Part shown: piece after piece, positions 1 through 64,000 of the stretch
Layout: every line of letters begins with the position of its first letter
Position numbering within the stretch: the stretch's first letter is position 1
Assembly (NCBI RefSeq): GCF_002072175.1
Contig: NZ_MVIV01000001.1
Span: forward strand, 186,001-250,000
Direction of reading: 5' to 3'
DNA: 64,000 nt
Origin: Actinomyces gaoshouyii
Lineage (GTDB): Bacteria > Actinomycetota > Actinomycetes > Actinomycetales > Actinomycetaceae
Program-made: the position numbers and the translations under genes
The notes under the pieces: generated by a model
Databases searched by the model: none
What the model was told of the DNA's origin: nothing
What the model saw: only the letters and a program-made list of their open reading frames with translations

Positions 1-58
1 GCGTAGTGTCCTACTCGTTCCCCTGATCAACCCCTTCTCACCCGACGGCGGGCCGGCT

Positions 59-931
59 ATGCACGACGCACTTCTCATCCCCCAAGCACTCGTAGCCGCG
101 CCCGCCGTCGGCCCCCTCCCCGACGCCGTCACCATGGGGCCGACATCGGCGTGGGCCCTGCTCATCGTCAGCGCCCTGCTCGTGGGCCTGTCCAAGACCG
201 CCCTGCCCGGCGTCACCGCGATCGCCGTGGCCATATTCGCCCAGGTGCTCCCCGCCAAGGAGTCCACCGGCGTCATGCTCCTGCTGCTCCTGACCGGGGA
301 CCTGCCCGCCATCTGGGCCTACCGCCGCGACACCGACGCCACCATGCTCAAGCGGCTCGTGCCGGCCGTCGCCTGCGGCGTGCTGATCGGCGCGCTCTTC
401 CTGCGCGTGGCCTCCGACGATCTCATGCGCCGCGTCATCGGCTGGCTGATGATCGTCCTCATCGTCATCACCCTCGCGCAGCGCGCTCGCGGTCGGTACC
501 GAACCGGCGCCAGGTCCCGGGCCACGAGCGCGGGAGCATCATCGAGGGGCGGCACGGGCTCGGCCTCCAGGGCCGGCTCCTCGCCCACCGCCCGCATGGT
601 CTACGGGGCGCTCGCGGGCTTCTCCACGATGGTCGCCAACGCGGGCGGGCCCGTGACGAGTCTGTACTTCCTGGCCTGCCGCTACCCGGTCAAAGCCTTC
701 CTGGGCACGACCGCCTGGTTCTTCTTCCTGGTCAACCTCACCAAGCTCCCCTTCAGCATCGCCCTGGGGATCATCCATGTGGACGCCCTGGCGCTCGTAG
801 CGGTCCTCATCCCGGCGGTGCTGGTGGGAGCCCTGGCCGGCAGGCTCCTGGCCGACCGCATGCCGCAGCGCGTCTTCGACCCCGTCGTCATGGTCCTCAC
901 CGTCGTGGCGGCCCTGCCCCTCGTCGCCTGA
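59..931 (+). CDS. TauE/SafE (TSUP) family membrane permease
   Basis: Probable sulfite/organosulfonate or related anion exporter of the TSUP family in the cytoplasmic membrane; the substrate cannot be read from sequence. The 290-residue protein is strongly hydrophobic with about eight membrane segments. It has two related halves: the first carries a GLSKTALPG stretch near residues 43-51, and the second a GFSTMVANAGGP stretch near 190-200. These are the paired glycine-rich motifs typical of the family. A charged, Ser/Gly/Arg-rich linker (about residues 143-180) separates the halves. The start is uncertain because there is no clear ribosome-binding site; an alternative ATG lies at 134. Positions 1-58 upstream hold no recognisable gene. 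Confidence 0.8.
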   Translation: MHDALLIPQALVAAPAVGPLPDAVTMGPTSAWALLIVSALLVGLSKTALPGVTAIAVAIFAQVLPAKESTGVMLLLLLTGDLPAIWAYRRDTDATMLKRLVPAVACGVLIGALFLRVASDDLMRRVIGWLMIVLIVITLAQRARGRYRTGARSRATSAGASSRGGTGSASRAGSSPTARMVYGALAGFSTMVANAGGPVTSLYFLACRYPVKAFLGTTAWFFFLVNLTKLPFSIALGIIHVDALALVAVLIPAVLVGALAGRLLADRMPQRVFDPVVMVLTVVAALPLVA

Positions 932-1100
932 TCCCCCACCCCAGCCCCATGAGCGGCCTGTGGGTGTTCCCACAGCCCGGAGGCGCGCGTTTAAGGGACT
1001 TTGGTCGTCCTCGGGCGCGGAGAGGGGCACAATCGGTCATGAGCGCCGGCCGCCGCCCGGCGCCGCCGCTCGACGTCGAGATGAGAGAAGGACCAGCACC

Positions 1101-3155
1101 GTGGCGCGCAGCATCTACATCGCATCCCCCAACGCAGGAACCGGCAAGTCGACCGTGGCCCTCGGCCTGGTCAACGTACTCGCCAAGGTCGTCGCCAAAG
1201 TCGGCGTCTTCCGCCCCTTCGTGGATTCTCGCGCCGAGCACACCTTCCTCGACCTCCTCCTGACCCACTCCGGCTCCTCGCTGCCCGCCGAGCAGTGCAT
1301 CGGCGTCACCTGGGACGAGTTCCACGCCGACCCCGAGGAGGCGCTGCCCCGGATCGTCGACGCCTACCGCGCCGTTGCCCGCGAGCACGACGTCGTCATC
1401 ATCGACGGCTCCGATTTCACCGACGTCGCGGGCAACCCGGAGCTGTCCTTCAACGCGCGCGTCGCCGCCAATATCGGCGCCCCCATGCTCCTGGTCGTCT
1501 CCGGCGCCGGGGCTCCCGAGGAGGTACGGGCCAGCGTCGAGGTCTCCATGGCGGAGATCTCCGACAACCTCGGGCGCACCGCCGCCGTCCTGGCCAACCG
1601 CTGCCCCGAGGCCTCCCGCCGGGCGATCGCCGAGACTCTGGGCGGCATCGAGGGCGTCACCGCCTCCACCCTCCCCGAGGTGCCGCTCCTGTCCGCCCCG
1701 TCGGTCGGGGAGATCCTGAGCGCGGTGGACGGCACCCTCATCTCCGGGGATCCCGCCCTGCTGGAGCGCGAGGCGGAGTCCGTCCTCATCGGCGCTATGG
1801 ACGTCTCCCACCTCCTGGACCATCTCAAGGAAGGCCAGCTCGTCATCGTACCGGCCGACCGCTCGGCCGTGCTCATCTCCCTGGCGGCCGCCCAGGCCTC
1901 CTCCACCTTCCCCACCCTGTCGGGCCTCGTGCTCAACGGCGGTTTCAACGTCGCCCCGCACGCCCTGAGCATCGTCAAGGGCCTCGGGCTGACCCTGCCG
2001 ATCATCACCTCGCCCTTGGACACCTACGCCGCCGCCTCAGCAGCCGGCTCGGTCAAGGGCTACCTGGCCACCGCCTCGAAGCACAAGCTGGACGTCGCCA
2101 TCACCGCCTTCGAGCAGGAGGCGGACATCGCCTCCCTCATGGCGGCCCTCGAGGTCGAGCCCTCCGATGTCGTCACCCCCATCATGTTCCAGGCCGAGCT
2201 GGTGGAGCACGCCAAGGCCCGCACCACGACGATCGTCCTGCCCGAACCCGACGACGACCGCGTCCTGGAGGCCGCCGACGCCATCCTGCGCCGGGGCATC
2301 GCCGCCATCGTCCTGCTCGGTGATGAGACCGCGGTCCGCTCGCGCGCCGCCGAGCTCGGCCTGGACATCTCCGCGGCGCGCGTCGTCTCGCCCTCGGACC
2401 CCGAGCTGCTGGAGAAGTACGCCGCCGAGTTCGCCCGCCTGCGCGCCAAGAAGGGCGTCACCCTGGAGGAGGCCCGGGAGAAGGTGCAGGACGTCTCCTA
2501 CTTCGGCACCATGATGGTCCACATGGGGGACGCCGACGGCATGGTCTCCGGCGCCGCCCACACCACCGCCCACACGATCGTCCCCTCCTTCCAGATCATC
2601 AAGACCAAGCCGGGAACCTCCATCGTCTCCTCGGTCTTCCTCATGCTCCTGGAGGACCGCGTCCTCGTCTACGGCGACTGCGCCGTCAACCCCGAGCCCA
2701 CCGCCGAGCAGCTCGCCGATATCGCCATCTCCAGCGCGCAGACCGCCCGCCAGTTCGGCGTCGAGCCGCGCGTGGCGATGCTGTCCTTCTCCACCGGGAC
2801 CTCCGGCCAGGGCGCGGACGTGGACAAGGTCCGCGAGGCCACCGAGCTGGTGCGCGCCAAGGCGCCCGAACTCGCCGTCGAGGGCCCCATCCAGTACGAC
2901 GCCGCCATCGACCCGACAGTCGCGGCGAAGAAGGCCCCTGACTCGGCGGTGGCAGGCAAGGCCACGGTCTTCATCTTCCCGGACCTGTCCAGCGGAAACA
3001 TCGGCTACAAGGCTGTGCAGCGCTCATCGGGCGCCGTCGCCGTCGGCCCGATCCTCCAGGGCCTCAACAAGCCCGTCAACGACCTGTCCCGCGGGGCGCT
3101 GGTCGAGGACATCGTCAACACCGTGGCCATCACCGCGGTCCAGGCCCAGGGCTGA
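1101..3155 (+). CDS. pta: Phosphate acetyltransferase, long form
   Basis: Converts acetyl-CoA and phosphate to acetyl phosphate in the cytoplasm, the first step of acetate overflow. The 684-residue protein has the long three-part layout: an N-terminal P-loop domain (SPNAGTGKST near residues 8-17), a central DRTGG-like domain, and a C-terminal PTA_PTB catalytic domain from about residue 370 (SGAAHTTAHT, FSTGTSGQG, PDLSSGNIGYK). The reading frame is open from 960. The GTG at 1101 is preferred because a GAGAAGGA ribosome-binding site sits just upstream and the protein then begins at the conserved ARSIYIASP. ackA follows 48 bp downstream on the same strand, so the two are almost certainly co-transcribed. 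Confidence 0.95.
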   Translation: MARSIYIASPNAGTGKSTVALGLVNVLAKVVAKVGVFRPFVDSRAEHTFLDLLLTHSGSSLPAEQCIGVTWDEFHADPEEALPRIVDAYRAVAREHDVVIIDGSDFTDVAGNPELSFNARVAANIGAPMLLVVSGAGAPEEVRASVEVSMAEISDNLGRTAAVLANRCPEASRRAIAETLGGIEGVTASTLPEVPLLSAPSVGEILSAVDGTLISGDPALLEREAESVLIGAMDVSHLLDHLKEGQLVIVPADRSAVLISLAAAQASSTFPTLSGLVLNGGFNVAPHALSIVKGLGLTLPIITSPLDTYAAASAAGSVKGYLATASKHKLDVAITAFEQEADIASLMAALEVEPSDVVTPIMFQAELVEHAKARTTTIVLPEPDDDRVLEAADAILRRGIAAIVLLGDETAVRSRAAELGLDISAARVVSPSDPELLEKYAAEFARLRAKKGVTLEEAREKVQDVSYFGTMMVHMGDADGMVSGAAHTTAHTIVPSFQIIKTKPGTSIVSSVFLMLLEDRVLVYGDCAVNPEPTAEQLADIAISSAQTARQFGVEPRVAMLSFSTGTSGQGADVDKVREATELVRAKAPELAVEGPIQYDAAIDPTVAAKKAPDSAVAGKATVFIFPDLSSGNIGYKAVQRSSGAVAVGPILQGLNKPVNDLSRGALVEDIVNTVAITAVQAQG

Positions 3156-3203
3156 CCGGTCCGTCGCGGCTTCCCCTCCTCCCCTCCCCCACGAAAGGCA
3201 GAT

Positions 3204-4394
3204 ATGACCACCCGAACCGTCCTCGTCATCAACTCCGGTTCCTCCTCCATCAAGTACCAGCTCGTCGACCCGGACTCCGGGGCCTCCCTGGCCTCCGGCC
3301 TCGTCGAGCGCATCGGCGAGCCCGAGGGCGCCATCAAGCACAAGCACGGCGAGGACGTCACCGAACTGACCGGGCCCGTGGCCGATCACGGCGCCGGCCT
3401 GACCGAGGTGCTGCGCCTCTTCGATGAGAAGGGTCCCACGCTCACCGAGGCGAACATCGTGGCCGTGGGCCACCGCGTCGTCCAGGGCGGCAAGCACTTC
3501 TCCGGTCCGGCGCTCATCGACGACGACGTCGTGGCCACCATCGAGAGGCTCGTGCCGCTCGGCCCCCTGCACAACCCCGCCCACCTCAAGGGCATCGAGG
3601 TGGGCCGCAAGCTCCTCTCCGATGTTCCGCACGTCGCCGTCTTCGACACCGCGTTCTTCCAGGACCTGCCCGAGGAGGCCGCCCGCTACGCCCTCAACCG
3701 GGAGGTGGCCGACGCCTACGAGATCCGCCGCTACGGCGCCCACGGCACCTCCCACCAGTACGTCTCCGGCGTCGTCGCCGACATGCTGGGCCGCAACGAC
3801 CTCAAGCAGGTGGTCCTCCACCTGGGCAACGGCGCCTCCGCCTCCGCCGTCGTCGGCGCTCACGCGGTCGAGACCTCCATGGGTCTGACGCCGCTGGAGG
3901 GCCTCGTCATGGGCGGGCGCACCGGCGACATCGACCCCGCCGCCGTCTTCCACCTGACCCGTGTGGCCGGCAAGAGCGTGGACGAAATCGACCACCTCTT
4001 CAACCGCGAGTCCGGCATGAAGGGCCTGGCCGGGGACAATGACATGCGCGCCGTCTGGGCCCGCATCAACGCCGGGGAGTCCCAGGCACGCGAGGCCATG
4101 GACATCTACCTGCACCGCCTGGTCAAGTACGTCGGCGCCTACACTGCCGTCATGGGCGGCCTCGAGGCCCTCACCTTCACCGCGGGCATCGGCGAGAATG
4201 ACGCCAACCTCCGCGCCGAGCTCTGCGAGCGCCTCGCCTACATGGGAATGCGGATCGACGGCGAGGCGAATGCTCTCCACTCGGCTGAGGCGCGTATCAT
4301 CTCGACTCCGGAATCCACTGTCACCGTACTTGTGGTTCCCACCAACGAGGAGCTCGCCATCGCGCGCCAAGCGATGACTCTGGTTCAAGGCTGA
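3204..4394 (+). CDS. ackA: Acetate kinase
   Basis: Transfers phosphate from acetyl phosphate to ADP, giving acetate and ATP. The 396-residue length is standard for the family. Visible ASKHA-fold motifs are NSGSSSIKY at the N-terminus, GHRVVQGG near residue 90, HGTSHQYVS near 180, the adenosine-binding HLGNGASA, and the signature LTPLEGLVMGGRTGDIDP. A purine-rich site (ACGAAAGGCAG) precedes the ATG. It is the second gene of the pta-ackA unit and is followed by a strong hairpin terminator. Confidence 0.97.
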   Translation: MTTRTVLVINSGSSSIKYQLVDPDSGASLASGLVERIGEPEGAIKHKHGEDVTELTGPVADHGAGLTEVLRLFDEKGPTLTEANIVAVGHRVVQGGKHFSGPALIDDDVVATIERLVPLGPLHNPAHLKGIEVGRKLLSDVPHVAVFDTAFFQDLPEEAARYALNREVADAYEIRRYGAHGTSHQYVSGVVADMLGRNDLKQVVLHLGNGASASAVVGAHAVETSMGLTPLEGLVMGGRTGDIDPAAVFHLTRVAGKSVDEIDHLFNRESGMKGLAGDNDMRAVWARINAGESQAREAMDIYLHRLVKYVGAYTAVMGGLEALTFTAGIGENDANLRAELCERLAYMGMRIDGEANALHSAEARIISTPESTVTVLVVPTNEELAIARQAMTLVQG

Positions 4395-4435
4395 TCTGAG
4401 GCCTCCCTGGCGCCGGCAACAGCGCTCCTCGAACG

Positions 4436-4468
4436 GGCCCGGCCGCAGCACCCCGCTGCGGCCGGGCC
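4436..4468 (+). terminator. Hairpin terminator after pta-ackA
   Basis: Perfect 14-bp GC-rich stem (arms 4436-4449 and 4455-4468) with a 5-nt ACCCC loop, 41 bp after the ackA stop. It also lies before the 3' end of the convergent RNase HI gene, so it may act in both directions. There is no clear T-tract, which is usual in actinobacteria. Confidence 0.75.
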
Positions 4469-4575
4469 TGCTGGTACCTACCCGGGCGCCCGGTCCACAT
4501 GAGACCGCGCAGGCTCCCCCGCGCGAGCGCCCTCGGGCGCCGGGGGCCGCTGCTCCGGGCGGAGCGGTCGGGGCC

Positions 4576-5190
4576 TCAGAAGAGGGTGCCTCGCTCGGCG
4601 CGCAAGCGGGCGCGTCGGGCGGCAGTGGCACCGGGCACCGCAGCGGGTTTTTCGGCGGACGTCCCGGTGGGAGCCGCAGAGGCGCCGGGCGCTCCGACCG
4701 GCCGCGCGGGCGAGCCGGCGCCGGGCCAGCCCGGCCCGCTGGGAACCGCACCGCCCCGCTGGTAGGCGGTGGCGGCGGCGCGGGCACGGGCATCGGCGGC
4801 CTCATTCATGGGATGGCCCACGTGCCCCCTCACCCATTCGAAGCGCACCTGCCGACCTGCCAGGGCCTCGTCCAGGGCGCGCATGAGGTCCTCGTTGAGG
4901 ACCGGCTTGCCGTCGGCCTTGCGCCAACCGCGCCTCTTCCAGCCGTGGCGCCACTTGGTCAGGGAGTTGATCACGTACTGGGAGTCCGCCTGGATGAGGA
5001 TGTCCTCGCCCTCCAATCCGGCGGCGGCGGTCGCCCGCAAGAGCTCGAGGACGGCGGTGAGCTCGCCTCGGTTGTTCGTGGACTCGGGCCAGCCGCCGGC
5101 CGCCCAGCAGTCGTCGCTCACGTACCATGCCCAGCCGGCGGGTCCGGGATTGCCGAGGGCCGATCCGTCCGCGGCGGCGATGATCGTCAT
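4576..5190 (-). CDS. rnhA: Ribonuclease HI with C-terminal Pro/Ala-rich tail
   Basis: Degrades the RNA strand of RNA-DNA hybrids. The catalytic core occupies about residues 1-143. The first Asp (AADGSALGNPG), Glu (NNRGELTAV), second Asp (QADSQYVI) and the C-terminal NEAADARA Asp of the DEDD set are visible, with the flexible histidine region GHVGHPMNE. The start chosen is the ATG at 5190, which places the first catalytic Asp at residue 8. A tail of about 60 residues rich in Pro, Ala and Gly follows the core and ends in an Arg-rich segment. This tail is not part of the usual 150-residue enzyme. Confidence 0.92.
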   Translation of the reverse strand: MTIIAAADGSALGNPGPAGWAWYVSDDCWAAGGWPESTNNRGELTAVLELLRATAAAGLEGEDILIQADSQYVINSLTKWRHGWKRRGWRKADGKPVLNEDLMRALDEALAGRQVRFEWVRGHVGHPMNEAADARARAAATAYQRGGAVPSGPGWPGAGSPARPVGAPGASAAPTGTSAEKPAAVPGATAARRARLRAERGTLF

Positions 5191-5238
5191 GGCGCACACC
5201 CTACCGGGCGATGGCGGTTCCCCGGCGGCGCCCCCGAA

Positions 5239-5280
5239 CCTGCGGGGCGCCCCTCCGCTTCGGGAGGGGCGCCCCGCAGG
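5239..5280 (-). terminator. Hairpin terminator downstream of ptsH
   Basis: Perfect 18-bp GC-rich stem (5239-5256 with 5263-5280) and a 6-nt loop containing the stable TTCG type, 20 bp past the HPr stop on the minus strand. It separates ptsH from the RNase HI gene. Confidence 0.82.
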
Positions 5281-5299
5281 CGCAAGATGCGAGAGCGCC

Positions 5300-5566
5300 T
5301 CAGGCGTCGAGGTCGGTCTCGAGGAGGGCCTTGAGCTCGGCCAGGGCGGCGTCAGCGCCGTCGGCATCCGAGGCCAGGGTGACGACATCGCCGAAACCGG
5401 CGCCAAGGGTCATGACGCCGAGGATGGAGGAGGCGTCGACCGGCGCACCGCCCTCCTTGGCGATGGTGACGGGGACGCCCTTCTCGGCGACGGCCTTGAC
5501 GAAGGTGGCGGCGGGACGGGCGTGAAGACCGACCTTGGAGGCGATGGTGGCGGTGACCTGAGCCAT
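5300..5566 (-). CDS. ptsH: HPr phosphocarrier protein of the PTS
   Basis: Small cytoplasmic phosphocarrier that passes phosphate from enzyme I to sugar-specific EIIA proteins. It has 88 residues, the usual size. The active-site histidine is in GLHARPAATF (about residue 15), and the regulatory-type serine lies in DASSILGVMTLG (about residue 46-47). A strong AAGGAG ribosome-binding site precedes the ATG. It is a stand-alone gene here: no enzyme I or EII genes are adjacent, guaB3 is 76 bp upstream, and a strong terminator follows. Confidence 0.96.
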   Translation of the reverse strand: MAQVTATIASKVGLHARPAATFVKAVAEKGVPVTIAKEGGAPVDASSILGVMTLGAGFGDVVTLASDADGADAALAELKALLETDLDA

Positions 5567-5642
5567 AGTGGTGCTCCTTAGGATGAGGGACAGGCGCGCG
5601 GGCGCAGCGTCCTGATGGTGTGCAGCGATCCCGCTGAACGTG

Positions 5643-6818
5643 TCACAGCCTATCCGTTTTGCTCCTCCGCGGCATGTCTCTCGTGGGATCAGTCACGGAT
5701 GGCATGTAGGGGGCGACGACGATCTGGGCGCGCTGAAGCTCCTTGACGTCGCCATAGCCGGTGGTGGCCAGGGTGCGCCGCAGGGCGCCCATGATGTTGA
5801 GCGTGCCATCGGCGCGGTCCGAGGGGCCGTTGAGGATCTCCTCGAGGGTTCCCACGGTGCCCACATGCGTGCGGTAGCCGCGCGGGAGCCGGTCGTGGTA
5901 GGCCTCCGGGCCCCAGTGGTAGCCTCCGCCCGGCGCCTCGGCCGCCCGGGCGAGCGCCGCGCCGAGCATGACGGCATCGGCCCCGCAGGCGATGGCCTTG
6001 ACGACGTCGCCGGAGTTGCCGACCCCGCCGTCGGCGATGACGTGGACGTAGCGGCCCCCGGACTCGTCCATGTAGTCGCGTCTGGCGGCGGCGACGTCGG
6101 CGACTGCGGTGGCCATGGGCATGTGGAGGCCGAGGACCTGGCGGATGGAGGAGGATGCCCCACCTCCCTGGCCCACGAGGACCCCGGCGGCCCCGGTGCG
6201 CATGAGGTGGAGGGCCGCCGTGTAGGTGGTCACCCCGCCGACGACGACGGGCACGTCGAGCTCGTAGATGAAGCGCTTGAGGTTGAGCGGCTCCTTGGCG
6301 CCGGAGACGTGCTCGGCCGAGACGGTGGAGCCGCGGATGATGAGCAGGTCCACGCCGGCCTCGATGACGGCGCGCCAGTGCTCGAGGGTGCGGTTGGGGC
6401 TGAGCCTGCCCGCGACGACGGCGCCGGAGGCTCGCAGCTCCGAGACGCGCTCGGCGATGAGGGCGTGGTCCACGCGCCGCGAGTACACGTCCTGAAGGAC
6501 GCGCGTGGCCTCCTCGGGAGCGGCGGAGCAGATGCGCGCATAGGCATCGGCCGGGTCCTCGTAACGGGTCCACAGGCCCTCCAGGTCAAGGGTGCCGATG
6601 CCTCCCAGGCCGCCGACGGCGATCGCCGTCCGCGGCGCCATCGCGGAGTCCATGGGGGCGGCCATGACGGGCAGGTCGACGTGGTAGGCGTCCAGTTGCC
6701 AGCCGACGCGCACATCACGGACGTCCCGGGTGCGCCGGGAGGGGACGAGGGCGATGTCCTCGAAGGAGTAGGCCTGGTGCGCGCGCTTGGAACGCCCGAT
6801 CTCGATCTCACCGCTCAT
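5643..6818 (-). CDS. guaB3: GuaB3 family IMP dehydrogenase-related protein
   Basis: Actinobacterial paralogue of IMP dehydrogenase and GMP reductase; its reaction is less settled than that of GuaB. The 391-residue TIM-barrel protein begins with the conserved VEIGR-like segment (EIEIGRSKRAHQAY) and has FEDIALVPS, PVMAAPMDS, a GGV.TY phosphate-binding region and the loop CGADAVMLG. The tandem CBS domains of canonical GuaB are absent. Canonical guaB is also in this window (12139-13659). The gene is divergent from the exonuclease gene across a 449-bp region that contains a repeat array. Confidence 0.9.
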   Translation of the reverse strand: MSGEIEIGRSKRAHQAYSFEDIALVPSRRTRDVRDVRVGWQLDAYHVDLPVMAAPMDSAMAPRTAIAVGGLGGIGTLDLEGLWTRYEDPADAYARICSAAPEEATRVLQDVYSRRVDHALIAERVSELRASGAVVAGRLSPNRTLEHWRAVIEAGVDLLIIRGSTVSAEHVSGAKEPLNLKRFIYELDVPVVVGGVTTYTAALHLMRTGAAGVLVGQGGGASSSIRQVLGLHMPMATAVADVAAARRDYMDESGGRYVHVIADGGVGNSGDVVKAIACGADAVMLGAALARAAEAPGGGYHWGPEAYHDRLPRGYRTHVGTVGTLEEILNGPSDRADGTLNIMGALRRTLATTGYGDVKELQRAQIVVAPYMPSVTDPTRDMPRRSKTDRL

Positions 6819-6944
6819 GGGGTGATGGTAGCGGTGAGCGGTGAGACGGCAGCGGCGGGCGCTGCGAACGAGGTTCGGGCGACCTTTCCTGGCGCGCGCC
6901 CTCCCGCAGGTCGAACCACCTATCCGGCACGCATCCCTCCCCCA

Positions 6945-7050
6945 GTGTGGACCGCCTCGTCACTCCAATGAGGTGGTCCACACGTCAGAAGGTGGTCCGT
7001 ATTGCGGGAAAGCGGTCCATACCGCGGGAAGCTGATCCGTACCCGGCGCC
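6945..7050. repeat. Degenerate 20-bp tandem array plus inverted repeat between guaB3 and the exonuclease gene
   Basis: Four consecutive 20-bp units (6971-6990, 6991-7010, 7011-7030, 7031-7050) share a core GGTCC followed by a purine and TA/CA, and units 2 and 3 end in GCGGGAA. The first unit also forms a 13-bp inverted repeat with one G-T mismatch against 6945-6957. The array lies in the 449-bp intergenic region (6819-7267) shared by two divergent genes, so it may be a cluster of operators. Nothing else was recognised in that region. Confidence 0.6.
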
Positions 7051-7267
7051 AGCGGCGCCACCAGCACGGCCGCACGCGCCGCTGGTTACTCCCGCCGCCT
7101 CGTGTGCGCCCCGCACCCGATCTACCGCAGGTGCATTAGGAGCCGCCCCCGCACATACCGGATGGCCGGCCTGCCGCCCGACGAGGCCTCCGTGCGCCGC
7201 CCCAGCCGCCCCCCCCTACGCATGCCGGGCAGCCGTTCGTGTCCGAAGGCGGTGGCACACTCGGGGC

Positions 7268-8053
7268 ATGAGCCACAGCACTCCTCACCCTCACTCCGCC
7301 AGCTCCCCCACCGGGACCGGCAGCCCCTCCCGCACCTGGGCCGACGGACCGCTGCTCGGCTTCGACACGGAGACGACCGGGGTGAGCCCCACCCAGGACC
7401 GTCTCGTGACGGCGGCACTCGTCTGGCGCGGCCCGCGGCTGCCGGACGACACCCGCGCTCAGAAGGTGCGCACCTGGCTGGCGGACCCCGGCGTCGAGAT
7501 CCCCGCCACGGCGGCGGCCGTGCACGGGATCACCACGCAGCGCGCCCGCGCGCAGGGGCGGCCTGCGGCCGAGGTGCTGGAAGAGGTCGCCGGAGCCCTC
7601 GCCACGGCGATGGCCCAGGGAACGCCGGTGGTCGCTTTCAATGCCCCCTTCGACCTCACGCTCATGGAGGCCGAGCTGGCCCGTCACGGCCTGTCCACCC
7701 TGCGCCAGCGCCTCGGCGGCCAGATCGCCCCGGTGCTGGACCTGCTCGTCCTCGACCGTGCCGTCGACCGCTACCGCAAGGGCAAGCGCCGCCTGGGGGA
7801 CGTGTGCGCGGTCTACGGCGTGCAGGTGGACGAGGCGCTGCACACGGCGGAGGTGGACGTTGCTGCCACGCTCGACGTCCTCGAGGCGATGGCCCGCGTG
7901 CACCCGCGGGTGGCCGGCACGGACCTGGCGGCCCTGCAGGGCCTGCAGGCCGAGGCCCACCGCGCCTGGGCCGAGTCCCTCAACCAGTGGCTCACCCGCC
8001 GGGGCCGCACCCCCGACGCCGACCCCTCCTGGCCCCTGGCCAGCACGAGCTGA
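7268..8053 (+). CDS. DnaQ-type DEDDh 3'-5' exonuclease
   Basis: Predicted 3'-5' exonuclease of the DNA polymerase III epsilon type, acting on DNA or RNA ends with two metal ions. The 261-residue protein has motif Exo I (GFDTETTGV, residues about 34-42), Exo II (FNAPFDLTLMEAEL) and Exo III of the DEDDh class (HTAEVDVAAT). No polymerase, helicase or BRCT domain is present, so it is a stand-alone enzyme. The frame is open far upstream. The ATG at 7268 was chosen because it precedes the exonuclease core by a normal distance; the upstream part is Pro/Arg-rich shadow sequence. Confidence 0.85.
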   Translation: MSHSTPHPHSASSPTGTGSPSRTWADGPLLGFDTETTGVSPTQDRLVTAALVWRGPRLPDDTRAQKVRTWLADPGVEIPATAAAVHGITTQRARAQGRPAAEVLEEVAGALATAMAQGTPVVAFNAPFDLTLMEAELARHGLSTLRQRLGGQIAPVLDLLVLDRAVDRYRKGKRRLGDVCAVYGVQVDEALHTAEVDVAATLDVLEAMARVHPRVAGTDLAALQGLQAEAHRAWAESLNQWLTRRGRTPDADPSWPLASTS

Positions 8054-8088
8054 CGGGTCGACCAGGCCCAGCGGCCCGGCCGACCCGT
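8053..8088. terminator. Bidirectional hairpin between the exonuclease and ABC permease genes
   Basis: An 8-bp outer stem (8053-8060 with 8081-8088) encloses further GC-rich pairing, between two converging gene ends. The position supports termination in both directions; the stem is weaker than others in this window. Confidence 0.5.
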
Positions 8089-8109
8089 CGCTCCCGACGC
8101 CCAGGCAGC

Positions 8110-9210
8110 TCAGGACGCCTTGGCCAGGGCCTCTTTCCAGGCCATTGCCTTGCCGGTGTGGAGCAGGCCGCGGTCGTAGACGCGCGCGCCCAGGATGATG
8201 GCGGCGACCGTGGTGGTGATGAGGAGCACCACGGACACCATCGGCTCCCACCAGGCCACGGAGTCGTCCAGGTACATCCGCACGGGCAGCGCGATGGGCG
8301 AGCTGAGAGGGATGTAGCTGAGCACCGTCATGAAGGTCGCGTTCGAGGCGCCGAGGAGAACCCCGAAGTAGGGCAGCATGACCAGCCACATCATTGGCTG
8401 CAGGACACTCTGAAGGTCCTCGTTGCGCGACACCAGGGCCGCGCCCGCGGCGAACAGGGAGGCGATCATGACGAAACCGACAATGAACAGCGGGATGAAC
8501 CACAGCACCGGCCCCACGAGGTCGCCCGCGGGCAGGACCTCGTCATTGATGGCCAAGCCCAGCAGCAGGGCCCCCGCAATGAGGAGGATCTGCACCAGCG
8601 CCGCCAAAGAATTGCCCAGGATCTTGCCGGTGAGCAGGGCCCTGGAACTGATGGAGGCCAGCAGGATCTCGACGATGCGCGTCTCCTTCTCCTCCACCAC
8701 CGACTGCGCGATGGTCATACCGAAGCCCAGGGCGGCGCTCATCCACACCAGGGCGAGGCCCAGCGGCAGCAGGTAGCGGATCGCCGGGTTCGGGGCGTCG
8801 GGATCGAGCAGCTCCACCGCCGGGGAGGCCGACAGCCCCTGGATCAGCTTGTTCGGCGGCTCGCTGAGCGCGAGGATCCTCAAGCCCACGGGGTTGTCCG
8901 CCTCGGACACGACGGCGGCGTCGGCGCCCTTGTCCAGGACTGCCTGGCGGGCCGCCTCAGCATCGTCCACCGCCAGGACCTCCACATCCGGCAGGCCCTG
9001 CAGAACGGCCGTCTCGCTGGGTGGCGCCGCCACGGTGGTCGGCCCGCCGGCGATGAGGTCGCCGATCCGCGGGCCCAGGACCACCATCAGGAGCATGAGC
9101 AGCACGGTGATGACGGTGGAGATGATGAAAGCCTTGGACAGGAACCTGGCCGTGATCTCGCGACGCGCGACGACGGCGACGGTGGTCCGGAAACTGGGTC
9201 GGGTGCTCAC
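8110..9210 (-). CDS. ABC-2 type transporter permease (NatB-like)
   Basis: Membrane subunit of an ABC exporter. The 366-residue protein has one N-terminal membrane segment (about 28-48), a large outer loop (about 50-165), then five membrane segments. This is the layout of the NatB/ABC-2 subfamily with an extracytoplasmic domain. The conserved VVEEKETRIVEILLAS stretch marks the coupling region. The GTG start overlaps the stop of the upstream ATPase gene by 4 bp (GTGA), so the two subunits are translationally coupled. Substrate unknown; Na+ or drug/peptide export is possible by analogy. Confidence 0.87.
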   Translation of the reverse strand: MSTRPSFRTTVAVVARREITARFLSKAFIISTVITVLLMLLMVVLGPRIGDLIAGGPTTVAAPPSETAVLQGLPDVEVLAVDDAEAARQAVLDKGADAAVVSEADNPVGLRILALSEPPNKLIQGLSASPAVELLDPDAPNPAIRYLLPLGLALVWMSAALGFGMTIAQSVVEEKETRIVEILLASISSRALLTGKILGNSLAALVQILLIAGALLLGLAINDEVLPAGDLVGPVLWFIPLFIVGFVMIASLFAAGAALVSRNEDLQSVLQPMMWLVMLPYFGVLLGASNATFMTVLSYIPLSSPIALPVRMYLDDSVAWWEPMVSVVLLITTTVAAIILGARVYDRGLLHTGKAMAWKEALAKAS

Positions 9211-10088
9211 TTGGTCATCTCCTTGTACGTCTCGTGCAGAGAGCGGGTCACGCGGCGGAAGACCGTGACGGTGCCGCGCTGGAGCGCGTCTGCCAGGACC
9301 CGGTTGGCGGCGGCGACGTCGGCGGAGCGGAAGCGGACGTAACCGCCGTCGTACTCGACCACCTCAGTGCCGGTGTCTGCCACCCACCCGGTGTCCGAAC
9401 CGCTCTCCATCTCCCACTCGTTCGTGGTGGCGGCCTCCAGCAGCTCGGTGCGGGTGCCCGCGGCCCGGATCTCGCCGTCGCTGATGATGACGAGCCGGTC
9501 GCACAGGCGCTCGACGACGTCGAGCTGATGGGAGGAGAAGAGCACGGGGGCGCCGGCGGCGGCGTACTCGCGCAGCACCTGGACGCAGGCCTCCATGGAC
9601 TCGGGGTCGAGCCCGGAGAAGGGCTCATCGAGGATGAGGGCCGAGGGCCGGTGTACGAGGGCAGCCGCGATCTGCACGCGCTGCTGGTTGCCCAGGGACA
9701 GGGACTCCAGGGTGTCGGTCGGCTCGCCCTTGAGCTGGAGGCGCTCGAGCAGCTCCAGGGCGTGGCTGCGGGCATCCGCGGCCTCCAGCCCGTGCAGGCG
9801 CGCGAGGTAGACGAGCTGGTCGATGACCTTCATCTTGGGGTACAGGCCCCGCTCCTCGGGCATGTAGCCGATGGCGGCGCGCTGATCCGCGGTGATGGGC
9901 GCCCCGTCGACGAGCACCTGCCCGCTCTGGGCCGCCAGCACACCCAGGATGATGCGCATGGAGGTGGTCTTGCCCGCGCCATTGCCGCCGACGAAGCCGG
10001 TCATCACCCGGGGGTGGACATCGAAGGACACGTCTTTGAGGACATGCTTCTCACCGTAATACCGGTGAATGTGACGTACGCTGATCAT
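9207..10088 (-). CDS. ABC transporter ATP-binding protein (NatA-like)
   Basis: Nucleotide-binding subunit that drives the permease encoded directly downstream. Visible motifs are Walker A (GGNGAGKTTS, about residues 34-43), a Q-loop region (IGYMPEERGLYPKM), the signature LSLGNQQRVQ, Walker B with the D-loop (ALILDEPFSGLDP) and the H-loop (FSSHQLD). A C-terminal extension of about 80 residues follows, as in NatA-type proteins with a DUF4162-like tail. It is on the same strand as the response-regulator gene, 75 bp downstream of it, which suggests regulation by or co-transcription with that two-component system. Confidence 0.92.
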   Translation of the reverse strand: MISVRHIHRYYGEKHVLKDVSFDVHPRVMTGFVGGNGAGKTTSMRIILGVLAAQSGQVLVDGAPITADQRAAIGYMPEERGLYPKMKVIDQLVYLARLHGLEAADARSHALELLERLQLKGEPTDTLESLSLGNQQRVQIAAALVHRPSALILDEPFSGLDPESMEACVQVLREYAAAGAPVLFSSHQLDVVERLCDRLVIISDGEIRAAGTRTELLEAATTNEWEMESGSDTGWVADTGTEVVEYDGGYVRFRSADVAAANRVLADALQRGTVTVFRRVTRSLHETYKEMTK

Positions 10089-10163
10089 GGCATCAGGCTA
10101 GGTGGGGGCCTGCTCCGCCACCTCCCGCAGCAAGGTGAAAGATCTCCTCCCCCGTGCGGGGGA

Positions 10164-10810
10164 TCAGGCCGCGATGCCGTGCTTGAAGGCCCAGATGACG
10201 GCGGCCACCCGGTCGCGCAGGCCGAGCTTGGCCAGGATGTTGGACACGTGCGTCTTGACGGTCTCGGTGCTCACGTACAGCTCGGCCGCGATCTCCGCGT
10301 TGGTCATCCCTCGGGCCAGGCACCGCAGCGTGTCAACCTCCCGCTGCGTCAGCTCCGACGGCGTCTGCGCGCCCCGGCCCGCACCCGCGCCCTGGGTGCC
10401 GGCGTAGCGGGTGAGAACCCGGCGGGTGACCTCGGGCATGAGCAGGGCGTCACCGCGCCCCAGCACCTGCACGGCCTCGATGAGCTTCTCCGCCTCGGCC
10501 GTCTTGAGCAGGAAGCCGCTGGCCCCGGCGTCCAGGGTCTCGAAGAGGAAGTCGTCACGGTCGAAGGTGGTGAGGATGAGCACGGCGGCCCGGCAGCCGC
10601 GTGCGACGAGCTCGCGGGTGGCGGCAATGCCGTCCATCACCGGCATTTGCACGTCCATGCAGATGACGTCAGGCTCCAGCCGCATCGCCCGCTCCAGAGC
10701 CTCGGCCCCGTTGGCCGCCTCCCCCACGACCTCCAGGCCCGGCTCGCTGTCCAGGATGGTGCGGAAGCCGGCCCGGATGAGCATCTGGTCGTCCACGAGC
10801 AGCACCCGGG

Positions 10811-10814
<4 letters not shown>
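10164..10814 (-). CDS. NarL/LuxR-family response regulator
   Basis: DNA-binding response regulator partnered with the histidine kinase encoded just upstream. The receiver domain (1-120) has the acidic pair in LLVDDQ, the phosphoacceptor Asp54 (ICMDVQMPVMDG), a Thr in LILTTFDRDDF and a Lys in FLLKTA. The LuxR-type helix-turn-helix lies at about 150-210 (LTQREVDTLRCLARGMTNAEIA). The GTG start overlaps the kinase stop by 4 bp. Probable targets are the adjacent ABC transporter genes, by gene neighbourhood only. Confidence 0.93.
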
Positions 10815-13725
<2,911 letters not shown>

Positions 13726-13786
13726 TCACCGGGCGGCCGGGGCCGGTCCCAGGCGCCGCAAGTCGGGCCCGGTGCCCGAGGCGCGC

Positions 13787-13825
13787 GGATCCCCCGGCGG
13801 CCGAGACGGCCCCTCCGGGGGATCC
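13787..13825 (-). terminator. Hairpin terminator downstream of groES
   Basis: Perfect 11-bp stem (13787-13797 with 13815-13825) and a 17-nt loop, 26 bp past the groES stop. It indicates that groES is transcribed alone and is not followed by groEL. Confidence 0.7.
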
Positions 13826-13850
13826 GAGGTGCGGGCCGAGCCCGCGGGAG

Positions 13851-14147
13851 TCACTTCGTGACGATCGCGAGGACGTCGCGGGCGGAGAGAATGAGGTACT
13901 CCTCGCCGTCGTACTTGACCTCGGTGCCGCCGTACTTGGAGTAGATGACGATGTCGCCCTCGGCGACATCGACCGGGACGCGGTTGCCCTTGTCGTCGAC
14001 GCGGCCGGGGCCCACGGCCATGACCTTGCCCTCCTGCGGCTTCTCCTGGGCGGTGCCCGGCAGGACGATGCCGGAGGCGGTGACCTGCTCGGCCTCGACC
14101 GTCTGGACGACGATCCGGTCCTCGAGCGGCTTGATGGAGATCGACAT
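13851..14147 (-). CDS. groES: Co-chaperonin GroES (Cpn10)
   Basis: Lid of the GroEL folding chamber, working in the cytoplasm as a heptamer. It has 98 residues, the normal length. It shows the family start ([12 protein letters not shown]), the mobile-loop region ([19 protein letters not shown]) and the C-terminal segment [16 protein letters not shown] strong AAGGGGAGG ribosome-binding site precedes the ATG. Expression is probably under HrcA/CIRCE heat-shock control (promoter and operator at 14283-14324). No groEL lies downstream, as in actinobacteria where a second groEL is elsewhere. Confidence 0.97.
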
Positions 14148-14282
14148 TGCGGACCTCCCCTTCTCGCTAGTGGGTGGATGACATTGTCTGCCGCGCTCGA
14201 TGCGCGCTGTACCGCCGTCGCGGGGGCCGGCAAGCGCTCCCGAGTGCGAGCCGCGGGGCCGGTGGGCCCCGTGCCGAGAACG

Positions 14283-14312
14283 AATCTACGTCCGCGATTA
14301 GCACTCAGTCAA
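14283..14312 (-). promoter_or_regulatory. groES promoter
   Basis: Read on the minus strand, a -35 hexamer TTGACT (14307-14312) and a -10 hexamer TAGATT (14283-14288) are separated by 18 bp. The -35 box falls in the spacer of the CIRCE element, so repressor binding would block RNA polymerase. The implied 5' leader is about 130 nt. Confidence 0.75.
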
Positions 14313-14324
14313 CGCGAGTGCCAA
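14298..14324. promoter_or_regulatory. CIRCE operator (HrcA binding site)
   Basis: Inverted repeat TTAGCACTC, 9-bp spacer, GAGTGCCAA. It matches the CIRCE consensus at 17 of 18 arm positions and overlaps the groES promoter. It lies in the 312-bp region (14148-14459) between groES and the divergent methyltransferase gene. HrcA repression released by heat stress is the established role of this element. Confidence 0.93.
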
Positions 14325-14459
14325 GCGTTCGCGGGGCTTTCGCCGATGGCGTGGCCGGGCCCGCCGGCCCCGGCGCTCCTGACAGGCCTGGCGGGCCCAT
14401 CGGGGCCGGCCGATCGGGATGGCGACGGGGAGCACGGGGCGCATGCCATGATCGGGGGG

Positions 14460-15824
14460 ATGACTGACTCCCAGCGCGACGTCGCCACGACTGAGCCCAC
14501 CCAGCCCGATCCCGCCTCCCCCTCCGACCCCGCGGCGCTGGCCCTCATGCCCCTGCTCACCCCGGAGGGCTGGGCACTGCTCGGCTCGCTGCCCCCATAC
14601 GACGAGGCCGAAGCGCTCCGTCTCGCCGAGTCCCTGCGCGAGGAGGGCCACTCCCCCGGACTCGTGGCGGCGGCGCTGTCCCAGCAGCGCCTCCGGGCTC
14701 GGGCGGAGGCCAAGTTCGGCCCCTTCGCCGCCACCATGCTCTTCACCCCCGACGGGCTGGAGCAGGCCACGCGCCTGGCCGTCGCCGCCAGACACGCCGC
14801 CCGCTACGCGGCGGCCGGGGCGGGCAGAGTCGCGGACCTCGGATGCGGCATCGGCGGGGACGCCATGGCCCTGGCGGGACTGGGACTCGATGTGCTCGCC
14901 GTCGAGCGCGACGAGGCGACGGCGGCGCTCGCCACGGTCAACCTCATGCCCTTCGACCGGGCGCGGGTGCGCTGCGCCGACGCCCTGGGGATCGACCTCG
15001 GGGCCGAGGGCGTCGACGCCGTCTTCGCCGATCCCGCCCGGCGCGCCGGCGGGCGCCGCATCAAGGACCCCGAGCAGTGGTCTCCCGCGCTGTCCGAATT
15101 GCTGGCCATGCGCCGGGCGGTGCCCGCCCTCGGGCTCAAGGTGGCGCCGGGCCTCGACCACTGCGCGATCCCCGAGGACGCCCACGCGCAGTGGGTGAGT
15201 GTGGATGGCGCCGTCGTCGAGGCCGGCCTGTGGTTCGGGCCGCTCGCGCCGGAGGGCCCGGGGCGCTCGGCCCTGTGCCTGCGCACCGAAGGGCCTGGAG
15301 GGACCGATGAGGAGGCCGGGGCGGCCGGCGCGGTGAGCGCGGCGGTGCTGGCCGACGAGAGCGGCGCGGCGCCGTCGTCGGAGCCGGAGCAGGCCGAGCC
15401 CATCGGGGGCATCGACGACCTGGGAGAGCTCATCATCGAGCCCGATGGCGCCGTCATCCGGGCGGGGCTGGTGGCGCGGGTGGCGCGCGACTCGGGAGCC
15501 CGGCCCGTGGGCTCGCGCATCGCCTACCTGACGGCCAACGAGGCGCCGGGCGCGGAGTTGAGGCCCTTCGTGCGCGCATGGCGAATCGTCGAGATCCTGC
15601 CGCTGCATGTGAAGTCCCTCAGGGCGCGGGTGCGCGAGCGGGGGATCACCCGTCTGGAGATCCACAAGCGCGGCGTGGATGTGTCTCCCGATCAGCTCAG
15701 GGCGGCGCTGCACCTGCGCGGGGGCAAGGCGGGGGACGGCGAGACCTGGCTGCTCACTCGCATCGGGCCCCGGATCGGCAAGGGCCCCAAAGGCGCAGTC
15801 CTTGTCGTCACCCCACTCCAATAA
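14460..15824 (+). CDS. Class I SAM-dependent methyltransferase with C-terminal THUMP-like domain
   Basis: Predicted methyltransferase, probably acting on RNA. The 454-residue protein has an N-terminal helical region. A Rossmann core follows at about residues 120-260: motif I VADLGCGIGGDAM, acidic loop AVERDEA, and FADPARR in the motif IV position. The C-terminal THUMP-like segment includes LEIHKRGVDVSPDQLR and TRIGPRIGKG. An Ala/Glu/Ser-rich low-complexity insert lies at about 280-325. The frame is open from 14178; ATG 14460 was chosen, with ATG 14448 also possible. Substrate not known. Confidence 0.8.
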   Translation: MTDSQRDVATTEPTQPDPASPSDPAALALMPLLTPEGWALLGSLPPYDEAEALRLAESLREEGHSPGLVAAALSQQRLRARAEAKFGPFAATMLFTPDGLEQATRLAVAARHAARYAAAGAGRVADLGCGIGGDAMALAGLGLDVLAVERDEATAALATVNLMPFDRARVRCADALGIDLGAEGVDAVFADPARRAGGRRIKDPEQWSPALSELLAMRRAVPALGLKVAPGLDHCAIPEDAHAQWVSVDGAVVEAGLWFGPLAPEGPGRSALCLRTEGPGGTDEEAGAAGAVSAAVLADESGAAPSSEPEQAEPIGGIDDLGELIIEPDGAVIRAGLVARVARDSGARPVGSRIAYLTANEAPGAELRPFVRAWRIVEILPLHVKSLRARVRERGITRLEIHKRGVDVSPDQLRAALHLRGGKAGDGETWLLTRIGPRIGKGPKGAVLVVTPLQ

Positions 15825-15838
15825 CCGCCAATTATCGC

Positions 15839-15908
15839 CGAGACCGGTCGAAAATAGGAGCGAGACCGGTCGGCCGACCGGTCTCGCTCCTATTTTCGAC
15901 CGGTCTCG
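15839..15908. repeat. ACCGGT repeat locus 1: perfect 70-bp palindrome
   Basis: Every base from 15839 to 15873 pairs with 15874 to 15908 without a loop. ACCGGT boxes start at 15843, 15865, 15877 and 15899, with spacings of 22, 12 and 22 bp. It lies between the converging ends of the methyltransferase and tsaD genes, where it could also serve as a two-way terminator. It belongs to a six-locus family in this window. Confidence 0.9.
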
Positions 15909-15938
15909 CTCATAGGGGGAGGTGATTGGTGGGGAGGG

Positions 15939-16991
15939 TCAGCGGCTGCGAGCGACGATAGTGTCGAGGGGCATGCCGGAGTCGGGCGCGAAGTCCAGGG
16001 GCGAGGGCTCGACTCCGGCGCGCATCGCGGCCGCCCCCAGGGCGGCGATCTGGGCGCCGTTGTCCGTGCAGTAGCGCAGCGGCGGGATACGCAGGGCGAT
16101 GCCCGCCGCCTCGCAGCGCTCGGCCGCGAGTTCCCGCAGCCGCGAGTTCGCGGAGAAGCCTCCGCCGATGACGAGGGTCCGGCAACCGGTGTCGAGGCAG
16201 GCGGCCACGGCCTTGGCGGTCAGTGAGTCGTTGATGGCCTCGGAGAAGGCGGCGCAGATGTCATCCACCGGCACCTCCCGCCCGCCACCCTCCAGGGACT
16301 CCACGTAGCGGGCCACGGCCGTCTTGAGGCCGGAGAAGGAGAAGTCGTAGCGGTGGCGCTCGCGGTCCTTCGCGGCGGCCAGCCCCCTGGGGAAGCGGAT
16401 CGCCTCGCGGTCGCCGGCCCGGGAGCGGCGATCCACATGCGGCCCGCCGGGGTAGGGCAGCCCGAGGAGGCGGCCGACCTTGTCGAAGGCCTCTCCCGCG
16501 GCGTCGTCGAGGGTGCCGCCGAGCTCGACGACATCGGTGGCGATATCGCGGATGCTCAGGATGCTCGAGTGCCCGCCGGAGACGATGAGCCCGATGAAGC
16601 GGTCGGGCAGGGGCCCGTCGACGAGCTCGTCGACGGCGAGGTGGCCGATGACGTGGTTGACGCCGTAGACGGGCTTGCCCAGGGACGCTGCCAGGGCCTT
16701 GGCCGCGGAGATGCCCACGGTGAGCGAGCCGATGAGGCCGGGGCCCGCGCACACGGCGATGGCGTCGATCTCCTCCAGGCCCACTCCGGCCCGCTCCAGG
16801 GCGGCGTCGAGGGTGGGGACGAAGGCCTCCAGGTGGGCGCGGGAGGCGATCTCTGGGATGATCCCGCCGAAGCGGGCGTACTCATCCATGGATGTGGCGG
16901 TGACATCGCCGAGCAGCTCGCGGCCGCGGACGAGGGCCACGCCGGTCTCATCGCAGGTGGACTCGATGCCGAGGATCAAGGGGGCGCTCAC
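15939..16991 (-). CDS. tsaD: tRNA N6-adenosine threonylcarbamoyltransferase
   Basis: Transfers the threonylcarbamoyl group to A37 of ANN-decoding tRNAs (t6A synthesis), together with TsaB and TsaE. The 350-residue ASKHA-fold protein shows [14 protein letters not shown], the metal-binding [12 protein letters not shown] with two His, [10 protein letters not shown], and the phosphate-binding region [15 protein letters not shown]. The GTG start at 16991 is supported by the conserved N-terminus. In related genomes tsaD directly follows rimI; here sdhCAB lies in between. Confidence 0.96.
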
Positions 16992-17078
16992 GGCGCTCAG
17001 CCTAGCCCCTGCCCGGCGGGCGCCCGCACCGCGCCATCGCCCCGCGCGGGCACTGCCGGGCCGTCGTCATGGCGATGC

Positions 17079-17141
17079 GGGGCGCGGTTCTCGAAAGCGC
17101 CGCCGAGTCTCCTCGAACGGGCGCTGCGAGAACCGCGCCCC
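17079..17141 (-). terminator. Long hairpin terminator downstream of sdhB
   Basis: Outer perfect 15-bp stem (17079-17093 with 17127-17141) and an inner 5-bp stem (17096-17100 with 17121-17125), 64 bp past the sdhB stop. It separates sdhCAB from tsaD. Confidence 0.75.
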
Positions 17142-17204
17142 GCTGGTCAGCGCGGGCTCCAGTGCGCCTCCGGGCGTCAGCGAGCCCGCGGGCCTCAGCG
17201 CTGC

Positions 17205-17975
17205 CTAGTGAGCCTTCTGCCCCTTCCACAGCGCGTGGCCGAGGTCGCGGTTGAGCCGTGAGATGACCTCGATCGGCACGGACTTGGGGCACACGGCGGC
17301 GCACTCGCCGATGTTCGTGCAGCCGCCGAAGCCCTCGGCGTCGTGCTGGTTGAGCATGGAGACCACGCGGGCGAGGCGCTCGGGCTGACCCTGCGGGAGC
17401 AGGCCCAAGTGGGAGATCTTCGCGCCGGTGAACAGCATGGCGGAGGCATTCGGGCAGGCGGCGACGCAGGCGCCGCAGCCGATGCAGGCCGCGGCCTCGA
17501 AGGCGGCGTCGGCCTTCTCCTTCTGGACCGGCACGGAGTGGGCCTCGGGGGCGCCTCCGGTGTTGACCGAGATGTAGCCGCCGGCCTGGACGATGCGGTC
17601 GAGGGCGGAGCGATCCACCATGAGGTCCTTGAGGATCGGGAAGCCCGTCGAGCGCCAGGGCTCGATGGTGATCGTGGAGCCGTCCTTGAAGGAGGGGTCC
17701 TCGGCGAGGTGGCGCATGTGCAGCTGGCAGGTGGTGGAGCGGATGGGCCCGTGGGCCTGCCCGTTGATGACGACGCCGCACTGGCCGCAGATGCCCTCAC
17801 GGCAGTCGGAGTCGAAGGCGACGGGGTCCTTGCCCTCGGCGAAAAGCTGCTCGTTGAGCAGGTCGAGGACCTCGAGGAAGCTCATGTGCTCCTCGACGCC
17901 GGTCATCGAGTACTCCTCGAAGTGGCCCTTGGCGCTCGCGTTCTTCTGGCGCCAGATCTTCAGCTTGATGTTCAC
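17205..17975 (-). CDS. sdhB: Succinate dehydrogenase/fumarate reductase iron-sulfur subunit
   Basis: Electron-transfer subunit between the FAD subunit and the membrane quinone site. The 256-residue protein has the [2Fe-2S] motif CREGICGQC near residue 62, then [12 protein letters not shown] and [16 protein letters not shown] for the [4Fe-4S] and [3Fe-4S] clusters. The GTG at 17975 overlaps the sdhA stop (AAGTGAAC), so translation is coupled. It is the last gene of sdhCAB and resembles the enzyme type of Corynebacterium and fumarate reductases. Confidence 0.95.
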
Positions 17976-20005
17976 TTGTAACTCCGCTGCTTGAGCTCGA
18001 TGTCCTTGTAGATGAGGTCCTCCTTGTGGAGGATCGGGGGCTGGTTCTCGCCGCCCCACTCCCATGCGGCGACGTAGAGGAACTCGTCGTCATGGCGCAG
18101 CGCCTCGCCCTCGGGGGTCTGGGACTCGGCCCGGAAGTGCCCGCCGCAGGACTCCCGGCGGTGGAGGGCATCGATGCACATGAGCTCGGCGAGCTCGAAG
18201 AAGTCGAGCAGGCGCCCTGCCTTCTCCAGGGCCTGGTTGACCTCCATGGCCTCGCCGGTGACGCGGCCGTCCCTCCAGAACTCCTCCTTGAGGGCGCGGA
18301 TCTGCTTGATGGCCTCGCGCAGTCCGGCGTCGCGGCGCTCCATGCCGCAGTACTCCCACATGATGCGGCCCAGGGCCATGTGGAAGTCGTCCACGCTGCG
18401 GGTGCCGCGCAGGGCCATGAGGCGGTTGATGCGGTCCTCGACGGCGGCCTTGGCCTCGGCGATCTCGGGGGCGCTCGGGTCGACCTTGCCCAGGCGAAGC
18501 ATGTCGGCCAGGTAGTCGTTCATGGTGTCGGGCAGGACGAAGTAGCCATCGGCCAGGCCCTGCATGAGGGCCGAGGCGCCCAGGCGGTTGGCCCCGTGGT
18601 CGGAGAAGTTGGCCTCCCCGCCGACGTAGAGGCCCGGGATGTTGGACTCCAGGTCGTAGTCGACCCACAGCCCGCCCATCGTGTAGTGGACGGCGGGGTA
18701 GATGCGCATCGGGACCTCATAGGGGTCGTCGCCGGTGATGCGCTGGTACATCTCGAACAGGTTGCCGTAGCGGGCGGAGACGGCGTCCTTACCCAGGCGG
18801 CCGATGGCCTCGGAGAAGTCGAGGTAGACGCCCCGGCGCATCATGCGCTCGGTGCCGTCAGCGGCCTTCTCCTTGATGGCGGGGCCGACGCCGCGGCCCT
18901 CGTCGCACATGTTCTTGGCCTGGCGCGAGGCGATGTCGCGGGGCACGAGGTTGCCGAAGGCCGGGTAGATGCGCTCGAGGTAGTAGTCGCGGTCCTCCTC
19001 GGGGATCTGGCGCGGGTCCTTGTCGCAGTCCTCGGCGCGCTTGGGCACCCAGATGCGCCCGTCGTTGCGCAGTGATTCGCTCATGAGGGTGAGCTTGGAC
19101 TGGAAGTCGCCGGACTGCGGGATGCAGGTCGGGTGGATCTGCGTGTAGCAGGGGTTGGCGAAGTAGGCGCCCTTGCGGTGCGCGCGCCAGATGGCGGTGG
19201 CGTTGCAGCCCATGGCGTTGGTGGACAGGAAGAAGACGTTCCCGTACCCGCCGGTGGCCAGTACGACGGCGTCGGCCAGGTGAGTGGAGATCTCGCCGGT
19301 GACCATGTCGCGGGCGACGATGCCGCGGGCCCGGCCGTCCACGATGATGAGCTCGACCATCTCGTGGCGGCGGAACTCCTTGACCGTCCCGGCGTGCACC
19401 TGGCGCTCCAGGGCCTGGTAGGCGCCGATGAGGAGCTGCTGGCCGGTCTGGCCGCGGGCGTAGAAGGTGCGGGAGACCTGGACGCCGCCGAAGGAGCGGT
19501 TGTCGAGCAGGCCGCCGTACTCGCGGGCGAAGGGGACGCCCTGGGCGACACACTGGTCGATGATGTTGGCGCTGACCTCGGCGAGCCGGTAGACGTTGTC
19601 CTCGCGGGCGCGGTAGTCGCCGCCCTTGACGGTGTCGTAGAAGAGCCGGTAGACGGAGTCACCGTCGTTGCGGTAGTTCTTCGCGGCGTTGATGCCGCCC
19701 TGGGCCGCGATGGAGTGCGCACGGCGGGCGGAGTCCTGGTAGAAGAAGACCTGGACGTTGTAGCCCTGCTCGCCGAGCGAGGCCGCCGCCGCGCCACCGG
19801 CCAGGCCGGAGCCGACGACGATGATGTCGAGCTTGCGGCGGTTGGCGGGGTTGACGAGCTTGGCGTTGAACTTGCGCTGCTCCCAGCGCTGCGCGATCGG
19901 GACGTCGTGCGGGGCCTTGGTGTCGGCGATCTTGTCGCCCTCGTAGTAGAGGCCGTCGACGAGCGGCGCCGTCGGGGTAGGGGTCGATGCGGTGGTGTTG
20001 GTCAT
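17972..20005 (-). CDS. sdhA: Succinate dehydrogenase/fumarate reductase flavoprotein subunit
   Basis: Catalytic subunit interconverting succinate and fumarate with covalently bound FAD. The 677-residue protein has the dinucleotide fold [13 protein letters not shown] near residue 66 and the FAD-attachment region [20 protein letters not shown]. Substrate-binding regions are [11 protein letters not shown] and, later, [12 protein letters not shown] and [14 protein letters not shown]. It is the middle gene of sdhCAB: sdhC ends 6 bp upstream and sdhB overlaps its stop. Confidence 0.97.
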
Positions 20006-20011
20006 GTTCTT

Positions 20012-20794
20012 TCACTTACCCATCCAGTTGATGCCCGCGTTCGCGGCCTCGACGGCGTACGTCGCGGCGTCCATGGGCTCAGGGGTGAGGCCCAGGAGGA
20101 TCGCCGTGGGCACGCACATGAAGGCGAAGAAGAGTCCGAAGGCGACGATGAACGCGATGAGGCGGACGAAGGGGATGACGCTGCCGCGGATCGCCCCGAG
20201 GGTCTGCAGGGCGGACCACACGCCGTGCCACACGTGCAGGCACAGGGCGACCAGCGCCACCGCGTAGATCAGCCAGACCCACCACAGCTGGAAGCCGTAG
20301 TACATGTTCATGTAGGCGCGGCCGTGCTCGTAGCGTCCACCGGGCGTCAGGTGAAGGGTGGTGAACTGCAGGATGTGCCAGATGATGAACAGCAGGAGGA
20401 TGACGCCGCCCCAGCGCATGGTGCGCATGGCGTAGCGGGAGGCGAAGTACTCCGCGTTGGACTTCTTCACCGCGTAGGGGTCGTTGCCTCGGGCCTTGAC
20501 GTTGCGGTGCCACAGGTGGAAGGCGCTTCCAACGTGAGCCAGGAGGCAGAGGGCCAGAACAGCACGGAAGATCCACAGGAACCCGCCGAAGGGGAGGATC
20601 GGGACGAGCAGCTCGCGCAGGAAGTACGCGTAGTGATCGTAGGCGATCTCACCCTCGAAGTAGTGGGTGTTGCCGTAGGCGTGGAACAGGACGAAGAGCA
20701 GGAACACGATGCCCGAGATCGCCATCATGCGCTTCATGAAGACGGTCGTCGTCAACGCGCTCCGCTTCTTGGAGGGAACAGTCGCTTTGGTCAC
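20012..20794 (-). CDS. sdhC: Succinate dehydrogenase cytochrome b558-type membrane subunit
   Basis: Single membrane anchor and haem-binding subunit of a type-B quinone oxidoreductase. The 260-residue protein has five membrane segments, beginning with FMKRMMAISGIVFLLFVLFH. His residues in the helices (LFHAYGN, AHVGSAFHLWH, IWHILQF, CLHVWHG) fit two b-type haems. It is the first gene of sdhCAB. The 255-bp upstream region (20795-21049) shows no further gene, and no promoter was identified with confidence. Confidence 0.93.
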   Translation of the reverse strand: MTKATVPSKKRSALTTTVFMKRMMAISGIVFLLFVLFHAYGNTHYFEGEIAYDHYAYFLRELLVPILPFGGFLWIFRAVLALCLLAHVGSAFHLWHRNVKARGNDPYAVKKSNAEYFASRYAMRTMRWGGVILLLFIIWHILQFTTLHLTPGGRYEHGRAYMNMYYGFQLWWVWLIYAVALVALCLHVWHGVWSALQTLGAIRGSVIPFVRLIAFIVAFGLFFAFMCVPTAILLGLTPEPMDAATYAVEAANAGINWMGK

Positions 20795-21049
20795 GTGATG
20801 AGCCTACGGATCCACCGGGGCGGATGTTCGGGACCCTTGGACCCAGAACGTCAGATCATCCGCCCGACCGCGTGTTTCCAGGCGAAACTCAGGACGATTC
20901 GTCGCCATGGGGCCCCGATCGCCCCGGCGGAGGGGACCCGATCAACGCCGGAGGCGCTCAGCATTTCGTCACGCCCGCATAAAGGAAATAGTGATGGAAA
21001 TCCTATCTGACGGCGGCCCTGGGCGACGCAGGAGGACGATTCGAGCCGG

Positions 21050-21670
21050 TCAGACCGCTTCCGAGCCCACGGGGCCGATGCCCGCGGTGCGGTCAGCGCC
21101 GCCGGTGGTCTGATGACCGGGCCCGCTGAGCGCCAGGCGCATGACGACGGCGTCCTCGGTGGGGGCGGAGTAGTAGCGGCGGCGCCGACCGACCGGCGTG
21201 AAGCCCCGCGAGAGGTAGAGCGCCTGGGCGGCGTCGTTGGAGGCGCGGACCTCGAGCAGGACGGCGCCGCAACCGGCGCCCCGCGCCCGGTCGATCAGGT
21301 GGGCGAGCATGGCCCGGGCCAGGCCGAGGCGCCGGGCGCGCGCCGCCGTGGCGATGGTGAGCAGGTCGGCGTCACCCCGGCCGTCCCCGATCCAGAGCCC
21401 CGCGTAACCCAGGATCGCGCCCGAGCCGTCGGCGCCGTCGGCGCTTTCCGCGCTATCAGCCCGATCAGCGGCGTCCTCGACGACGATGTAGTGGCGGTCG
21501 GCCCCCTGGCCCTGACTGGCGGCGAGCTCGGCGCTCAGCAGCGCCGGGCTCCAGGCCTCGCCCCCGAAGAGCTCGGCCTCGAGGGCGGCGACGGCGTCGA
21601 GGTCGCCGGCGCGCATCTCGCGCAGGCGCGCGCCGGTGGGCGTGAGGCGCTCCACGGATCCGGAGAGCAT
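21050..21670 (-). CDS. rimI: GNAT-family ribosomal-protein N-acetyltransferase RimI
   Basis: Acetylates the N-terminal alanine of ribosomal protein S18 in model organisms. The 206-residue protein has the GNAT fold: LREMRAGDLDAVAALEAELF, then the acetyl-CoA loop region TAARARRLGLARAMLAHLID, and LEVRASNDAAQALYLSRGFTPVG. An acidic low-complexity insert sits near residues 68-85, and a 25-residue Gly-rich tail extends past the fold. The start at 21670 lies 14 bp after the tsaB stop. Part of the tsaE-tsaB-rimI group. Confidence 0.88.
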   Translation of the reverse strand: MLSGSVERLTPTGARLREMRAGDLDAVAALEAELFGGEAWSPALLSAELAASQGQGADRHYIVVEDAADRADSAESADGADGSGAILGYAGLWIGDGRGDADLLTIATAARARRLGLARAMLAHLIDRARGAGCGAVLLEVRASNDAAQALYLSRGFTPVGRRRRYYSAPTEDAVVMRLALSGPGHQTTGGADRTAGIGPVGSEAV

Positions 21671-21684
21671 CTGGGCGCGCGGGC

Positions 21685-22431
21685 TCAGCCCGCGAGGGCG
21701 CGCTTGCGGCCGGTCGGCACCTGGGCGTCCGCCAGGCGCAGGTAGAGGGGCTCCGTGGCGAGCTCCTCCCCCCGGGCGAGGCGGGCCAGCGCGATGCGGG
21801 CCTGCGCCCGGGCGCTGCCGGAGGCCGGGGCGAGCACGGGGCGGCCGTCGGCGATCTCGGGGTAGAGGACGCAACCCGAGCCGGCGGGAACGGCGGCGGG
21901 GCCGAGCTCGGCCAGGCGCTCGGCGGCGGCCAGCGGGGTGGTGACCGCGGGAGCCGTGAGGGGCTCGACGTCGTCGGCGCCCCGGGCGCGGTAGGCCGCG
22001 CAATAGACCTCCTTGCGGCGCGCGTCCGTGGCCACGAGGACGGTCGCGGCATCGGCCGCCTCGCACCCGTTCTCGGCGGCGATCTCGTCGAGGGCCTGGC
22101 GGGCGACGGCGTCGAGGCTCGGGACTCCGCGCGCGGGGATGGAGCGGGCGCGGGCAAGGGCGCGGGCGGTGACGAGGCCGGCGCGCAGGCCGGTGAAGGG
22201 CGCGGGGCCGGTGGCGACGACGACGGCGTCGAGCGGGGCGCCGTCATCGGGGGCCGCGAGGGCGGCGGCGAGCATCGGCCCGAGCGACTCGGCGTGACGC
22301 CGGGAGTCCTCCTGCGCCTGGGCCGACAGGATCCTCAGGGCGCGCGGGGCGCCGTCGGCGGGGGCGCCGGGATCGGCGTCGCACAGGAGGAGCTGGGTTC
22401 CGAGGGATGAGTCGATGGAGAGGATGCGCAC
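21685..22431 (-). CDS. tsaB: tRNA threonylcarbamoyladenosine biosynthesis protein TsaB
   Basis: Non-catalytic ASKHA-fold partner that forms the t6A complex with TsaD and TsaE. The 248-residue protein begins MRILSIDSSLGTQLLL (GTG start) and contains ATGPAPFTGLRAGLVTARALA, the family signature, and DARRKEVYCAAYR. The C-terminal part is shortened and Ala-rich. It lies in a same-strand cluster with rimI downstream and a membrane-protein gene upstream. Confidence 0.93.
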   Translation of the reverse strand: MRILSIDSSLGTQLLLCDADPGAPADGAPRALRILSAQAQEDSRRHAESLGPMLAAALAAPDDGAPLDAVVVATGPAPFTGLRAGLVTARALARARSIPARGVPSLDAVARQALDEIAAENGCEAADAATVLVATDARRKEVYCAAYRARGADDVEPLTAPAVTTPLAAAERLAELGPAAVPAGSGCVLYPEIADGRPVLAPASGSARAQARIALARLARGEELATEPLYLRLADAQVPTGRKRALAG

Positions 22432-22455
22432 AGGGCGAGCCTATCCCCGCGCCCG

Positions 22456-23445
22456 TCAGGGCTGCTCGGGCGTCCTGGCCATCTCGGGCGTCTTGGTGGT
22501 CTCCGGGGCGCCGTCGTGCTGCTTGGCGGGGGCCCGGTCCGGGCGGACGGGTTCGGCCGCCCTCCACGGCCTGCTCCTGGCAGGGGGCCTCGCGGGGGAG
22601 AGGATCCGTCGCTCCCGGCGCACGGTGATGATGATGAGGAGCAGGCCGATGACCACGGCGGCGGCCACCTGCGCCTGCTGGTCCGGACTGAGCGAGGAGT
22701 CCTCGGCCTTGCCGATGACCGGGGCGGGGGACGTCGTATGGGAGCGCTGGAGGATGGCCGCGGAGTAGTCGCGCAGGGAGATGGGGCCGGCGAGCACCGC
22801 CTGGGCGCCGTGGGAGGCCGCCCGGACCCGACCGCCCGAGACCAGGTACCAGTCGGTGGAGTGCCCGAGGACGATGATCGCGCCCTGGGCGTCCGAGGGG
22901 AGCGCCTGGGAGGCGGCGTCGGCGATGGTCCGGGCAGAGGCGGCCTCCACGAGCGCGGCGGCGAGAAGACCGTCCTCGATGGCGGTCCCCTGGGCCGTGG
23001 AGGCGGTGACGATGACGGCGATGGCGCCGACGGGGTCGCCGTCGACCAGGACGGGCGCGGCCCAGAGGGCGGCGGCCGGCAGCGGGGCCTCCGGCGCGCT
23101 GCCGTCGAGGAAGCCGGTGGACCAGCGGTGGGCCTGGACGGGCTCGCCCAGTGCCGCCCGGCCGTCGGCCGCAGCGAAGCTGGAGGCCAGGGATGGCCCT
23201 TGAGCCCGGAGCCAGGCGCGCGCAATGCCATCGTCCCCGGGGGCGGGGTCTGCGGCGGCGTGCGGGTCCAGGACCGTTGAGAGGGACGAGGAGGAGGTGG
23301 GGGCCACGGGTGCCGTCGGGCGCACGGGCGGTGCGGGTGATGCGGCGGCCCTGGGGACGATGAGGAGGCGCGAGGCGGCGAGCGGCGCGAGGGCGATGAG
23401 CACCGGGAGCGCTGAGAGCGCCAGGAGGCGGAGGACCCCGCGCAT
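22456..23445 (-). CDS. Bitopic membrane protein of unknown function between tsaE and tsaB
   Basis: No family was recognised. The 329-residue protein has an N-terminal signal anchor (about 7-33), an Ala/Pro-rich outer region of about 190 residues, one membrane segment near 245-267 (VAAAVVIGLLLIIITV), and a short basic Pro-rich cytoplasmic tail. The outer part includes WAAPVLVDGDPVGAIAVIV, weakly like sensor (Cache-type) domains. The ATG overlaps the tsaE stop by 1 bp (TGATG), so it is translationally coupled to tsaE even though tRNA modification needs no membrane protein. Confidence 0.75.
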   Translation of the reverse strand: MRGVLRLLALSALPVLIALAPLAASRLLIVPRAAASPAPPVRPTAPVAPTSSSSLSTVLDPHAAADPAPGDDGIARAWLRAQGPSLASSFAAADGRAALGEPVQAHRWSTGFLDGSAPEAPLPAAALWAAPVLVDGDPVGAIAVIVTASTAQGTAIEDGLLAAALVEAASARTIADAASQALPSDAQGAIIVLGHSTDWYLVSGGRVRAASHGAQAVLAGPISLRDYSAAILQRSHTTSPAPVIGKAEDSSLSPDQQAQVAAAVVIGLLLIIITVRRERRILSPARPPARSRPWRAAEPVRPDRAPAKQHDGAPETTKTPEMARTPEQP

Positions 23446-24044
23446 CAGCCGACCAGCGCGCCGAGGTCCACGTCGGCCCAGCGCCGCCCGCGAGCCTGAA
23501 TCGTGATGGCGCGGCACCCGTCGTCGACGCCGTCGAGGTCGAGGACCGGATGGGCTGCGGGATCGACGGGACTGGCGGCGGGATGAGCGGGCGCGCCATG
23601 GCCATCATCGGCCGCGCCCCCCGGAGCGGGGAGGCCTCCATGGGGGCGGTCGACGGAGATCTCGAGGCGGTCCTCGGCGAGGCCCTCGACCTTGTCCCGC
23701 CCCCACTCGACGAGGGTGACCGAGCGCTCCATGGAGGAGTCGAGGTCGAGGGCATCGACCTCCTCGAGACTGGACAGCCGGTAGGCGTCGACGTGGATGA
23801 GGTCCGGGCCGTCCCCGAGGGCGGGGTGGGCGCGGGCGATGATGAAGGTGGGCGAGGAGAGGCGGCCGCGCACATCCATGGCGGCGCCGATCCCCTGGGC
23901 GAGGGTGGTCTTGCCCGCGCCGAGCCCGCCGGTGAGGAGCACGAGGTCACCGGCTCGGAGCAGGGCCGCGAGGCGCGCACCGAGGGCGCGGGTGGCCTCC
24001 GCATCGGCCGTGCTCACCACGATCTGGCGCGGGCTGTCTGACAT
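23445..24044 (-). CDS. tsaE: tRNA threonylcarbamoyladenosine biosynthesis ATPase TsaE
   Basis: P-loop ATPase that recycles the TsaD-TsaB complex in t6A synthesis. The 199-residue protein has Walker A GGLGAGKTTLAQGIG near residue 39, the switch region SSPTFIIARAH, HVDAYRLSS and the Walker B-like LVEWGRDKVE. A Pro/Gly/His-rich insert at about 132-170 lengthens it beyond the usual 150-160 residues. It lies between alr and the unknown membrane-protein gene. Confidence 0.93.
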   Translation of the reverse strand: MSDSPRQIVVSTADAEATRALGARLAALLRAGDLVLLTGGLGAGKTTLAQGIGAAMDVRGRLSSPTFIIARAHPALGDGPDLIHVDAYRLSSLEEVDALDLDSSMERSVTLVEWGRDKVEGLAEDRLEISVDRPHGGLPAPGGAADDGHGAPAHPAASPVDPAAHPVLDLDGVDDGCRAITIQARGRRWADVDLGALVG

Positions 24045-24073
24045 CGCGGGTCCTCTCAGCTGGAAATGGCGGA

Positions 24074-25417
24074 TCAGACTCTATCCTCCCAGTCAACTCC
24101 CAGATAGATTCGGGGCACGCGCGCGCCGAGACGGGTGACGATCTCATAGTTGATGGTGCCGCATACGGCGGCCCACTCGTCCACCGTCGGGATGCACGCC
24201 GGATCAGCGCCATCGCCCCACAGGACGGCGGTGTCACCGGCCCGGGCCGGGGGTTCGCCCCCGGCGGGGCCATCGGCCCGGGCCGCGGGCCCGAGGTCGA
24301 TGACCACCTGGTCCATGCACACGCGGCCCACGATCCTGGTGCGGATCGGGGGCGGGACGGCGGCGTCGGCACTGACTGATGAGCCGACCGGGGAGGGGAT
24401 CACCGTGACGGGGGCGCCGGAGGCCGCGCGCGGGATGCCGTCGGCGTAGCCGAGGGGGACCAGGCCGACCCAGCGGCTGGTGGGAGCGGTCCAAGTACCA
24501 CCGTAGGAGACCGCTTGACCTGCGGGGATGCGCTTGACGAGCGCCAGGGGGGCTTCCAGGCGCATGGTGGGGCGCAGCCCGAGCTCGGCGCTGGTGGCGA
24601 CGGCCGGGTCGGGTGAGAGCCCGTAGAGCCCGATGCCCGCGCGCACGAGGTCGAGGCGCGCGTCGGGGTGCCAGAGCAGCCCGCCAGTGGCCGCGAGATG
24701 GCGGACGACCGGCGCGAGCCCAACCGCGGTGACGCCGGCGTCGGCGGCTCGGAAGCGGGCCAGGTGGTCCTCGGTGGAACCGGAGTCGGGCTCATCGGCG
24801 CGCGAGAGGTGGGACCACAGGCCGACGACGGCGAGGCTCCCGGCGCGCTCGGCCCCGACGAGGGCGGAGGCCAGCGCGGGGAGCTCGCCGTCGGTCGTGC
24901 CGGCGCGGGACATGCCGGTATCGACCTTGAGGTGGACGCGGGCGGCGCGCCCCTCGGCGTCGGCGGCGGCCGCGATGGCGCGGGCCTGGTCGGGGGTGGA
25001 CACGGAGAGGTCGAGGTCTGCGGCGATCGCTGCGCGCAGGGGGGAGCCCGGGGCTGCGGCGTCCTCGGGGGTGAGGACGGGGGCGAGCCAGGTGAGGATG
25101 CGCGGCGCATCCGGCGTCGGCAGTAAGCGGAGAGCAGGGGCGGGGCGCGCGATGCCCGTGGCGTCGAGGAGGGAGCGCAGGTGGAGGGCCTCGGCGAGCT
25201 GGGCGACGCCGAGCCAGGCGGCGCCGGCGCCGAGGCAGGCGCGCGCGACGGGCTCCAGGCCGTGCCCATAGGCATCGGCTTTGACGACAGCCATCCAGGC
25301 AGTGCCGGCGGCCCGGGCGAGGACGGCGGCGTTGTGGGCGATGGCGCCGAGGTCGATAACGGCCCGGGAGGTGGTGGCCGGGATCGGCGGTGCAGTGGAA
25401 GGTGTTGTCGCGCTCAC
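24074..25417 (-). CDS. alr: Alanine racemase
   Basis: PLP enzyme producing D-alanine for peptidoglycan. The PLP lysine is Lys46 in VVKADAYGHG, and the catalytic tyrosine lies in AVSYGGTW. KVDTGMSRAG and the C-terminal MDQVVIDLG are also present. At 447 residues it is longer than the usual 370-390, with small Ala/Gly-rich inserts (for example near residue 345). The GTG at 25417 gives a normal N-terminus; the frame continues upstream through the repeat at 25468-25537, which is not expected to be translated as Alr. Confidence 0.95.
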   Translation of the reverse strand: MSATTPSTAPPIPATTSRAVIDLGAIAHNAAVLARAAGTAWMAVVKADAYGHGLEPVARACLGAGAAWLGVAQLAEALHLRSLLDATGIARPAPALRLLPTPDAPRILTWLAPVLTPEDAAAPGSPLRAAIAADLDLSVSTPDQARAIAAAADAEGRAARVHLKVDTGMSRAGTTDGELPALASALVGAERAGSLAVVGLWSHLSRADEPDSGSTEDHLARFRAADAGVTAVGLAPVVRHLAATGGLLWHPDARLDLVRAGIGLYGLSPDPAVATSAELGLRPTMRLEAPLALVKRIPAGQAVSYGGTWTAPTSRWVGLVPLGYADGIPRAASGAPVTVIPSPVGSSVSADAAVPPPIRTRIVGRVCMDQVVIDLGPAARADGPAGGEPPARAGDTAVLWGDGADPACIPTVDEWAAVCGTINYEIVTRLGARVPRIYLGVDWEDRV

Positions 25418-25467
25418 GCCGCGATTCTCCCACTGACCCGCCCCCGCCCCCTCCTTCTCCCTTTCAT

Positions 25468-25537
25468 CGAGACCGGTCGAAATTAGGAGCGAGACCGGTC
25501 TGCGGACCGGTCTCGCTCCTAATTTCGACCGGTCTCG
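25468..25537. repeat. ACCGGT repeat locus 2: 33-bp inverted repeat with 4-nt loop
   Basis: Arms 25468-25500 and 25505-25537 are perfectly complementary around TGCG. ACCGGT boxes start at 25472, 25494, 25506 and 25528 (spacings 22, 12, 22), as at locus 1, with one paired change (AATTAGG for AAATAGG in both arms). The compensating change in the two arms suggests the palindrome is maintained. It contains the stop codon of nnrD and lies 51 bp before the alr start. Confidence 0.9.
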
Positions 25538-27246
25538 GCGAGAGAGGCGGGCTGGTCGTGCGGGAGCGCCTGGGCGCGGAGGCGCTGGCGGGCGCAAGAG
25601 AGGTGATCGGCGACGTCGAGTGCCGCAATGGGGCGGCCCTCGTGCCCCCGCCCCAGCGCCTGCCCGCTGGCCAGGCGGCCGGCGTCGGCATGGAGGCGCA
25701 CGGACGCGGCGGCCGCGAGCGCGACCGCGTCCTCCAGGAGCAGGCCCGCCGCACCGATGCTGAGCTCACCGCGCTGGTGGCCCTCAGCGCGCTCGCGATC
25801 GGCGCGCACGGCCGCGAGCACCGCCCCGAGGGCGCCCGCGAGGACGTCCCCGCTGCCCGCAGTCGCCAACCAGCCCGGCCCGGCGTCGAGCGAGAGCACA
25901 GGCCCGCCACCGGGGCGCGCGATGAGCGCGGGCACGGCTTTGAGGATCACCGTTGCCCCGGTCGCCCCGGCGAGCCCGCGCGCGGCCGAAGCGGGGGCGG
26001 CCTCGACCTCCTCGCGCGTCGCCGGCAGCCCGAGGCCGCTGAGGAGAGCGGCGGCCTCGCCCGCATGAGGCGTGAGGACATGCTCTGGGCCGCAGATGAG
26101 CCCCTCGCCGAGAAGGTCGGGCAGGAGTGGGAGCGCCCCGGCGTCGATCACCGCCCACTGGCCCTCGCCGCTCCCCCGGCGCAGCGCGGCGCGCAAGGCG
26201 CCGCGCAGTTCCTCGGCCCGGGGCTGATCGGCGCGATGAGTGCCGGGACCGACGACGATCGCCTGGCACCGCCCAATCGCCGGGACCGCCTCGGGGCGGG
26301 AGGCGAGGACGAGGTCGACGGCACGCCGGGGCGCCTGGATCCGGGCCATGCCGACCCCTGCTCGGATGGCGCCGCTGACGGCGAGGACCGCGGCCCCGGG
26401 ATAGGCCTCACTGCCCGCATGGAGGCCGACGACGCCGCGCGTGTACTTGTGGTCGGTGGCGCCGGGGGCGCGCAGGAGCGCGGCGAGCAGCGCCGGATCG
26501 GGAACCGAGGCGAGAGGCTCGCTCCCAGTCGGCACCGGCAATCCGAGATCGACGACGTCCACGCGCCCGCTCAGGGGTGCCGCGGGCGGCAGGAGGTGGG
26601 CGCCGCGCGGGCAGGTGAAGGTGACGGTGCGATCGGCGGCGAGCACGGGCCCCGGCAGGGAGCCGTCGTCCACGCCGACGCCGGACGGGACGTCGACGGC
26701 GAGGACGCGGAACGCCCGTTCCCCGGGCGCGCCCGCGGCGATGAGGGGCGCGATGAGCGCGGCGGCGCGCGGGCGCAGGGGCCCGCTGGCGCCGATGCCG
26801 GTCAGTCCGTCGATGATGAGATCGGCCGCGGCGCCGCCGAGGACGGGTGAGGGGGCGGGAGCGTCCGCGACCGCGACCCCGGCGGCGCGGGCCTCGCTCA
26901 GCGCCGCCCCATGCGGGTGGTCGGTGGCCGGCCGGGCCTCCACGCGGGCGCCACGGCGGGCGAGGAGGGCCCCGGCGAGGAGGGCGTCGCCTCCGTTGCG
27001 CCCACCGCCGACCAGGACGAGGACTCGGCTGCCGGCGACCGAGCCGCGCAACTCGCGCAGCTCGGCGAGGCAGGCGCCGGCGACAGCGCGGGCGGCCCGC
27101 CGCATGTACTGGTCGGTGCCTGCGGTCAGCGGCGCCTCGGCCCGGGCGATGGCCCGGGCCGGGTAGGCGGCGCGGCGGGCGAGCGTGGGGGTCGCTGCAC
27201 ACTCGGCGGCTTCGAGGACGCGGGCGTCGCTCATGGCGGTGGGCAT
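25519..27246 (-). CDS. nnrD: Bifunctional NAD(P)H-hydrate epimerase/dehydratase
   Basis: Repairs hydrated NAD(P)H. An N-terminal epimerase (YjeF_N, about 1-210, with VGGGRNGGDALLAG) is fused to a C-terminal ADP/ATP-dependent dehydratase (about 225-545, with VGPGTH, LTPHAGEAAALL and TAGSGDVLAGALG). The last residues, AETGRN and the TAG stop, are read from the palindromic repeat at 25468-25537. The start is uncertain: GTG 27258 overlapping the glmS stop, ATG 27246 (chosen; GAGGGGGCGG just upstream) or ATG 27234. No acpS was found between glmS and this gene, where many actinobacteria have it. Confidence 0.9.
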   Translation of the reverse strand: MPTAMSDARVLEAAECAATPTLARRAAYPARAIARAEAPLTAGTDQYMRRAARAVAGACLAELRELRGSVAGSRVLVLVGGGRNGGDALLAGALLARRGARVEARPATDHPHGAALSEARAAGVAVADAPAPSPVLGGAAADLIIDGLTGIGASGPLRPRAAALIAPLIAAGAPGERAFRVLAVDVPSGVGVDDGSLPGPVLAADRTVTFTCPRGAHLLPPAAPLSGRVDVVDLGLPVPTGSEPLASVPDPALLAALLRAPGATDHKYTRGVVGLHAGSEAYPGAAVLAVSGAIRAGVGMARIQAPRRAVDLVLASRPEAVPAIGRCQAIVVGPGTHRADQPRAEELRGALRAALRRGSGEGQWAVIDAGALPLLPDLLGEGLICGPEHVLTPHAGEAAALLSGLGLPATREEVEAAPASAARGLAGATGATVILKAVPALIARPGGGPVLSLDAGPGWLATAGSGDVLAGALGAVLAAVRADRERAEGHQRGELSIGAAGLLLEDAVALAAAASVRLHADAGRLASGQALGRGHEGRPIAALDVADHLSCARQRLRAQALPHDQPASLAETGRN

Positions 27247-27254
27247 CCGCCCCC

Positions 27255-29180
27255 TCACTCCACGGTGACGGACTTGGCCAGGTTCCTGGGCTGGTCGATG
27301 TCCAGTCCCTTGGCGCCCGCGAGCGCGGCGGCGAAGATCTGCAGCGGGACGACGGTGAGCAGCGGCGCCATGAGGGTGGGAGCGGCGGGGATGCGGATGA
27401 TGTGCTCGGCGAAGGCGTCAACGGCGTCGTCCCCCTCCTCGGCCACCACGATGGTGCGCGCGCCGCGAGCGCGGATCTCCTGGACGTTGGACAGGACCTT
27501 GTCGTGCAGGATGGGGCGGCGGGGGGTGGGCACGATGACGAAGACCGGCAGCCCCTCCTCCACGAGCGCGATGGGCCCGTGCTTGAGCTCTCCCGCCGCG
27601 AAGCCCTCGGCATGGACGTAGGCGAGCTCCTTGAGCTTGAGCGCGCCCTCGAGCGCCACCGGGAATCCCACATGGCGGCCCAGGAACAGGAAGGAGGAGC
27701 GATCCGCGAGCTCGGCGCCCAGCGCCCGCACGACGCTCTGCTGCTCATCGAGGATCCACTGGACCTTATCGGGCATCTCGCCGAGCTTGGCGAGGTAGTC
27801 GGCAACCTCCTCGGGCCACTTGTTGCCGCGCAGCTGGGCGAGGTAGAGGCCCAGCAGGTAGCAGGCGGTGATCTGGGCGAGGAAGGCCTTGGTCGAGGCG
27901 ACGGCGACCTCCGGGCCGGCGTGCGTGTAGAGCACGGCGTCAGCCTCGCGGGCAATGGTCGAGCCGTAGGCGTTGACGATGGCCAGGACCTTGCTGCCCT
28001 GCTCGCGGGCGTGGCGGACGGCCTGGATGGTGTCCATGGTCTCCCCGGACTGGGAGATCGCCACGGTGAGGGTCTTCTCGCTCACGACGGCGTCGCGGTA
28101 GCGGAACTCGTGGGCGAGCTCGATCTCCACCGGCACGCGGCACCAGTGCTCGATGGCGTACTTCGCGACGTGCCCGGCGTAGGCGGCGGTGCCGCAGGCG
28201 ACGACGATGATCTTGTCGACGCTGCGCAGGACGGCGGGGTCGATGCGCATCTCGTCGAGCTGGATCTCGCCGCGCTCGTCGACGCGCCCCAGCAGGGTGT
28301 CTGCGACGGCGGCGGGCTGATCGTGGATCTCCTTGTCCATGAAGGTCTCGTAGCCGCCCTTGACGGCCGCTGAGGCATCCCAGGAGACCTCCCAACCCTT
28401 GGGCTCCACGATGCAGCCGTCCTTGTCCCACACGGTGACCGAGTCGGGGCGCAGGAGGAGGATCTGGTCATCGCCGACCTCGGCGGCGCGGGAGGTGAAG
28501 GCCACGAAGGCGGCGACGTCGGAGCCCAGGAAGTTCTCGCCGTCGCCCAGGCCGATGACCAGCGGGCTGGAGCGGCGGGCGGCGACGATCGCCTCGGGCG
28601 CCAGGGAGGTGACGGCCAGGAGCGCGAAGGCGCCCTCGAGGCGCTCGGTGACAGCGCGCATGGACTCCACGAGGACCTGCGCGGGATCGGCCGAGGGATC
28701 GGCGGCGGTCGCCTCGGCCAGGCGGGCGGTGAAGTCCATGTCGAGGATGTGGGCGGCGATCTCGGTGTCCGTGTCGGACAGGAGCGCGCGGCCCGCCTCC
28801 TCGACCTCGGCGCGCAGGGCGCGGAAGTTCTCGATGATGCCGTTGTGGACGACGGCGATACTGCCGGCGCGGTGCGGGTGGGCGTTCTCCGTCGTCGGCC
28901 CGCCATGGGTGGCCCAGCGGGTGTGGCCGATGCCGGCGGTGGCCGGAGCCGGCGGCTCGGCCGCGATGGCGGCGCGGAGGTTCTCGAGCTTGCCCGCCGC
29001 CTTGGCGACCTGCAGCCCTGACGGGCCGACGAGGGCGACGCCGGCGGAGTCGTAGCCGCGGTACTCCAGGCGGCCCAGGCCGTCGAGGAGGACGCAGAGG
29101 GTGCGCCCCTCAACCTCGGGGGTCGCGGCGGAGGAGATGACGGGGGCGAGGGGGCGGACATGCCCGACGATTCCACACAT
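27255..29180 (-). CDS. glmS: Glutamine--fructose-6-phosphate aminotransferase (isomerizing)
   Basis: Makes glucosamine-6-phosphate, the entry to UDP-GlcNAc and the cell wall. The 641-residue protein starts MCGIVGHV with nucleophilic Cys2 of the glutaminase domain (1-260). It carries RWATHG, GIIENFRALR, and two SIS domains (VACGTAAYAGHVAKY; ISQSGETMDTIQA; LGRHVGFPVALEGALKLKE), ending in the typical DQPRNLAKSVTVE. No glmS ribozyme was recognised in the 103 bp upstream. Confidence 0.97.
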   Translation of the reverse strand: MCGIVGHVRPLAPVISSAATPEVEGRTLCVLLDGLGRLEYRGYDSAGVALVGPSGLQVAKAAGKLENLRAAIAAEPPAPATAGIGHTRWATHGGPTTENAHPHRAGSIAVVHNGIIENFRALRAEVEEAGRALLSDTDTEIAAHILDMDFTARLAEATAADPSADPAQVLVESMRAVTERLEGAFALLAVTSLAPEAIVAARRSSPLVIGLGDGENFLGSDVAAFVAFTSRAAEVGDDQILLLRPDSVTVWDKDGCIVEPKGWEVSWDASAAVKGGYETFMDKEIHDQPAAVADTLLGRVDERGEIQLDEMRIDPAVLRSVDKIIVVACGTAAYAGHVAKYAIEHWCRVPVEIELAHEFRYRDAVVSEKTLTVAISQSGETMDTIQAVRHAREQGSKVLAIVNAYGSTIAREADAVLYTHAGPEVAVASTKAFLAQITACYLLGLYLAQLRGNKWPEEVADYLAKLGEMPDKVQWILDEQQSVVRALGAELADRSSFLFLGRHVGFPVALEGALKLKELAYVHAEGFAAGELKHGPIALVEEGLPVFVIVPTPRRPILHDKVLSNVQEIRARGARTIVVAEEGDDAVDAFAEHIIRIPAAPTLMAPLLTVVPLQIFAAALAGAKGLDIDQPRNLAKSVTVE

Positions 29181-29283
29181 GGGGCGATCGAATCATGAGT
29201 GGAGGGCTCAGGAAAGCGCCATCCGCCGGGTCTTCTGTGATTCGCGGCAATCGACTGCGCGGACCTGCGCGTGATCTTGACGC

Positions 29284-30279
29284 ATGCGTCAGACTTGGGC
29301 AGTGACCTCCTCGCACTCCCCCTACATCGAGTTGTCGCGCGAGCAGTGGCGGGCCCTGGCCTCCTCCACTCCCCTGCCCCTGGCGCAGGATGACGTCGTC
29401 AAGCTCCGCGGCCTGGGAGATCCCACGGACCTCACGGAGGTCGACGCCGTCTACCGCCCCCTGACCGCGATCCTCCAGGACTACATCCTCACCTCCCGGG
29501 AGCGAGCGCGCCGCACCGCCGGGTTCCTGGGCGTTGATACCCGCCCCACGCCCTTCGTCATCGCAGTGGCCGGATCGGTCGCGGTCGGCAAGTCGACGAC
29601 GGCCCGCCTCATCGCCCACCTCCTGGCCCGCTTCCCGGGCACCCCTCGCGTGGACCTGGTGACCACCGATGGGTTCCTCCTGAGCAACGCCGAGCTGGAG
29701 GCGCGCGGGCTCATGTCGCGCAAGGGCTTCCCCGAGTCCTACGACCGGCGCGCGCTCGTGGAGTTCGTGGCCGCGGTGAAATCCGGGGCGCCCCGCGTCC
29801 AGGCCCCCGTCTACTCCCACAAGGTCTACGACATCGTCCCCGGTCGCAGCGTCGTCGTCGAGAGGCCCGACGTCCTGGTCCTGGAGGGGCTCAACGTGCT
29901 CCAGCCCGCCCCGAGGGGGCGCGCGGCCGCGGAGCACCCCGATGAGCCGGGAGGCCACCCGATGGCCTCCGTTCTGGCGGTGTCGGACTTCATCGACTTC
30001 TCGATCTACGTCGACGCCGATCCTGCCGATATCCGCCGCTGGTACCTGGAGCGCTTCCTCACTCTCAAGCGCACCGCCTTCAATGACCCGGACTCCTACT
30101 TCCAGCGCTTCGCGTCGATCCCCGACGACATCGCCCTGACGGCGGCCAGTGGGATCTGGGAGTCGGTCAACCTGGTGAATCTGCGTGAGAACATCGCCCC
30201 CACCCGCGCTCGGGCGACCCTCGTGCTGGTCAAGGGATCCGATCACCACATGCGCCGCGTGCTGCTGCGCAAGGCCTGA
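29284..30279 (+). CDS. coaA: Type I pantothenate kinase
   Basis: Phosphorylates pantothenate, the first and regulated step of coenzyme A synthesis. The 331-residue protein has the P-loop AGSVAVGKSTTARL near residue 97, TTDGFLLSN, KGFPESYDRRAL, and DFSIYVDADPADIRRWYLERF. The insert of about 15 residues (PRGRAAAEHPDEPGGHP) is charged and not conserved. The ATG at 29284 is used; GTG 29302 is an alternative. It is divergent from glmS across a 103-bp region. Confidence 0.96.
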   Translation: MRQTWAVTSSHSPYIELSREQWRALASSTPLPLAQDDVVKLRGLGDPTDLTEVDAVYRPLTAILQDYILTSRERARRTAGFLGVDTRPTPFVIAVAGSVAVGKSTTARLIAHLLARFPGTPRVDLVTTDGFLLSNAELEARGLMSRKGFPESYDRRALVEFVAAVKSGAPRVQAPVYSHKVYDIVPGRSVVVERPDVLVLEGLNVLQPAPRGRAAAEHPDEPGGHPMASVLAVSDFIDFSIYVDADPADIRRWYLERFLTLKRTAFNDPDSYFQRFASIPDDIALTAASGIWESVNLVNLRENIAPTRARATLVLVKGSDHHMRRVLLRKA

Positions 30280-30331
30280 GTCCCCAGGACCGATGGTGCG
30301 GCGCCGCGGCCGCGCGCGCCACGGCCCGGCC

Positions 30332-30358
30332 CCGTCGGCAGTCCCGCCATGCCGACGG
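30332..30358 (+). terminator. Possible hairpin terminator after coaA
   Basis: A perfect 9-bp stem (30332-30340 with 30350-30358) lies 53 bp past the coaA stop and before pntA. It is GC-rich and lacks a T-tract, so the assignment is tentative. Confidence 0.4.
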
Positions 30359-30465
30359 TCCTAGATGACCCCCATGATCTCCCCATTACTGTTGCGCCCA
30401 CCACCGTCATGCCTGGGAGCCGCTCTCTTGGCGCCGCCGGGGCATGCCTGCTGAGAGGAGCCTCC

Positions 30466-32019
30466 ATGCGCGTGGGAATCCCCTGCCAGGCGCCGGGCCA
30501 TGCCCTGGCCGCCGCGACGCCGCGGACCGTCGCCCGAATCATCCGCCTGGGATACGACGTCGCCGTCGAGCGCGGCGTCGGGGAGGCGGCCCGCTTCCCC
30601 GATTCCGATTACGAGGAGGCGGGCGCTCTGCTCATCGACCGGGCGGGCGCGTGGGGGGCCGATGTCGTCGTCTCCACCGGGGCGCCCGGCACGGCCGAGC
30701 TCGACCTCATGCGCCCGGGCGCCACGCTCATCAGCCGCCTGGGCCCCGCGCGCAGCCCCGAGCTCCTCGATGAGCTGCGCCGACGCGGTCTGACGGCCCT
30801 GGCGATCGACACCGTGCCGCGCATCTCCCGCGCCCAGGCCATGGATGTGCTCTCGTCCCAGGCGAACCTCGCCGGCTACCGGGCGGTCATCGAGGCGGCC
30901 TCACGCTTCGGCCGTCTGCTGGGCGGGCAGGTGACGGCCGCCGGCAAGTTCCCGCCGGCCACCGTCTACGTCATCGGGGCGGGCGTGGCGGGACTCGCGG
31001 CGATCGGCACGGCTCACTCGCTGGGCGCCGTCGTGCGCGGCACCGACGTGCGCCCCGAGGTGGCCGACCAGGTGCGCTCCGTGGGGGCAGAGTTCGTGCC
31101 CGTGCCCACCGCGCAGGAGGTCTCCTCCGACGGCTACGCCAAGGAGATGAGCTCCGATCAGGCCGCCCTGGCCCGTTCCCTCTACGCCCGGGAATCGGCG
31201 GGCGCGGATATCGTCATCACGACGGCGAATATCCCCGGCCGCCGCTCCCCCATCCTCCTGGACCGCGCGGCCGTCGAGGCCATGCGACCCGGCTCGGTCA
31301 TCGTGGACATGGCTGCCGCCAACGGCGGCAACACCGAACTGACCGTGCCGGGCGAGACCATCACCACCCCCGGTGGCGTCGCCATCATCGGAGCCACGGA
31401 TCTGGCCGAGCGCCTCCCGGCCCAGGCCTCCCAGCTCTATGGGCAGAACATCGTCAACCTGCTCGCCCTCATGACTCCCGCCAAGGACGGGTTCCTCTCG
31501 CTCGACCTGGACGACGAGGTGGTCCGCGGCATCACCGTGTGCGCCGATGGCGAGCTCATGTGGCCGCCGCCGCCCATCTCGGTCTCGGCGCCGGCCGCGC
31601 CGGGTGCCGCGCCGTTGCGCTCCCCGGAGGAGGAGGCGGCCGAGCTCGCCGCCGCGGCCCGGGCCAAGGCGCGCTCCCGGCGGCGCCGCCTGGCCGGGAT
31701 CATGGTCTCCGCCGCCCTGGCAGCGGCTCTCGTCCTGGTCACGCCGGCCGCTGTGACCAGCCACTACATCGTGCTGGCCCTGTCCATCATCCTCGGGTTC
31801 CACATCATCTCCAATGTCACCCCGGCCCTGCACACTCCGCTGATGTCGGTGACCAACGCGATCTCCGGCATCATCCTGCTCGGGGCCATCTCGCAGGTCG
31901 GCAATGCGAACCCGCTCATCAGTGCCATCGCCTTCGTCGCGGTCGCGCTGGCCACGATCAACGTTTTCGGCGGCTTCGCGGTCACCCACCGCATGCTCGC
32001 CATGTTCAGGAAGGACTGA
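30466..32019 (+). CDS. pntA: NAD(P) transhydrogenase subunit alpha
   Basis: NAD(H)-binding subunit of the proton-translocating transhydrogenase, coupling hydride transfer between NADH and NADP+ to proton flow. The 517-residue protein has an alanine-dehydrogenase-like domain I (1-385, with [22 protein letters not shown] and [18 protein letters not shown]), a charged linker, and four C-terminal membrane segments (415-515). The ATG at 30466 follows a GAGAGGAG ribosome-binding site; the longer frame from 30349 is not supported. pntB starts 4 bp after its stop. Confidence 0.95.
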
Positions 32020-32023
32020 GCCG

Positions 32024-33454
32024 ATGCACGCAGCACTCGCCCTGCCCTCCCCGGTGGCGCTGGCGTATATCGTCGCCGCGCTCCTGTTCATCGCCGCGGC
32101 GGCGGGCCTGTCCCGCCATGAGACCGCCGTCATCGGCAACATCGCCGGGGCCGTCGGCATGGGGGTCGCCGTGGCGGCCGCCGTCGGCCTGGCGCTCACC
32201 TCCCACCCGGGCCGCGGCGTCGTGGCCACCGCGATCCTCATCGCTCTGGCCCTGGGGATCGGCGCGGTCATCGGCATGGTCCTGGCCGGGCGGGTCGCCA
32301 TGACCGGCATGCCGCAGCTCATCGCCGTCCTCAACGGGCTCGTCGGCCTGGCCGCCGTCCTCGTGGGATACAACTCCTACGCCGCACCGGACGCCATGTC
32401 CCGCGCCCTCGGGGCATTCCACCTGGGCGAGGTGTTCCTGGGCGTTCTCGTGGGCGCCGTGACCTTCACCGGCTCGGTGCTGGCCGCCCTGAAGCTGTCC
32501 GGCAAGGTGCCGGGACGCCCCCTGGCCCTGCCGGGCCGCAACCTGCTCAATCTCGGGATACTGCTCGTCTCCGGCGCCCTCATGATCGCCTTCATGCTCC
32601 TGCCCGAGCATTCGCCCGCCGCCTGGGCGTGCCTCGGAGTGATGACGCTCCTGGCGCTCATCCTGGGGGCGCACCTCGTGCTGGCGATCGGCGGAGGGGA
32701 TATGCCCGTGGTGGTGTCCATCATGAACGCCTACTCGGGCTGGGCCTCCGCCTTCACCGGCTTCATGATCAACAACGACCTGCTCATCATCACGGGCACG
32801 CTCGTGGGATCCTCGGGCGCCTACCTGTCCTACCTCATGTGCCAGGCGATGAACCGCTCCTTCATGTCCGTGCTCCTGGGGGGCTTCGGCACCGAGGGGG
32901 CGACGGCGTCCGGCGCGTCGGCACCCGAGGGCGCGATCGTCGAGATCGACGCCGCCTCCTTGGCGCGCGAGCTGCAGTCCGCCCGGCGGGTCGTCATCAC
33001 CCCGGGCTATGGGATGGCGGTGGCCCAGGCCCAGTATCCGGTGGCCGTGCTCACCGAGATGCTGCGCTCCCAGGGCGTCGAGGTGAGCTTCGGCATCCAC
33101 CCCGTGGCCGGCCGCCTGCCCGGGCACATGAATGTCCTGCTGGCCGAGGCGAAGGTCCCCTACGACCTCGTTCTGGAAATGGACGAGGTGAACGACGACT
33201 TCTCGGATGTGGACGTCGTGCTGGTCATCGGCGCTAATGACACGGTCAACCCGGCCGCAGAGGAACCGGGTTCCCCCATCGCGGGCATGCCCGTGCTTCG
33301 CGTGTGGGAGGCGGGGCGCGTCGTCGTCTTCAAGCGCTCGATGGCCACCGGATACGCGGGCGTGGCCAATCCCCTGTTCTTCAAGGAGAACACCGCCATG
33401 CTCTTCGGCGATGCCAAGAGCACGGTGGAGGACATCATCCGCGCCCTCGACTGA
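32024..33454 (+). CDS. pntB: NAD(P) transhydrogenase subunit beta
   Basis: Membrane and NADP(H)-binding subunit partnering PntA. The 476-residue protein has about eight or nine membrane segments (1-275, including [19 protein letters not shown]). The Rossmann-like domain III includes [50 protein letters not shown] and [14 protein letters not shown]. The ATG at 32024 is the first plausible start after pntA. It converges with glmM, and a hairpin lies between them. Confidence 0.96.
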
Positions 33455-33478
33455 GGCCGCGCCGCCCTTCGCGCGAAT

Positions 33479-33514
33479 GGGGCGGGGCCCGGCATCACGC
33501 CGGGGCCCCGCCCC
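33479..33514. terminator. Bidirectional hairpin between pntB and glmM
   Basis: GC-rich stem of about 15 bp with one bulged G (33479-33493 against 33499-33514) and a 5-nt loop, between two converging genes. Confidence 0.7.
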
Positions 33515-33530
33515 GCATCCATGACTCCCC

Positions 33531-34886
33531 TCAGAGCGCGAGGCGCTCCTTGACGACGCCGGCGAGGCGGCCGGCGACGGCGTCGGCCTGCTCCTGGGTG
33601 GCGGCCTCCACCATGACCCGCACGAGGGGCTCGGTGCCCGAGGGGCGCAGGAGGACCCGCCCAGTCTCGCCGAGCTCGGTCTCCGCAGCGGCGACGGCGT
33701 CCTGGACGCCCTGGTCCGTGCCCGCAGCGCCCTTGTCCACGCCCTTGACATTGATGAGGGTTTGGGGCAAGCGGGTGACGATGCCGGCGAGCTCGGCGAG
33801 GCTCTTGCCGCTGCGCTTGACGCGGGCGGCGATGTGCAGGGACGTGAGCACGCCGTCACCGGTGGTGGCGTGGACGGTGTCGATGACATGGCCGGACTGC
33901 TCGCCGCCGAGCGTGTAGCCGCCGGCGAGCATCTTCTCCAGGACATAGCGGTCGCCCACGCCGGTCTGGACGGTGCGGATGCCGTGGTCGCGCATGGCCA
34001 GGATGAGACCCAGGTTACTCATGACGGTGACCACGAGGGTGTCGGAGCCGAGCGTGCCGTCGGCCTTCATGCCCAGCGCCAGCAGGCCCATGATCTGGTC
34101 GCCGTCGACGAGGTTGCCGTCGGCGTCCACGGCGAGGCAGCGGTCGGCGTCGCCGTCGTAGGCCACGCCCATATCCGCGCCCACGGAGGGCACGTAGCGC
34201 TGGAGCTGCTCGGGGTGGGTGGATCCGCAGTCGGCGTTGATGTTGAGGCCATCCGGGGAGGCGTTGATGACGATCACCTCGGCGCCCGCGGCGCGCAGGG
34301 CGGCGGGGCCCACGGTGCTGGCGGCTCCGTTGGAGGCGTCGACGACGACCCGCAGGCCCGACAGATCCGTGGCCACGGAGTCGACGAGGTGGTTGATGTA
34401 GTTCTGGTCGGCGACCGTCTCGCCTTTGATGACCCGGCCGACGTCGGCGCCGGTGGGGCGGTCCTCGATGCCCCCGAGCAGGGCCTCGATCTCATCCTCG
34501 ACGGCGTCCTCGAGCTTGTAGCCGCCGCGGGCGAAGAACTTGATGCCGTTGTCGGGGAAGGGGTTGTGGGAGGCGGAGATCATGACGCCCAGGTCGATGT
34601 CCTGGGTGGCGGTCAGGTGGGCGATCGCCGGGGTGGGCAGGACGCCGACGCGGGTGACGTCCACGCCGGAGGAGGCCAGGCCCGAGCTGATGGCGTGGTC
34701 GAGGAACTCGCCGGAGGCCCGGGTGTCGCGCCCGACGATCGCTCGGGGCCGGGCGCCGCGGGAGCGCGCGCGGGCCTCCTTGGTCAGCACGCGGGCGGCG
34801 GCTTCGCCGAGCTGGACGGCGAGGGCGGGGGTGAGCAGGTCGTTGGCCAGGCCCCGAACTCCGTCGGTGCCGAAGAGTCGTGCCAT
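33531..34886 (-). CDS. glmM: Phosphoglucosamine mutase
   Basis: Interconverts glucosamine-6-phosphate and glucosamine-1-phosphate on the way to UDP-GlcNAc. The 451-residue protein begins [15 protein letters not shown] and has the phosphoserine loop [17 protein letters not shown] near residue 104, the metal-binding [21 protein letters not shown] and [14 protein letters not shown]. The ATG at 34886 gives the standard length; upstream in-frame sequence is the rpsI shadow. glmS, the previous pathway step, is about 4 kb away. A terminator stands between rpsI and glmM, so glmM needs its own promoter. Confidence 0.97.
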
Positions 34887-34987
34887 GGATGGGCTCCTCT
34901 CGTGTCTGGATTCCGAGGAGCATCCTCCCACTGTCCGCCGCCTCGCGCACCGGCAACGACGCCGTGAGTGCTCCGAGTGCCATGACG

Positions 34988-35036
34988 GACGCCGCCCCGT
35001 CGGCCCCGCATGAGAGCGGGCGGACGGGGCGGCGTC
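34988..35036 (-). terminator. Hairpin terminator downstream of rpsI
   Basis: Perfect 14-bp stem (34988-35001 with 35023-35036) with further inner pairing, 45 bp past the rpsI stop. It ends the rplM-rpsI transcript. The rest of 34887-35080 shows no gene. Confidence 0.78.
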
Positions 35037-35080
35037 GTCGATGAGGGGCGGCGGCGCGGGGGCAGCCGACCCGGAGCGGA

Positions 35081-35578
35081 TCAGCGCTTGGAGTACTGCG
35101 GGGCGCGGCGGGCCTTGTGCAGACCGGCCTTCTTGCGCTCGACGATGCGGGCGTCGCGGGTGAGGAAGCCGGCCTTCTTGAGGGCCGGGCGGTTGGCCTC
35201 GCGGTCGATCTCGTTGAGGGCGCGGGCGATGCCCAGGCGCAGGGCGCCGGCCTGGCCGGAGATGCCACCGCCGTGGATGCGGGCCACGACGTCGAAGCGG
35301 CCTTCGAGATCGAGGATGGTGAAGGGGGCGCGCACGAGCTGCTGGTGCAGCTTGTTGGGGAAGTAGTCCTCCAAAGTGCGGCCATTGAGCGTCCACTTGC
35401 CGGTGCCGGGGATGAGCCGGACGCGGGCGACGGCCTCCTTGCGGCGGCCAAGGCCCGCCCCGGGAGCGGTGATGGACTGCCCGCGGCCCTCCACAGAGGT
35501 GCCGCCGGTCTCGGTGGTGTAGCTGGAGGGGGCGTTCTCCTCATCCAGCGCGTCGATGTCGACAGTGGTCTCAGCCAC
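35081..35578 (-). CDS. rpsI: 30S ribosomal protein S9
   Basis: Small-subunit protein whose basic tail reaches the P-site tRNA. It has 165 residues because an acidic N-terminal extension of about 38 residues precedes the core ([14 protein letters not shown]), a pattern common in actinobacteria. The C-terminus RRAPQYSKR is canonical. GTG start; rplM ends 43 bp upstream. Confidence 0.97.
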
Positions 35579-35621
35579 GATGTGTCCTTTGCTTGTCGCG
35601 GGGTGCCGAGCGCTGGAGCGC

Positions 35622-36065
35622 TTACTGGGCGACCTGGGTGATCTCGAAAGCCTGCGGGTTCTGCGAGGCGTGCGGGTGCTCGGGGCCGGCGTACACCTTG
35701 AGCTTCTTGAGCTGGGCGCGGCCGAGCTTGGTGTGAGGCACCATGCCCTTGATGGCCTTCTCGACGGCGCGCTCGGGGCGCGTCGCCAGCAGGTCGCGGT
35801 AGGAGACGGCCGTCAGACCACCCGGGTAGCCGGAGTGGCGGTAGGCGAACTTGCGGTCGGCCTTGCCATTGGTGAGGGCCACCTTGTCGGCGTTGATGAT
35901 GACGACGTAGTCACCGCAGTCGGCGTTGGGCGTGAACTGCGGCTTGTGCTTCCCACGGAGCAGGTTCGCGGCCTGAGCCGCGAGGCGGCCGAGAACGACG
36001 TCGGTGGCGTCAATGACGTACCAGTTCTTCTCGACGTCGCCGGGCTTCGGTGTGTACGTGCGCAC
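35622..36065 (-). CDS. rplM: 50S ribosomal protein L13
   Basis: Early-assembly protein of the large subunit. It has 147 residues with [18 protein letters not shown] and [19 protein letters not shown]. The GTG at 36065 (VRTYTPK) gives the standard actinobacterial N-terminus and has GAAGG about 8 bp upstream. It is the first gene of rplM-rpsI. The 250-bp region upstream (36066-36315) holds no gene and should contain the promoter and leader. Confidence 0.96.
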
Positions 36066-36315
36066 GGGCGTTGCCTTCGTTTCTCTTGGCGAGCGGTCAC
36101 GTCGACGAGCGTTGAAGCGTCGCTGTTCGACGGGACCGCCATGGTCAGGTGAGGTGGTCGGAGCACTCGCGCCCCGGGGCGAGTGGGATGGCACCGCGGT
36201 TGCGCGTTCAGCGTGCTGCACGACGGTTACCCACATTACCGGCCCCTTGTCAGGGGGGTCAAAAGAAGGGACCGCGCTCCCGCCGTGAATCCCGCCACGC
36301 CCATGCCCGCCCTTC

Positions 36316-37326
36316 TCACCGAGACCGGTCTCGATCGTGATATCGACCGGTCTCGGCACAGGGGGCAGGGAGGGTTCGCAGGGCCCTGGCGCGCTCGGCC
36401 CGGTCGGCCAGCTCGTCATCCGCGGGGTAGCTCACCCGCTCCAGAGTGAGGCCATGGGCGGGGGCGACCGGCGCCGCGGCGTCCCGGCTCGCGCTCAGGA
36501 GGATCCGCGCGGGCCAGTCCTCATCCCTGCGCCCCTGGCCCACCGCGAGGCAGGCGCCCACGAGAGAGCGCACCATCGAGTGGCAGAAGGCGTCGGCGAC
36601 GACGTCGAGCACCACGAGGCCCTCATCCGCCCCCTCGCGGCCGGTGGCGCCACCGGGGACGCGCGACCATTCCAGGCGCTTGAGCGTACGGATCGTCGTG
36701 GCACCCTCGCGGGGCTTGCAGTAGCCGAGGAAGTCGTGCTCGCCGAGCAATGGCGCGGCGGCGCGGCGCATGGCCCCGACGTCGAGGGCCTCGGGGATCC
36801 ACAGCACGCTCCCCCGCCGCCCCGGATCCCGCGACCCGGCAGCGGGCCCGCCGTCGGCGATCCGGTAGCGGTAGGCGCGCTCGGTGGCGGAGAAGCGCGC
36901 ATCGAAGCCCTCGGGAGCCTCGCGAGCCCCGTTCACGACGACATCGCTCGTCCCCCGCGGCGCGGTCCCCGCGCCCCCGCTGGCAGCGCTCTCGCGCGCT
37001 TCGCGGGCCAGGACACCGGCCAGCCGGGTCAGCAGCGCCTGCCCGGGAGCCCGGTCCGAGCGACCGGGGAGCGACCGCCAGGCCTCCTGCGCGACATCGA
37101 AGTGCGCGACCTGGGCCGCGGCGTGAACGCCCGCGTCCGTCCGCCCCGCGACGGTGAGCCGCACGGGAACGCGCAGCACCGTGCCGAGCGCCTCGGTGAT
37201 CACCCCCTCCACGGTGCGCAGGCCCGGCTGCGCGGCCCAGCCCGCGAATCCCGCTCCGTCATAGGCCAGATCCAGCCGCACGCGCACCAGCGGATCGTCT
37301 CCGTTCGGCTCCTTGGAGTCCTCCAT
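36316..37326 (-). CDS. truA: tRNA pseudouridine synthase A
   Basis: Isomerises uridines 38-40 in tRNA anticodon arms. The 336-residue protein has the catalytic Asp in GRTDAGVHA near residue 52, [14 protein letters not shown] at the N-terminus, the [10 protein letters not shown] motif and [16 protein letters not shown]. Two Ala/Gly-rich inserts (about 85-120 and 150-175) make it longer than the usual 250-290. The last residues ([13 protein letters not shown]) and stop are encoded by the ACCGGT repeat at 36319-36356. In most relatives truA follows rplQ; here a surface-protein gene and a kinase gene intervene. Confidence 0.93.
36319..36356. repeat. ACCGGT repeat locus 3, inside the 3' end of truA
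   Basis: Perfect 12-bp inverted arms (36319-36330 with 36345-36356). Boxes start at 36324 and 36346, spaced 22 bp. The spacer (TCGATCGTGATATCG type) resembles the first spacer at locus 6. It overlaps the last 13 codons of truA. Confidence 0.85.
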
Positions 37327-37428
37327 GCCCCTATTCGACCACGGGGCGAGCACCTCCCGAGTGGGCCGCGCCCCGGCCCTCGACCAACTCGGGGGCGTCG
37401 TCCCGAGCTTGGCGGTAGCGTCGCCCCC

Positions 37429-38241
37429 GTGAGCACGAATCCCGGAGTCCCGAGCCAGGCGAGCCGAGCAAGTCATCCCAGCCATTCCGCAGCGACCACG
37501 TTGTCCGTCGACTGCGGGGGCGGCGGCATCAAGGCCTCCGTCCTCGACGCCGAGGGAACCATCTGCTCTCGCGCCGTGCGCACGCCCACCCCCTACCCGC
37601 TTCCGCCGATGAAGCTGGTGGAGACGATCGCCGGCCTCGCTGAGCAGTTGCCCCGGGCCGAGCGGGTCACGGTGGGGATGCCGGGGATGATCCGCCACGG
37701 CGTCGTGGTCGCCACCCCGCACTACATCACGAAGGACGGCCCGCGCTCCAAGGTGCTCCCCGAGCTCGCCGAGGCGTGGCACCGCTTCGACATGGGCGCG
37801 GCCATCGCGCAGCGCCTCGGCCTGCCCTCGCTCATCCTCAATGACGCGGAGGTCGCCGGCGCCGGAGTCGTCACCGGCCACGGCCTTGAGATGATCATCA
37901 CCCTGGGAACGGGCCTGGGCAACGCGGTCTTCGACAACGGCGTCCTGGCCCCGCACGTCGAGGTCTCCCAGGGCCCCGTCCGCTGGGGGCTCACCTACGA
38001 CGACTACATCGGTGAGCACGAGCGACTCCGCCTGGGCGACGCCCACTGGTCGCGCAGAGTGCGCCGCGTCGTCGACGGGCTGCGCCCCATGTACCTGTGG
38101 GACCGCCTCTACCTCGGGGGCGGCAACTCCCGGAGGATCACGGCACTCCAGCTCACCCGCATGGGCGACGACGTCGTCGTGGTGCCCAATGAGGCGGGGA
38201 TGACCGGCGGGGCGCGCTGCTGGACCATGGCTCGCCCCTGA
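37429..38241 (+). CDS. ROK-family sugar kinase related to polyphosphate glucokinase
   Basis: Probable glucose or other hexose kinase using ATP or polyphosphate. The 270-residue protein has the ASKHA phosphate-1 region SVDCGGGGIKASVLD, the catalytic-Asp motif LILNDAEVAGAG and the LGTGLGNAVFDNG phosphate-2 region. GGGNSRRITA is near the C-terminus. The usual EXGH plus Cys zinc-binding cluster of ROK proteins is not visible where expected (HVEVSQGPVRWG instead). GTG start; the longer upstream frame is a truA shadow. Substrate uncertain. Confidence 0.75.
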   Translation: MSTNPGVPSQASRASHPSHSAATTLSVDCGGGGIKASVLDAEGTICSRAVRTPTPYPLPPMKLVETIAGLAEQLPRAERVTVGMPGMIRHGVVVATPHYITKDGPRSKVLPELAEAWHRFDMGAAIAQRLGLPSLILNDAEVAGAGVVTGHGLEMIITLGTGLGNAVFDNGVLAPHVEVSQGPVRWGLTYDDYIGEHERLRLGDAHWSRRVRRVVDGLRPMYLWDRLYLGGGNSRRITALQLTRMGDDVVVVPNEAGMTGGARCWTMARP

Positions 38242-38328
38242 GCCCGGCCGCGCCCGACGTCTCCCGCAACCAGGCGGGCCGGTCGCCCGCCTGGCCCGCC
38301 TGGCCCGCCCGCCTGCCGCCGGAGACGC

Positions 38329-38363
38329 GAGGGGCCCACCCGGATGATCCGGGTGGGCCCCTC
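38329..38363. terminator. Strong bidirectional terminator between the ROK kinase and surface-protein genes
   Basis: Perfect 16-bp stem (38329-38344 with 38348-38363) and a 3-nt loop between two converging genes. Confidence 0.85.
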
Positions 38364-38408
38364 GTCCTCAGTCCGGGTCAGTTCTCACTGGCCGGGACCG
38401 TGTGGGGA

Positions 38409-40019
38409 TCAGGCGCGGCGTCCGCGGCGGACCAGGAAGAGACCGCCACCGACGACGGCGCCCGCGATGAGCACCGGAACCACGATACTGGCACCGGTCT
38501 TGGCCAGCGAGGGCTTGGAGGTGGGCTGGCTGGTGAACCGGGCCGGGGCAGCGGGGGCCGGAGCCGTGGGGCTCTTGGGAGCCTGGGCGCCGGGCTGCTG
38601 CAGAGCCGGAGCGGTCGGCATCGGGGCTTGAGCGGCGGCCTCGGTGGTGGCCGGGTCAGTCGGCATCGGGGCCTGGGCGGGGGCCTCGGTGGTGGCCGGG
38701 TCAGTCGGCATCGGGGCCGGGGCGGGGGCCGCGGTGGTGGCCGGGTCAGTCGGCATCGGGGCCTGGGCGGGGGCCTCGGTGGTGGCCGGGTCAGTCGGCA
38801 TCGGGGCCTGGGCGGGGGCCTCGGTGGTGGCCGGGTCAGTCGGCATCGGGGCCGTGGTCTCGGGCGCCGACGCGGTGGTCTCCGGAGCGGGGGCCGTCGT
38901 CTCGGGCGCCGACGGCGTCGGAGCGGGGGTGGTCTCCCCGGGAGCGGACGGCGTGGCCGACGGCGTCGTGGTCTCCGGGGCGGAAGGAGGCGCGGTCGGC
39001 GGGGTGTTGCTGTCGTTCGGCGTGGTGGCCGTGGGGGTCGGCGCCGGGGTGGCGTTCTTGCCGCCCTGGGCGTTGCCGGAGCCGGCCTCGGTGGCGGTGA
39101 TGCCGCTGCGCGAGAAGGTCTGGCCGTTCACCGTGGCGGTGTTGGCCTGAGCGGCCTTCGTGGGCTCAGTCGTGGTGTAGAAGCGGACGCGGCACACGGA
39201 GTCGGCGGACGGAGCGTCGAACTCGATCTGCTCCTGGGGCCAGCCGGGAGCGACCTTGACATCGGCGACGCCCTGGCCCTCCTGCCAGGAACCGGTGGTG
39301 CACAGGACGGAGTTGGCGATGTAGTTGGCACCCGGGTCCTTGACGACCCAGTGGGTGTTCTTGGCGCCGCCGGTGTTCTGGGCGCGCACCTCCCACATGA
39401 AGACGTACTTGCCCTGTTCGTTGATGCCGTTGAACCAGCCGGACTTGAAGGGGTTGGCCTCAGGGTAGTTGGGCTTGACACCGTCGCAGCCGGTGTCACA
39501 GGTGCCATCGCCGTCGGAGTCGCCGAAGACGATGGGCACGGTGGTCGGACCGACCTTGACGGTGCTCCGCTTGAGGTCGATGCCCTTGTTGTTGATCTGG
39601 GCCTGGGCGGTGAGCGTGCCGTCGGTGAGCCTGTCCCACTTCTCCGCGCCGGCGGTCAGGGTGCAGGTCATGTCCTGAGAGCCGACGGTGAACGTGCAGT
39701 TGCCGACGTCGGAGCCGTCCTGGTCGAGGAGGTCGAAGGCGAGCGAGCCGTGCCACTCCATGCCCTCGCCGAGCTTGACGGTGAAGGAGTCTCCGGTCTT
39801 GGGGGCGTCGGCCTCCCACTTGGCCTGGAGGCTCACCTTGTTCCAGGCCTCAACGGCGACGCCGTTGACCGGGCGCTGGCGGGCCTCGGAGGTGACCTTG
39901 ACGTCGGTCACCTTGATGTTGTTGGAATCGGCGGCCTGAGCCTGTGTGCTCACGGCGGCGGGAACGAAGGCGCCTGCGGCAACGAGCGCGCCGGCGGCCA
40001 GAGCGGAAGACCGTCTCAT
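38409..40019 (-). CDS. Secreted surface protein with Pro/Thr-rich repeats and LAxTG sorting signal
   Basis: Cell-wall protein of unknown binding role. The 536-residue precursor has a signal peptide (1-29, ending STQAQA), then a globular region to about residue 320 with three Cys pairs and a D-x-D-x-D calcium-type loop (DSDGDGTCD). A Pro/Thr/Ala stalk (325-490) holds a 15-residue repeat, MPTDPATTEAPAQAP. The C-terminus is LAKTG (505-509), a hydrophobic segment and RRGRRA. LAxTG is the known recognition motif of actinobacterial class E sortases. ATG 40019 is chosen over ATG 40031 because AGGAGA lies just before it. Confidence 0.88.
   Translation of the reverse strand: MRRSSALAAGALVAAGAFVPAAVSTQAQAADSNNIKVTDVKVTSEARQRPVNGVAVEAWNKVSLQAKWEADAPKTGDSFTVKLGEGMEWHGSLAFDLLDQDGSDVGNCTFTVGSQDMTCTLTAGAEKWDRLTDGTLTAQAQINNKGIDLKRSTVKVGPTTVPIVFGDSDGDGTCDTGCDGVKPNYPEANPFKSGWFNGINEQGKYVFMWEVRAQNTGGAKNTHWVVKDPGANYIANSVLCTTGSWQEGQGVADVKVAPGWPQEQIEFDAPSADSVCRVRFYTTTEPTKAAQANTATVNGQTFSRSGITATEAGSGNAQGGKNATPAPTPTATTPNDSNTPPTAPPSAPETTTPSATPSAPGETTPAPTPSAPETTAPAPETTASAPETTAPMPTDPATTEAPAQAPMPTDPATTEAPAQAPMPTDPATTAAPAPAPMPTDPATTEAPAQAPMPTDPATTEAAAQAPMPTAPALQQPGAQAPKSPTAPAPAAPARFTSQPTSKPSLAKTGASIVVPVLIAGAVVGGGLFLVRRGRRA
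38641..38853. repeat. Five 45-bp tandem repeats in the surface-protein stalk
   Basis: Units start at 38641, 38686, 38731, 38776 and 38821 and are nearly identical; the third differs mainly in its end (GCCGGGGCGGGGGCCG) and the last is partial. They encode the 15-residue Pro/Thr unit of the stalk. Copy number is likely to vary between strains by slipped replication. Confidence 0.92.
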
Positions 40020-40108
40020 GACTCTCCTCATGCGAATAAGGGACTGGTATGGCTGATCTGGGCATACCGCGCCCAAGGCGCGGCCACGCATCCAAACTAA
40101 CGGAATCA

Positions 40109-40122
40109 GAGACAGATGTCTC
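40109..40122. promoter_or_regulatory. Short palindrome upstream of the surface-protein gene
   Basis: GAGACA-GA-TGTCTC lies 90 bp before the start codon, in the 255-bp region 40020-40274 between the surface-protein gene and rplQ. It could be an operator; no matching regulator is known from the window. Confidence 0.3.
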
Positions 40123-40206
40123 GCCTACGTCACGGATTAACTGGCAGATCACATTTGCGTCACAGGATCCCGTGCTAGCGCAGGTCAGCAAGATTCCGCG
40201 AAATAT

Positions 40207-40244
40207 ACGGAGGGCTGGAGGCCTTGCGGCCCCCAGCCCTCCGT
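40207..40244 (-). terminator. Hairpin terminator after rplQ
   Basis: Perfect 12-bp outer stem (40207-40218 with 40233-40244) plus inner GCC/GGC pairing, 30 bp past the rplQ stop. It ends the ribosomal alpha operon before the surface-protein gene. Confidence 0.8.
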
Positions 40245-40274
40245 CAGGATGCGATGTGAATCACAGAAATGTGT

Positions 40275-41000
40275 TCAGGCGTCGACCTTCTGCGCGGCCG
40301 CGCCACCCGCGGGGGCGAAGCCGGCGGCCTCGGCCTCCTCCACGGTGGCGAACCAGACCTCTGCGACTGTGGCGTCGTACCAGCGCGAGCCGGGGACGTG
40401 ATACTTCATCGAGTCCTCGTTGCCCTTGATGCGGTGCTCGTCGTCGGGAGCATCGGCGGAGCCCTCGTCGAGGTGGACGGCGCCGGCGAACGCGACCTTC
40501 TCGGCCTTCGCGCCGGTCTCCTGCGCGGCGAGCGCGGCCTCGCCCTTACCGCCCTTGGCCTCGGCCACGGCCTCCTGCGCGGCCTTCTTGGCGGCGGACT
40601 TGGCGGTCTTGACCGCGTCCTCGACAACGGCCTTCTTGGCCACCGGCTCGAGCACGAGGGAGATGACGGCCATGGGGGCGTTGTCACCCTTGCGGGGGGC
40701 GGTCTTGATGATGCGGGTGTAGCCGCCGTCGCGCCCCTCCATCTTCGGGGCGATCTCCTCGAAGAGGCGGTACACGGCGTACTTGTCCGTGATCTTCTTC
40801 ATCACAGTGCGACGGGCGTGGAGGTCCCCGCGCTTGCCCTTGGTGATGAGCTTCTCGGCGTAGGGGCGCAGGCGGCGGGCGCGGGCCTCCGTCGTCGTGA
40901 TGGACTCGTGGATGAAGAGCTGCCGGGCGAGGTTGGCCAGCAAGTGGCGCTCGTGCTGGGCGGACCCGCCCAGGCGGGGTCCCTTGGTGGGGCGAGGCAT
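40275..41000 (-). CDS. rplQ: 50S ribosomal protein L17 with extra C-terminal domain
   Basis: Large-subunit protein near the exit tunnel. The normal L17 core is at 1-120 ([37 protein letters not shown]). It is followed by an Ala/Lys-rich helical linker (about 125-175) and an extra module at about 189-230 ([19 protein letters not shown], then [16 protein letters not shown]). That module looks like the small sunset-type domain found attached to various actinobacterial proteins. At 241 residues it is twice the usual bacterial length. It is the last gene of the alpha operon. Confidence 0.95.
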
Positions 41001-41031
41001 TGTTGTCTCCTAGATTGTGACGAGCCGGGGC

Positions 41032-42030
41032 TCAGGCCTGCTCGTCGCTGAAGGTGGGGTTGGTGTAGTCGTCCTCGGCGAGGTAGTCGAGGGGGGAGCC
41101 CTTGAGGGACAGGCCCAGCTCGGCGAGCTTGTCCTTGATCTCGGAGATGGACTTGGCACCGAAGTTGCGGATGTCGAGCAGGTCCGCCTCGCTGCGCGAG
41201 ACGAGCTCGCCGACCGTGTGGATGCCCTCGCGCTTGAGGGCGTTGGAGGAGCGCGCCTGGAGGTCCAGCTCATCGATCATGAGGGCGAGGTCCTGCTGGA
41301 GGGCCTGGTCCATGGGCGACGGGCCCACCTCGATGCCCTCGGCCTCGACGTTGAGCTCGCGGGCCAGGCCGAAGAGCTCGACGAGGGTCTTGCCCGCTGA
41401 GGCGAGCGCGTCACGAGGCGTGATAGAGGCCTTCGTCTCGACGTCGACGATGAGTCGGTCGAAGTCGGTGCGCTGCTCGACACGGGTGGCCTCGACGGCG
41501 TAGGAGACCTTCTTGACCGGCGAGTAGATCGAGTCGACCGGGATCCGGGAGATCTCTGCGTTCGGGTCCTTGTTCTGGTTGGCCGAGACGTAGCCGCGGC
41601 CGCGCTCGACGGTCAGCTCGATCTCCAGCTTGCCCTTCTCGTTGAGGGTCGCGATGACCAGCTCGGGGTTGTGGACCTCGACGCCGGCGGGCGGGGTGAT
41701 GTCGCCGGCGGTGACGGCTCCCGGGCCGGACTTGCGCAGGTACATGACGACCGGCTCGTCGTTCTCACTGGAGAGGACGATCTCCTTGATGTTGAGGATG
41801 ATCTGGGCGACATCCTCCTTGACCCCGGGGATCGTGCGGAACTCGTGGGGGACCCCGTCAATGCGCACGGAGGTGACCGCGGCGCCCGGGATGGACGACA
41901 GCAGTGTGCGGCGCAGGGAGTTGCCCAGTGTGTAGCCGAATCCGGGCTCGAGGGGCTCGATGATGAACCGCGCGCGGCGGTTCTCCTCGACGACCTCCTC
42001 CGTGAGAGTGGGACGCTGTGCGATGAGCAC
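41032..42030 (-). CDS. rpoA: DNA-directed RNA polymerase alpha subunit
   Basis: Dimerises to start RNA polymerase assembly; its C-terminal domain contacts activators and UP elements. The 332-residue protein has the N-terminal domain ([25 protein letters not shown]) and the C-terminal helix-hairpin-helix domain ([35 protein letters not shown]). GTG start. It follows rpsK directly; rpsD, present between them in many bacteria, is not here. Confidence 0.98.
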
Positions 42031-42198
42031 TGTCGGTTTCCTTTCGTCGCGGCGCCCGCTATATGACGCCGTTCCTCATGGTTCTCGCCGCTGGGTCCGG
42101 ACCTGCCGGAGCGGCGGCCCCGCGCGACGGGGCGGTGCACGGTTCGACGGCGCCCGCCGCACTGGGAGGGAGGGCGGGGCGCCGTCGAACCGACTGTC

Positions 42199-42600
42199 TC
42201 AGACGCGGCGGCGCTTCGGGGGGCGGCAGCCGTTGTGCGCCTGGGGGGTGACGTCCGTGATGGAGCCGACCTCGAGACCGGCGGCCTGGAGGGAGCGGAT
42301 CGCGGTCTCACGGCCGGAGCCGGGGCCCTTGACGAAGACGTCGACCTTCTTCATGCCGTGCTCCTGGGCGCGGCGCGCGGCGGCCTCGGCGGCCAGCTGG
42401 GCGGCGTAGGGAGTCGACTTGCGCGAGCCCTTGAAGCCGACCTGGCCGGAGGAGGCCCAGGCGATGACGGCGCCCGCCGGGTCCGTGAGGGACACGATGG
42501 TGTTGTTGAAGGTGGACTTGATGTAGGCGTTGCCGTGAGTGACGTTCTTCCGGTCCTTACGACGCGGCTTGCGCACGGCGGTGCGGGTCTTCGGAGGCAT
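42199..42600 (-). CDS. rpsK: 30S ribosomal protein S11
   Basis: Platform protein of the small subunit near the Shine-Dalgarno interaction. It has 133 residues with [34 protein letters not shown] and the C-terminal [11 protein letters not shown]. It follows rpsM after 67 bp. Confidence 0.98.
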
Positions 42601-42667
42601 TCTTCCTTCTTCTTCTCAAGATCGGGTTGCGCGGCGGGCATCGGCGCCCGGATCGCGGCTCAACTGC

Positions 42668-43042
42668 TTACTTGGCCTTCTTCTTGCCGGCCACGGTGCG
42701 CTTGGGGCCCTTGCGGGTACGCGCGTTGGTCTTGGTGCGCTGGCCGTGCACCGGGAGGTGACGTCGGTGGCGCAGGCCCTGGTAGCAGCCGATCTCGACC
42801 TTGCGACGGATGTCGGCCTGCACCTCGCGGCGCAGATCGCCCTCCACCTGGTAGGTGGAGTCGATGTGGCTGCGCAGAGCCACGAGCTCGTCCTCGGTGA
42901 GGTCCTTGACGCGGGTGTCGGGGTTGACTCCCGTTGCCTTGAGGGTCTCGTTCGCGCGGGTGCGACCGATCCCGAAGATGTAGGTGAGCGCAACCTCGAC
43001 CCGCTTCTCGCGGGGAAGGTCGACGCCGGAAATGCGTGCCAC
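42668..43042 (-). CDS. rpsM: 30S ribosomal protein S13
   Basis: Head protein that bridges to the large subunit. It has 124 residues with [31 protein letters not shown], and a basic tail [21 protein letters not shown] start. It is followed by rpsK in the same operon. Confidence 0.98.
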
Positions 43043-43218
43043 GGTGGTGGTTCTCCTGTGTGCTCCCGGAGGTCGTCACCCACCTCCCCCGCCTCCTTCG
43101 GGCGGCCCCGGCCTCCAGGAACCGGGGGTTGCGCAGTGCTGGCCGGTAGGGCTCGGCGCTGATCGCTGGGGTGGGTGCTGATTGACGGCCACAGATCGCG
43201 TGGCCGGTGCGCGGGGGC

Positions 43219-43332
43219 TCAGCCCTGGCGCTGCTTGTGCCGCGGATTCTCGCAGATGACCATGACACGGCCGTGGCGACGAATCACCTTGCAGTTGTCA
43301 CAGATCTTCTTGACGCTCGGCTTGACCTTCAT
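43219..43332 (-). CDS. rpmJ: 50S ribosomal protein L36
   Basis: Smallest large-subunit protein, 37 residues. It begins [21 protein letters not shown] and ends [10 protein letters not shown]. Cys-x-x-Cys (CDNC), a further Cys (VICEN) and a His complete the zinc site, so this is the zinc-binding form. It lies between infA and rpsM. Confidence 0.97.
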
Positions 43333-43364
43333 GATTGTCCTCCGCCGGCCCGGGGGCCGACTTG

Positions 43365-43586
43365 TCACTTGTACCGATAGACGATGCGGCCGCGCTGGAG
43401 GTCGTAGGGGCTCATCTCCACGACGACGCGGTCCTCGGGGAGGATGCGGATGTAGTGCTGCCGCATCTTTCCGGAGATGTGCGCGAGCACGACGTGCCCG
43501 TTGCTCAACTCCACCCGGAACATCGCGTTCGGAAGGGCCTCGACGACCGATCCCTCGACCTCGATGACGCCGTCCTTCTTAGCCAT
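43365..43586 (-). CDS. infA: Translation initiation factor IF-1
   Basis: Binds the ribosomal A site during initiation. It has 73 residues with the S1-type OB fold: [39 protein letters not shown] and a basic C-terminus [12 protein letters not shown] 43586 is the only suitable start in the longer open frame. Confidence 0.98.
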
Positions 43587-43818
43587 GTTCCTCCGTCGGT
43601 TCTCTCGCTCGAGTTCTCCGGCGACGACGCCGCCGGTCGGGCGCGCATGCCCCGGCTCGACCGGAAGGGCCGGGTCAGGAGCGGTAGGCGCACCGAGGGC
43701 CAACGATACGACACCTCGATACCACACCACCACGCGGGAAGGAGCTCCCGGCCGGTGTTCCCGGACACATCGGCGAACGCGCGCTCGACGGCGATGGGCG
43801 GGGAGCGTCGAGACGCGA

Positions 43819-44724
43819 TCAGCCGCGTTCGGGCAGGGGACGGGGCTCGATGCCGAAGGGCGCCAGGCCCTCGACCCCGCCGTCCGGCGCGGTGAGCACC
43901 CACACTCCTCCGGGCACGATCGCGACGGTGTGCTCCCACTGTGCGGCGCGCGAGCCGTCCTGGGTGACGACCGTCCAGCCGTCGTCGAGCTCGCGGACCT
44001 CGGGCCCGCCGGCGGTGAGCATCGGCTCGATGGCCAGCACCATGCCGGGGCGCAGCTTGGGCCCCTTGCGCTTGATCGAGTAATTGAGAACGTCGGGGGC
44101 CTGGTGCATGGCGGTGCCGATGCCGTGGCCGACGTACCCCTGGAGGATGCCGAGCCGGGCCTCGGGACGGCCCTGGCGGGCGGCCTCGGCCAGGGCGCGG
44201 TCCACGGTGGCCTCGACGGCGTCGCCAATGGCGTTGAGTCTCGCGGCGCGCCCGCTCGTCCGGCCCTCGGCGGCCCGGGCGACGGCGGCGATCGCCTCCC
44301 ACAGCGCCTGGCGGGTGGTGGTGTCCAGGAGGCGATCGGAGGCCGAGGCGTACTCACCGCCGACCGCGGTGGTGAAGGCCGCATCGCCGTGCCACTGCTC
44401 GCCGCCGTCGAGGATGTAGGCGCCGCAGTCGAAGGTGACGAGGTCGCCCTCCTTCAGGACTCGCGGCCCGGGGATGCCGTGGACGACCTCGTCGTTGACC
44501 GAGACGCATACGGTGGCCGGGTAGTCGTAGTAGCCCAGGAAGTTCGAGTGCGCTCCGTCGGCCTCGATGGTGGCGGCGCACACGGCGTCGAGCTCGGCGG
44601 TCGTCACGCCCGGGCGGACCGCCTTTCTCAGGGCGGCGTGGATATCGGCGACGACGAGGCCCGCTCGCCGCATGAGCCGGACCTGGTCCGGGGTCTTGAT
44701 CTCGATGTGCTCGCGCGCCAGCAC
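43819..44724 (-). CDS. map: Methionine aminopeptidase, type I
   Basis: Removes initiator methionine from nascent proteins. The 301-residue protein has the five metal ligands in context: [20 protein letters not shown] (two Asp), [12 protein letters not shown] (His), LAIEPMLT (Glu) and the C-terminal [12 protein letters not shown] (Glu). An insert-rich middle section makes it longer than the 250-260 residues common in type Ia enzymes. GTG start. It lies between adk and infA. Confidence 0.95.
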
Positions 44725-44792
44725 TGCGCGCCCCCTCTCTCACAGGCAGTGGCGCGGGCCCGACCGGTTCCGCGCCACTGAGGATCGCCCGT

Positions 44793-45377
44793 TCAGGCCT
44801 TAACGCCCGCCGAGGCGAGGGCCGTCATGATGCGCTCGGTAACCTCGTCGATGTCGCCGATGCCGTCGACGCGCACGAGGAGGCCCTTGTCGGAGTAGAT
44901 CGCGGCCAGCGGCTCGGTCTGCTCGGCGTAGACTTCGAGGCGGCGCCGGATGACCGGCTCCGTGTCGTCGGCGCGGTTCTGCTCGGTGGCGCGCTTGAGA
45001 AGGCGCTGGACGACCACCTCGGAGGCGGCGGTGATCTCCAGGACGACGTCGAGGGCGAGGCCCTTGGCGGCCAGCATGGAGTCGAGCTCGTGAACCTGGG
45101 CCTCGGTGCGCGGGTAGCCGTCGAGGAGGAACCCGGAGACGGCGTCGTCGGCGTCGATGCGGTCGGCGACCATGGCGTTGGTGACCGAGTCGGGGACGTA
45201 CTCGCCCTTGTCCATGTACTCCTTGGCCTTGAGGCCGAGCTCGGTGGCGCCGGCGACGTTGGCGCGGAAGATGTCGCCGGTGGAGATGGCGGGGATGCCG
45301 AGCCGCTCCGAGATGCGGGCCGCCTGGGTGCCCTTGCCGGCACCGGGAGGGCCGAGGAGGACCATGCGTGCGCTCAT
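44793..45377 (-). CDS. adk: Adenylate kinase
   Basis: Interconverts ATP plus AMP and two ADP. The 194-residue protein has the P-loop LLGPPGAGKGTQAARI, STGDIFRAN, GFLLDGYPRTEAQ and a short lid (no zinc Cys residues), as in actinobacterial enzymes. The ATG overlaps the secY stop by 4 bp (ATGA), giving translational coupling. Confidence 0.97.
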   Translation of the reverse strand: MSARMVLLGPPGAGKGTQAARISERLGIPAISTGDIFRANVAGATELGLKAKEYMDKGEYVPDSVTNAMVADRIDADDAVSGFLLDGYPRTEAQVHELDSMLAAKGLALDVVLEITAASEVVVQRLLKRATEQNRADDTEPVIRRRLEVYAEQTEPLAAIYSDKGLLVRVDGIGDIDEVTERIMTALASAGVKA

Positions 45378-46663
45378 GAGAGGAACCCTTCGTAGTGGCG
45401 CTGCTGGAGCTGGGAGTTGATCTCCTTGACCGTCTGGAGGCCGACTCCCACCATGATGAGGATAGTCGTGCCGCCGAAGGGCAGGGACTCCGACAGCCCC
45501 AGCTCGATGACAGCGAGGGTCGGCACGAGCGCGAGGACCACGAGATAGATCGAGCCGACGACGGTCACCCGATTGATGACGTAGGAGAGGTACTGAACGG
45601 TCGGCTCGCCGGCGCGGATGCCGGGGATGAAGCCACCGTACTTCTTCATGTTGTCCGCGATCTCCTCGGCGTTGAAGGTGATCGCCGTGTAGAAGAAGGT
45701 GAAGAAGAGGATGAGCAGGCCGTAGGCGACGAGATAGATCGTGTCCGTCTGACGCAGGTTCCGGCCCACCCAGGCCGCCCAGGAGCTGTTCGGGGAGAAC
45801 TGGGAGACGAGCTGGGGCATGGCCAGGATCGAGGAGGCGAAGATGACGGGGATGACGTTCGCCGTATTGATCTTGATGGGGATGTAGGTGGTGGATCCGC
45901 CGTACTGGCGCCGCCCGATCATCCTCTTGGCGTACTGCACCGGGATGCGCCGAGTGCCCTGCTCGACGAAGACGACGGCGATCGTGGCCACGAGGATGAC
46001 CGTGATGACGATGGCGAACTTTGAGACGCCGCCACTGCCGGTGATGATCGAGCCGAGGTTCTGAGGAAAGCGCGCAACGATCGAGGTGAAGATGAGCAGC
46101 GACATGCCGTTGCCGATGCCGCGGTCCGTGATGAGCTCGCCGAGCCACATGATCAGGCCGGTGCCGGCTGTCATGGTGACGATCATGAGGGCGAGGTTGA
46201 CCGGGCTGCTGTTCGGGATGACGGGGACGGTGCAGCTGCGGAAGAGCTGGCCGTTGGCGGCCGTGGCCACGATGGTGGCGGACTGCAGAACGCCCAGGCC
46301 GATCGTCAGGTAGCGGGTGTACTCGGTGAGCTTGGCAGTGCCGGACTGGCCCTCCTTGTGGAGCTCCTCGAAGCGGGGGATGACCACGCGCAGGAGCTGG
46401 ATGATAATGGAGGCCGTGATGTAGGGCATGATCCCCAGCGCGAAGACGCTCAACTGCAGCAGGGCGCCGCCGGAGAAGATGTTGATGAGGCTCAAGAGGC
46501 TCGCGTCCTCGGCCTGGCCCACGCAGGTCTGGATGTTCTTCAGGCTCACACCCGGCGTCGGCAGGACCGAGCCCAGGCGGAACAGGGCCATGATGCCGAG
46601 GGTGAAGAGGAGTTTCCTCCTCAGGTCAGGCGTCTTGAATGCCTGGACGAAGGCGCTGAGCAC
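45374..46663 (-). CDS. secY: Protein translocase subunit SecY
   Basis: Pore of the SecYEG protein-export channel in the cytoplasmic membrane. It has 429 residues and ten membrane segments. Visible are the N-terminal RRKLLFTLGIMALFRLGS, GIMPYITASIIIQLL in segment 2 and a cytosolic loop with RRIPVQYAKRM. GTG start with AGGAGA 5 bp upstream. It is separated from rplO by 380 bp holding a terminator and an ACCGGT repeat, so it needs its own promoter; none was identified with confidence. Confidence 0.97.
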   Translation of the reverse strand: MLSAFVQAFKTPDLRRKLLFTLGIMALFRLGSVLPTPGVSLKNIQTCVGQAEDASLLSLINIFSGGALLQLSVFALGIMPYITASIIIQLLRVVIPRFEELHKEGQSGTAKLTEYTRYLTIGLGVLQSATIVATAANGQLFRSCTVPVIPNSSPVNLALMIVTMTAGTGLIMWLGELITDRGIGNGMSLLIFTSIVARFPQNLGSIITGSGGVSKFAIVITVILVATIAVVFVEQGTRRIPVQYAKRMIGRRQYGGSTTYIPIKINTANVIPVIFASSILAMPQLVSQFSPNSSWAAWVGRNLRQTDTIYLVAYGLLILFFTFFYTAITFNAEEIADNMKKYGGFIPGIRAGEPTVQYLSYVINRVTVVGSIYLVVLALVPTLAVIELGLSESLPFGGTTILIMVGVGLQTVKEINSQLQQRHYEGFLS

Positions 46664-46860
46664 GCGGTCTCCTGTGAGCTCGGGGGATCGGCGTCGATTG
46701 GCCCTGCGGGCGCGACGGCGGACGCGCAGGCGCGCGCCGGGCTCACACTACCCCGGAGCAGGGGTCCCCTTCGAGGCCGTGACCCTATCGGAAGGCAAGG
46801 CGTGCATCACGCGCCGGGCTCCCGCCTCCCCCGGTCAGCTTCTCCCCCTCCCCTCACCCA

Positions 46861-46890
46861 GACCGGTCGAAAACAGCATCGAGACCGGTC
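46861..46890. repeat. ACCGGT repeat locus 4 between rplO and secY
   Basis: Two boxes, starting at 46862 and 46884, spaced 22 bp, in the same orientation with a GAAAACAGCATCGAG spacer. This half-type copy lacks the inverted partner seen at loci 1 and 2. It lies in the 380-bp gap 46664-47043, which holds no gene. Confidence 0.8.
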
Positions 46891-46964
46891 CGGGCCCGCC
46901 GGTCGCTCCTCCCCCGGGCAGGGCGGCGCCCGACGCAGGGTCCGGAACAGGCCCGGCAGCGCCA

Positions 46965-47011
46965 CGAGGCCCCGGTGAGGTGGGCCGGAACCCGCCCTCA
47001 CCGGGGCCTCG
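46965..47011 (-). terminator. Hairpin terminator after rplO
   Basis: Perfect 16-bp stem (46965-46980 with 46996-47011) and a 15-nt loop, 32 bp past the rplO stop. It ends the spc part of the operon ahead of secY. Confidence 0.8.
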
Positions 47012-47043
47012 CCTTGCTCGCCTGGAGCGGATCAGCTCTCCGA

Positions 47044-47559
47044 TCAGTCCTCGGAGAGCTCGATCGTGCCGCCGGCGGCCTCGATCTTCTCCTTGGCGGA
47101 GGCCGACCAGGCATCCGCCTTGACCGTCAGCTTGACGGAGACATCCCCACCGCCGAGGACCTTGACCAGGTGCCCGTGGCGCACGGCGCCGGCAGCCACC
47201 AGGTCGGCCACCGTGACCGTCCCGCCGGAGGGGAACAGCTCGGCGATGCGGCCGACGTTGACCGGCTGGAACTCCACGCGGTTCGGGTTGCGGAACCCGC
47301 GGAGCTTGGGCAGGCGCATGTGCAGCGGCATCTGGCCGCCCTCGAAGCCGGGGCGCACCTGGTAGCGGGCCTTCGTGCCCTTGGTGCCTCGTCCGGAGGT
47401 CTTGCCCTTGGAGCCCTCACCGCGACCCACGCGGGTCTTGGCCTTCTTGGCGCCCGGGGCGGGGCGGAGATGGTGCAGCTTGACGACGCGCACCTTCTCC
47501 GTCGCGGACTCAGCGGCGCTCTCGGTGGCCTTCTCAGAGGCCTTCTTGGTGTCTGCCAT
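47044..47559 (-). CDS. rplO: 50S ribosomal protein L15
   Basis: Large-subunit assembly protein. It has 171 residues: the core from about residue 23 ([40 protein letters not shown]) is preceded by a charged Ala/Glu/Lys extension. ATG 47559 follows an AGGAGGT ribosome-binding site within the end of rpmD. Confidence 0.96.
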
Positions 47560-47560
47560 C

Positions 47561-47764
47561 TCAGACCTCCTCAACGGTCACGAGGTGGTGCACCGTCGCG
47601 ATCATGCCGCGAACGGTGGGGGTGTCCTCGCGAACAGTGGACTGACGGATCTTGCGCAGGCCGAGGGACTTGAGGGTCTCGCGCTGGCGGTGGGTGCCAC
47701 CGATGCCGGAGCGGACCTGGGTCACCTTGAGCTGCTTCGTGCTCGCGGTCTTGGTGTCAGCCAT
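47561..47764 (-). CDS. rpmD: 50S ribosomal protein L30
   Basis: Large-subunit protein of 67 residues with [20 protein letters not shown] and a short C-terminus [10 protein letters not shown]. The ATG overlaps the rpsE stop by 1 bp (TGATG). Confidence 0.97.
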
Positions 47765-48468
47765 CACGCCTCCACTCCTTCAGCGGCCTTCTCGGCCTCC
47801 TTCTTCTCCGCCTCGGCGCGCTTCTCAGCCTCTCCCTCGGCGCGGGCACGCAGCATGGACTGCGGGGCGACGTCCTCCAGGGGCAGGCCGCGGCGGGCGG
47901 CAACCGTCTCGGGCTGCTCGAGCCTCTTGAGCGCGTCGACCGTCGCGTGGACGATGTTGATCGCGTTCGAGGAGCCGAGCGACTTCGACAGGATGTCGTG
48001 GATGCCGGCGCAGTCCAGCACGGCGCGCACCGGGCCGCCGGCGATAACACCGGTACCGGGGGAGGCCGGGCGCAGGAGGACGACTCCGGCGGAGTCCTCG
48101 CCCTGGACCAAGTGGGGGATGGTGCGGCGGATCATCGGGACGCGGAAGAAGTTCTTCTTCGCGAACTCCACGGCCTTGGCGATCGCGGCAGGCACCTCCT
48201 TCGCCTTGCCGTAGCCGACTCCGACCGTGCCCTCGCCGTCACCGACGACGACCAGCGCCGTGAAGGTGAAGCGGCGGCCGCCCTTGACGACCTTGGACAC
48301 GCGGTTGATGGTGACGACGCGCTCGATGTACTTGTCGTCGTTGCCGCGGCCGGAGTTGCGGTCACGGCGGTCATTGCGGTCACGACGGCCGCGGCTCTCG
48401 CCACGGCTCTCGTCGTTGCGGGCCGAGCCGTCGGACGACGCGGACCTGTCTCGCTGCGGTGCAGCCAT
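47764..48468 (-). CDS. rpsE: 30S ribosomal protein S5
   Basis: Decoding-fidelity protein of the small subunit. The core begins near residue 48 ([56 protein letters not shown]). An Arg/Asp/Ser-rich N-terminal extension of about 45 residues and a charged Ala/Glu tail bring it to 234 residues, longer than the usual 165-200. Confidence 0.97.
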
Positions 48469-48502
48469 CAGATTCTCCTTTGCTTTCTCGTCGTCTCAGC
48501 GC

Positions 48503-48877
48503 TCAGAGCGCCAGGCCGCCCTCGCGGGCGCCGTCAGCGACGGCGGCGACACGGCCGTGGTACTTGTTTCCACCGCGGTCGAAGACGACCGCCTCGATGC
48601 CCAGCGCCTTGGCGCGCTCGGCCACCAGCTCACCGACCTTGTGGGCGGCGCCGACCTTGTGGCCCTCGACGCCCTTGCAGGCTTCCTCGAGGGTCGAGGC
48701 GGAGCACAGGGTGTGGCCGATGGTGTCGTCGACGACCTGGGCGACCATGTGGCGGTTGGAGCGGGTGACGACGAGACGCGGCCGCTCGGGCGTGCCAGTG
48801 ACGTGCTTGCGCACGCGCTGGTGGCGGATCTTGCGGGCAATCGCCTTGGACTTGCCCCTCTTGATCGAGTAAGCCAT
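48503..48877 (-). CDS. rplR: 50S ribosomal protein L18
   Basis: 5S rRNA-binding protein of 124 residues ([40 protein letters not shown]). ATG 48877 is preferred; a GTG at 48883 overlapping the rplF stop is an alternative. Confidence 0.97.
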
Positions 48878-48879
48878 GG

Positions 48880-49419
48880 TCACTTACCAGCCTTTCCGAC
48901 CTTGCGGCGCACGTTCTCGCCGGCGTAGCGCACGCCCTTGCCCTTGTAGGGCTCCGGCGGGCGGATCTTGCGGATATTCGCGGCGACCTCGCCGACCTGC
49001 TCCTTGGAGATGCCGGAGACTGCGATCTTCAGGTTGCCGTCCACCGTGAAGGTGATGCCCTCGGGGGGCTCGACGACGACGGTGTGCGAGAAGCCGAGGA
49101 AGAGCTCGATGGCCGAGCCCTTGGCGGCGACGCGGTAACCGGTCCCGACGATCTCGAGGTTCTTGACGAAGCCCTCGGTGACACCGATGACCATGTTGTT
49201 GATGAGTGTGCGGGACAGGCCGTGGAGCGAGCGCGAGCGGCGCTCGTCGTCGGGACGGGTCACGAGGATCGTGCCGTCATCCTGCCTGGTCACAGTCAGG
49301 GGCTCGGAGATGACGCGGCTCAGGGTGCCCTTGGGGCCCTTGACCGTCACCTCGTTGCCGTTAATGGTGACGTCCACTCCGGCGGGAACCGGAACGGGGA
49401 GTCGTCCAATACGCGACAT
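48880..49419 (-). CDS. rplF: 50S ribosomal protein L6
   Basis: Large-subunit protein near the factor-binding site. It has 179 residues with [26 protein letters not shown], and the C-terminal [22 protein letters not shown] start after AGGAAC; 22 bp after rpsH. Confidence 0.98.
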
Positions 49420-49441
49420 GGTGTTCCTCCGTTCCTTTCTC

Positions 49442-49840
49442 TCACCAGACGTAGGCGAGGACTTCCCCGCCGACGCCCTTGTTCTCGGCCTGGCGGTCGG
49501 TCAGGAGGCCGGAGGAGGTGGACAGGATGGCCACCCCCAGGCCGCCGAGGACCTTGGGCAGGTTCGTGGACTTCGCGTAGACGCGCAGGCCGGGCTTGGA
49601 GATCCGCTTGAGGCCCTGGATGGCCCGCTGGCGGTTGGCTCCGTACTTGAGGCTCAGCGTGAGCGTCTTGCCGACCTCGGCGTCCGTGACCTCGTAGTCG
49701 GCGATGTAGCCCTCGGTCTTCAGCATCGCGGCGATGTTGACCTTGAGCTTGCTCGACGGCATCGAGACGGTGTCGTGGTAGGCGCTGTTTGCGTTGCGCA
49801 GACGGGTCAGCATGTCTGCGATCGGGTCTGTCATAGTCAT
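49442..49840 (-). CDS. rpsH: 30S ribosomal protein S8
   Basis: Central-domain 16S rRNA-binding protein. It has 132 residues beginning [18 protein letters not shown], with [19 protein letters not shown] and the usual C-terminus GGEVLAYVW. In other bacteria S8 represses the spc operon by binding its mRNA. Confidence 0.98.
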
Positions 49841-49898
49841 GAGTGGGCCTTGGCCCTTCCTCGTCGTGGTTTCCTCATCGGACCTGCGACGTAAGTTC

Positions 49899-50084
49899 TT
49901 ACCAGCTGGACTTGCTCACGCCGGGGAGCTCGCCACCGAGGGCCATCTCCCGCAGGCAGATACGGCACAGGCCGAACTTGCGGTACACGGAGTGCGGGCG
50001 GCCGCAGCGCTGGCAGCGCGTGTAGGCGCGAACACCGAACTTCGGCTTCCGGTTCGCCTTCTGGATGAGAGCGGTCTTCGCCAT
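49899..50084 (-). CDS. rpsZ: 30S ribosomal protein S14, zinc-binding type Z
   Basis: Head protein of the small subunit, 61 residues. Two Cys-x-x-Cys pairs ([11 protein letters not shown] and CRICLREMA) form the zinc knuckle, so this is the type Z form. It starts 1 bp after rplE and is followed by rpsH. Confidence 0.97.
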
Positions 50085-50085
50085 G

Positions 50086-50643
50086 TCACTTCTCCTTGAA
50101 GGGGAAGCCGAGCCGCGCGAGCAGCGAGCGGGCCTCCTCATCGGTCTTGGCCGTGGTCACGATGGTGATGTCCATGCCACGGACGCGGTCGATCGAGTCC
50201 TGGTCGATCTCGTGGAACACAGCCTGCTCCGTGAGACCGAAGGTGTAGTTGCCATTGCCGTCGAACTGCTTGGGGCTCATTCCGCGGAAGTCGCGGATTC
50301 GCGGCAGCGAGATCGAGATGAGGCGGTCGAGGAACTCCCACATGCGGTCGCCGCGCAGCGTGGCGTGCGCACCGATCGGCTGGCCCTCGCGCAGCTTGAA
50401 CTGCGCGATGGACTTGCGGGCCTTCGTGATCTGGGGCTTCTGGCCGGTAATCGCAGCCAGGTCGCGAACGGCGCCCTCGATCATCTTGGAGTCGTGGGCG
50501 GCCTCGCCCACGCCCATGTTGACCACGACCTTGGAGACGCGGCCGATCTCCATGACATTGGCGTGCTTGAACTCGTCACGGAGGGCGGGGAGCACTTCCT
50601 CGGCGTACTTGGTCTTGAGACGGGGGGTGATCTTGTCGCTCAT
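50086..50643 (-). CDS. rplE: 50S ribosomal protein L5
   Basis: Central-protuberance protein binding 5S rRNA. It has 185 residues with [37 protein letters not shown] and [19 protein letters not shown]. The ATG overlaps the rplX stop by 1 bp. Confidence 0.98.
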
Positions 50644-50987
50644 CAGAGGTCCTTCCCGCTCGCCTTGGCGTAACGGACGCGAACGGTGCGCTTGCGGCCG
50701 TTGGGCCGCACGCCCTCCTCAACGCGGAAGCCGACGCGAGTGCGCTTCTTGGTCTGGGGGTCGATGGGCATCACGTTCGAGATGTGGATCGGGGCCTCGA
50801 CGGTCTCGATGCCTCCGGTGCGAGCGCCCTGGGCGGACTGCCCGACCTTGACGTGCTTGGTCACGCGCTGAACGCCCTCGACGACGACGCGGTCGGTGGC
50901 CTTGATGACCTCCAGGACGCGGCCGGTCTTGCCCTTGTCCTTGCCCGCAATGACGATGACCTGGTCGCCCTTCTTGATGCGTGCCAT
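50643..50987 (-). CDS. rplX: 50S ribosomal protein L24
   Basis: Assembly initiator of the large subunit with a KOW motif ([20 protein letters not shown]). It has 114 residues, ending in the basic [10 protein letters not shown]. Two bp separate it from rplN. Confidence 0.98.
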
Positions 50988-50989
50988 AT

Positions 50990-51361
50990 TCAGATCACCT
51001 CCATGGCGAGCGAGACGATGCGCATGAACTTCTTCTCGCGAAGCTCACGGCCGACGGGACCGAAGATGCGCGTGCCGCGCGGCTCCCCATCGTTGTTCTT
51101 GAGGATGACGGCCGCGTTCTCATCGAAGCGGATGTACGAGCCGTCCGGACGACGGCGCTCCTTGCGGGTGCGGACGACGACCGCCTTGACGACGTCGCCC
51201 TTCTTGACGCTGCCTCCCGGGACTGCGTCCTTGACAGTGGCGACGATCGTGTCGCCGATGCCCGCATAGCGCCGTCCCGAGCCGCCGAGCACACGGATGC
51301 ACAGGATCTCCTTGGCACCGGTGTTGTCGGCGACCTTCAGTCGCGACTCCTGCTGGATCAT
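50990..51361 (-). CDS. rplN: 50S ribosomal protein L14
   Basis: Intersubunit-bridge protein, about 123 residues ([54 protein letters not shown]). It is now the first gene of its transcript: rpsQ, which normally precedes it, is 1.6 kb away beyond an opposite-strand gene. The 363-bp region 51362-51724 upstream must hold its promoter; it contains a leader hairpin and an ACCGGT repeat. Confidence 0.97.
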
Positions 51362-51480
51362 AGGGTGTTCTCCTTCGTCGAGCCGGTTCTCGGGTCCCCC
51401 CGAGCCTTGCCGAACGTTCTTGATGTTCCTGCGCGCTGCTCCCCCGGCCCGGGGGCAGGAGGAGTCCACGAGGCGTGGGT

Positions 51481-51521
51481 CCCATCAGACACAGGCGCAG
51501 AGGCGCGGGGTCTCTGATGGG
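51481..51521 (-). promoter_or_regulatory. Stem-loop in the rplN upstream region
   Basis: Perfect 9-bp stem CCCATCAGA/TCTGATGGG (51481-51489 with 51513-51521) around a 23-nt loop, about 120 bp before rplN. It could be a leader structure for the detached spc transcript or a terminator. A TAGGCT hexamer (minus strand) near 51555 is a weak -10 candidate upstream of it. Confidence 0.4.
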
Positions 51522-51630
51522 CGCGCCGAGGGCGCACGCAACTGTCACAGCCTAGTGCAGCGCCGAAGGCCCCGGATACCACAGGCCCCCTCCCACCCTG
51601 TGCCCTTCCTCACCAGCCTCCCCCTCCCAC

Positions 51631-51664
51631 CGAGACCGGTCGAAAACAGCAACGAGACCGGTCG
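51631..51664. repeat. ACCGGT repeat locus 5, left flank of the inserted gene
   Basis: Two boxes starting at 51635 and 51657, 22 bp apart, with the same GAAAACAGCA-type spacer as locus 4. It lies between rplN and the divergent inserted gene. Confidence 0.82.
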
Positions 51665-51724
51665 GTTTTCCACAGATTTCCCGACCCTCTTTCATGAGCG
51701 AACCTCAGCGGCGACGCTTGAGAG

Positions 51725-52822
51725 ATGCACACCACCGATGGCTCCCAGCGCATTCCCCATGCCCACGTCGGCGCACGGAGTTCCCAGCCGGATCGTGAGA
51801 CCGGCGCCATCCAGGCGATACGTCGCGGCACCGCGATCCGCGCCGACCCGGATGAGCCGCACTGGCGCACATGCTCCCGGGCGAGGGACGCGATCATCGA
51901 GTCCTGTGGCGCCGAGGGGCTCGACGGCGTCGTCTGCCAGGAGGCCGCCGCGCGCATCCACGGGGCGAGGGCGATGTCCGAGACTCGGACGATCCACCTC
52001 GTGACCTCCTGGAAGCCCGGCGGTCTGCGACGTCGGCCGAGCCCGCGCAACCCGGGCAGGGTCTCATCCCGCGACGCCTCGCGAGGCGAGCGCCGTCGTC
52101 TCCTCGAGGCCAGGCCGATCGTGCGTCACCATATGCCGCTGGACGACCGCGATGTCGTCGATCTGAGCGGGCTGCGCGTCACCGGCCTGGAGCGTACGAT
52201 CCTCGATTGCGCGCGCTTCCTGCAGCCCGATCGGGCGCTCGCCGTCGTCGATTCCCTCTTCGCCGTAGCGGTAGGCGCGGACGAGCACCCGTGGGATCAC
52301 CGGCACCGGATCGAGACGGCGTGCGCGGAACTGCGACGTCGGCTCCTCTCGCGGTTGGAGGAGTGGACCGGCCAGCGGGGCTACCGGCGCGCTCAGGCGG
52401 TTGTGCTCGCCGCAACCGCGATGAGCCAGTCGGTATGGGAGTCCGAGGCCCGGCGCCTCTGTCTGGCGTCAGGCCTCACTCCCCCACAGGTGCAGATACC
52501 CGTACGCGGGGCCGACGGCCGCGTGTACTTCGCGGATCTCGGCTGGCTGCTCGTTCGCCTCCTCCTGGAGATCGACGGGGAGGTGAAGCTCGCGGAGGAT
52601 CCCGACGGCGAGCTGCGGCGCCGGGCGGTTCGGGAGGGGGCGATCCGCGACGTCGGGTTCGACATGCTGCGTCTGAGTCCCGAGGATCTGAGGGACACGC
52701 GCGCCGCGGTGCGCCGCATCTGGGACGCGCTGCCGCCGTCGGCACGCGATGCTCCTCCGATCACGGCGCTGCTGACCACTCATGAGCGCGAATCCGGAGG
52801 CCTGCGCCCCGGTGTGCGATAG
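51725..52822 (+). CDS. AbiEi-like/DUF559-like protein inserted in the ribosomal operon
   Basis: Function unknown. The 365-residue protein resembles a large actinobacterial group with an N-terminal helical part (VCQEAAARIHGAR), a central segment like AbiEi antitoxins (VDLSGLRVTGLERTILDCAR, residues about 140-160) and a C-terminal part reminiscent of PD-(D/E)XK nucleases: VYFADLGWLLVRLLLEIDGEVK supplies Asp, Glu-x-Asp and Lys in order near residues 258-278. No toxin partner is adjacent. It is on the opposite strand to all neighbouring ribosomal genes, and repeats flank it. The ATG at 51725 has only a weak ribosome-binding site (GAGAG). Confidence 0.65.
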   Translation: MHTTDGSQRIPHAHVGARSSQPDRETGAIQAIRRGTAIRADPDEPHWRTCSRARDAIIESCGAEGLDGVVCQEAAARIHGARAMSETRTIHLVTSWKPGGLRRRPSPRNPGRVSSRDASRGERRRLLEARPIVRHHMPLDDRDVVDLSGLRVTGLERTILDCARFLQPDRALAVVDSLFAVAVGADEHPWDHRHRIETACAELRRRLLSRLEEWTGQRGYRRAQAVVLAATAMSQSVWESEARRLCLASGLTPPQVQIPVRGADGRVYFADLGWLLVRLLLEIDGEVKLAEDPDGELRRRAVREGAIRDVGFDMLRLSPEDLRDTRAAVRRIWDALPPSARDAPPITALLTTHERESGGLRPGVR

Positions 52823-52838
52823 GCGGCCATCCCGCCGA

Positions 52839-52892
52839 ACCGGTCTCGATCATGATTTCGACCGGTCTCGCTCCTATTTTCGACCGGTCTCG
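52839..52892. repeat. ACCGGT repeat locus 6, right flank of the inserted gene
   Basis: Three same-direction boxes starting at 52839, 52861 and 52883, with exact 22-bp steps. The two spacers belong to different subtypes (CTCGATCATGATTTCG and CTCGCTCCTATTTTCG types). It lies between the inserted gene and the rpsQ terminator. Confidence 0.88.
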
Positions 52893-52920
52893 GAGGGGAA
52901 GGAGGGAGGGGAGAATGACG

Positions 52921-52964
52921 ACGGCGCCGCGGCGGCCCGCTGGGTGCGGGCGCCGCGGCGCCGT
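52921..52964 (-). terminator. Hairpin terminator after rpsQ
   Basis: Perfect 13-bp outer stem (52921-52933 with 52952-52964) plus an inner 6-bp stem (52935-52940 with 52946-52951), 23 bp past the rpsQ stop. It ends the S10-part transcript, consistent with a real operon break. Confidence 0.82.
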
Positions 52965-52987
52965 GATGCCGTTGGATCAGCGGGAGG

Positions 52988-53275
52988 TCACTTGGCCTTC
53001 TCGATGATCTCCACGAGGCGCCAGTGCTTGGTGGCGCTCAGGGGACGGGTCTCCATGATCGAGACGAGGTCGCCAACGGCGGCCGTGTTGTTCTCGTCGT
53101 GGGCCTTGACCTTCTTGGACCGACGGATGACCTTGCCGTACAGGGAGTGCTTGTAGCGCTCCTCGACGAGGACGACGATGGTCTTGTCCATCTTGTCGGA
53201 GACGACGTAGCCGCGGCGGACCTTGCGCTGGTTGCGCTCGGGGGCGGCCTCAGTACTGGTGGTCTGCTCGCTCAC
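52988..53275 (-). CDS. rpsQ: 30S ribosomal protein S17
   Basis: Small-subunit assembly protein with an OB fold. It has 95 residues with [20 protein letters not shown] and [20 protein letters not shown]. The GTG overlaps the rpmC stop by 4 bp. It is the last gene of the S10 transcript because a terminator follows. Confidence 0.97.
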
Positions 53276-53517
53276 TTGGACTCCTGGCTGCTCGGAGCGG
53301 TACGGATGCCGAGCTCACGCTCGCGCACGATGGTGTAGATACGGGCGATGTCGCGGCGCACCGCCTTGAGCCGGCCGTGGTCCTCGAGCTGTCCGGTCGC
53401 CGAGGCGAACCGGAGGTTGAACAACTCGGCCTTCGCCTTGGTGAGCTCCTCGGCAAGGCGCTCGTTGTCCATGCCGTCGAGGTCGGCGGGGGTCAGCCCC
53501 TGGGATCCGATAGCCAT
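53272..53517 (-). CDS. rpmC: 50S ribosomal protein L29
   Basis: Exit-tunnel protein, 81 residues ([38 protein letters not shown]). It overlaps rplP by 1 bp and rpsQ by 4 bp. Confidence 0.97.
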
Positions 53518-53936
53518 CAGACGTCACCACCCTCACGAGTCACGAAACGGGTCTTCATCGGGAGCTTGTGCATCGCACGGCGCATGGCCTCACGGGCGAG
53601 CTCCTCGGGGACGCCCCCGAGCTCGAACATGATGCGACCGGGCTTCACGTTGGCGATCCACCACTCCGGGGCGCCCTTACCGGAGCCCATGCGGGTCTCG
53701 GCGGGCTTCTTGGTCAGCGGACGGTCCGGGAAGATGTTGATCCACACCTTGCCGCCACGCTTGATGTGGCGGGTCATGGCGATACGGGCCGCCTCGATCT
53801 GGCGGTTGGTGACATAGGCGGGCTCGAGGGCCTGAATGCCGAAATCACCGAAGGCGAGCTGGTTGCCGCCCTTGGACATGCCCGAGCGGTGCGGGCGGTG
53901 CTGCTTGCGGAACTTGGTCCGGCGGGGGATGAGCAC
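53517..53936 (-). CDS. rplP: 50S ribosomal protein L16
   Basis: Protein near the peptidyl-transferase centre and A-site tRNA. It has 139 residues ([58 protein letters not shown]). GTG start, 3 bp after rpsC. Confidence 0.98.
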
Positions 53937-53939
53937 GGC

Positions 53940-54752
53940 TCAGGCCTCCGTTCCCTGCGTGGCGGCAGCGTTCTCGGTGGTCGGCGCCTGCTCGACCTGC
54001 TGCTCGCCGCCCTGACGCGCGCCGCGCTCGCCACGCCGCGCACCGCGGCGGTCGCCGGAGCGACCCCCACGGCCGCGCGGGGCGGACTCGGCCTGCTGGC
54101 GGGCGAACTCACGCTCGGTGAGATCACCCTTGTAGATCCATACCTTGACGCCGAGCCGGCCGAAGGTGGTCTTGGCCTCGTAGAAGCCGTAGTCGATGTT
54201 CGCGCGCAGGGTGTGCAGCGGCACGCGGCCCTCGCGGTAGAACTCGGATCGGCTCATCTCAGCGCCGCCAAGACGGCCGGAGCACTGGACACGGATGCCC
54301 TTGGCGCCGGCGCGGATAGCGGACTGCATGCCCTTGCGCATCGCGCGGCGAAAGGACACGCGGGAGGCGAGCTGCTCGGCAATGCCCTGGGCGACGAGCT
54401 GGGCGTCCAGGTCGGGACTCTTGACTTCGAGGATGTTGAGCTGAACCTGCTTACCGGTCAGCTTCTCCAGTGAGCCTCGCAGGCGCTCGGCCTCAGCACC
54501 ACGGCGCCCGATGACGATGCCGGGGCGAGCGGTGTGCAGGTCGACGCGGACGCGGTCGCGAGTGCGCTCGATATCGACCTTGGAGATGCCGGCCCGCTCC
54601 ATGCCATCGGCCATGAGGCGACGGATCTTGACGTCCTCCTCGACGAAGTCGCGGTAGCGCTGACCGGGCTTCGTCGAGTCCGCGAACCAGCGCGAGCGGT
54701 GGTCCGTGGTGATGCCCAGGCGGAACCCGGTCGGGTTGACCTTCTGCCCCAT
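53940..54752 (-). CDS. rpsC: 30S ribosomal protein S3
   Basis: mRNA-entry protein with KH domain. The 270-residue protein has [20 protein letters not shown], the KH loop [20 protein letters not shown] and [21 protein letters not shown] basic Arg/Gly-rich then Gln/Ala/Thr-rich tail (about 215-270) is typical of actinobacteria. The ATG overlaps the rplV stop by 1 bp (TAATG). Confidence 0.98.
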
Positions 54753-55129
54753 TACCGGGCTCCTTCCTTGCGTGCGATGTCGGCACGATCGCCGACGTGA
54801 ACGGTGATGTGGCTGGTGCGCTTGAGGATCCGGCTCGCGCGGCCCTGGGCCCGCGGGCGGAACCGCTTGAGAGTCGGGCCCTCATCGGCGAACACCTCGG
54901 TGATGAACAGATCGTTCTCGTCGAACCGCTCTCCCGCGGCCTCGGCCTTGAACCGAGCGTTGGCGATGGCGGACTCGATGACCTTGCGCACCGGCACGGC
55001 AGCGGCCTGCGGGGCGAAACGGAGCACGTTGACGGCCTCGACGGCGCGCTTGCCGCGGACGACGTCCACGACGCGGCGAGCCTTCATCGGCGTGCAGCGC
55101 ACGTACTTGGCCTGCGCCTTAGCTTCCAT
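54752..55129 (-). CDS. rplV: 50S ribosomal protein L22
   Basis: Tunnel-lining protein. It has 125 residues ([40 protein letters not shown]). ATG start, 31 bp after rpsS. Confidence 0.98.
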
Positions 55130-55160
55130 AGTTCTTCTTTGCCTCTCAACTCTCCGCGCG

Positions 55161-55439
55161 TCAGCGGCGCGACTTGCGGTCGTCCTTGACGTGCCCGCGG
55201 AAGGTGCGGGTCGGGGCGAACTCGCCGAGCTTGTGGCCCACCATGGACTCGGTGATGAAGACCGGGACGTGCTTCCGGCCGTCGTGAACGGCGAAAGTGT
55301 GTCCGAGGAAGTCCGGCGTGATGACCGAACGACGGGACCAGGTCTTGATGACGTTCTTGGTGCCCTTCTCGTTCTGGGCGTCCACCTTCTTCTGCAGGTG
55401 GTTGTCGACGAAGGGACCCTTCTTCAGACTGCGCGGCAT
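55161..55439 (-). CDS. rpsS: 30S ribosomal protein S19
   Basis: Head protein partnering S13. It has 92 residues ([59 protein letters not shown]). It lies 12 bp after rplB. Confidence 0.98.
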
Positions 55440-55451
55440 ATCAAGCTCCTA

Positions 55452-56288
55452 TCAGCGCTTCTTGCCGGTCCGACGACGACGCACGATGAGGCGGTCGCTG
55501 GACTTGTTGGGACGACGGGTACGGCCCTCGGGCTTGCCCCACGGAGAGACGGGGTGGCGGCCGCCGGAGGTGCGGCCCTCACCACCACCGTGCGGGTGGT
55601 CCACCGGGTTCATGACGACACCGCGGACGGTCGGGCGCACGCCCTTCCAGCGCATGCGGCCGGCCTTGCCCCAGTTGATGTTGGACTGCTCGGCGTTGCC
55701 GACCTCGCCGACCGTGGCGCGGCAGGCGACCTCGACCATCCGGATCTCACCGGAGGGCATGCGCAGCGTGGCGTACTTGCCCTCCTTGGCGACGAGCTGG
55801 ACGGAGGTGCCGGCGGAGCGGGCGATCTTGGCGCCGCCACCGGGGCGCAGCTCGACGGCGTGCACGACGGTACCGGTGGGGATGTTGCGCAGCGCGAGGT
55901 TGTTGCCGGGCTTGATGTCCGCATTCGGACCGGCCTCGACGACGTCGCCCTGAGCGAGCTTGTTCGGAGCGATGATGTAGCGCTTCTCGCCGTCGAAGTA
56001 GTGCAGGAGGGCGATGCGCGCGGTGCGATTGGGGTCGTACTCGATGTGAGCGACCTTGGCGGGCACGCCGTCCTTGTCATGACGACGGAAGTCGATCAGG
56101 CGGTAGGCGCGCTTGTGGCCGCCTCCCTTGTGGCGGGTGGTGACTCGGCCGTTGTTGTTGCGACCACCGGTCTTGTGGAGCGGGCGAACGAGGGACTTCT
56201 CGGGCTCGCTGCGCGTGATCTCGACGAAGTCGGCCACGGAGGAGCCGCGGCGACCCGGCGTCGTCGGCTTGTACTTACGGATTCCCAT
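55452..56288 (-). CDS. rplB: 50S ribosomal protein L2
   Basis: Primary 23S rRNA-binding protein near the peptidyl-transferase centre. It has 278 residues ([58 protein letters not shown] with the conserved His). Confidence 0.99.
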
Positions 56289-56315
56289 GTCGATCCTTTA
56301 CCTTCCGTGTCCGTG

Positions 56316-56621
56316 TCAGTTCGCCACGTCGCCGAAGATGTCGATGGTCCCCTCGCGCAGCGTGACGATCGCGCGCTTGGTGTCCTTCGACTTGCCGAGC
56401 CCGGTGCGGGTGCGGCGGGTCTTGCCCTTGCGGTTGGCCGTGTTCACCGAGTCGACCTTGACGTTGAAGATGGACTCGATGGCCATCTTGATCTCGGTCT
56501 TGTTGGAACTCGGCGCCACGAGGAACGTGTACTGGCCACGGTCCATGCAGGTGTAGGACTTCTCGGAGACGACCGGCGCGATGATGATGTCGCGAGGGTT
56601 CTTGGACTTCTCGAGGCTCAC
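56316..56621 (-). CDS. rplW: 50S ribosomal protein L23
   Basis: Tunnel-exit docking protein for SRP and trigger factor. It has 101 residues ([40 protein letters not shown]). The GTG overlaps the rplD stop by 4 bp. Confidence 0.98.
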
Positions 56622-57268
56622 TTGGACTCCTCCTCGCCCTTGCCGAGGAACGAGTCCAGGGCAGCGGAAGTGAAGACGACGTCGTCATTGACCAGGACGT
56701 CGTAGGTGTTGAGCTGGTCGGCCCACAAGACGTGCGCCTCGGGGGCGTTGCGCAGGCTCAGGCGGCTCAGGTCGTCCTCGCGGGTGACGACGACGAGGGC
56801 CTTGCGGTCCGTCAGGTTGCGCAGCGCGCCGAGGGCCGACTTGGTTGAGGGCTTCTCGGTGGTGACGAACTCGGTGATGACGTGGATGCGGCCGTTGCGG
56901 GCGCGGTCCGACAGGGCCGAGCGGAGAGCGGCGGCCTTCATCTTCTTGGGAGTGCGCTGGGTGTAGTCGCGCGGCTGCGGACCGTGGACAGTGCCACCGC
57001 CGGTGAACTGGGGGGCACGGGTGGAGCCCTGGCGGGCGCGGCCGGTGCCCTTCTGGCGGTAGGGCTTCTTGCCACCGCCGCGGACCATGCCGCGGGTCTT
57101 CGTGGCGTGAGTGCCCTGGCGGGCCGCGGCGAGCTGGGCCACCACGACCTGGTGCATGAGCGGGATGTTGAGGTCGACGTCGAAGATCTCCGCGGGGAGC
57201 TCGGCGGTGCCCTTCTTGACGCCCTTGGAGTCAACGATCGTGACGGCGAGGGTCTGGTTCTCAGCCAT
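56618..57268 (-). CDS. rplD: 50S ribosomal protein L4
   Basis: Tunnel-constriction protein; in E. coli it also represses the S10 operon. It has 216 residues ([60 protein letters not shown]). Confidence 0.98.
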
Positions 57269-57272
57269 GGTC

Positions 57273-57941
57273 TCAGGCTCCCTTCACGGCCGTGCGGACA
57301 ACGACGACCTGCCCCTTGGGGCCCGGGACGGCGCCGCCCACGAGAAGGTAGCCCTTCTCGGCGTCGATGCCGCGGACCTTGAGGTTCTGGACGGTGGTGG
57401 TGGCGTGCCCCATGCGGCCGGCCATGCGCAGGCCCTTGAAGATGCGGCCGGGCGTGGCGCAGGCGCCGACGGAGCCGGGCTTGCGGTGGTTGCGGTGCGC
57501 GCCGTGGGAGGCCGAGACGCCTTTGAAGCCGTGGCGCTTCATGACGCCCGCGAAGCCCTTGCCCTTGGAGGTGCCGGTGACGTCGACCAGCTGGCCGACC
57601 TCGAAGGTGTCCGCGCCGAGTTCCTGGCCCGGGGTGAACTCCGAGGCGATGGATGTGCGCAGCTCGGCCACGTGGCGGCGGGGGGTGACCCCGGCCTTGG
57701 CGAAGTGGCCGGCGAGAGGCTTGGTGACCTTGCGCTCGTCGATCTCGCCGAAGGCGAGCTGGACGGCCTCGTAGCCGTCGGTCTCGACGGTGCGGACCTG
57801 GGTCACGACGTTGGAATCGACGCGCACGACCGTGACGGGGCGGAGGACTCCGTTCTCGTCCCAGATCTGCGTCATGCCGAGCTTGGTGCCGAGGAGCGCC
57901 TTGGCAGGCGCGGCGGCTGCCGGCTTGTTAAGCGTAGTCAT
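57273..57941 (-). CDS. rplC: 50S ribosomal protein L3
   Basis: Early-assembly protein reaching the peptidyl-transferase centre. It has 222 residues ([60 protein letters not shown]). Confidence 0.98.
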
Positions 57942-57952
57942 GGCGATGATCC

Positions 57953-58261
57953 TCAGAGCTTGATCTCGATGTTGACATCGGCCGGGAGGTCGAGGCGCAT
58001 GAGCGAGTCAACGGCCTTCGGCGTCGGGTCGATGATGTCGATCAGCCGCTTGTGCGTGCGCATCTCGAAGTGCTCGCGGCTGTCCTTGTACTTGTGGGGC
58101 GACCGGATGACGCAGAACACGTTCTTCTCGGTCGGCAGCGGCACCGGGCCCACGACCGTCGCGCCAGCGCGGGTCACGACGTCGACGATCTTGCGCGCCG
58201 AGGAGTCGATGACCTCGTGGTCGTAGGACTTGAGCCGGATGCGGATCTTCTGTCCCGCCAT
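57953..58261 (-). CDS. rpsJ: 30S ribosomal protein S10
   Basis: Head protein and NusB/NusG partner in antitermination; first gene of the S10 operon. It has 102 residues ([55 protein letters not shown]). An AGAGAGG ribosome-binding site precedes the ATG. The 346-bp region upstream holds the operon promoter and leader. Confidence 0.98.
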
Positions 58262-58380
58262 GGCGCCAAACCTCTCTTACTTTCGGGCGACCGGTCCACG
58301 CGCTCGGGCGTGTCGCGAATGCAACGACCCGCGAGGCTCTCTGGTGAGATGAGGGCGGACCGGTCTGGACACACGGAAAC

Positions 58381-58395
58381 CCGATCAATGATCGG
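58381..58395. promoter_or_regulatory. Perfect palindrome in the S10 leader region
   Basis: CCGATCA-A-TGATCGG, 7-bp arms around one base, between the candidate S10 promoter and rpsJ. It may be an operator or an mRNA hairpin. Confidence 0.4.
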
Positions 58396-58411
58396 CTCCG
58401 TCAGACTGGTT

Positions 58412-58428
58412 CCCGGGGCGGCCCCGGG
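58412..58428 (-). terminator. GC-rich hairpin, possible adhesin terminator or S10 leader structure
   Basis: CCCGGGG-CGG-CCCCGGG, a 7-bp stem with a 3-nt loop. It lies downstream of the adhesin stop (58608) but inside the predicted S10 leader, so its role is ambiguous. Confidence 0.35.
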
Positions 58429-58500
58429 AGGTGGCCGCCAAGGCTGGCGGGCGCCACCACGACGAGCGCGGCAGCAGGGCCAGGCCCCGGCGGCTGACCA

Positions 58501-58531
58501 ACGCTATCAGGGCGGGGCGCGGACCGGTCAA
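58501..58531 (-). promoter_or_regulatory. Candidate S10 operon promoter
   Basis: On the minus strand, TTGACC (58526-58531) is followed after 16 bp by TGATAG (58504-58509) or after 19 bp by TAGCGT (58501-58506). It lies about 240 bp before rpsJ, a plausible place for a long-leader ribosomal promoter. Spacing is not ideal for either reading. Confidence 0.45.
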
Positions 58532-58607
58532 CCTGAGAGCAGAGCCAGGACTGTGAGACCTACCACCGCCCCACGCGCTCGGGCGTGTCGCGCCGGGCCG
58601 AGGGGAG

Positions 58608-61600
58608 TCATCCGACGGCGCGCCGGCACCTCCTCGAGGAGAACGCGATGAGCGCGCCTGCGATGCCGACCAGCACCGAGCCGGCGAGGATATGCGGGGC
58701 GATCCCGCGGCCTCCGGACAGCGGCAGGGTGCCGGCCTGGATGTCGGCAATGGTTAGGGTGTTGACGAGATCCTGCCCCGCAGAGGCCGACACGGTGGCC
58801 GTCGAGCCCCCGAGATCACGGGCGTTGAGCACCTCGATCCCCGTCGCGGTGACCTTGATGCGCACCGGATTGGCCAGGAGCTGGTGCCCGGCCGGGGCCC
58901 TGGTCTCCACCAGCCAGTACTCGCGATTGACGGGAAGGGCGGAGACGGTGAACTCGCCCTTCGCCCCGGTGGGGGCCACGCCCCCGGCCAATGGCACCGC
59001 CCCCGGGCTGGAGGGATCGACCGGGTAGACGTCGAAGGCCGCGCCGTCGAGGTTTCCCTGGCTTCCCGTCTTGATCAAGGTGATGCTGCGCCTGCCCGCA
59101 TTGGGATCGACGTCCGCACAGGCCGTGTCATGGTTCTTCGTGGTGCTCTTGTCCTTGCCCGCCTCTGGAACGACCCTGTTGAACAGGCCGCGCCCGGGCT
59201 GGAGGACCCCATCGCCATCGGCGGCGCAGGCCAGGGCATCGTCGGTGTAGCCCGCGGCGCTCGGATCGATCGAGACGTTGATGCTGACCGTCCAGGTGAG
59301 GGTCTGCCCGGAGGCGACGGCCTCGCCGTCCGACACCGGGTAGACGCCGGAGGCATCGGCCGCCACCGCGCGCGGGGCTTCCGAGTCCTTGGCAACCGTC
59401 ACGCCGTTGATGACCAGCCCCGCGGGGAAGACCGGGGCATCCTTGACCTGACCGGTGTCGCCGGGAAGAGCGCCCTCATTGACCACGCTGATCGTGTAGG
59501 AGACGTCGAAGGTCGATCCGGCGCCGGGGCGAGTCGCCACGACCTTGGAGAATCTCAGCGTCGAGTCGGCGGACAAACAGGCCGTGTCGTCCCCGGTGGT
59601 GCGATCGCCCTGCATGATGACCGTATTGACCAGCCCTGAGGGCTGCCCGTCGGCACGCGTGCCGCCGCACCGATAGTCCTCCGCCGCATATCCCGGATAG
59701 GAGGGGTCCACTGAGAAGACGACCCGAACGCCGAGGACGCGAGTCCCGCCCCCCGTGGTCGCGCCATCGGGAACCTTGACCAGGGGATCGCCGCTTCCGG
59801 CCTCCGCCAGGACGAAGCCCCCGTTCATGGCGGCCTCGGCTCCGGGGATCGTCCGGGTCAGGGCGCCGCCCTCACGGACCTCGACGCGGTCCACCTTGGC
59901 TGAGGCGGGCAGTCCCAGCTGGTCGCGGACATCCTGTGCGATCGCCGCATCCACATGCGAGGTGTTGGTCACCGTGACCTCGTAAGAGGCCGTGAACGTG
60001 CCCTCACCGGCATCGCGAGTCACCTCCACAGCACTCTTGGATGCCGAGAAGCTCGGGTTCGCGGGGACATCTCCGCATGCGGAGGCCGACACCCCCTGGG
60101 CGTCCCCCTTCGTCGTCACAGTCGCCGTGTTCCGTATCATGGGAGCGCCGTCGACGCACTGCGCCCCCTGATAGTTCTGCAATCCGGTCAGGCCGGAGTC
60201 GGGGGTCGAGACGTTGACCGTCACCGTGTACGTGTGGTTCGCCCCTGCTGCCAGGTCGACGTCCTTGACGTTCCAGGTGGGGCCGGTCACCCTCGCCGGG
60301 TGCGCGGGATCCCCGCCGGTGACCGTCACGGAGTTCACGGCCGAGCCCGAGGGAGCCACCGCGGTGTCGTCCACCGAGTAGGCGAGGGCCTGCGCCGTCG
60401 AGGGGTTGGCCACGACAACCGTGTAGGTCTGGTCGAAGGTGTCCCTTCCGCCGACGACGGTCGGAGACTTGACCACTCGGTCGAAGGTCTTGGTCACGCC
60501 CGCGTGCGGCACGACGGTATTGGTCACGGCGATGGTGACATCGCCGTCAGTGGAGTCGGGCACTGTGAATGACACGCCCGGCCCCACGGAGTCGGTGGCG
60601 GGCACGGCGGTGGTCGCCACCTGGGTGGAGGCCCCGCCCTTGCCGACGGCGACCGCGAACGAGGGCTCTCCCCAGGAGAAGCGGCCCCGGTGATCGGGGG
60701 ACGCCGCCTTCAGGCCGTCGTCGTCGAGTTTCTGCTCGGTGATGACGCATGTGGCGCCCGCCTGAGCCGCGGGCAGGGCGATCGAGGCGCCGTCGGAGCC
60801 GACCCTGACAGTGCCCTCCGCCTTGGCGGCCCCGTCCGCACCGGGCGCGCAGGTGTAGTTGAGGGCGTAGTCGGTCAAGGCCGCCCCGTCCGAGGCGCCT
60901 GCGACGCTCTTGACCGCCGACACCGGCGTGGTTGTTGTCTTGTGGCGGACCGTGCAGGTGACCTCCGCCCCCTCGGGGAGCGCGAGCTCCTCCCCCGCTG
61001 CCACTGGGATGGAGGAACCGTCGGCGGCGGCGCAGGACCACTGACCGTTCTGCGTGTAGCCGAGAGGCCCTCCCGCGGCGCTCAGTTTGTAGGTCCCGGC
61101 TGAGGTGGACTGCGCGGTGACCGCCTGATCCCCCGAGACGCCGGTGATGGTCCTCTGACCGTACAGGCCAGTGGACTTCGGCGTGGCCGCGAGGGTCCAT
61201 TCCGTGGGCGCGGCCGTTCCGGAGTCGACGACATTGACCAGGGTGAGCCGCCCGGGGGCCATGACGTACTCATTGCTCCACGCGCAGTGGATGTCCGTCT
61301 CGGTCCGCAGTCGTGCGAGCTTGCTCTGATCGAGGCTCAGCGTGCGCGTGGCGGGATCGAACTGCTTCTCATCGAGGTAGCCGCCGGCCGCGCCACTGAG
61401 CTCGAGGCGCTTACTGTCATCGCCGTAGGTGCACGTCACGCCGTTGAGCCTCCAGCCCGAGGACGTCACCGTGCCGTCGGCGGCGATGACAGCGGCCGGC
61501 GTCATCTCGCGCTCACGAACGGCGGCCTTGTCATTGGGAGCGAGGAGAGTGTAATTCTGCGTGCTCTCGACCTTGCCCGCCTCACCCCAGTCAGTCGGCG

Positions 61601-62870
61601 TGAGGGATTCGATCGTCGGCCACGCGTCAGCGCCGTAGGAGCCCGCCTCGGAGACGTTGTCGAATTCGGCGGTCGGGGGTACTGCTCCCGCCTTTCCCGG
61701 CACGCGCGCGGATTCATCAGCTTGCACGCTCTTGGAGAAGGTCACGGGCCTCACCTGTTCCAGGGAGCCGTAGAGGCACCCATAGGACGTGGCGCGCTCC
61801 TTCGTCACGAAGGCCTCGCTTAGAGCGTTCGGATCGACGGCGGGATCACATCGGCTGGAATTGCCGATGTTGGTGAATCCCCAGAGCTTGAGCTGGTACT
61901 TCACGCCATTGGGGGCTTCCCACATCTCAGTGGAGCGCGTGGCGGTGATGCGCAGATTGTCGTCGGAACACTGTCGATTGTTGACATCCTTGTTCCCGCG
62001 CTCAAGATCATTACCGTCAGTGGCGAAGTAGTAGTAATATCCCTCCTGACGATATTTTCCGCCCAGTTGACCACCACTGTGATAAGCTTGACGCAACTGC
62101 CGACCAGCGTAGTCGTAGTAGGTTTTTTGATAATAGGTGCCATCACCGAGCCTGACGAGGCGACCGGCGGCATCCCAGCCCCATTCCGTGGGGATGGCGC
62201 TGGGGGAGCCGAACGCTCCCCCATTATGGCCGATGACCATCGAGCCGGTTGAATCGAGACTCGCCGTGCAATTATTGTACGTGTCCTCCTCGGTCCAGGG
62301 GAAGACCTGATTGATGGCGTAACCGCCACCGTGGACGTTCCTGGCGAGCCGGACCCTGATGGAACCCGCGTAGGTCGTCCCCTTGTAAGACGAGACGAAC
62401 ACAGGATTGTTGTCGTGGCGCATGGTGCCGACGAGGAAGATCTGACCCACATTCTTCTCCCCGCCCCCGGCGGGCCTGAAGGACATGGACGTCTGGCCGG
62501 TACGGTCCCTAACGGGATCAGTGCCGTAGGAGCCCGGGCAGCGGCTCCCCGACAACATACCGTAGCTGATCCCGGCCCACTGCCCACTGCTGACACTGAC
62601 CGGTCCCGTGGTTCCGGGGCCGCCCCCGGGATAGTAGTGGCCGCAGTCGGGGTCGTACCCACCCTGCTGGACGCCGGAGATCTCGGCCTCCGTGTCACCG
62701 ATATCGACGGTGAAATTGGAGTCCGCACCTCTTGCCATCGAAGCACTGACAAGGCCAATGGCTCCGATTGCAGTAGCGACCACGAGGGTGATTATCAGCC
62801 ACATAGCGCCCGGCCGGAATGAGTGAGAAGAACGATAATGATGCCCGGGGAGCGCACGAGGAGGTAACAT
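58608..62870 (-). CDS. Large sortase-anchored surface adhesin with prealbumin-like and DUF11-type repeats
   Basis: Probable pilin-like or adhesive wall protein of 1420 residues. A signal anchor lies at about 24-45. An N-terminal Tyr/Gly/Asn-rich domain with Cys pairs spans about 50-360, and SpaA-like segments (RLTLVNVVDSGTAAPTEWTL) lie at about 530-720. Repeated Ig-like/DUF11-type domains cover about 750-1270 (VTKTFDRVVKSP, FSASKSAVEVTRD, RFSKVVATRPG), with a SpaA-type domain at about 1275-1375 (SITLIKTGSQGNLDGAAFDV). The end is LPLSG (1382-1386), a hydrophobic segment and RRCRRAVG; LPLSG departs from LPxTG. The ATG at 62870 lacks a ribosome-binding site; ATG 62804 is an alternative. The adjacent class C sortase supports wall attachment. 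Confidence 0.88.
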   Translation of the reverse strand: MLPPRALPGHHYRSSHSFRPGAMWLIITLVVATAIGAIGLVSASMARGADSNFTVDIGDTEAEISGVQQGGYDPDCGHYYPGGGPGTTGPVSVSSGQWAGISYGMLSGSRCPGSYGTDPVRDRTGQTSMSFRPAGGGEKNVGQIFLVGTMRHDNNPVFVSSYKGTTYAGSIRVRLARNVHGGGYAINQVFPWTEEDTYNNCTASLDSTGSMVIGHNGGAFGSPSAIPTEWGWDAAGRLVRLGDGTYYQKTYYDYAGRQLRQAYHSGGQLGGKYRQEGYYYYFATDGNDLERGNKDVNNRQCSDDNLRITATRSTEMWEAPNGVKYQLKLWGFTNIGNSSRCDPAVDPNALSEAFVTKERATSYGCLYGSLEQVRPVTFSKSVQADESARVPGKAGAVPPTAEFDNVSEAGSYGADAWPTIESLTPTDWGEAGKVESTQNYTLLAPNDKAAVREREMTPAAVIAADGTVTSSGWRLNGVTCTYGDDSKRLELSGAAGGYLDEKQFDPATRTLSLDQSKLARLRTETDIHCAWSNEYVMAPGRLTLVNVVDSGTAAPTEWTLAATPKSTGLYGQRTITGVSGDQAVTAQSTSAGTYKLSAAGGPLGYTQNGQWSCAAADGSSIPVAAGEELALPEGAEVTCTVRHKTTTTPVSAVKSVAGASDGAALTDYALNYTCAPGADGAAKAEGTVRVGSDGASIALPAAQAGATCVITEQKLDDDGLKAASPDHRGRFSWGEPSFAVAVGKGGASTQVATTAVPATDSVGPGVSFTVPDSTDGDVTIAVTNTVVPHAGVTKTFDRVVKSPTVVGGRDTFDQTYTVVVANPSTAQALAYSVDDTAVAPSGSAVNSVTVTGGDPAHPARVTGPTWNVKDVDLAAGANHTYTVTVNVSTPDSGLTGLQNYQGAQCVDGAPMIRNTATVTTKGDAQGVSASACGDVPANPSFSASKSAVEVTRDAGEGTFTASYEVTVTNTSHVDAAIAQDVRDQLGLPASAKVDRVEVREGGALTRTIPGAEAAMNGGFVLAEAGSGDPLVKVPDGATTGGGTRVLGVRVVFSVDPSYPGYAAEDYRCGGTRADGQPSGLVNTVIMQGDRTTGDDTACLSADSTLRFSKVVATRPGAGSTFDVSYTISVVNEGALPGDTGQVKDAPVFPAGLVINGVTVAKDSEAPRAVAADASGVYPVSDGEAVASGQTLTWTVSINVSIDPSAAGYTDDALACAADGDGVLQPGRGLFNRVVPEAGKDKSTTKNHDTACADVDPNAGRRSITLIKTGSQGNLDGAAFDVYPVDPSSPGAVPLAGGVAPTGAKGEFTVSALPVNREYWLVETRAPAGHQLLANPVRIKVTATGIEVLNARDLGGSTATVSASAGQDLVNTLTIADIQAGTLPLSGGRGIAPHILAGSVLVGIAGALIAFSSRRCRRAVG

Positions 62871-63256
62871 TTTTACAACCCAAAGTAGGGGACATAACTC
62901 CTGAAGCCGAGAACGGCCTCCTCTAGTCTAATAGAGAGCCCTTCGAGGGCTCCCATCAAGAAGATCACGATTCAATTCTGATACAACCATCAAGTATCGG
63001 ATTCATCACGAACGACGGCTCGCCTCGGCAAGTGGGGCATGGGTCGGCACGCGGGACTTCGGCATTCGGGGTGTAGCCGGGGAATCGGGCGAGCCCTCGC
63101 GGGCCGGCGATGACTCGCCCGCCGTGGCGCAGCGCAGTTCCGCTCCATCACTTGGCTGCCCGAATAGGCGCGGGCAATCAGGATTCCTGAGCGGAGGAGA
63201 TGGGGGTGGGGAACCGGCCCGAGCGTAGGGATCGGAGTGCGCGCTTCCCAGAGTCG
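62871..63256. other. Intergenic region between sortase and adhesin genes
   Basis: 386 bp with no convincing gene and noticeably lower GC in its left part. It contains a perfect 7-bp stem GAGCCCT/AGGGCTC with a TCG loop (62936-62952). On the minus strand there is an AGGAGTT-ATG pair, with the ATG at 62893-62895, in a different frame from the adhesin. A short Pro/Ser-rich frame at 63006-63260 looks like chance sequence. Confidence 0.5.
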
Positions 63257-64000
63257 TCACCGAATCGCGAGTTGATTGGTGTGATCCGGCGGTATGATAG
63301 CGCCTCTCGAGGCGTCAGCGTCATTCGGGGCCAAGGGCACCCATCGGATCTCCTCGGGCGAGAGGGCCGACCAGCTCTCGTCCGGTCCGGGAGGCGCCCC
63401 GGCGTCAGGGTCCTCGGGCGTCACGGCATTGCGCAGGGAGATCGCGCTGTAGACCCCGATCCGCGTGGGCGTCGCTCCAGCGTCCTCGCTGCGGCCTCCA
63501 CTGCTATCTGCCGCGTCACTGATGGCGCTGCCTGCGCCGGCATCGCTACTCGCACCGGTGGCACTGCCGGCGCCCGCTGTCGTCGCGCTTATCCGGGGGC
63601 CGGTCCAGTAGCCCTCCTCGCCATGGGCCGCTGCGCCGTCGGCGCGCCCGGGGCCATGGACGTCCTCGGCGTCCTTCGCGCGGGAGCTGGGGCCGTTCTC
63701 GTCGTCGTCATCCTCGGCGGCGGTGGCTGTGGGCGGGTAGCCGGTGCGCCAGAGGTAGAGGCCGACGGCGACGAGGACACCGGTGATCCAAACGGCCCAC
63801 CAGGGGAAGCCGGGGATCTCCGGTTTGGCGCCGGCGGCGGCGAGGTCATCGGCGGGCGTGGGGGTGATGCGCTCGGCCGTGACGAGGATGCGGTGGGTGT
63901 TGATGCCGAGCGGAGTGCAGGTGACGAGGGTGACGAGGTCGCGGTCGGGGTCGGCCCGCAGCGCCTCGGTCTCCTCGGGGGCGACGACTTTCGTCTCGAC
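63257..64000 (-). CDS. Class C sortase (partial; N-terminus beyond the window)
   Basis: Transpeptidase that links pilin or wall-protein sorting signals. Only the last 247 residues are present. The catalytic cysteine is in LVTCTPLGINTHRILV (Cys codon 63917-63919) with the essential Arg after it, the class C form. A C-terminal membrane segment (PWWAVWITGVLVAVGLYLW) follows, as in class C enzymes. Unusually, about 155 more residues follow that segment: acidic, Gly/Ser/Ala-rich, then a less repetitive end (WSALSPEEIRWVPLAPND). The gene precedes the large adhesin on the same strand. Confidence 0.9.
   Translation of the reverse strand, partial: VETKVVAPEETEALRADPDRDLVTLVTCTPLGINTHRILVTAERITPTPADDLAAAGAKPEIPGFPWWAVWITGVLVAVGLYLWRTGYPPTATAAEDDDDENGPSSRAKDAEDVHGPGRADGAAAHGEEGYWTGPRISATTAGAGSATGASSDAGAGSAISDAADSSGGRSEDAGATPTRIGVYSAISLRNAVTPEDPDAGAPPGPDESWSALSPEEIRWVPLAPNDADASRGAIIPPDHTNQLAIR

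Follow-up and report, generated by a model that had tools for sequence, protein, structure and literature searches.

The window, the whole 64,000-nt stretch of the Actinomyces gaoshouyii genome analyzed here, carries copies of a short palindromic repeat at several gene ends and on both sides of one nuclease-like gene. A perfect hairpin separates nnrD (NAD(P)H-hydrate epimerase/dehydratase; 25519-27246, minus strand, with a possible alternative upstream GTG start at 27258) from the downstream alanine racemase gene alr (24074-25417, minus strand). Its left arm (25468-25500, minus strand) comprises two units of 22-nt period, and its right arm (25505-25537, plus strand), read on the minus strand, encodes the final ETGRN and stop of nnrD, whose TAG occupies 25519-25521. 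Another perfect hairpin (15839-15908, strand not assigned) lies between tsaD and a convergent THUMP-like gene. The copy at 36320-36355 (strand not assigned) sits at the 3' end of truA (36316-37326, minus strand) and encodes its tail, and a two-unit copy lies between secY and rplO (46858-46890, minus strand). Between rplN and rpsQ, and on the opposite strand to both, we find a candidate repeat-associated nuclease of 365 amino acids, AbiEi-like and of DUF559 type (51725-52822, plus strand). It is preceded by a left array (51631-51663, minus strand) with the motif TTTTCCACAG just inside it (51666-51675, plus strand, upstream of the gene), and followed by a three-unit right array (52838-52892, plus strand), so that 51631-52892 consists of inverted arrays around a gene.

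The repeat is built from a 10-bp core, ACCGGTCTCG, recurring at 22-nt spacing, with a spacer that differs between copies. Copies usually have two or three units, often arranged as two inverted arms and often as a perfect 33-bp hairpin. The two-unit pattern, with up to 3 mismatches, matches the 2,262,740-base genome 114 times (55 forward, 59 reverse) and its reversed control 0 times; in the window, an 11-mer with up to one mismatch matches 23 times against 5.3 expected. We surveyed 59 genome stretches around the matches listed among the 114, which were chosen for carrying the repeat, and called genes with a simple codon-usage script rather than a standard annotator. This yielded 64 repeat sites, five of them in the window. 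Seven of the 59 stretches (L143, L146, L150, L188, L194, L195 and L199) and the window site at 46858 lack an array under the script's rule and fall outside the 64. Scanned against Rfam at gathering thresholds, the window matches no family. Of the 40 contig ends of the A. gaoshouyii assembly, seven (on C2, C5, C7, C14 and C18, and at both ends of C19) coincide with repeat copies or adjoin them, as though the assembly had been broken there by the repeats.

Repeat copies cluster just after stop codons. Fifty-nine of the 64 sites lie wholly between called genes. Genes border 58 of the sites on both sides, in convergent orientation at 27, tandem at 23 and divergent at 8. Among the 218 gaps without a repeat in these stretches, only 22 are convergent (Fisher p = 3.5e-9), and 12 of 125 when gaps of at least 60 nt are considered. 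For arms whose CGAG end faces a stop codon, the edge is 1-45 nt past the stop in 43 of 58 cases, overlaps the called gene in 6 and is more distant in 9; an overlap of -77 at L177 may reflect a miscalled gene. The opposite arm orientation is looser (24 values, 5-191 nt from the stop). Of 43 single arrays, 25 turn the CGAG end toward the nearer stop, 11 are reversed, and 7 have no neighboring 3' end. This placement could mean that the repeats are selected transcription terminators or mRNA 3'-end stabilizers, with nuclease genes lying between them by chance. The RNA of the two perfect window hairpins, folding at about -70 kcal/mol (z-scores of -12 and -14), points the same way. However, no T-tract terminator was found at 25000-26000, and RNA from the array of three units at 52838 folds no more stably than shuffled sequence. 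A terminator role also leaves unexplained why the repeats flanking a nuclease gene match each other, why paralogues within one genome have different repeats and why the variable spacers are homogenized, and we consider it unlikely.

At the sites we examined, five genes run into the repeat at their 3' ends, all in one frame. As the first-pass annotation had observed, nnrD ends in ...PASLAETGRN* inside a repeat arm (GCC GAG ACC GGT CGA AAT TAG), and truA uses the same arm in this ETGR frame. The truA frame then continues past the arm through the spacer and the second core, ending at a TGA directly after that core. The other three ends are IPETGRE* (L153) and, where two convergent genes meet in one hairpin, LAETGRK* and SAETGRK* (L159). 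The annotation had taken the TAG to be part of the conserved spacer. That holds for arms with AAAATAG, AATTAG or similar spacers but not for others: the arms ATATCACGAT, AAAACAGCAA and AAATCATGAT have no stop in the ETGR frame, and the repeat therefore does not always include one.

Comparison with related species suggests different histories for the two tails. We examined 30 nnrD and 30 truA loci, drawn from 48 genomes with a match for each gene, and found no repeat-free orthologue with the AETGR tail. At the nnrD site of genome G033, A. denticolens (G004) and A. timonensis (G067), the repeat is present and the frame stops ahead of it; in G033 the protein ends GPRR*, 18 nt before the repeat. 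Immediately ahead of CCCGCC is a codon that reads TAA in A. denticolens and TAG in A. timonensis. In A. gaoshouyii nnrD it is CAG, and translation therefore enters the repeat arm. By parsimony, the nnrD tail would reflect a later stop loss into a resident repeat, making the repeat older than the tail. For truA, the G033 and A. denticolens proteins end ...AETG*, with tail and stop within the repeat, the A. gaoshouyii frame runs on, and A. timonensis, which has no repeat there, ends LPAEEAGH*; the truA tail is therefore repeat-derived. It is absent from the other 26 of the 30 aligned truA loci.

The repeat is thus dispersed, mobile-looking and located at gene 3' ends, as first proposed, and it does encode the truA tail; its having brought the stop to nnrD, by contrast, is not supported. 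The original proposal, in which insertion of the repeat into the 3' ends of coding sequences supplies an in-frame stop as a functional feature, accords with the tail and stop inside the repeat in truA of G033 and A. denticolens and with the five A. gaoshouyii ends. It is nevertheless highly improbable given the apparently later stop loss in nnrD, the restriction of the ETGR-frame stop to some spacers and the 43 of 58 arm edges that lie past an intact stop. Since most arms are wholly downstream of intact stops, the provision of stops by the repeat looks incidental.

Inverted pairs fall into compact and long-loop forms. Twenty-one of the 64 sites are inverted pairs, and 13 of these are compact, with a 6-nt loop. 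The two arms of a compact hairpin differ by 0.08 nt on average, compared with 1.35 nt between sites; in 12 of the 13 they are identical and in one there is a single mismatch. Where the spacer of one arm is changed, the other arm shows the change too. In the remaining eight pairs the loop is longer and the two arms are 3-7 nt apart in sequence. ATCCACAG is found beside the left arm in each of the three pairs whose loops measure 57-59 nt, and in the other five the TCCACAG motif is absent from the part of the loop inspected. At truA, G033 and A. denticolens have a longer pair with the motif and A. gaoshouyii a shortened pair, which is apparently a deletion derivative of the form still present in those two genomes.

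The nuclease-like gene belongs to a family with DUF559, MTES_1575 and AbiEi affinities. The window protein has no Pfam match (E up to 1) and no NCBIfam match. We aligned it with homologs in 28 rows (28 of 30 loci, L085 and L101 being left out), and Pfam at E up to 1 finds DUF559 in 17 of these 28 members (best 4.4e-6) and MTES_1575 in 11 (best 3.6e-8), the matches being partly weak. PADLOC AbiEi models match at least 27 of the 28 at E up to 0.01, with the match to the window protein (3.2e-6) confined to residues 120-176. D271, E282 and K288 are conserved in the alignment, and D284 nearly always, in a D-x10-E-x-D-G-x-x-K layout that is PD-(D/E)XK-like. A PDB profile search returned four weak matches, the best to a 'Mobile intron protein' (3r3p, E 0.071). 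As a lead only, that match points to EDxHD/Vsr-like homing endonucleases; unlike those enzymes, the window protein is associated with no intron or intein, and the recognition-like sequence is the dispersed repeat itself. A single-sequence structure prediction reached a pLDDT of 39.6 and was discarded. Judged by these profiles and residues, the family is DUF559/MTES_1575/AbiEi-like, with a predicted C-terminal DUF559/Vsr-type PD-(D/E)XK-like motif, and is not a RAYT transposase. Because the window protein alone reaches no Pfam family, its membership is taken from the alignment. We infer its nuclease activity from the family, because it matches neither Pfam nor NCBIfam, the family matches are partly weak, and the fold prediction failed.

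The dN/dS of the gene is 0.22-0.29 among four species, indicating purifying selection. With its arrays, the gene splits the ribosomal-protein operon at rplN/rpsQ (50990-53275) by about 1.6 kb on the opposite strand in four species. The idea of a recent move into the operon was dropped because the gene is present there in all four; since it has stayed in this place, it may have been domesticated.

A conserved motif precedes the gene in most homologous loci. Of 77 loci, 59 have TCCACAG upstream of the nuclease gene and 1 has it downstream, compared with 0 of 60 control loci, and five permuted motifs occur in 0-3 of the 77. With start codons estimated from the alignment, the 80 occurrences of TCCACAG include 50 that precede the start by 47-59 or 83-87 nt, often near -57 or -86. 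The motif, which we take to resemble a DnaA box, may be an operator, a DnaA-like box or part of a mobile unit. An operator would suit the possibility that the nuclease is an AbiEi-like conflict or defense protein and that the repeats are its operators, decoys or self-tags rather than mobile DNA. The AbiEi matches across the family are in keeping with this, and AbiEi antitoxins of the AbiE type IV toxin-antitoxin systems are described as binding inverted repeats in their own promoters (PMC7319586). Inverted-repeat binding by the AbiEi-like region would be plausible. Unlike AbiE, however, the gene has a nuclease-like domain and no adjacent AbiEii-type toxin partner, its neighbors being rplN and rpsQ, and its repeats are dispersed genome-wide. 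Operators do not account for copies downstream of the gene, for single-arm forms or for dispersed copies that number in the tens to hundreds in a genome, and a purely defensive role seems improbable to us.

Inverted repeats flank nuclease genes across the order. The protein has a match in 43 of 49 Actinomyces genomes, and its 28-row alignment in 137 of 149 genomes of the order. We chose loci by protein similarity alone, taking the best 30 of each search; L111, L112 and L113 duplicate L081, L099 and L104 and were excluded, leaving 57 distinct loci. For each locus, we compared the 500 nt on either side of the gene, with nuclease start codons estimated from the alignment, and recorded the longest inverted repeat that the two flanks share exactly, with a threshold of at least 13 nt. 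This threshold is reached at 21 of the 30 Actinomyces best matches and 19 of the 27 loci from other genera (40 of 57 together), and at 14 of 20 further paralogues, or 54 of 77 overall. None of 60 control nnrD/truA loci reaches it, the control maximum being 12 nt. The remaining 23 nuclease loci have no flanking inverted repeat of 13 nt, and at L102, L105 and L107 no two-sided repeat is evident by eye. Many nuclease loci outside Actinomyces have one hairpin on each side. At L104 (72 nt) and L202 (61 nt), the two flanks of the nuclease gene are identical in inverted register, which suggests recent copying or conversion between them. The 70-nt inverted flanks of L137, from the same order, include a further hairpin, CCCCCAGCCTTCGGCCGGGAGGTGCCCCCA, with the look of an element nested inside another.

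Inverted arrays, long-loop forms resembling internal deletions and dispersed copies are also features of MITEs, and the repeats might be MITE-like relics of an ordinary transposon with an unrecognized transposase and the nuclease as cargo. Yet a cargo gene would not predict one protein family lying between the ends in many genera with unrelated repeats. We found no target duplication, and we consider the MITE explanation very unlikely, the transposase search having covered PF01797 only. That family had no match in 14 Actinomyces genomes (0/14), compared with matches in 5 of 14 control genomes, and a RAYT was accordingly rejected as the partner of the repeat. A DNA uptake sequence was also considered but seems unlikely, given the homogenized spacers and a total of known sites of only about 70.

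The repeat type goes with the lineage of the nuclease rather than with the genome. We compared 50 Actinomyces nuclease loci, counting a pair as sharing its repeat if two or more repeat 11-mers are in common. Sharing is found in 0 of 51 paralogue pairs from the same genome. Between genomes, it is found in 25 of 38 pairs at 65% protein identity or more, in 5 of 160 at 45-65% and in 2 of 976 below 45%. Close orthologues share flanks partly by common descent, and the informative half of the test is the lack of sharing within genomes.

Sites shared between species carry species-specific units. In A. timonensis the same gene occupies the same place between rplN and rpsQ, flanked by arrays of a different unit, CGAAACCGGGCGAACAGCACGG. 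The tsaD, nnrD/alr, rplO and nuclease sites are all occupied in this species as well, with A. timonensis-type units, and by eye its hairpins beside tsaD and nnrD match both ends of its nuclease element with the gene missing. Four shared sites with species-specific units point to concerted evolution. In G033, the tsaD site lacks the repeat and the gene next to it is a different one. We observed no repeat movement, and no target-site duplication can be defined from the one clear empty site (truA in A. timonensis), where the flanks are too diverged. A pair of A. timonensis arrays about 600 nt apart also lies at 62072-62750 of the joined stretch L075-L078 of G067, enclosing a sequence in which the codon-usage script called no gene. 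The window has no repeat at the corresponding place (near 58592), and this is a possible presence/absence site.

Nuclease flanks predict the dispersed repeats of their own genomes. Four patterns taken from nuclease flanks were each scanned in 49 Actinomyces genomes, with reversed controls all at 0. The CCGAGNTCGGTNGA type has 66, 64, 83 and 60 copies in G030, G005, G063 and G066, whose nucleases have that flank; elsewhere there are 24 in G064, 20 in G014 and 6 in G012, and 0 in 42 genomes. The CGAAACCGGCGGAA type has 113 copies in G015, 27 in G022, 2 in G017 and 0 in 46 genomes, and the GAGAACGGTACTT type has 292 in G017 and 0 in 48. The CGAGATCGGT-TTCCG type reaches 671 copies in G061, 368 in G059 and 281 in G028, with single copies in two other genomes and 0 in 44. 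All four flank types tested therefore predict dispersed repeats in their source genomes. The A. gaoshouyii type, scanned in 59 genomes with up to 2 mismatches, has 122 copies in its own genome, 210 in G033 and 171 in A. denticolens; six others have 47, 22, 4, 1, 1 and 1, and 50 have 0. One motif taken from two flanks outside Actinomyces, those of L136 and L137, is TCGTGATCATGCANNTC; it has 19 copies in G051, 17 in G154, 10 in G120, 9 in G112 and 4 in G037, a single copy in each of five further genomes and 0 in 139.

Four genomes (G022, G064, G014 and G012) have a repeat type without any nuclease found to have that flank. Copies are fewer without a nuclease of the cognate flank (27 in G022, where 2 copies match exactly the pattern drawn from G015; 24 in G064; 20 in G014; 6 in G012, an incomplete genome; and 2 in G017) than with one (60-671). 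Such a difference would be expected if the copies depend on the enzyme for their maintenance, although few genomes are involved. In G066, the nuclease gene is split between frames, yet 60 copies are present.

We propose that the repeat and the nuclease-like gene at 51725-52822 form a REP-like two-part system in which the nuclease mobilizes the dispersed copies, a reading to which we assign a probability of about 0.62. The flanking arrangement, its recurrence across homologs, the dispersed copies matching the flanks, the co-divergence, the clustering after stops and the concerted change at shared sites are direct observations; mobilization is what we infer from them. One part would be the nuclease-like gene, with its AbiEi-like region, between inverted arrays of 22-nt-period units. 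The other would be the dispersed, non-autonomous copies: single arrays, long-loop pairs (some with TCCACAG beside the left arm) and compact perfect hairpins. The nuclease may recognize the units, perhaps through the AbiEi-like region, and nick or break DNA at copies or at gene 3' ends. Repair would then copy the palindrome in, so that the family both spreads and becomes homogenized. The nnrD and truA tails would be by-products of copies sitting against stop codons.

This proposed system resembles REP/REPIN-RAYT systems (REPtrons) in organization, with a different enzyme. REPtrons are described as combining high-copy extragenic palindromes, hairpin doublets, a gene flanked by its cognate repeats and co-divergence of the two; their partner enzymes are RAYT-type tyrosine transposases, which are thought to drive REP copying (PMC3116915, PMC8266576, PMC3733652). 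The CGTC class of REPs is said to 'apparently lack a dedicated transposase' (PMC3733652). Like these, the Actinomyces repeat is short, extragenic, palindromic and present in high copy number; its inverted doublets form hairpins with near-identical arms when compact, as in REPINs; and its partner gene is flanked by its own repeat family. Unlike the HUH Y1 transposase of REPtrons, however, that partner is an AbiEi/DUF559 Vsr-type protein. Outer arm ends read CGAG rather than the GTAG of GTAG-class REPs, and the units form tandem arrays of 20-23-nt period, unlike REPs. We do not file the system under REP-RAYT because the enzyme that defines that family was not found in the 14 genomes searched. 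By analogy, it may work as REP-RAYT does, with a nuclease processing the repeat DNA.

The resemblance to DUF559/MTES_1575 Vsr-fold nucleases lies in the family's profile matches and its D-x10-E-x-D-G-x-x-K layout, the window protein itself having no Pfam match. The repeat association sets the Actinomyces family apart from what we found on such nucleases: titles and abstract openings of open-licence papers contain no link between DUF559/MTES_1575/AbiEi nucleases and dispersed palindromes. The MTES_1575 domain is named there as part of a large HEPN fusion protein (PMC3710099). More tentatively, and at somewhat less than even odds, DUF559/MTES_1575/AbiEi-type nucleases across the order may be dedicated repeat propagators, each maintaining its private palindromes at gene 3' ends by break-induced copying and not by transposition. 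If so, the palindromes would form a class of selfish prokaryotic repeats with no relation to REP-RAYT, and a large family of uncharacterized nucleases would acquire a function. Should a nuclease family unrelated to RAYTs do the work of REP enzymes, short palindromic repeats would have arisen as enzyme-linked populations at least twice. A widespread uncharacterized domain would then have a role open to testing, and for many of its members a DNA partner can already be predicted. This would also provide a candidate mechanism for the genome-wide concerted evolution of intergenic loci of roughly 70 bp.

A separate repeat is present at 38560-38902 of the window, where six in-register copies of a 45-nt tandem repeat lie inside a minus-strand gene (38409-39953).
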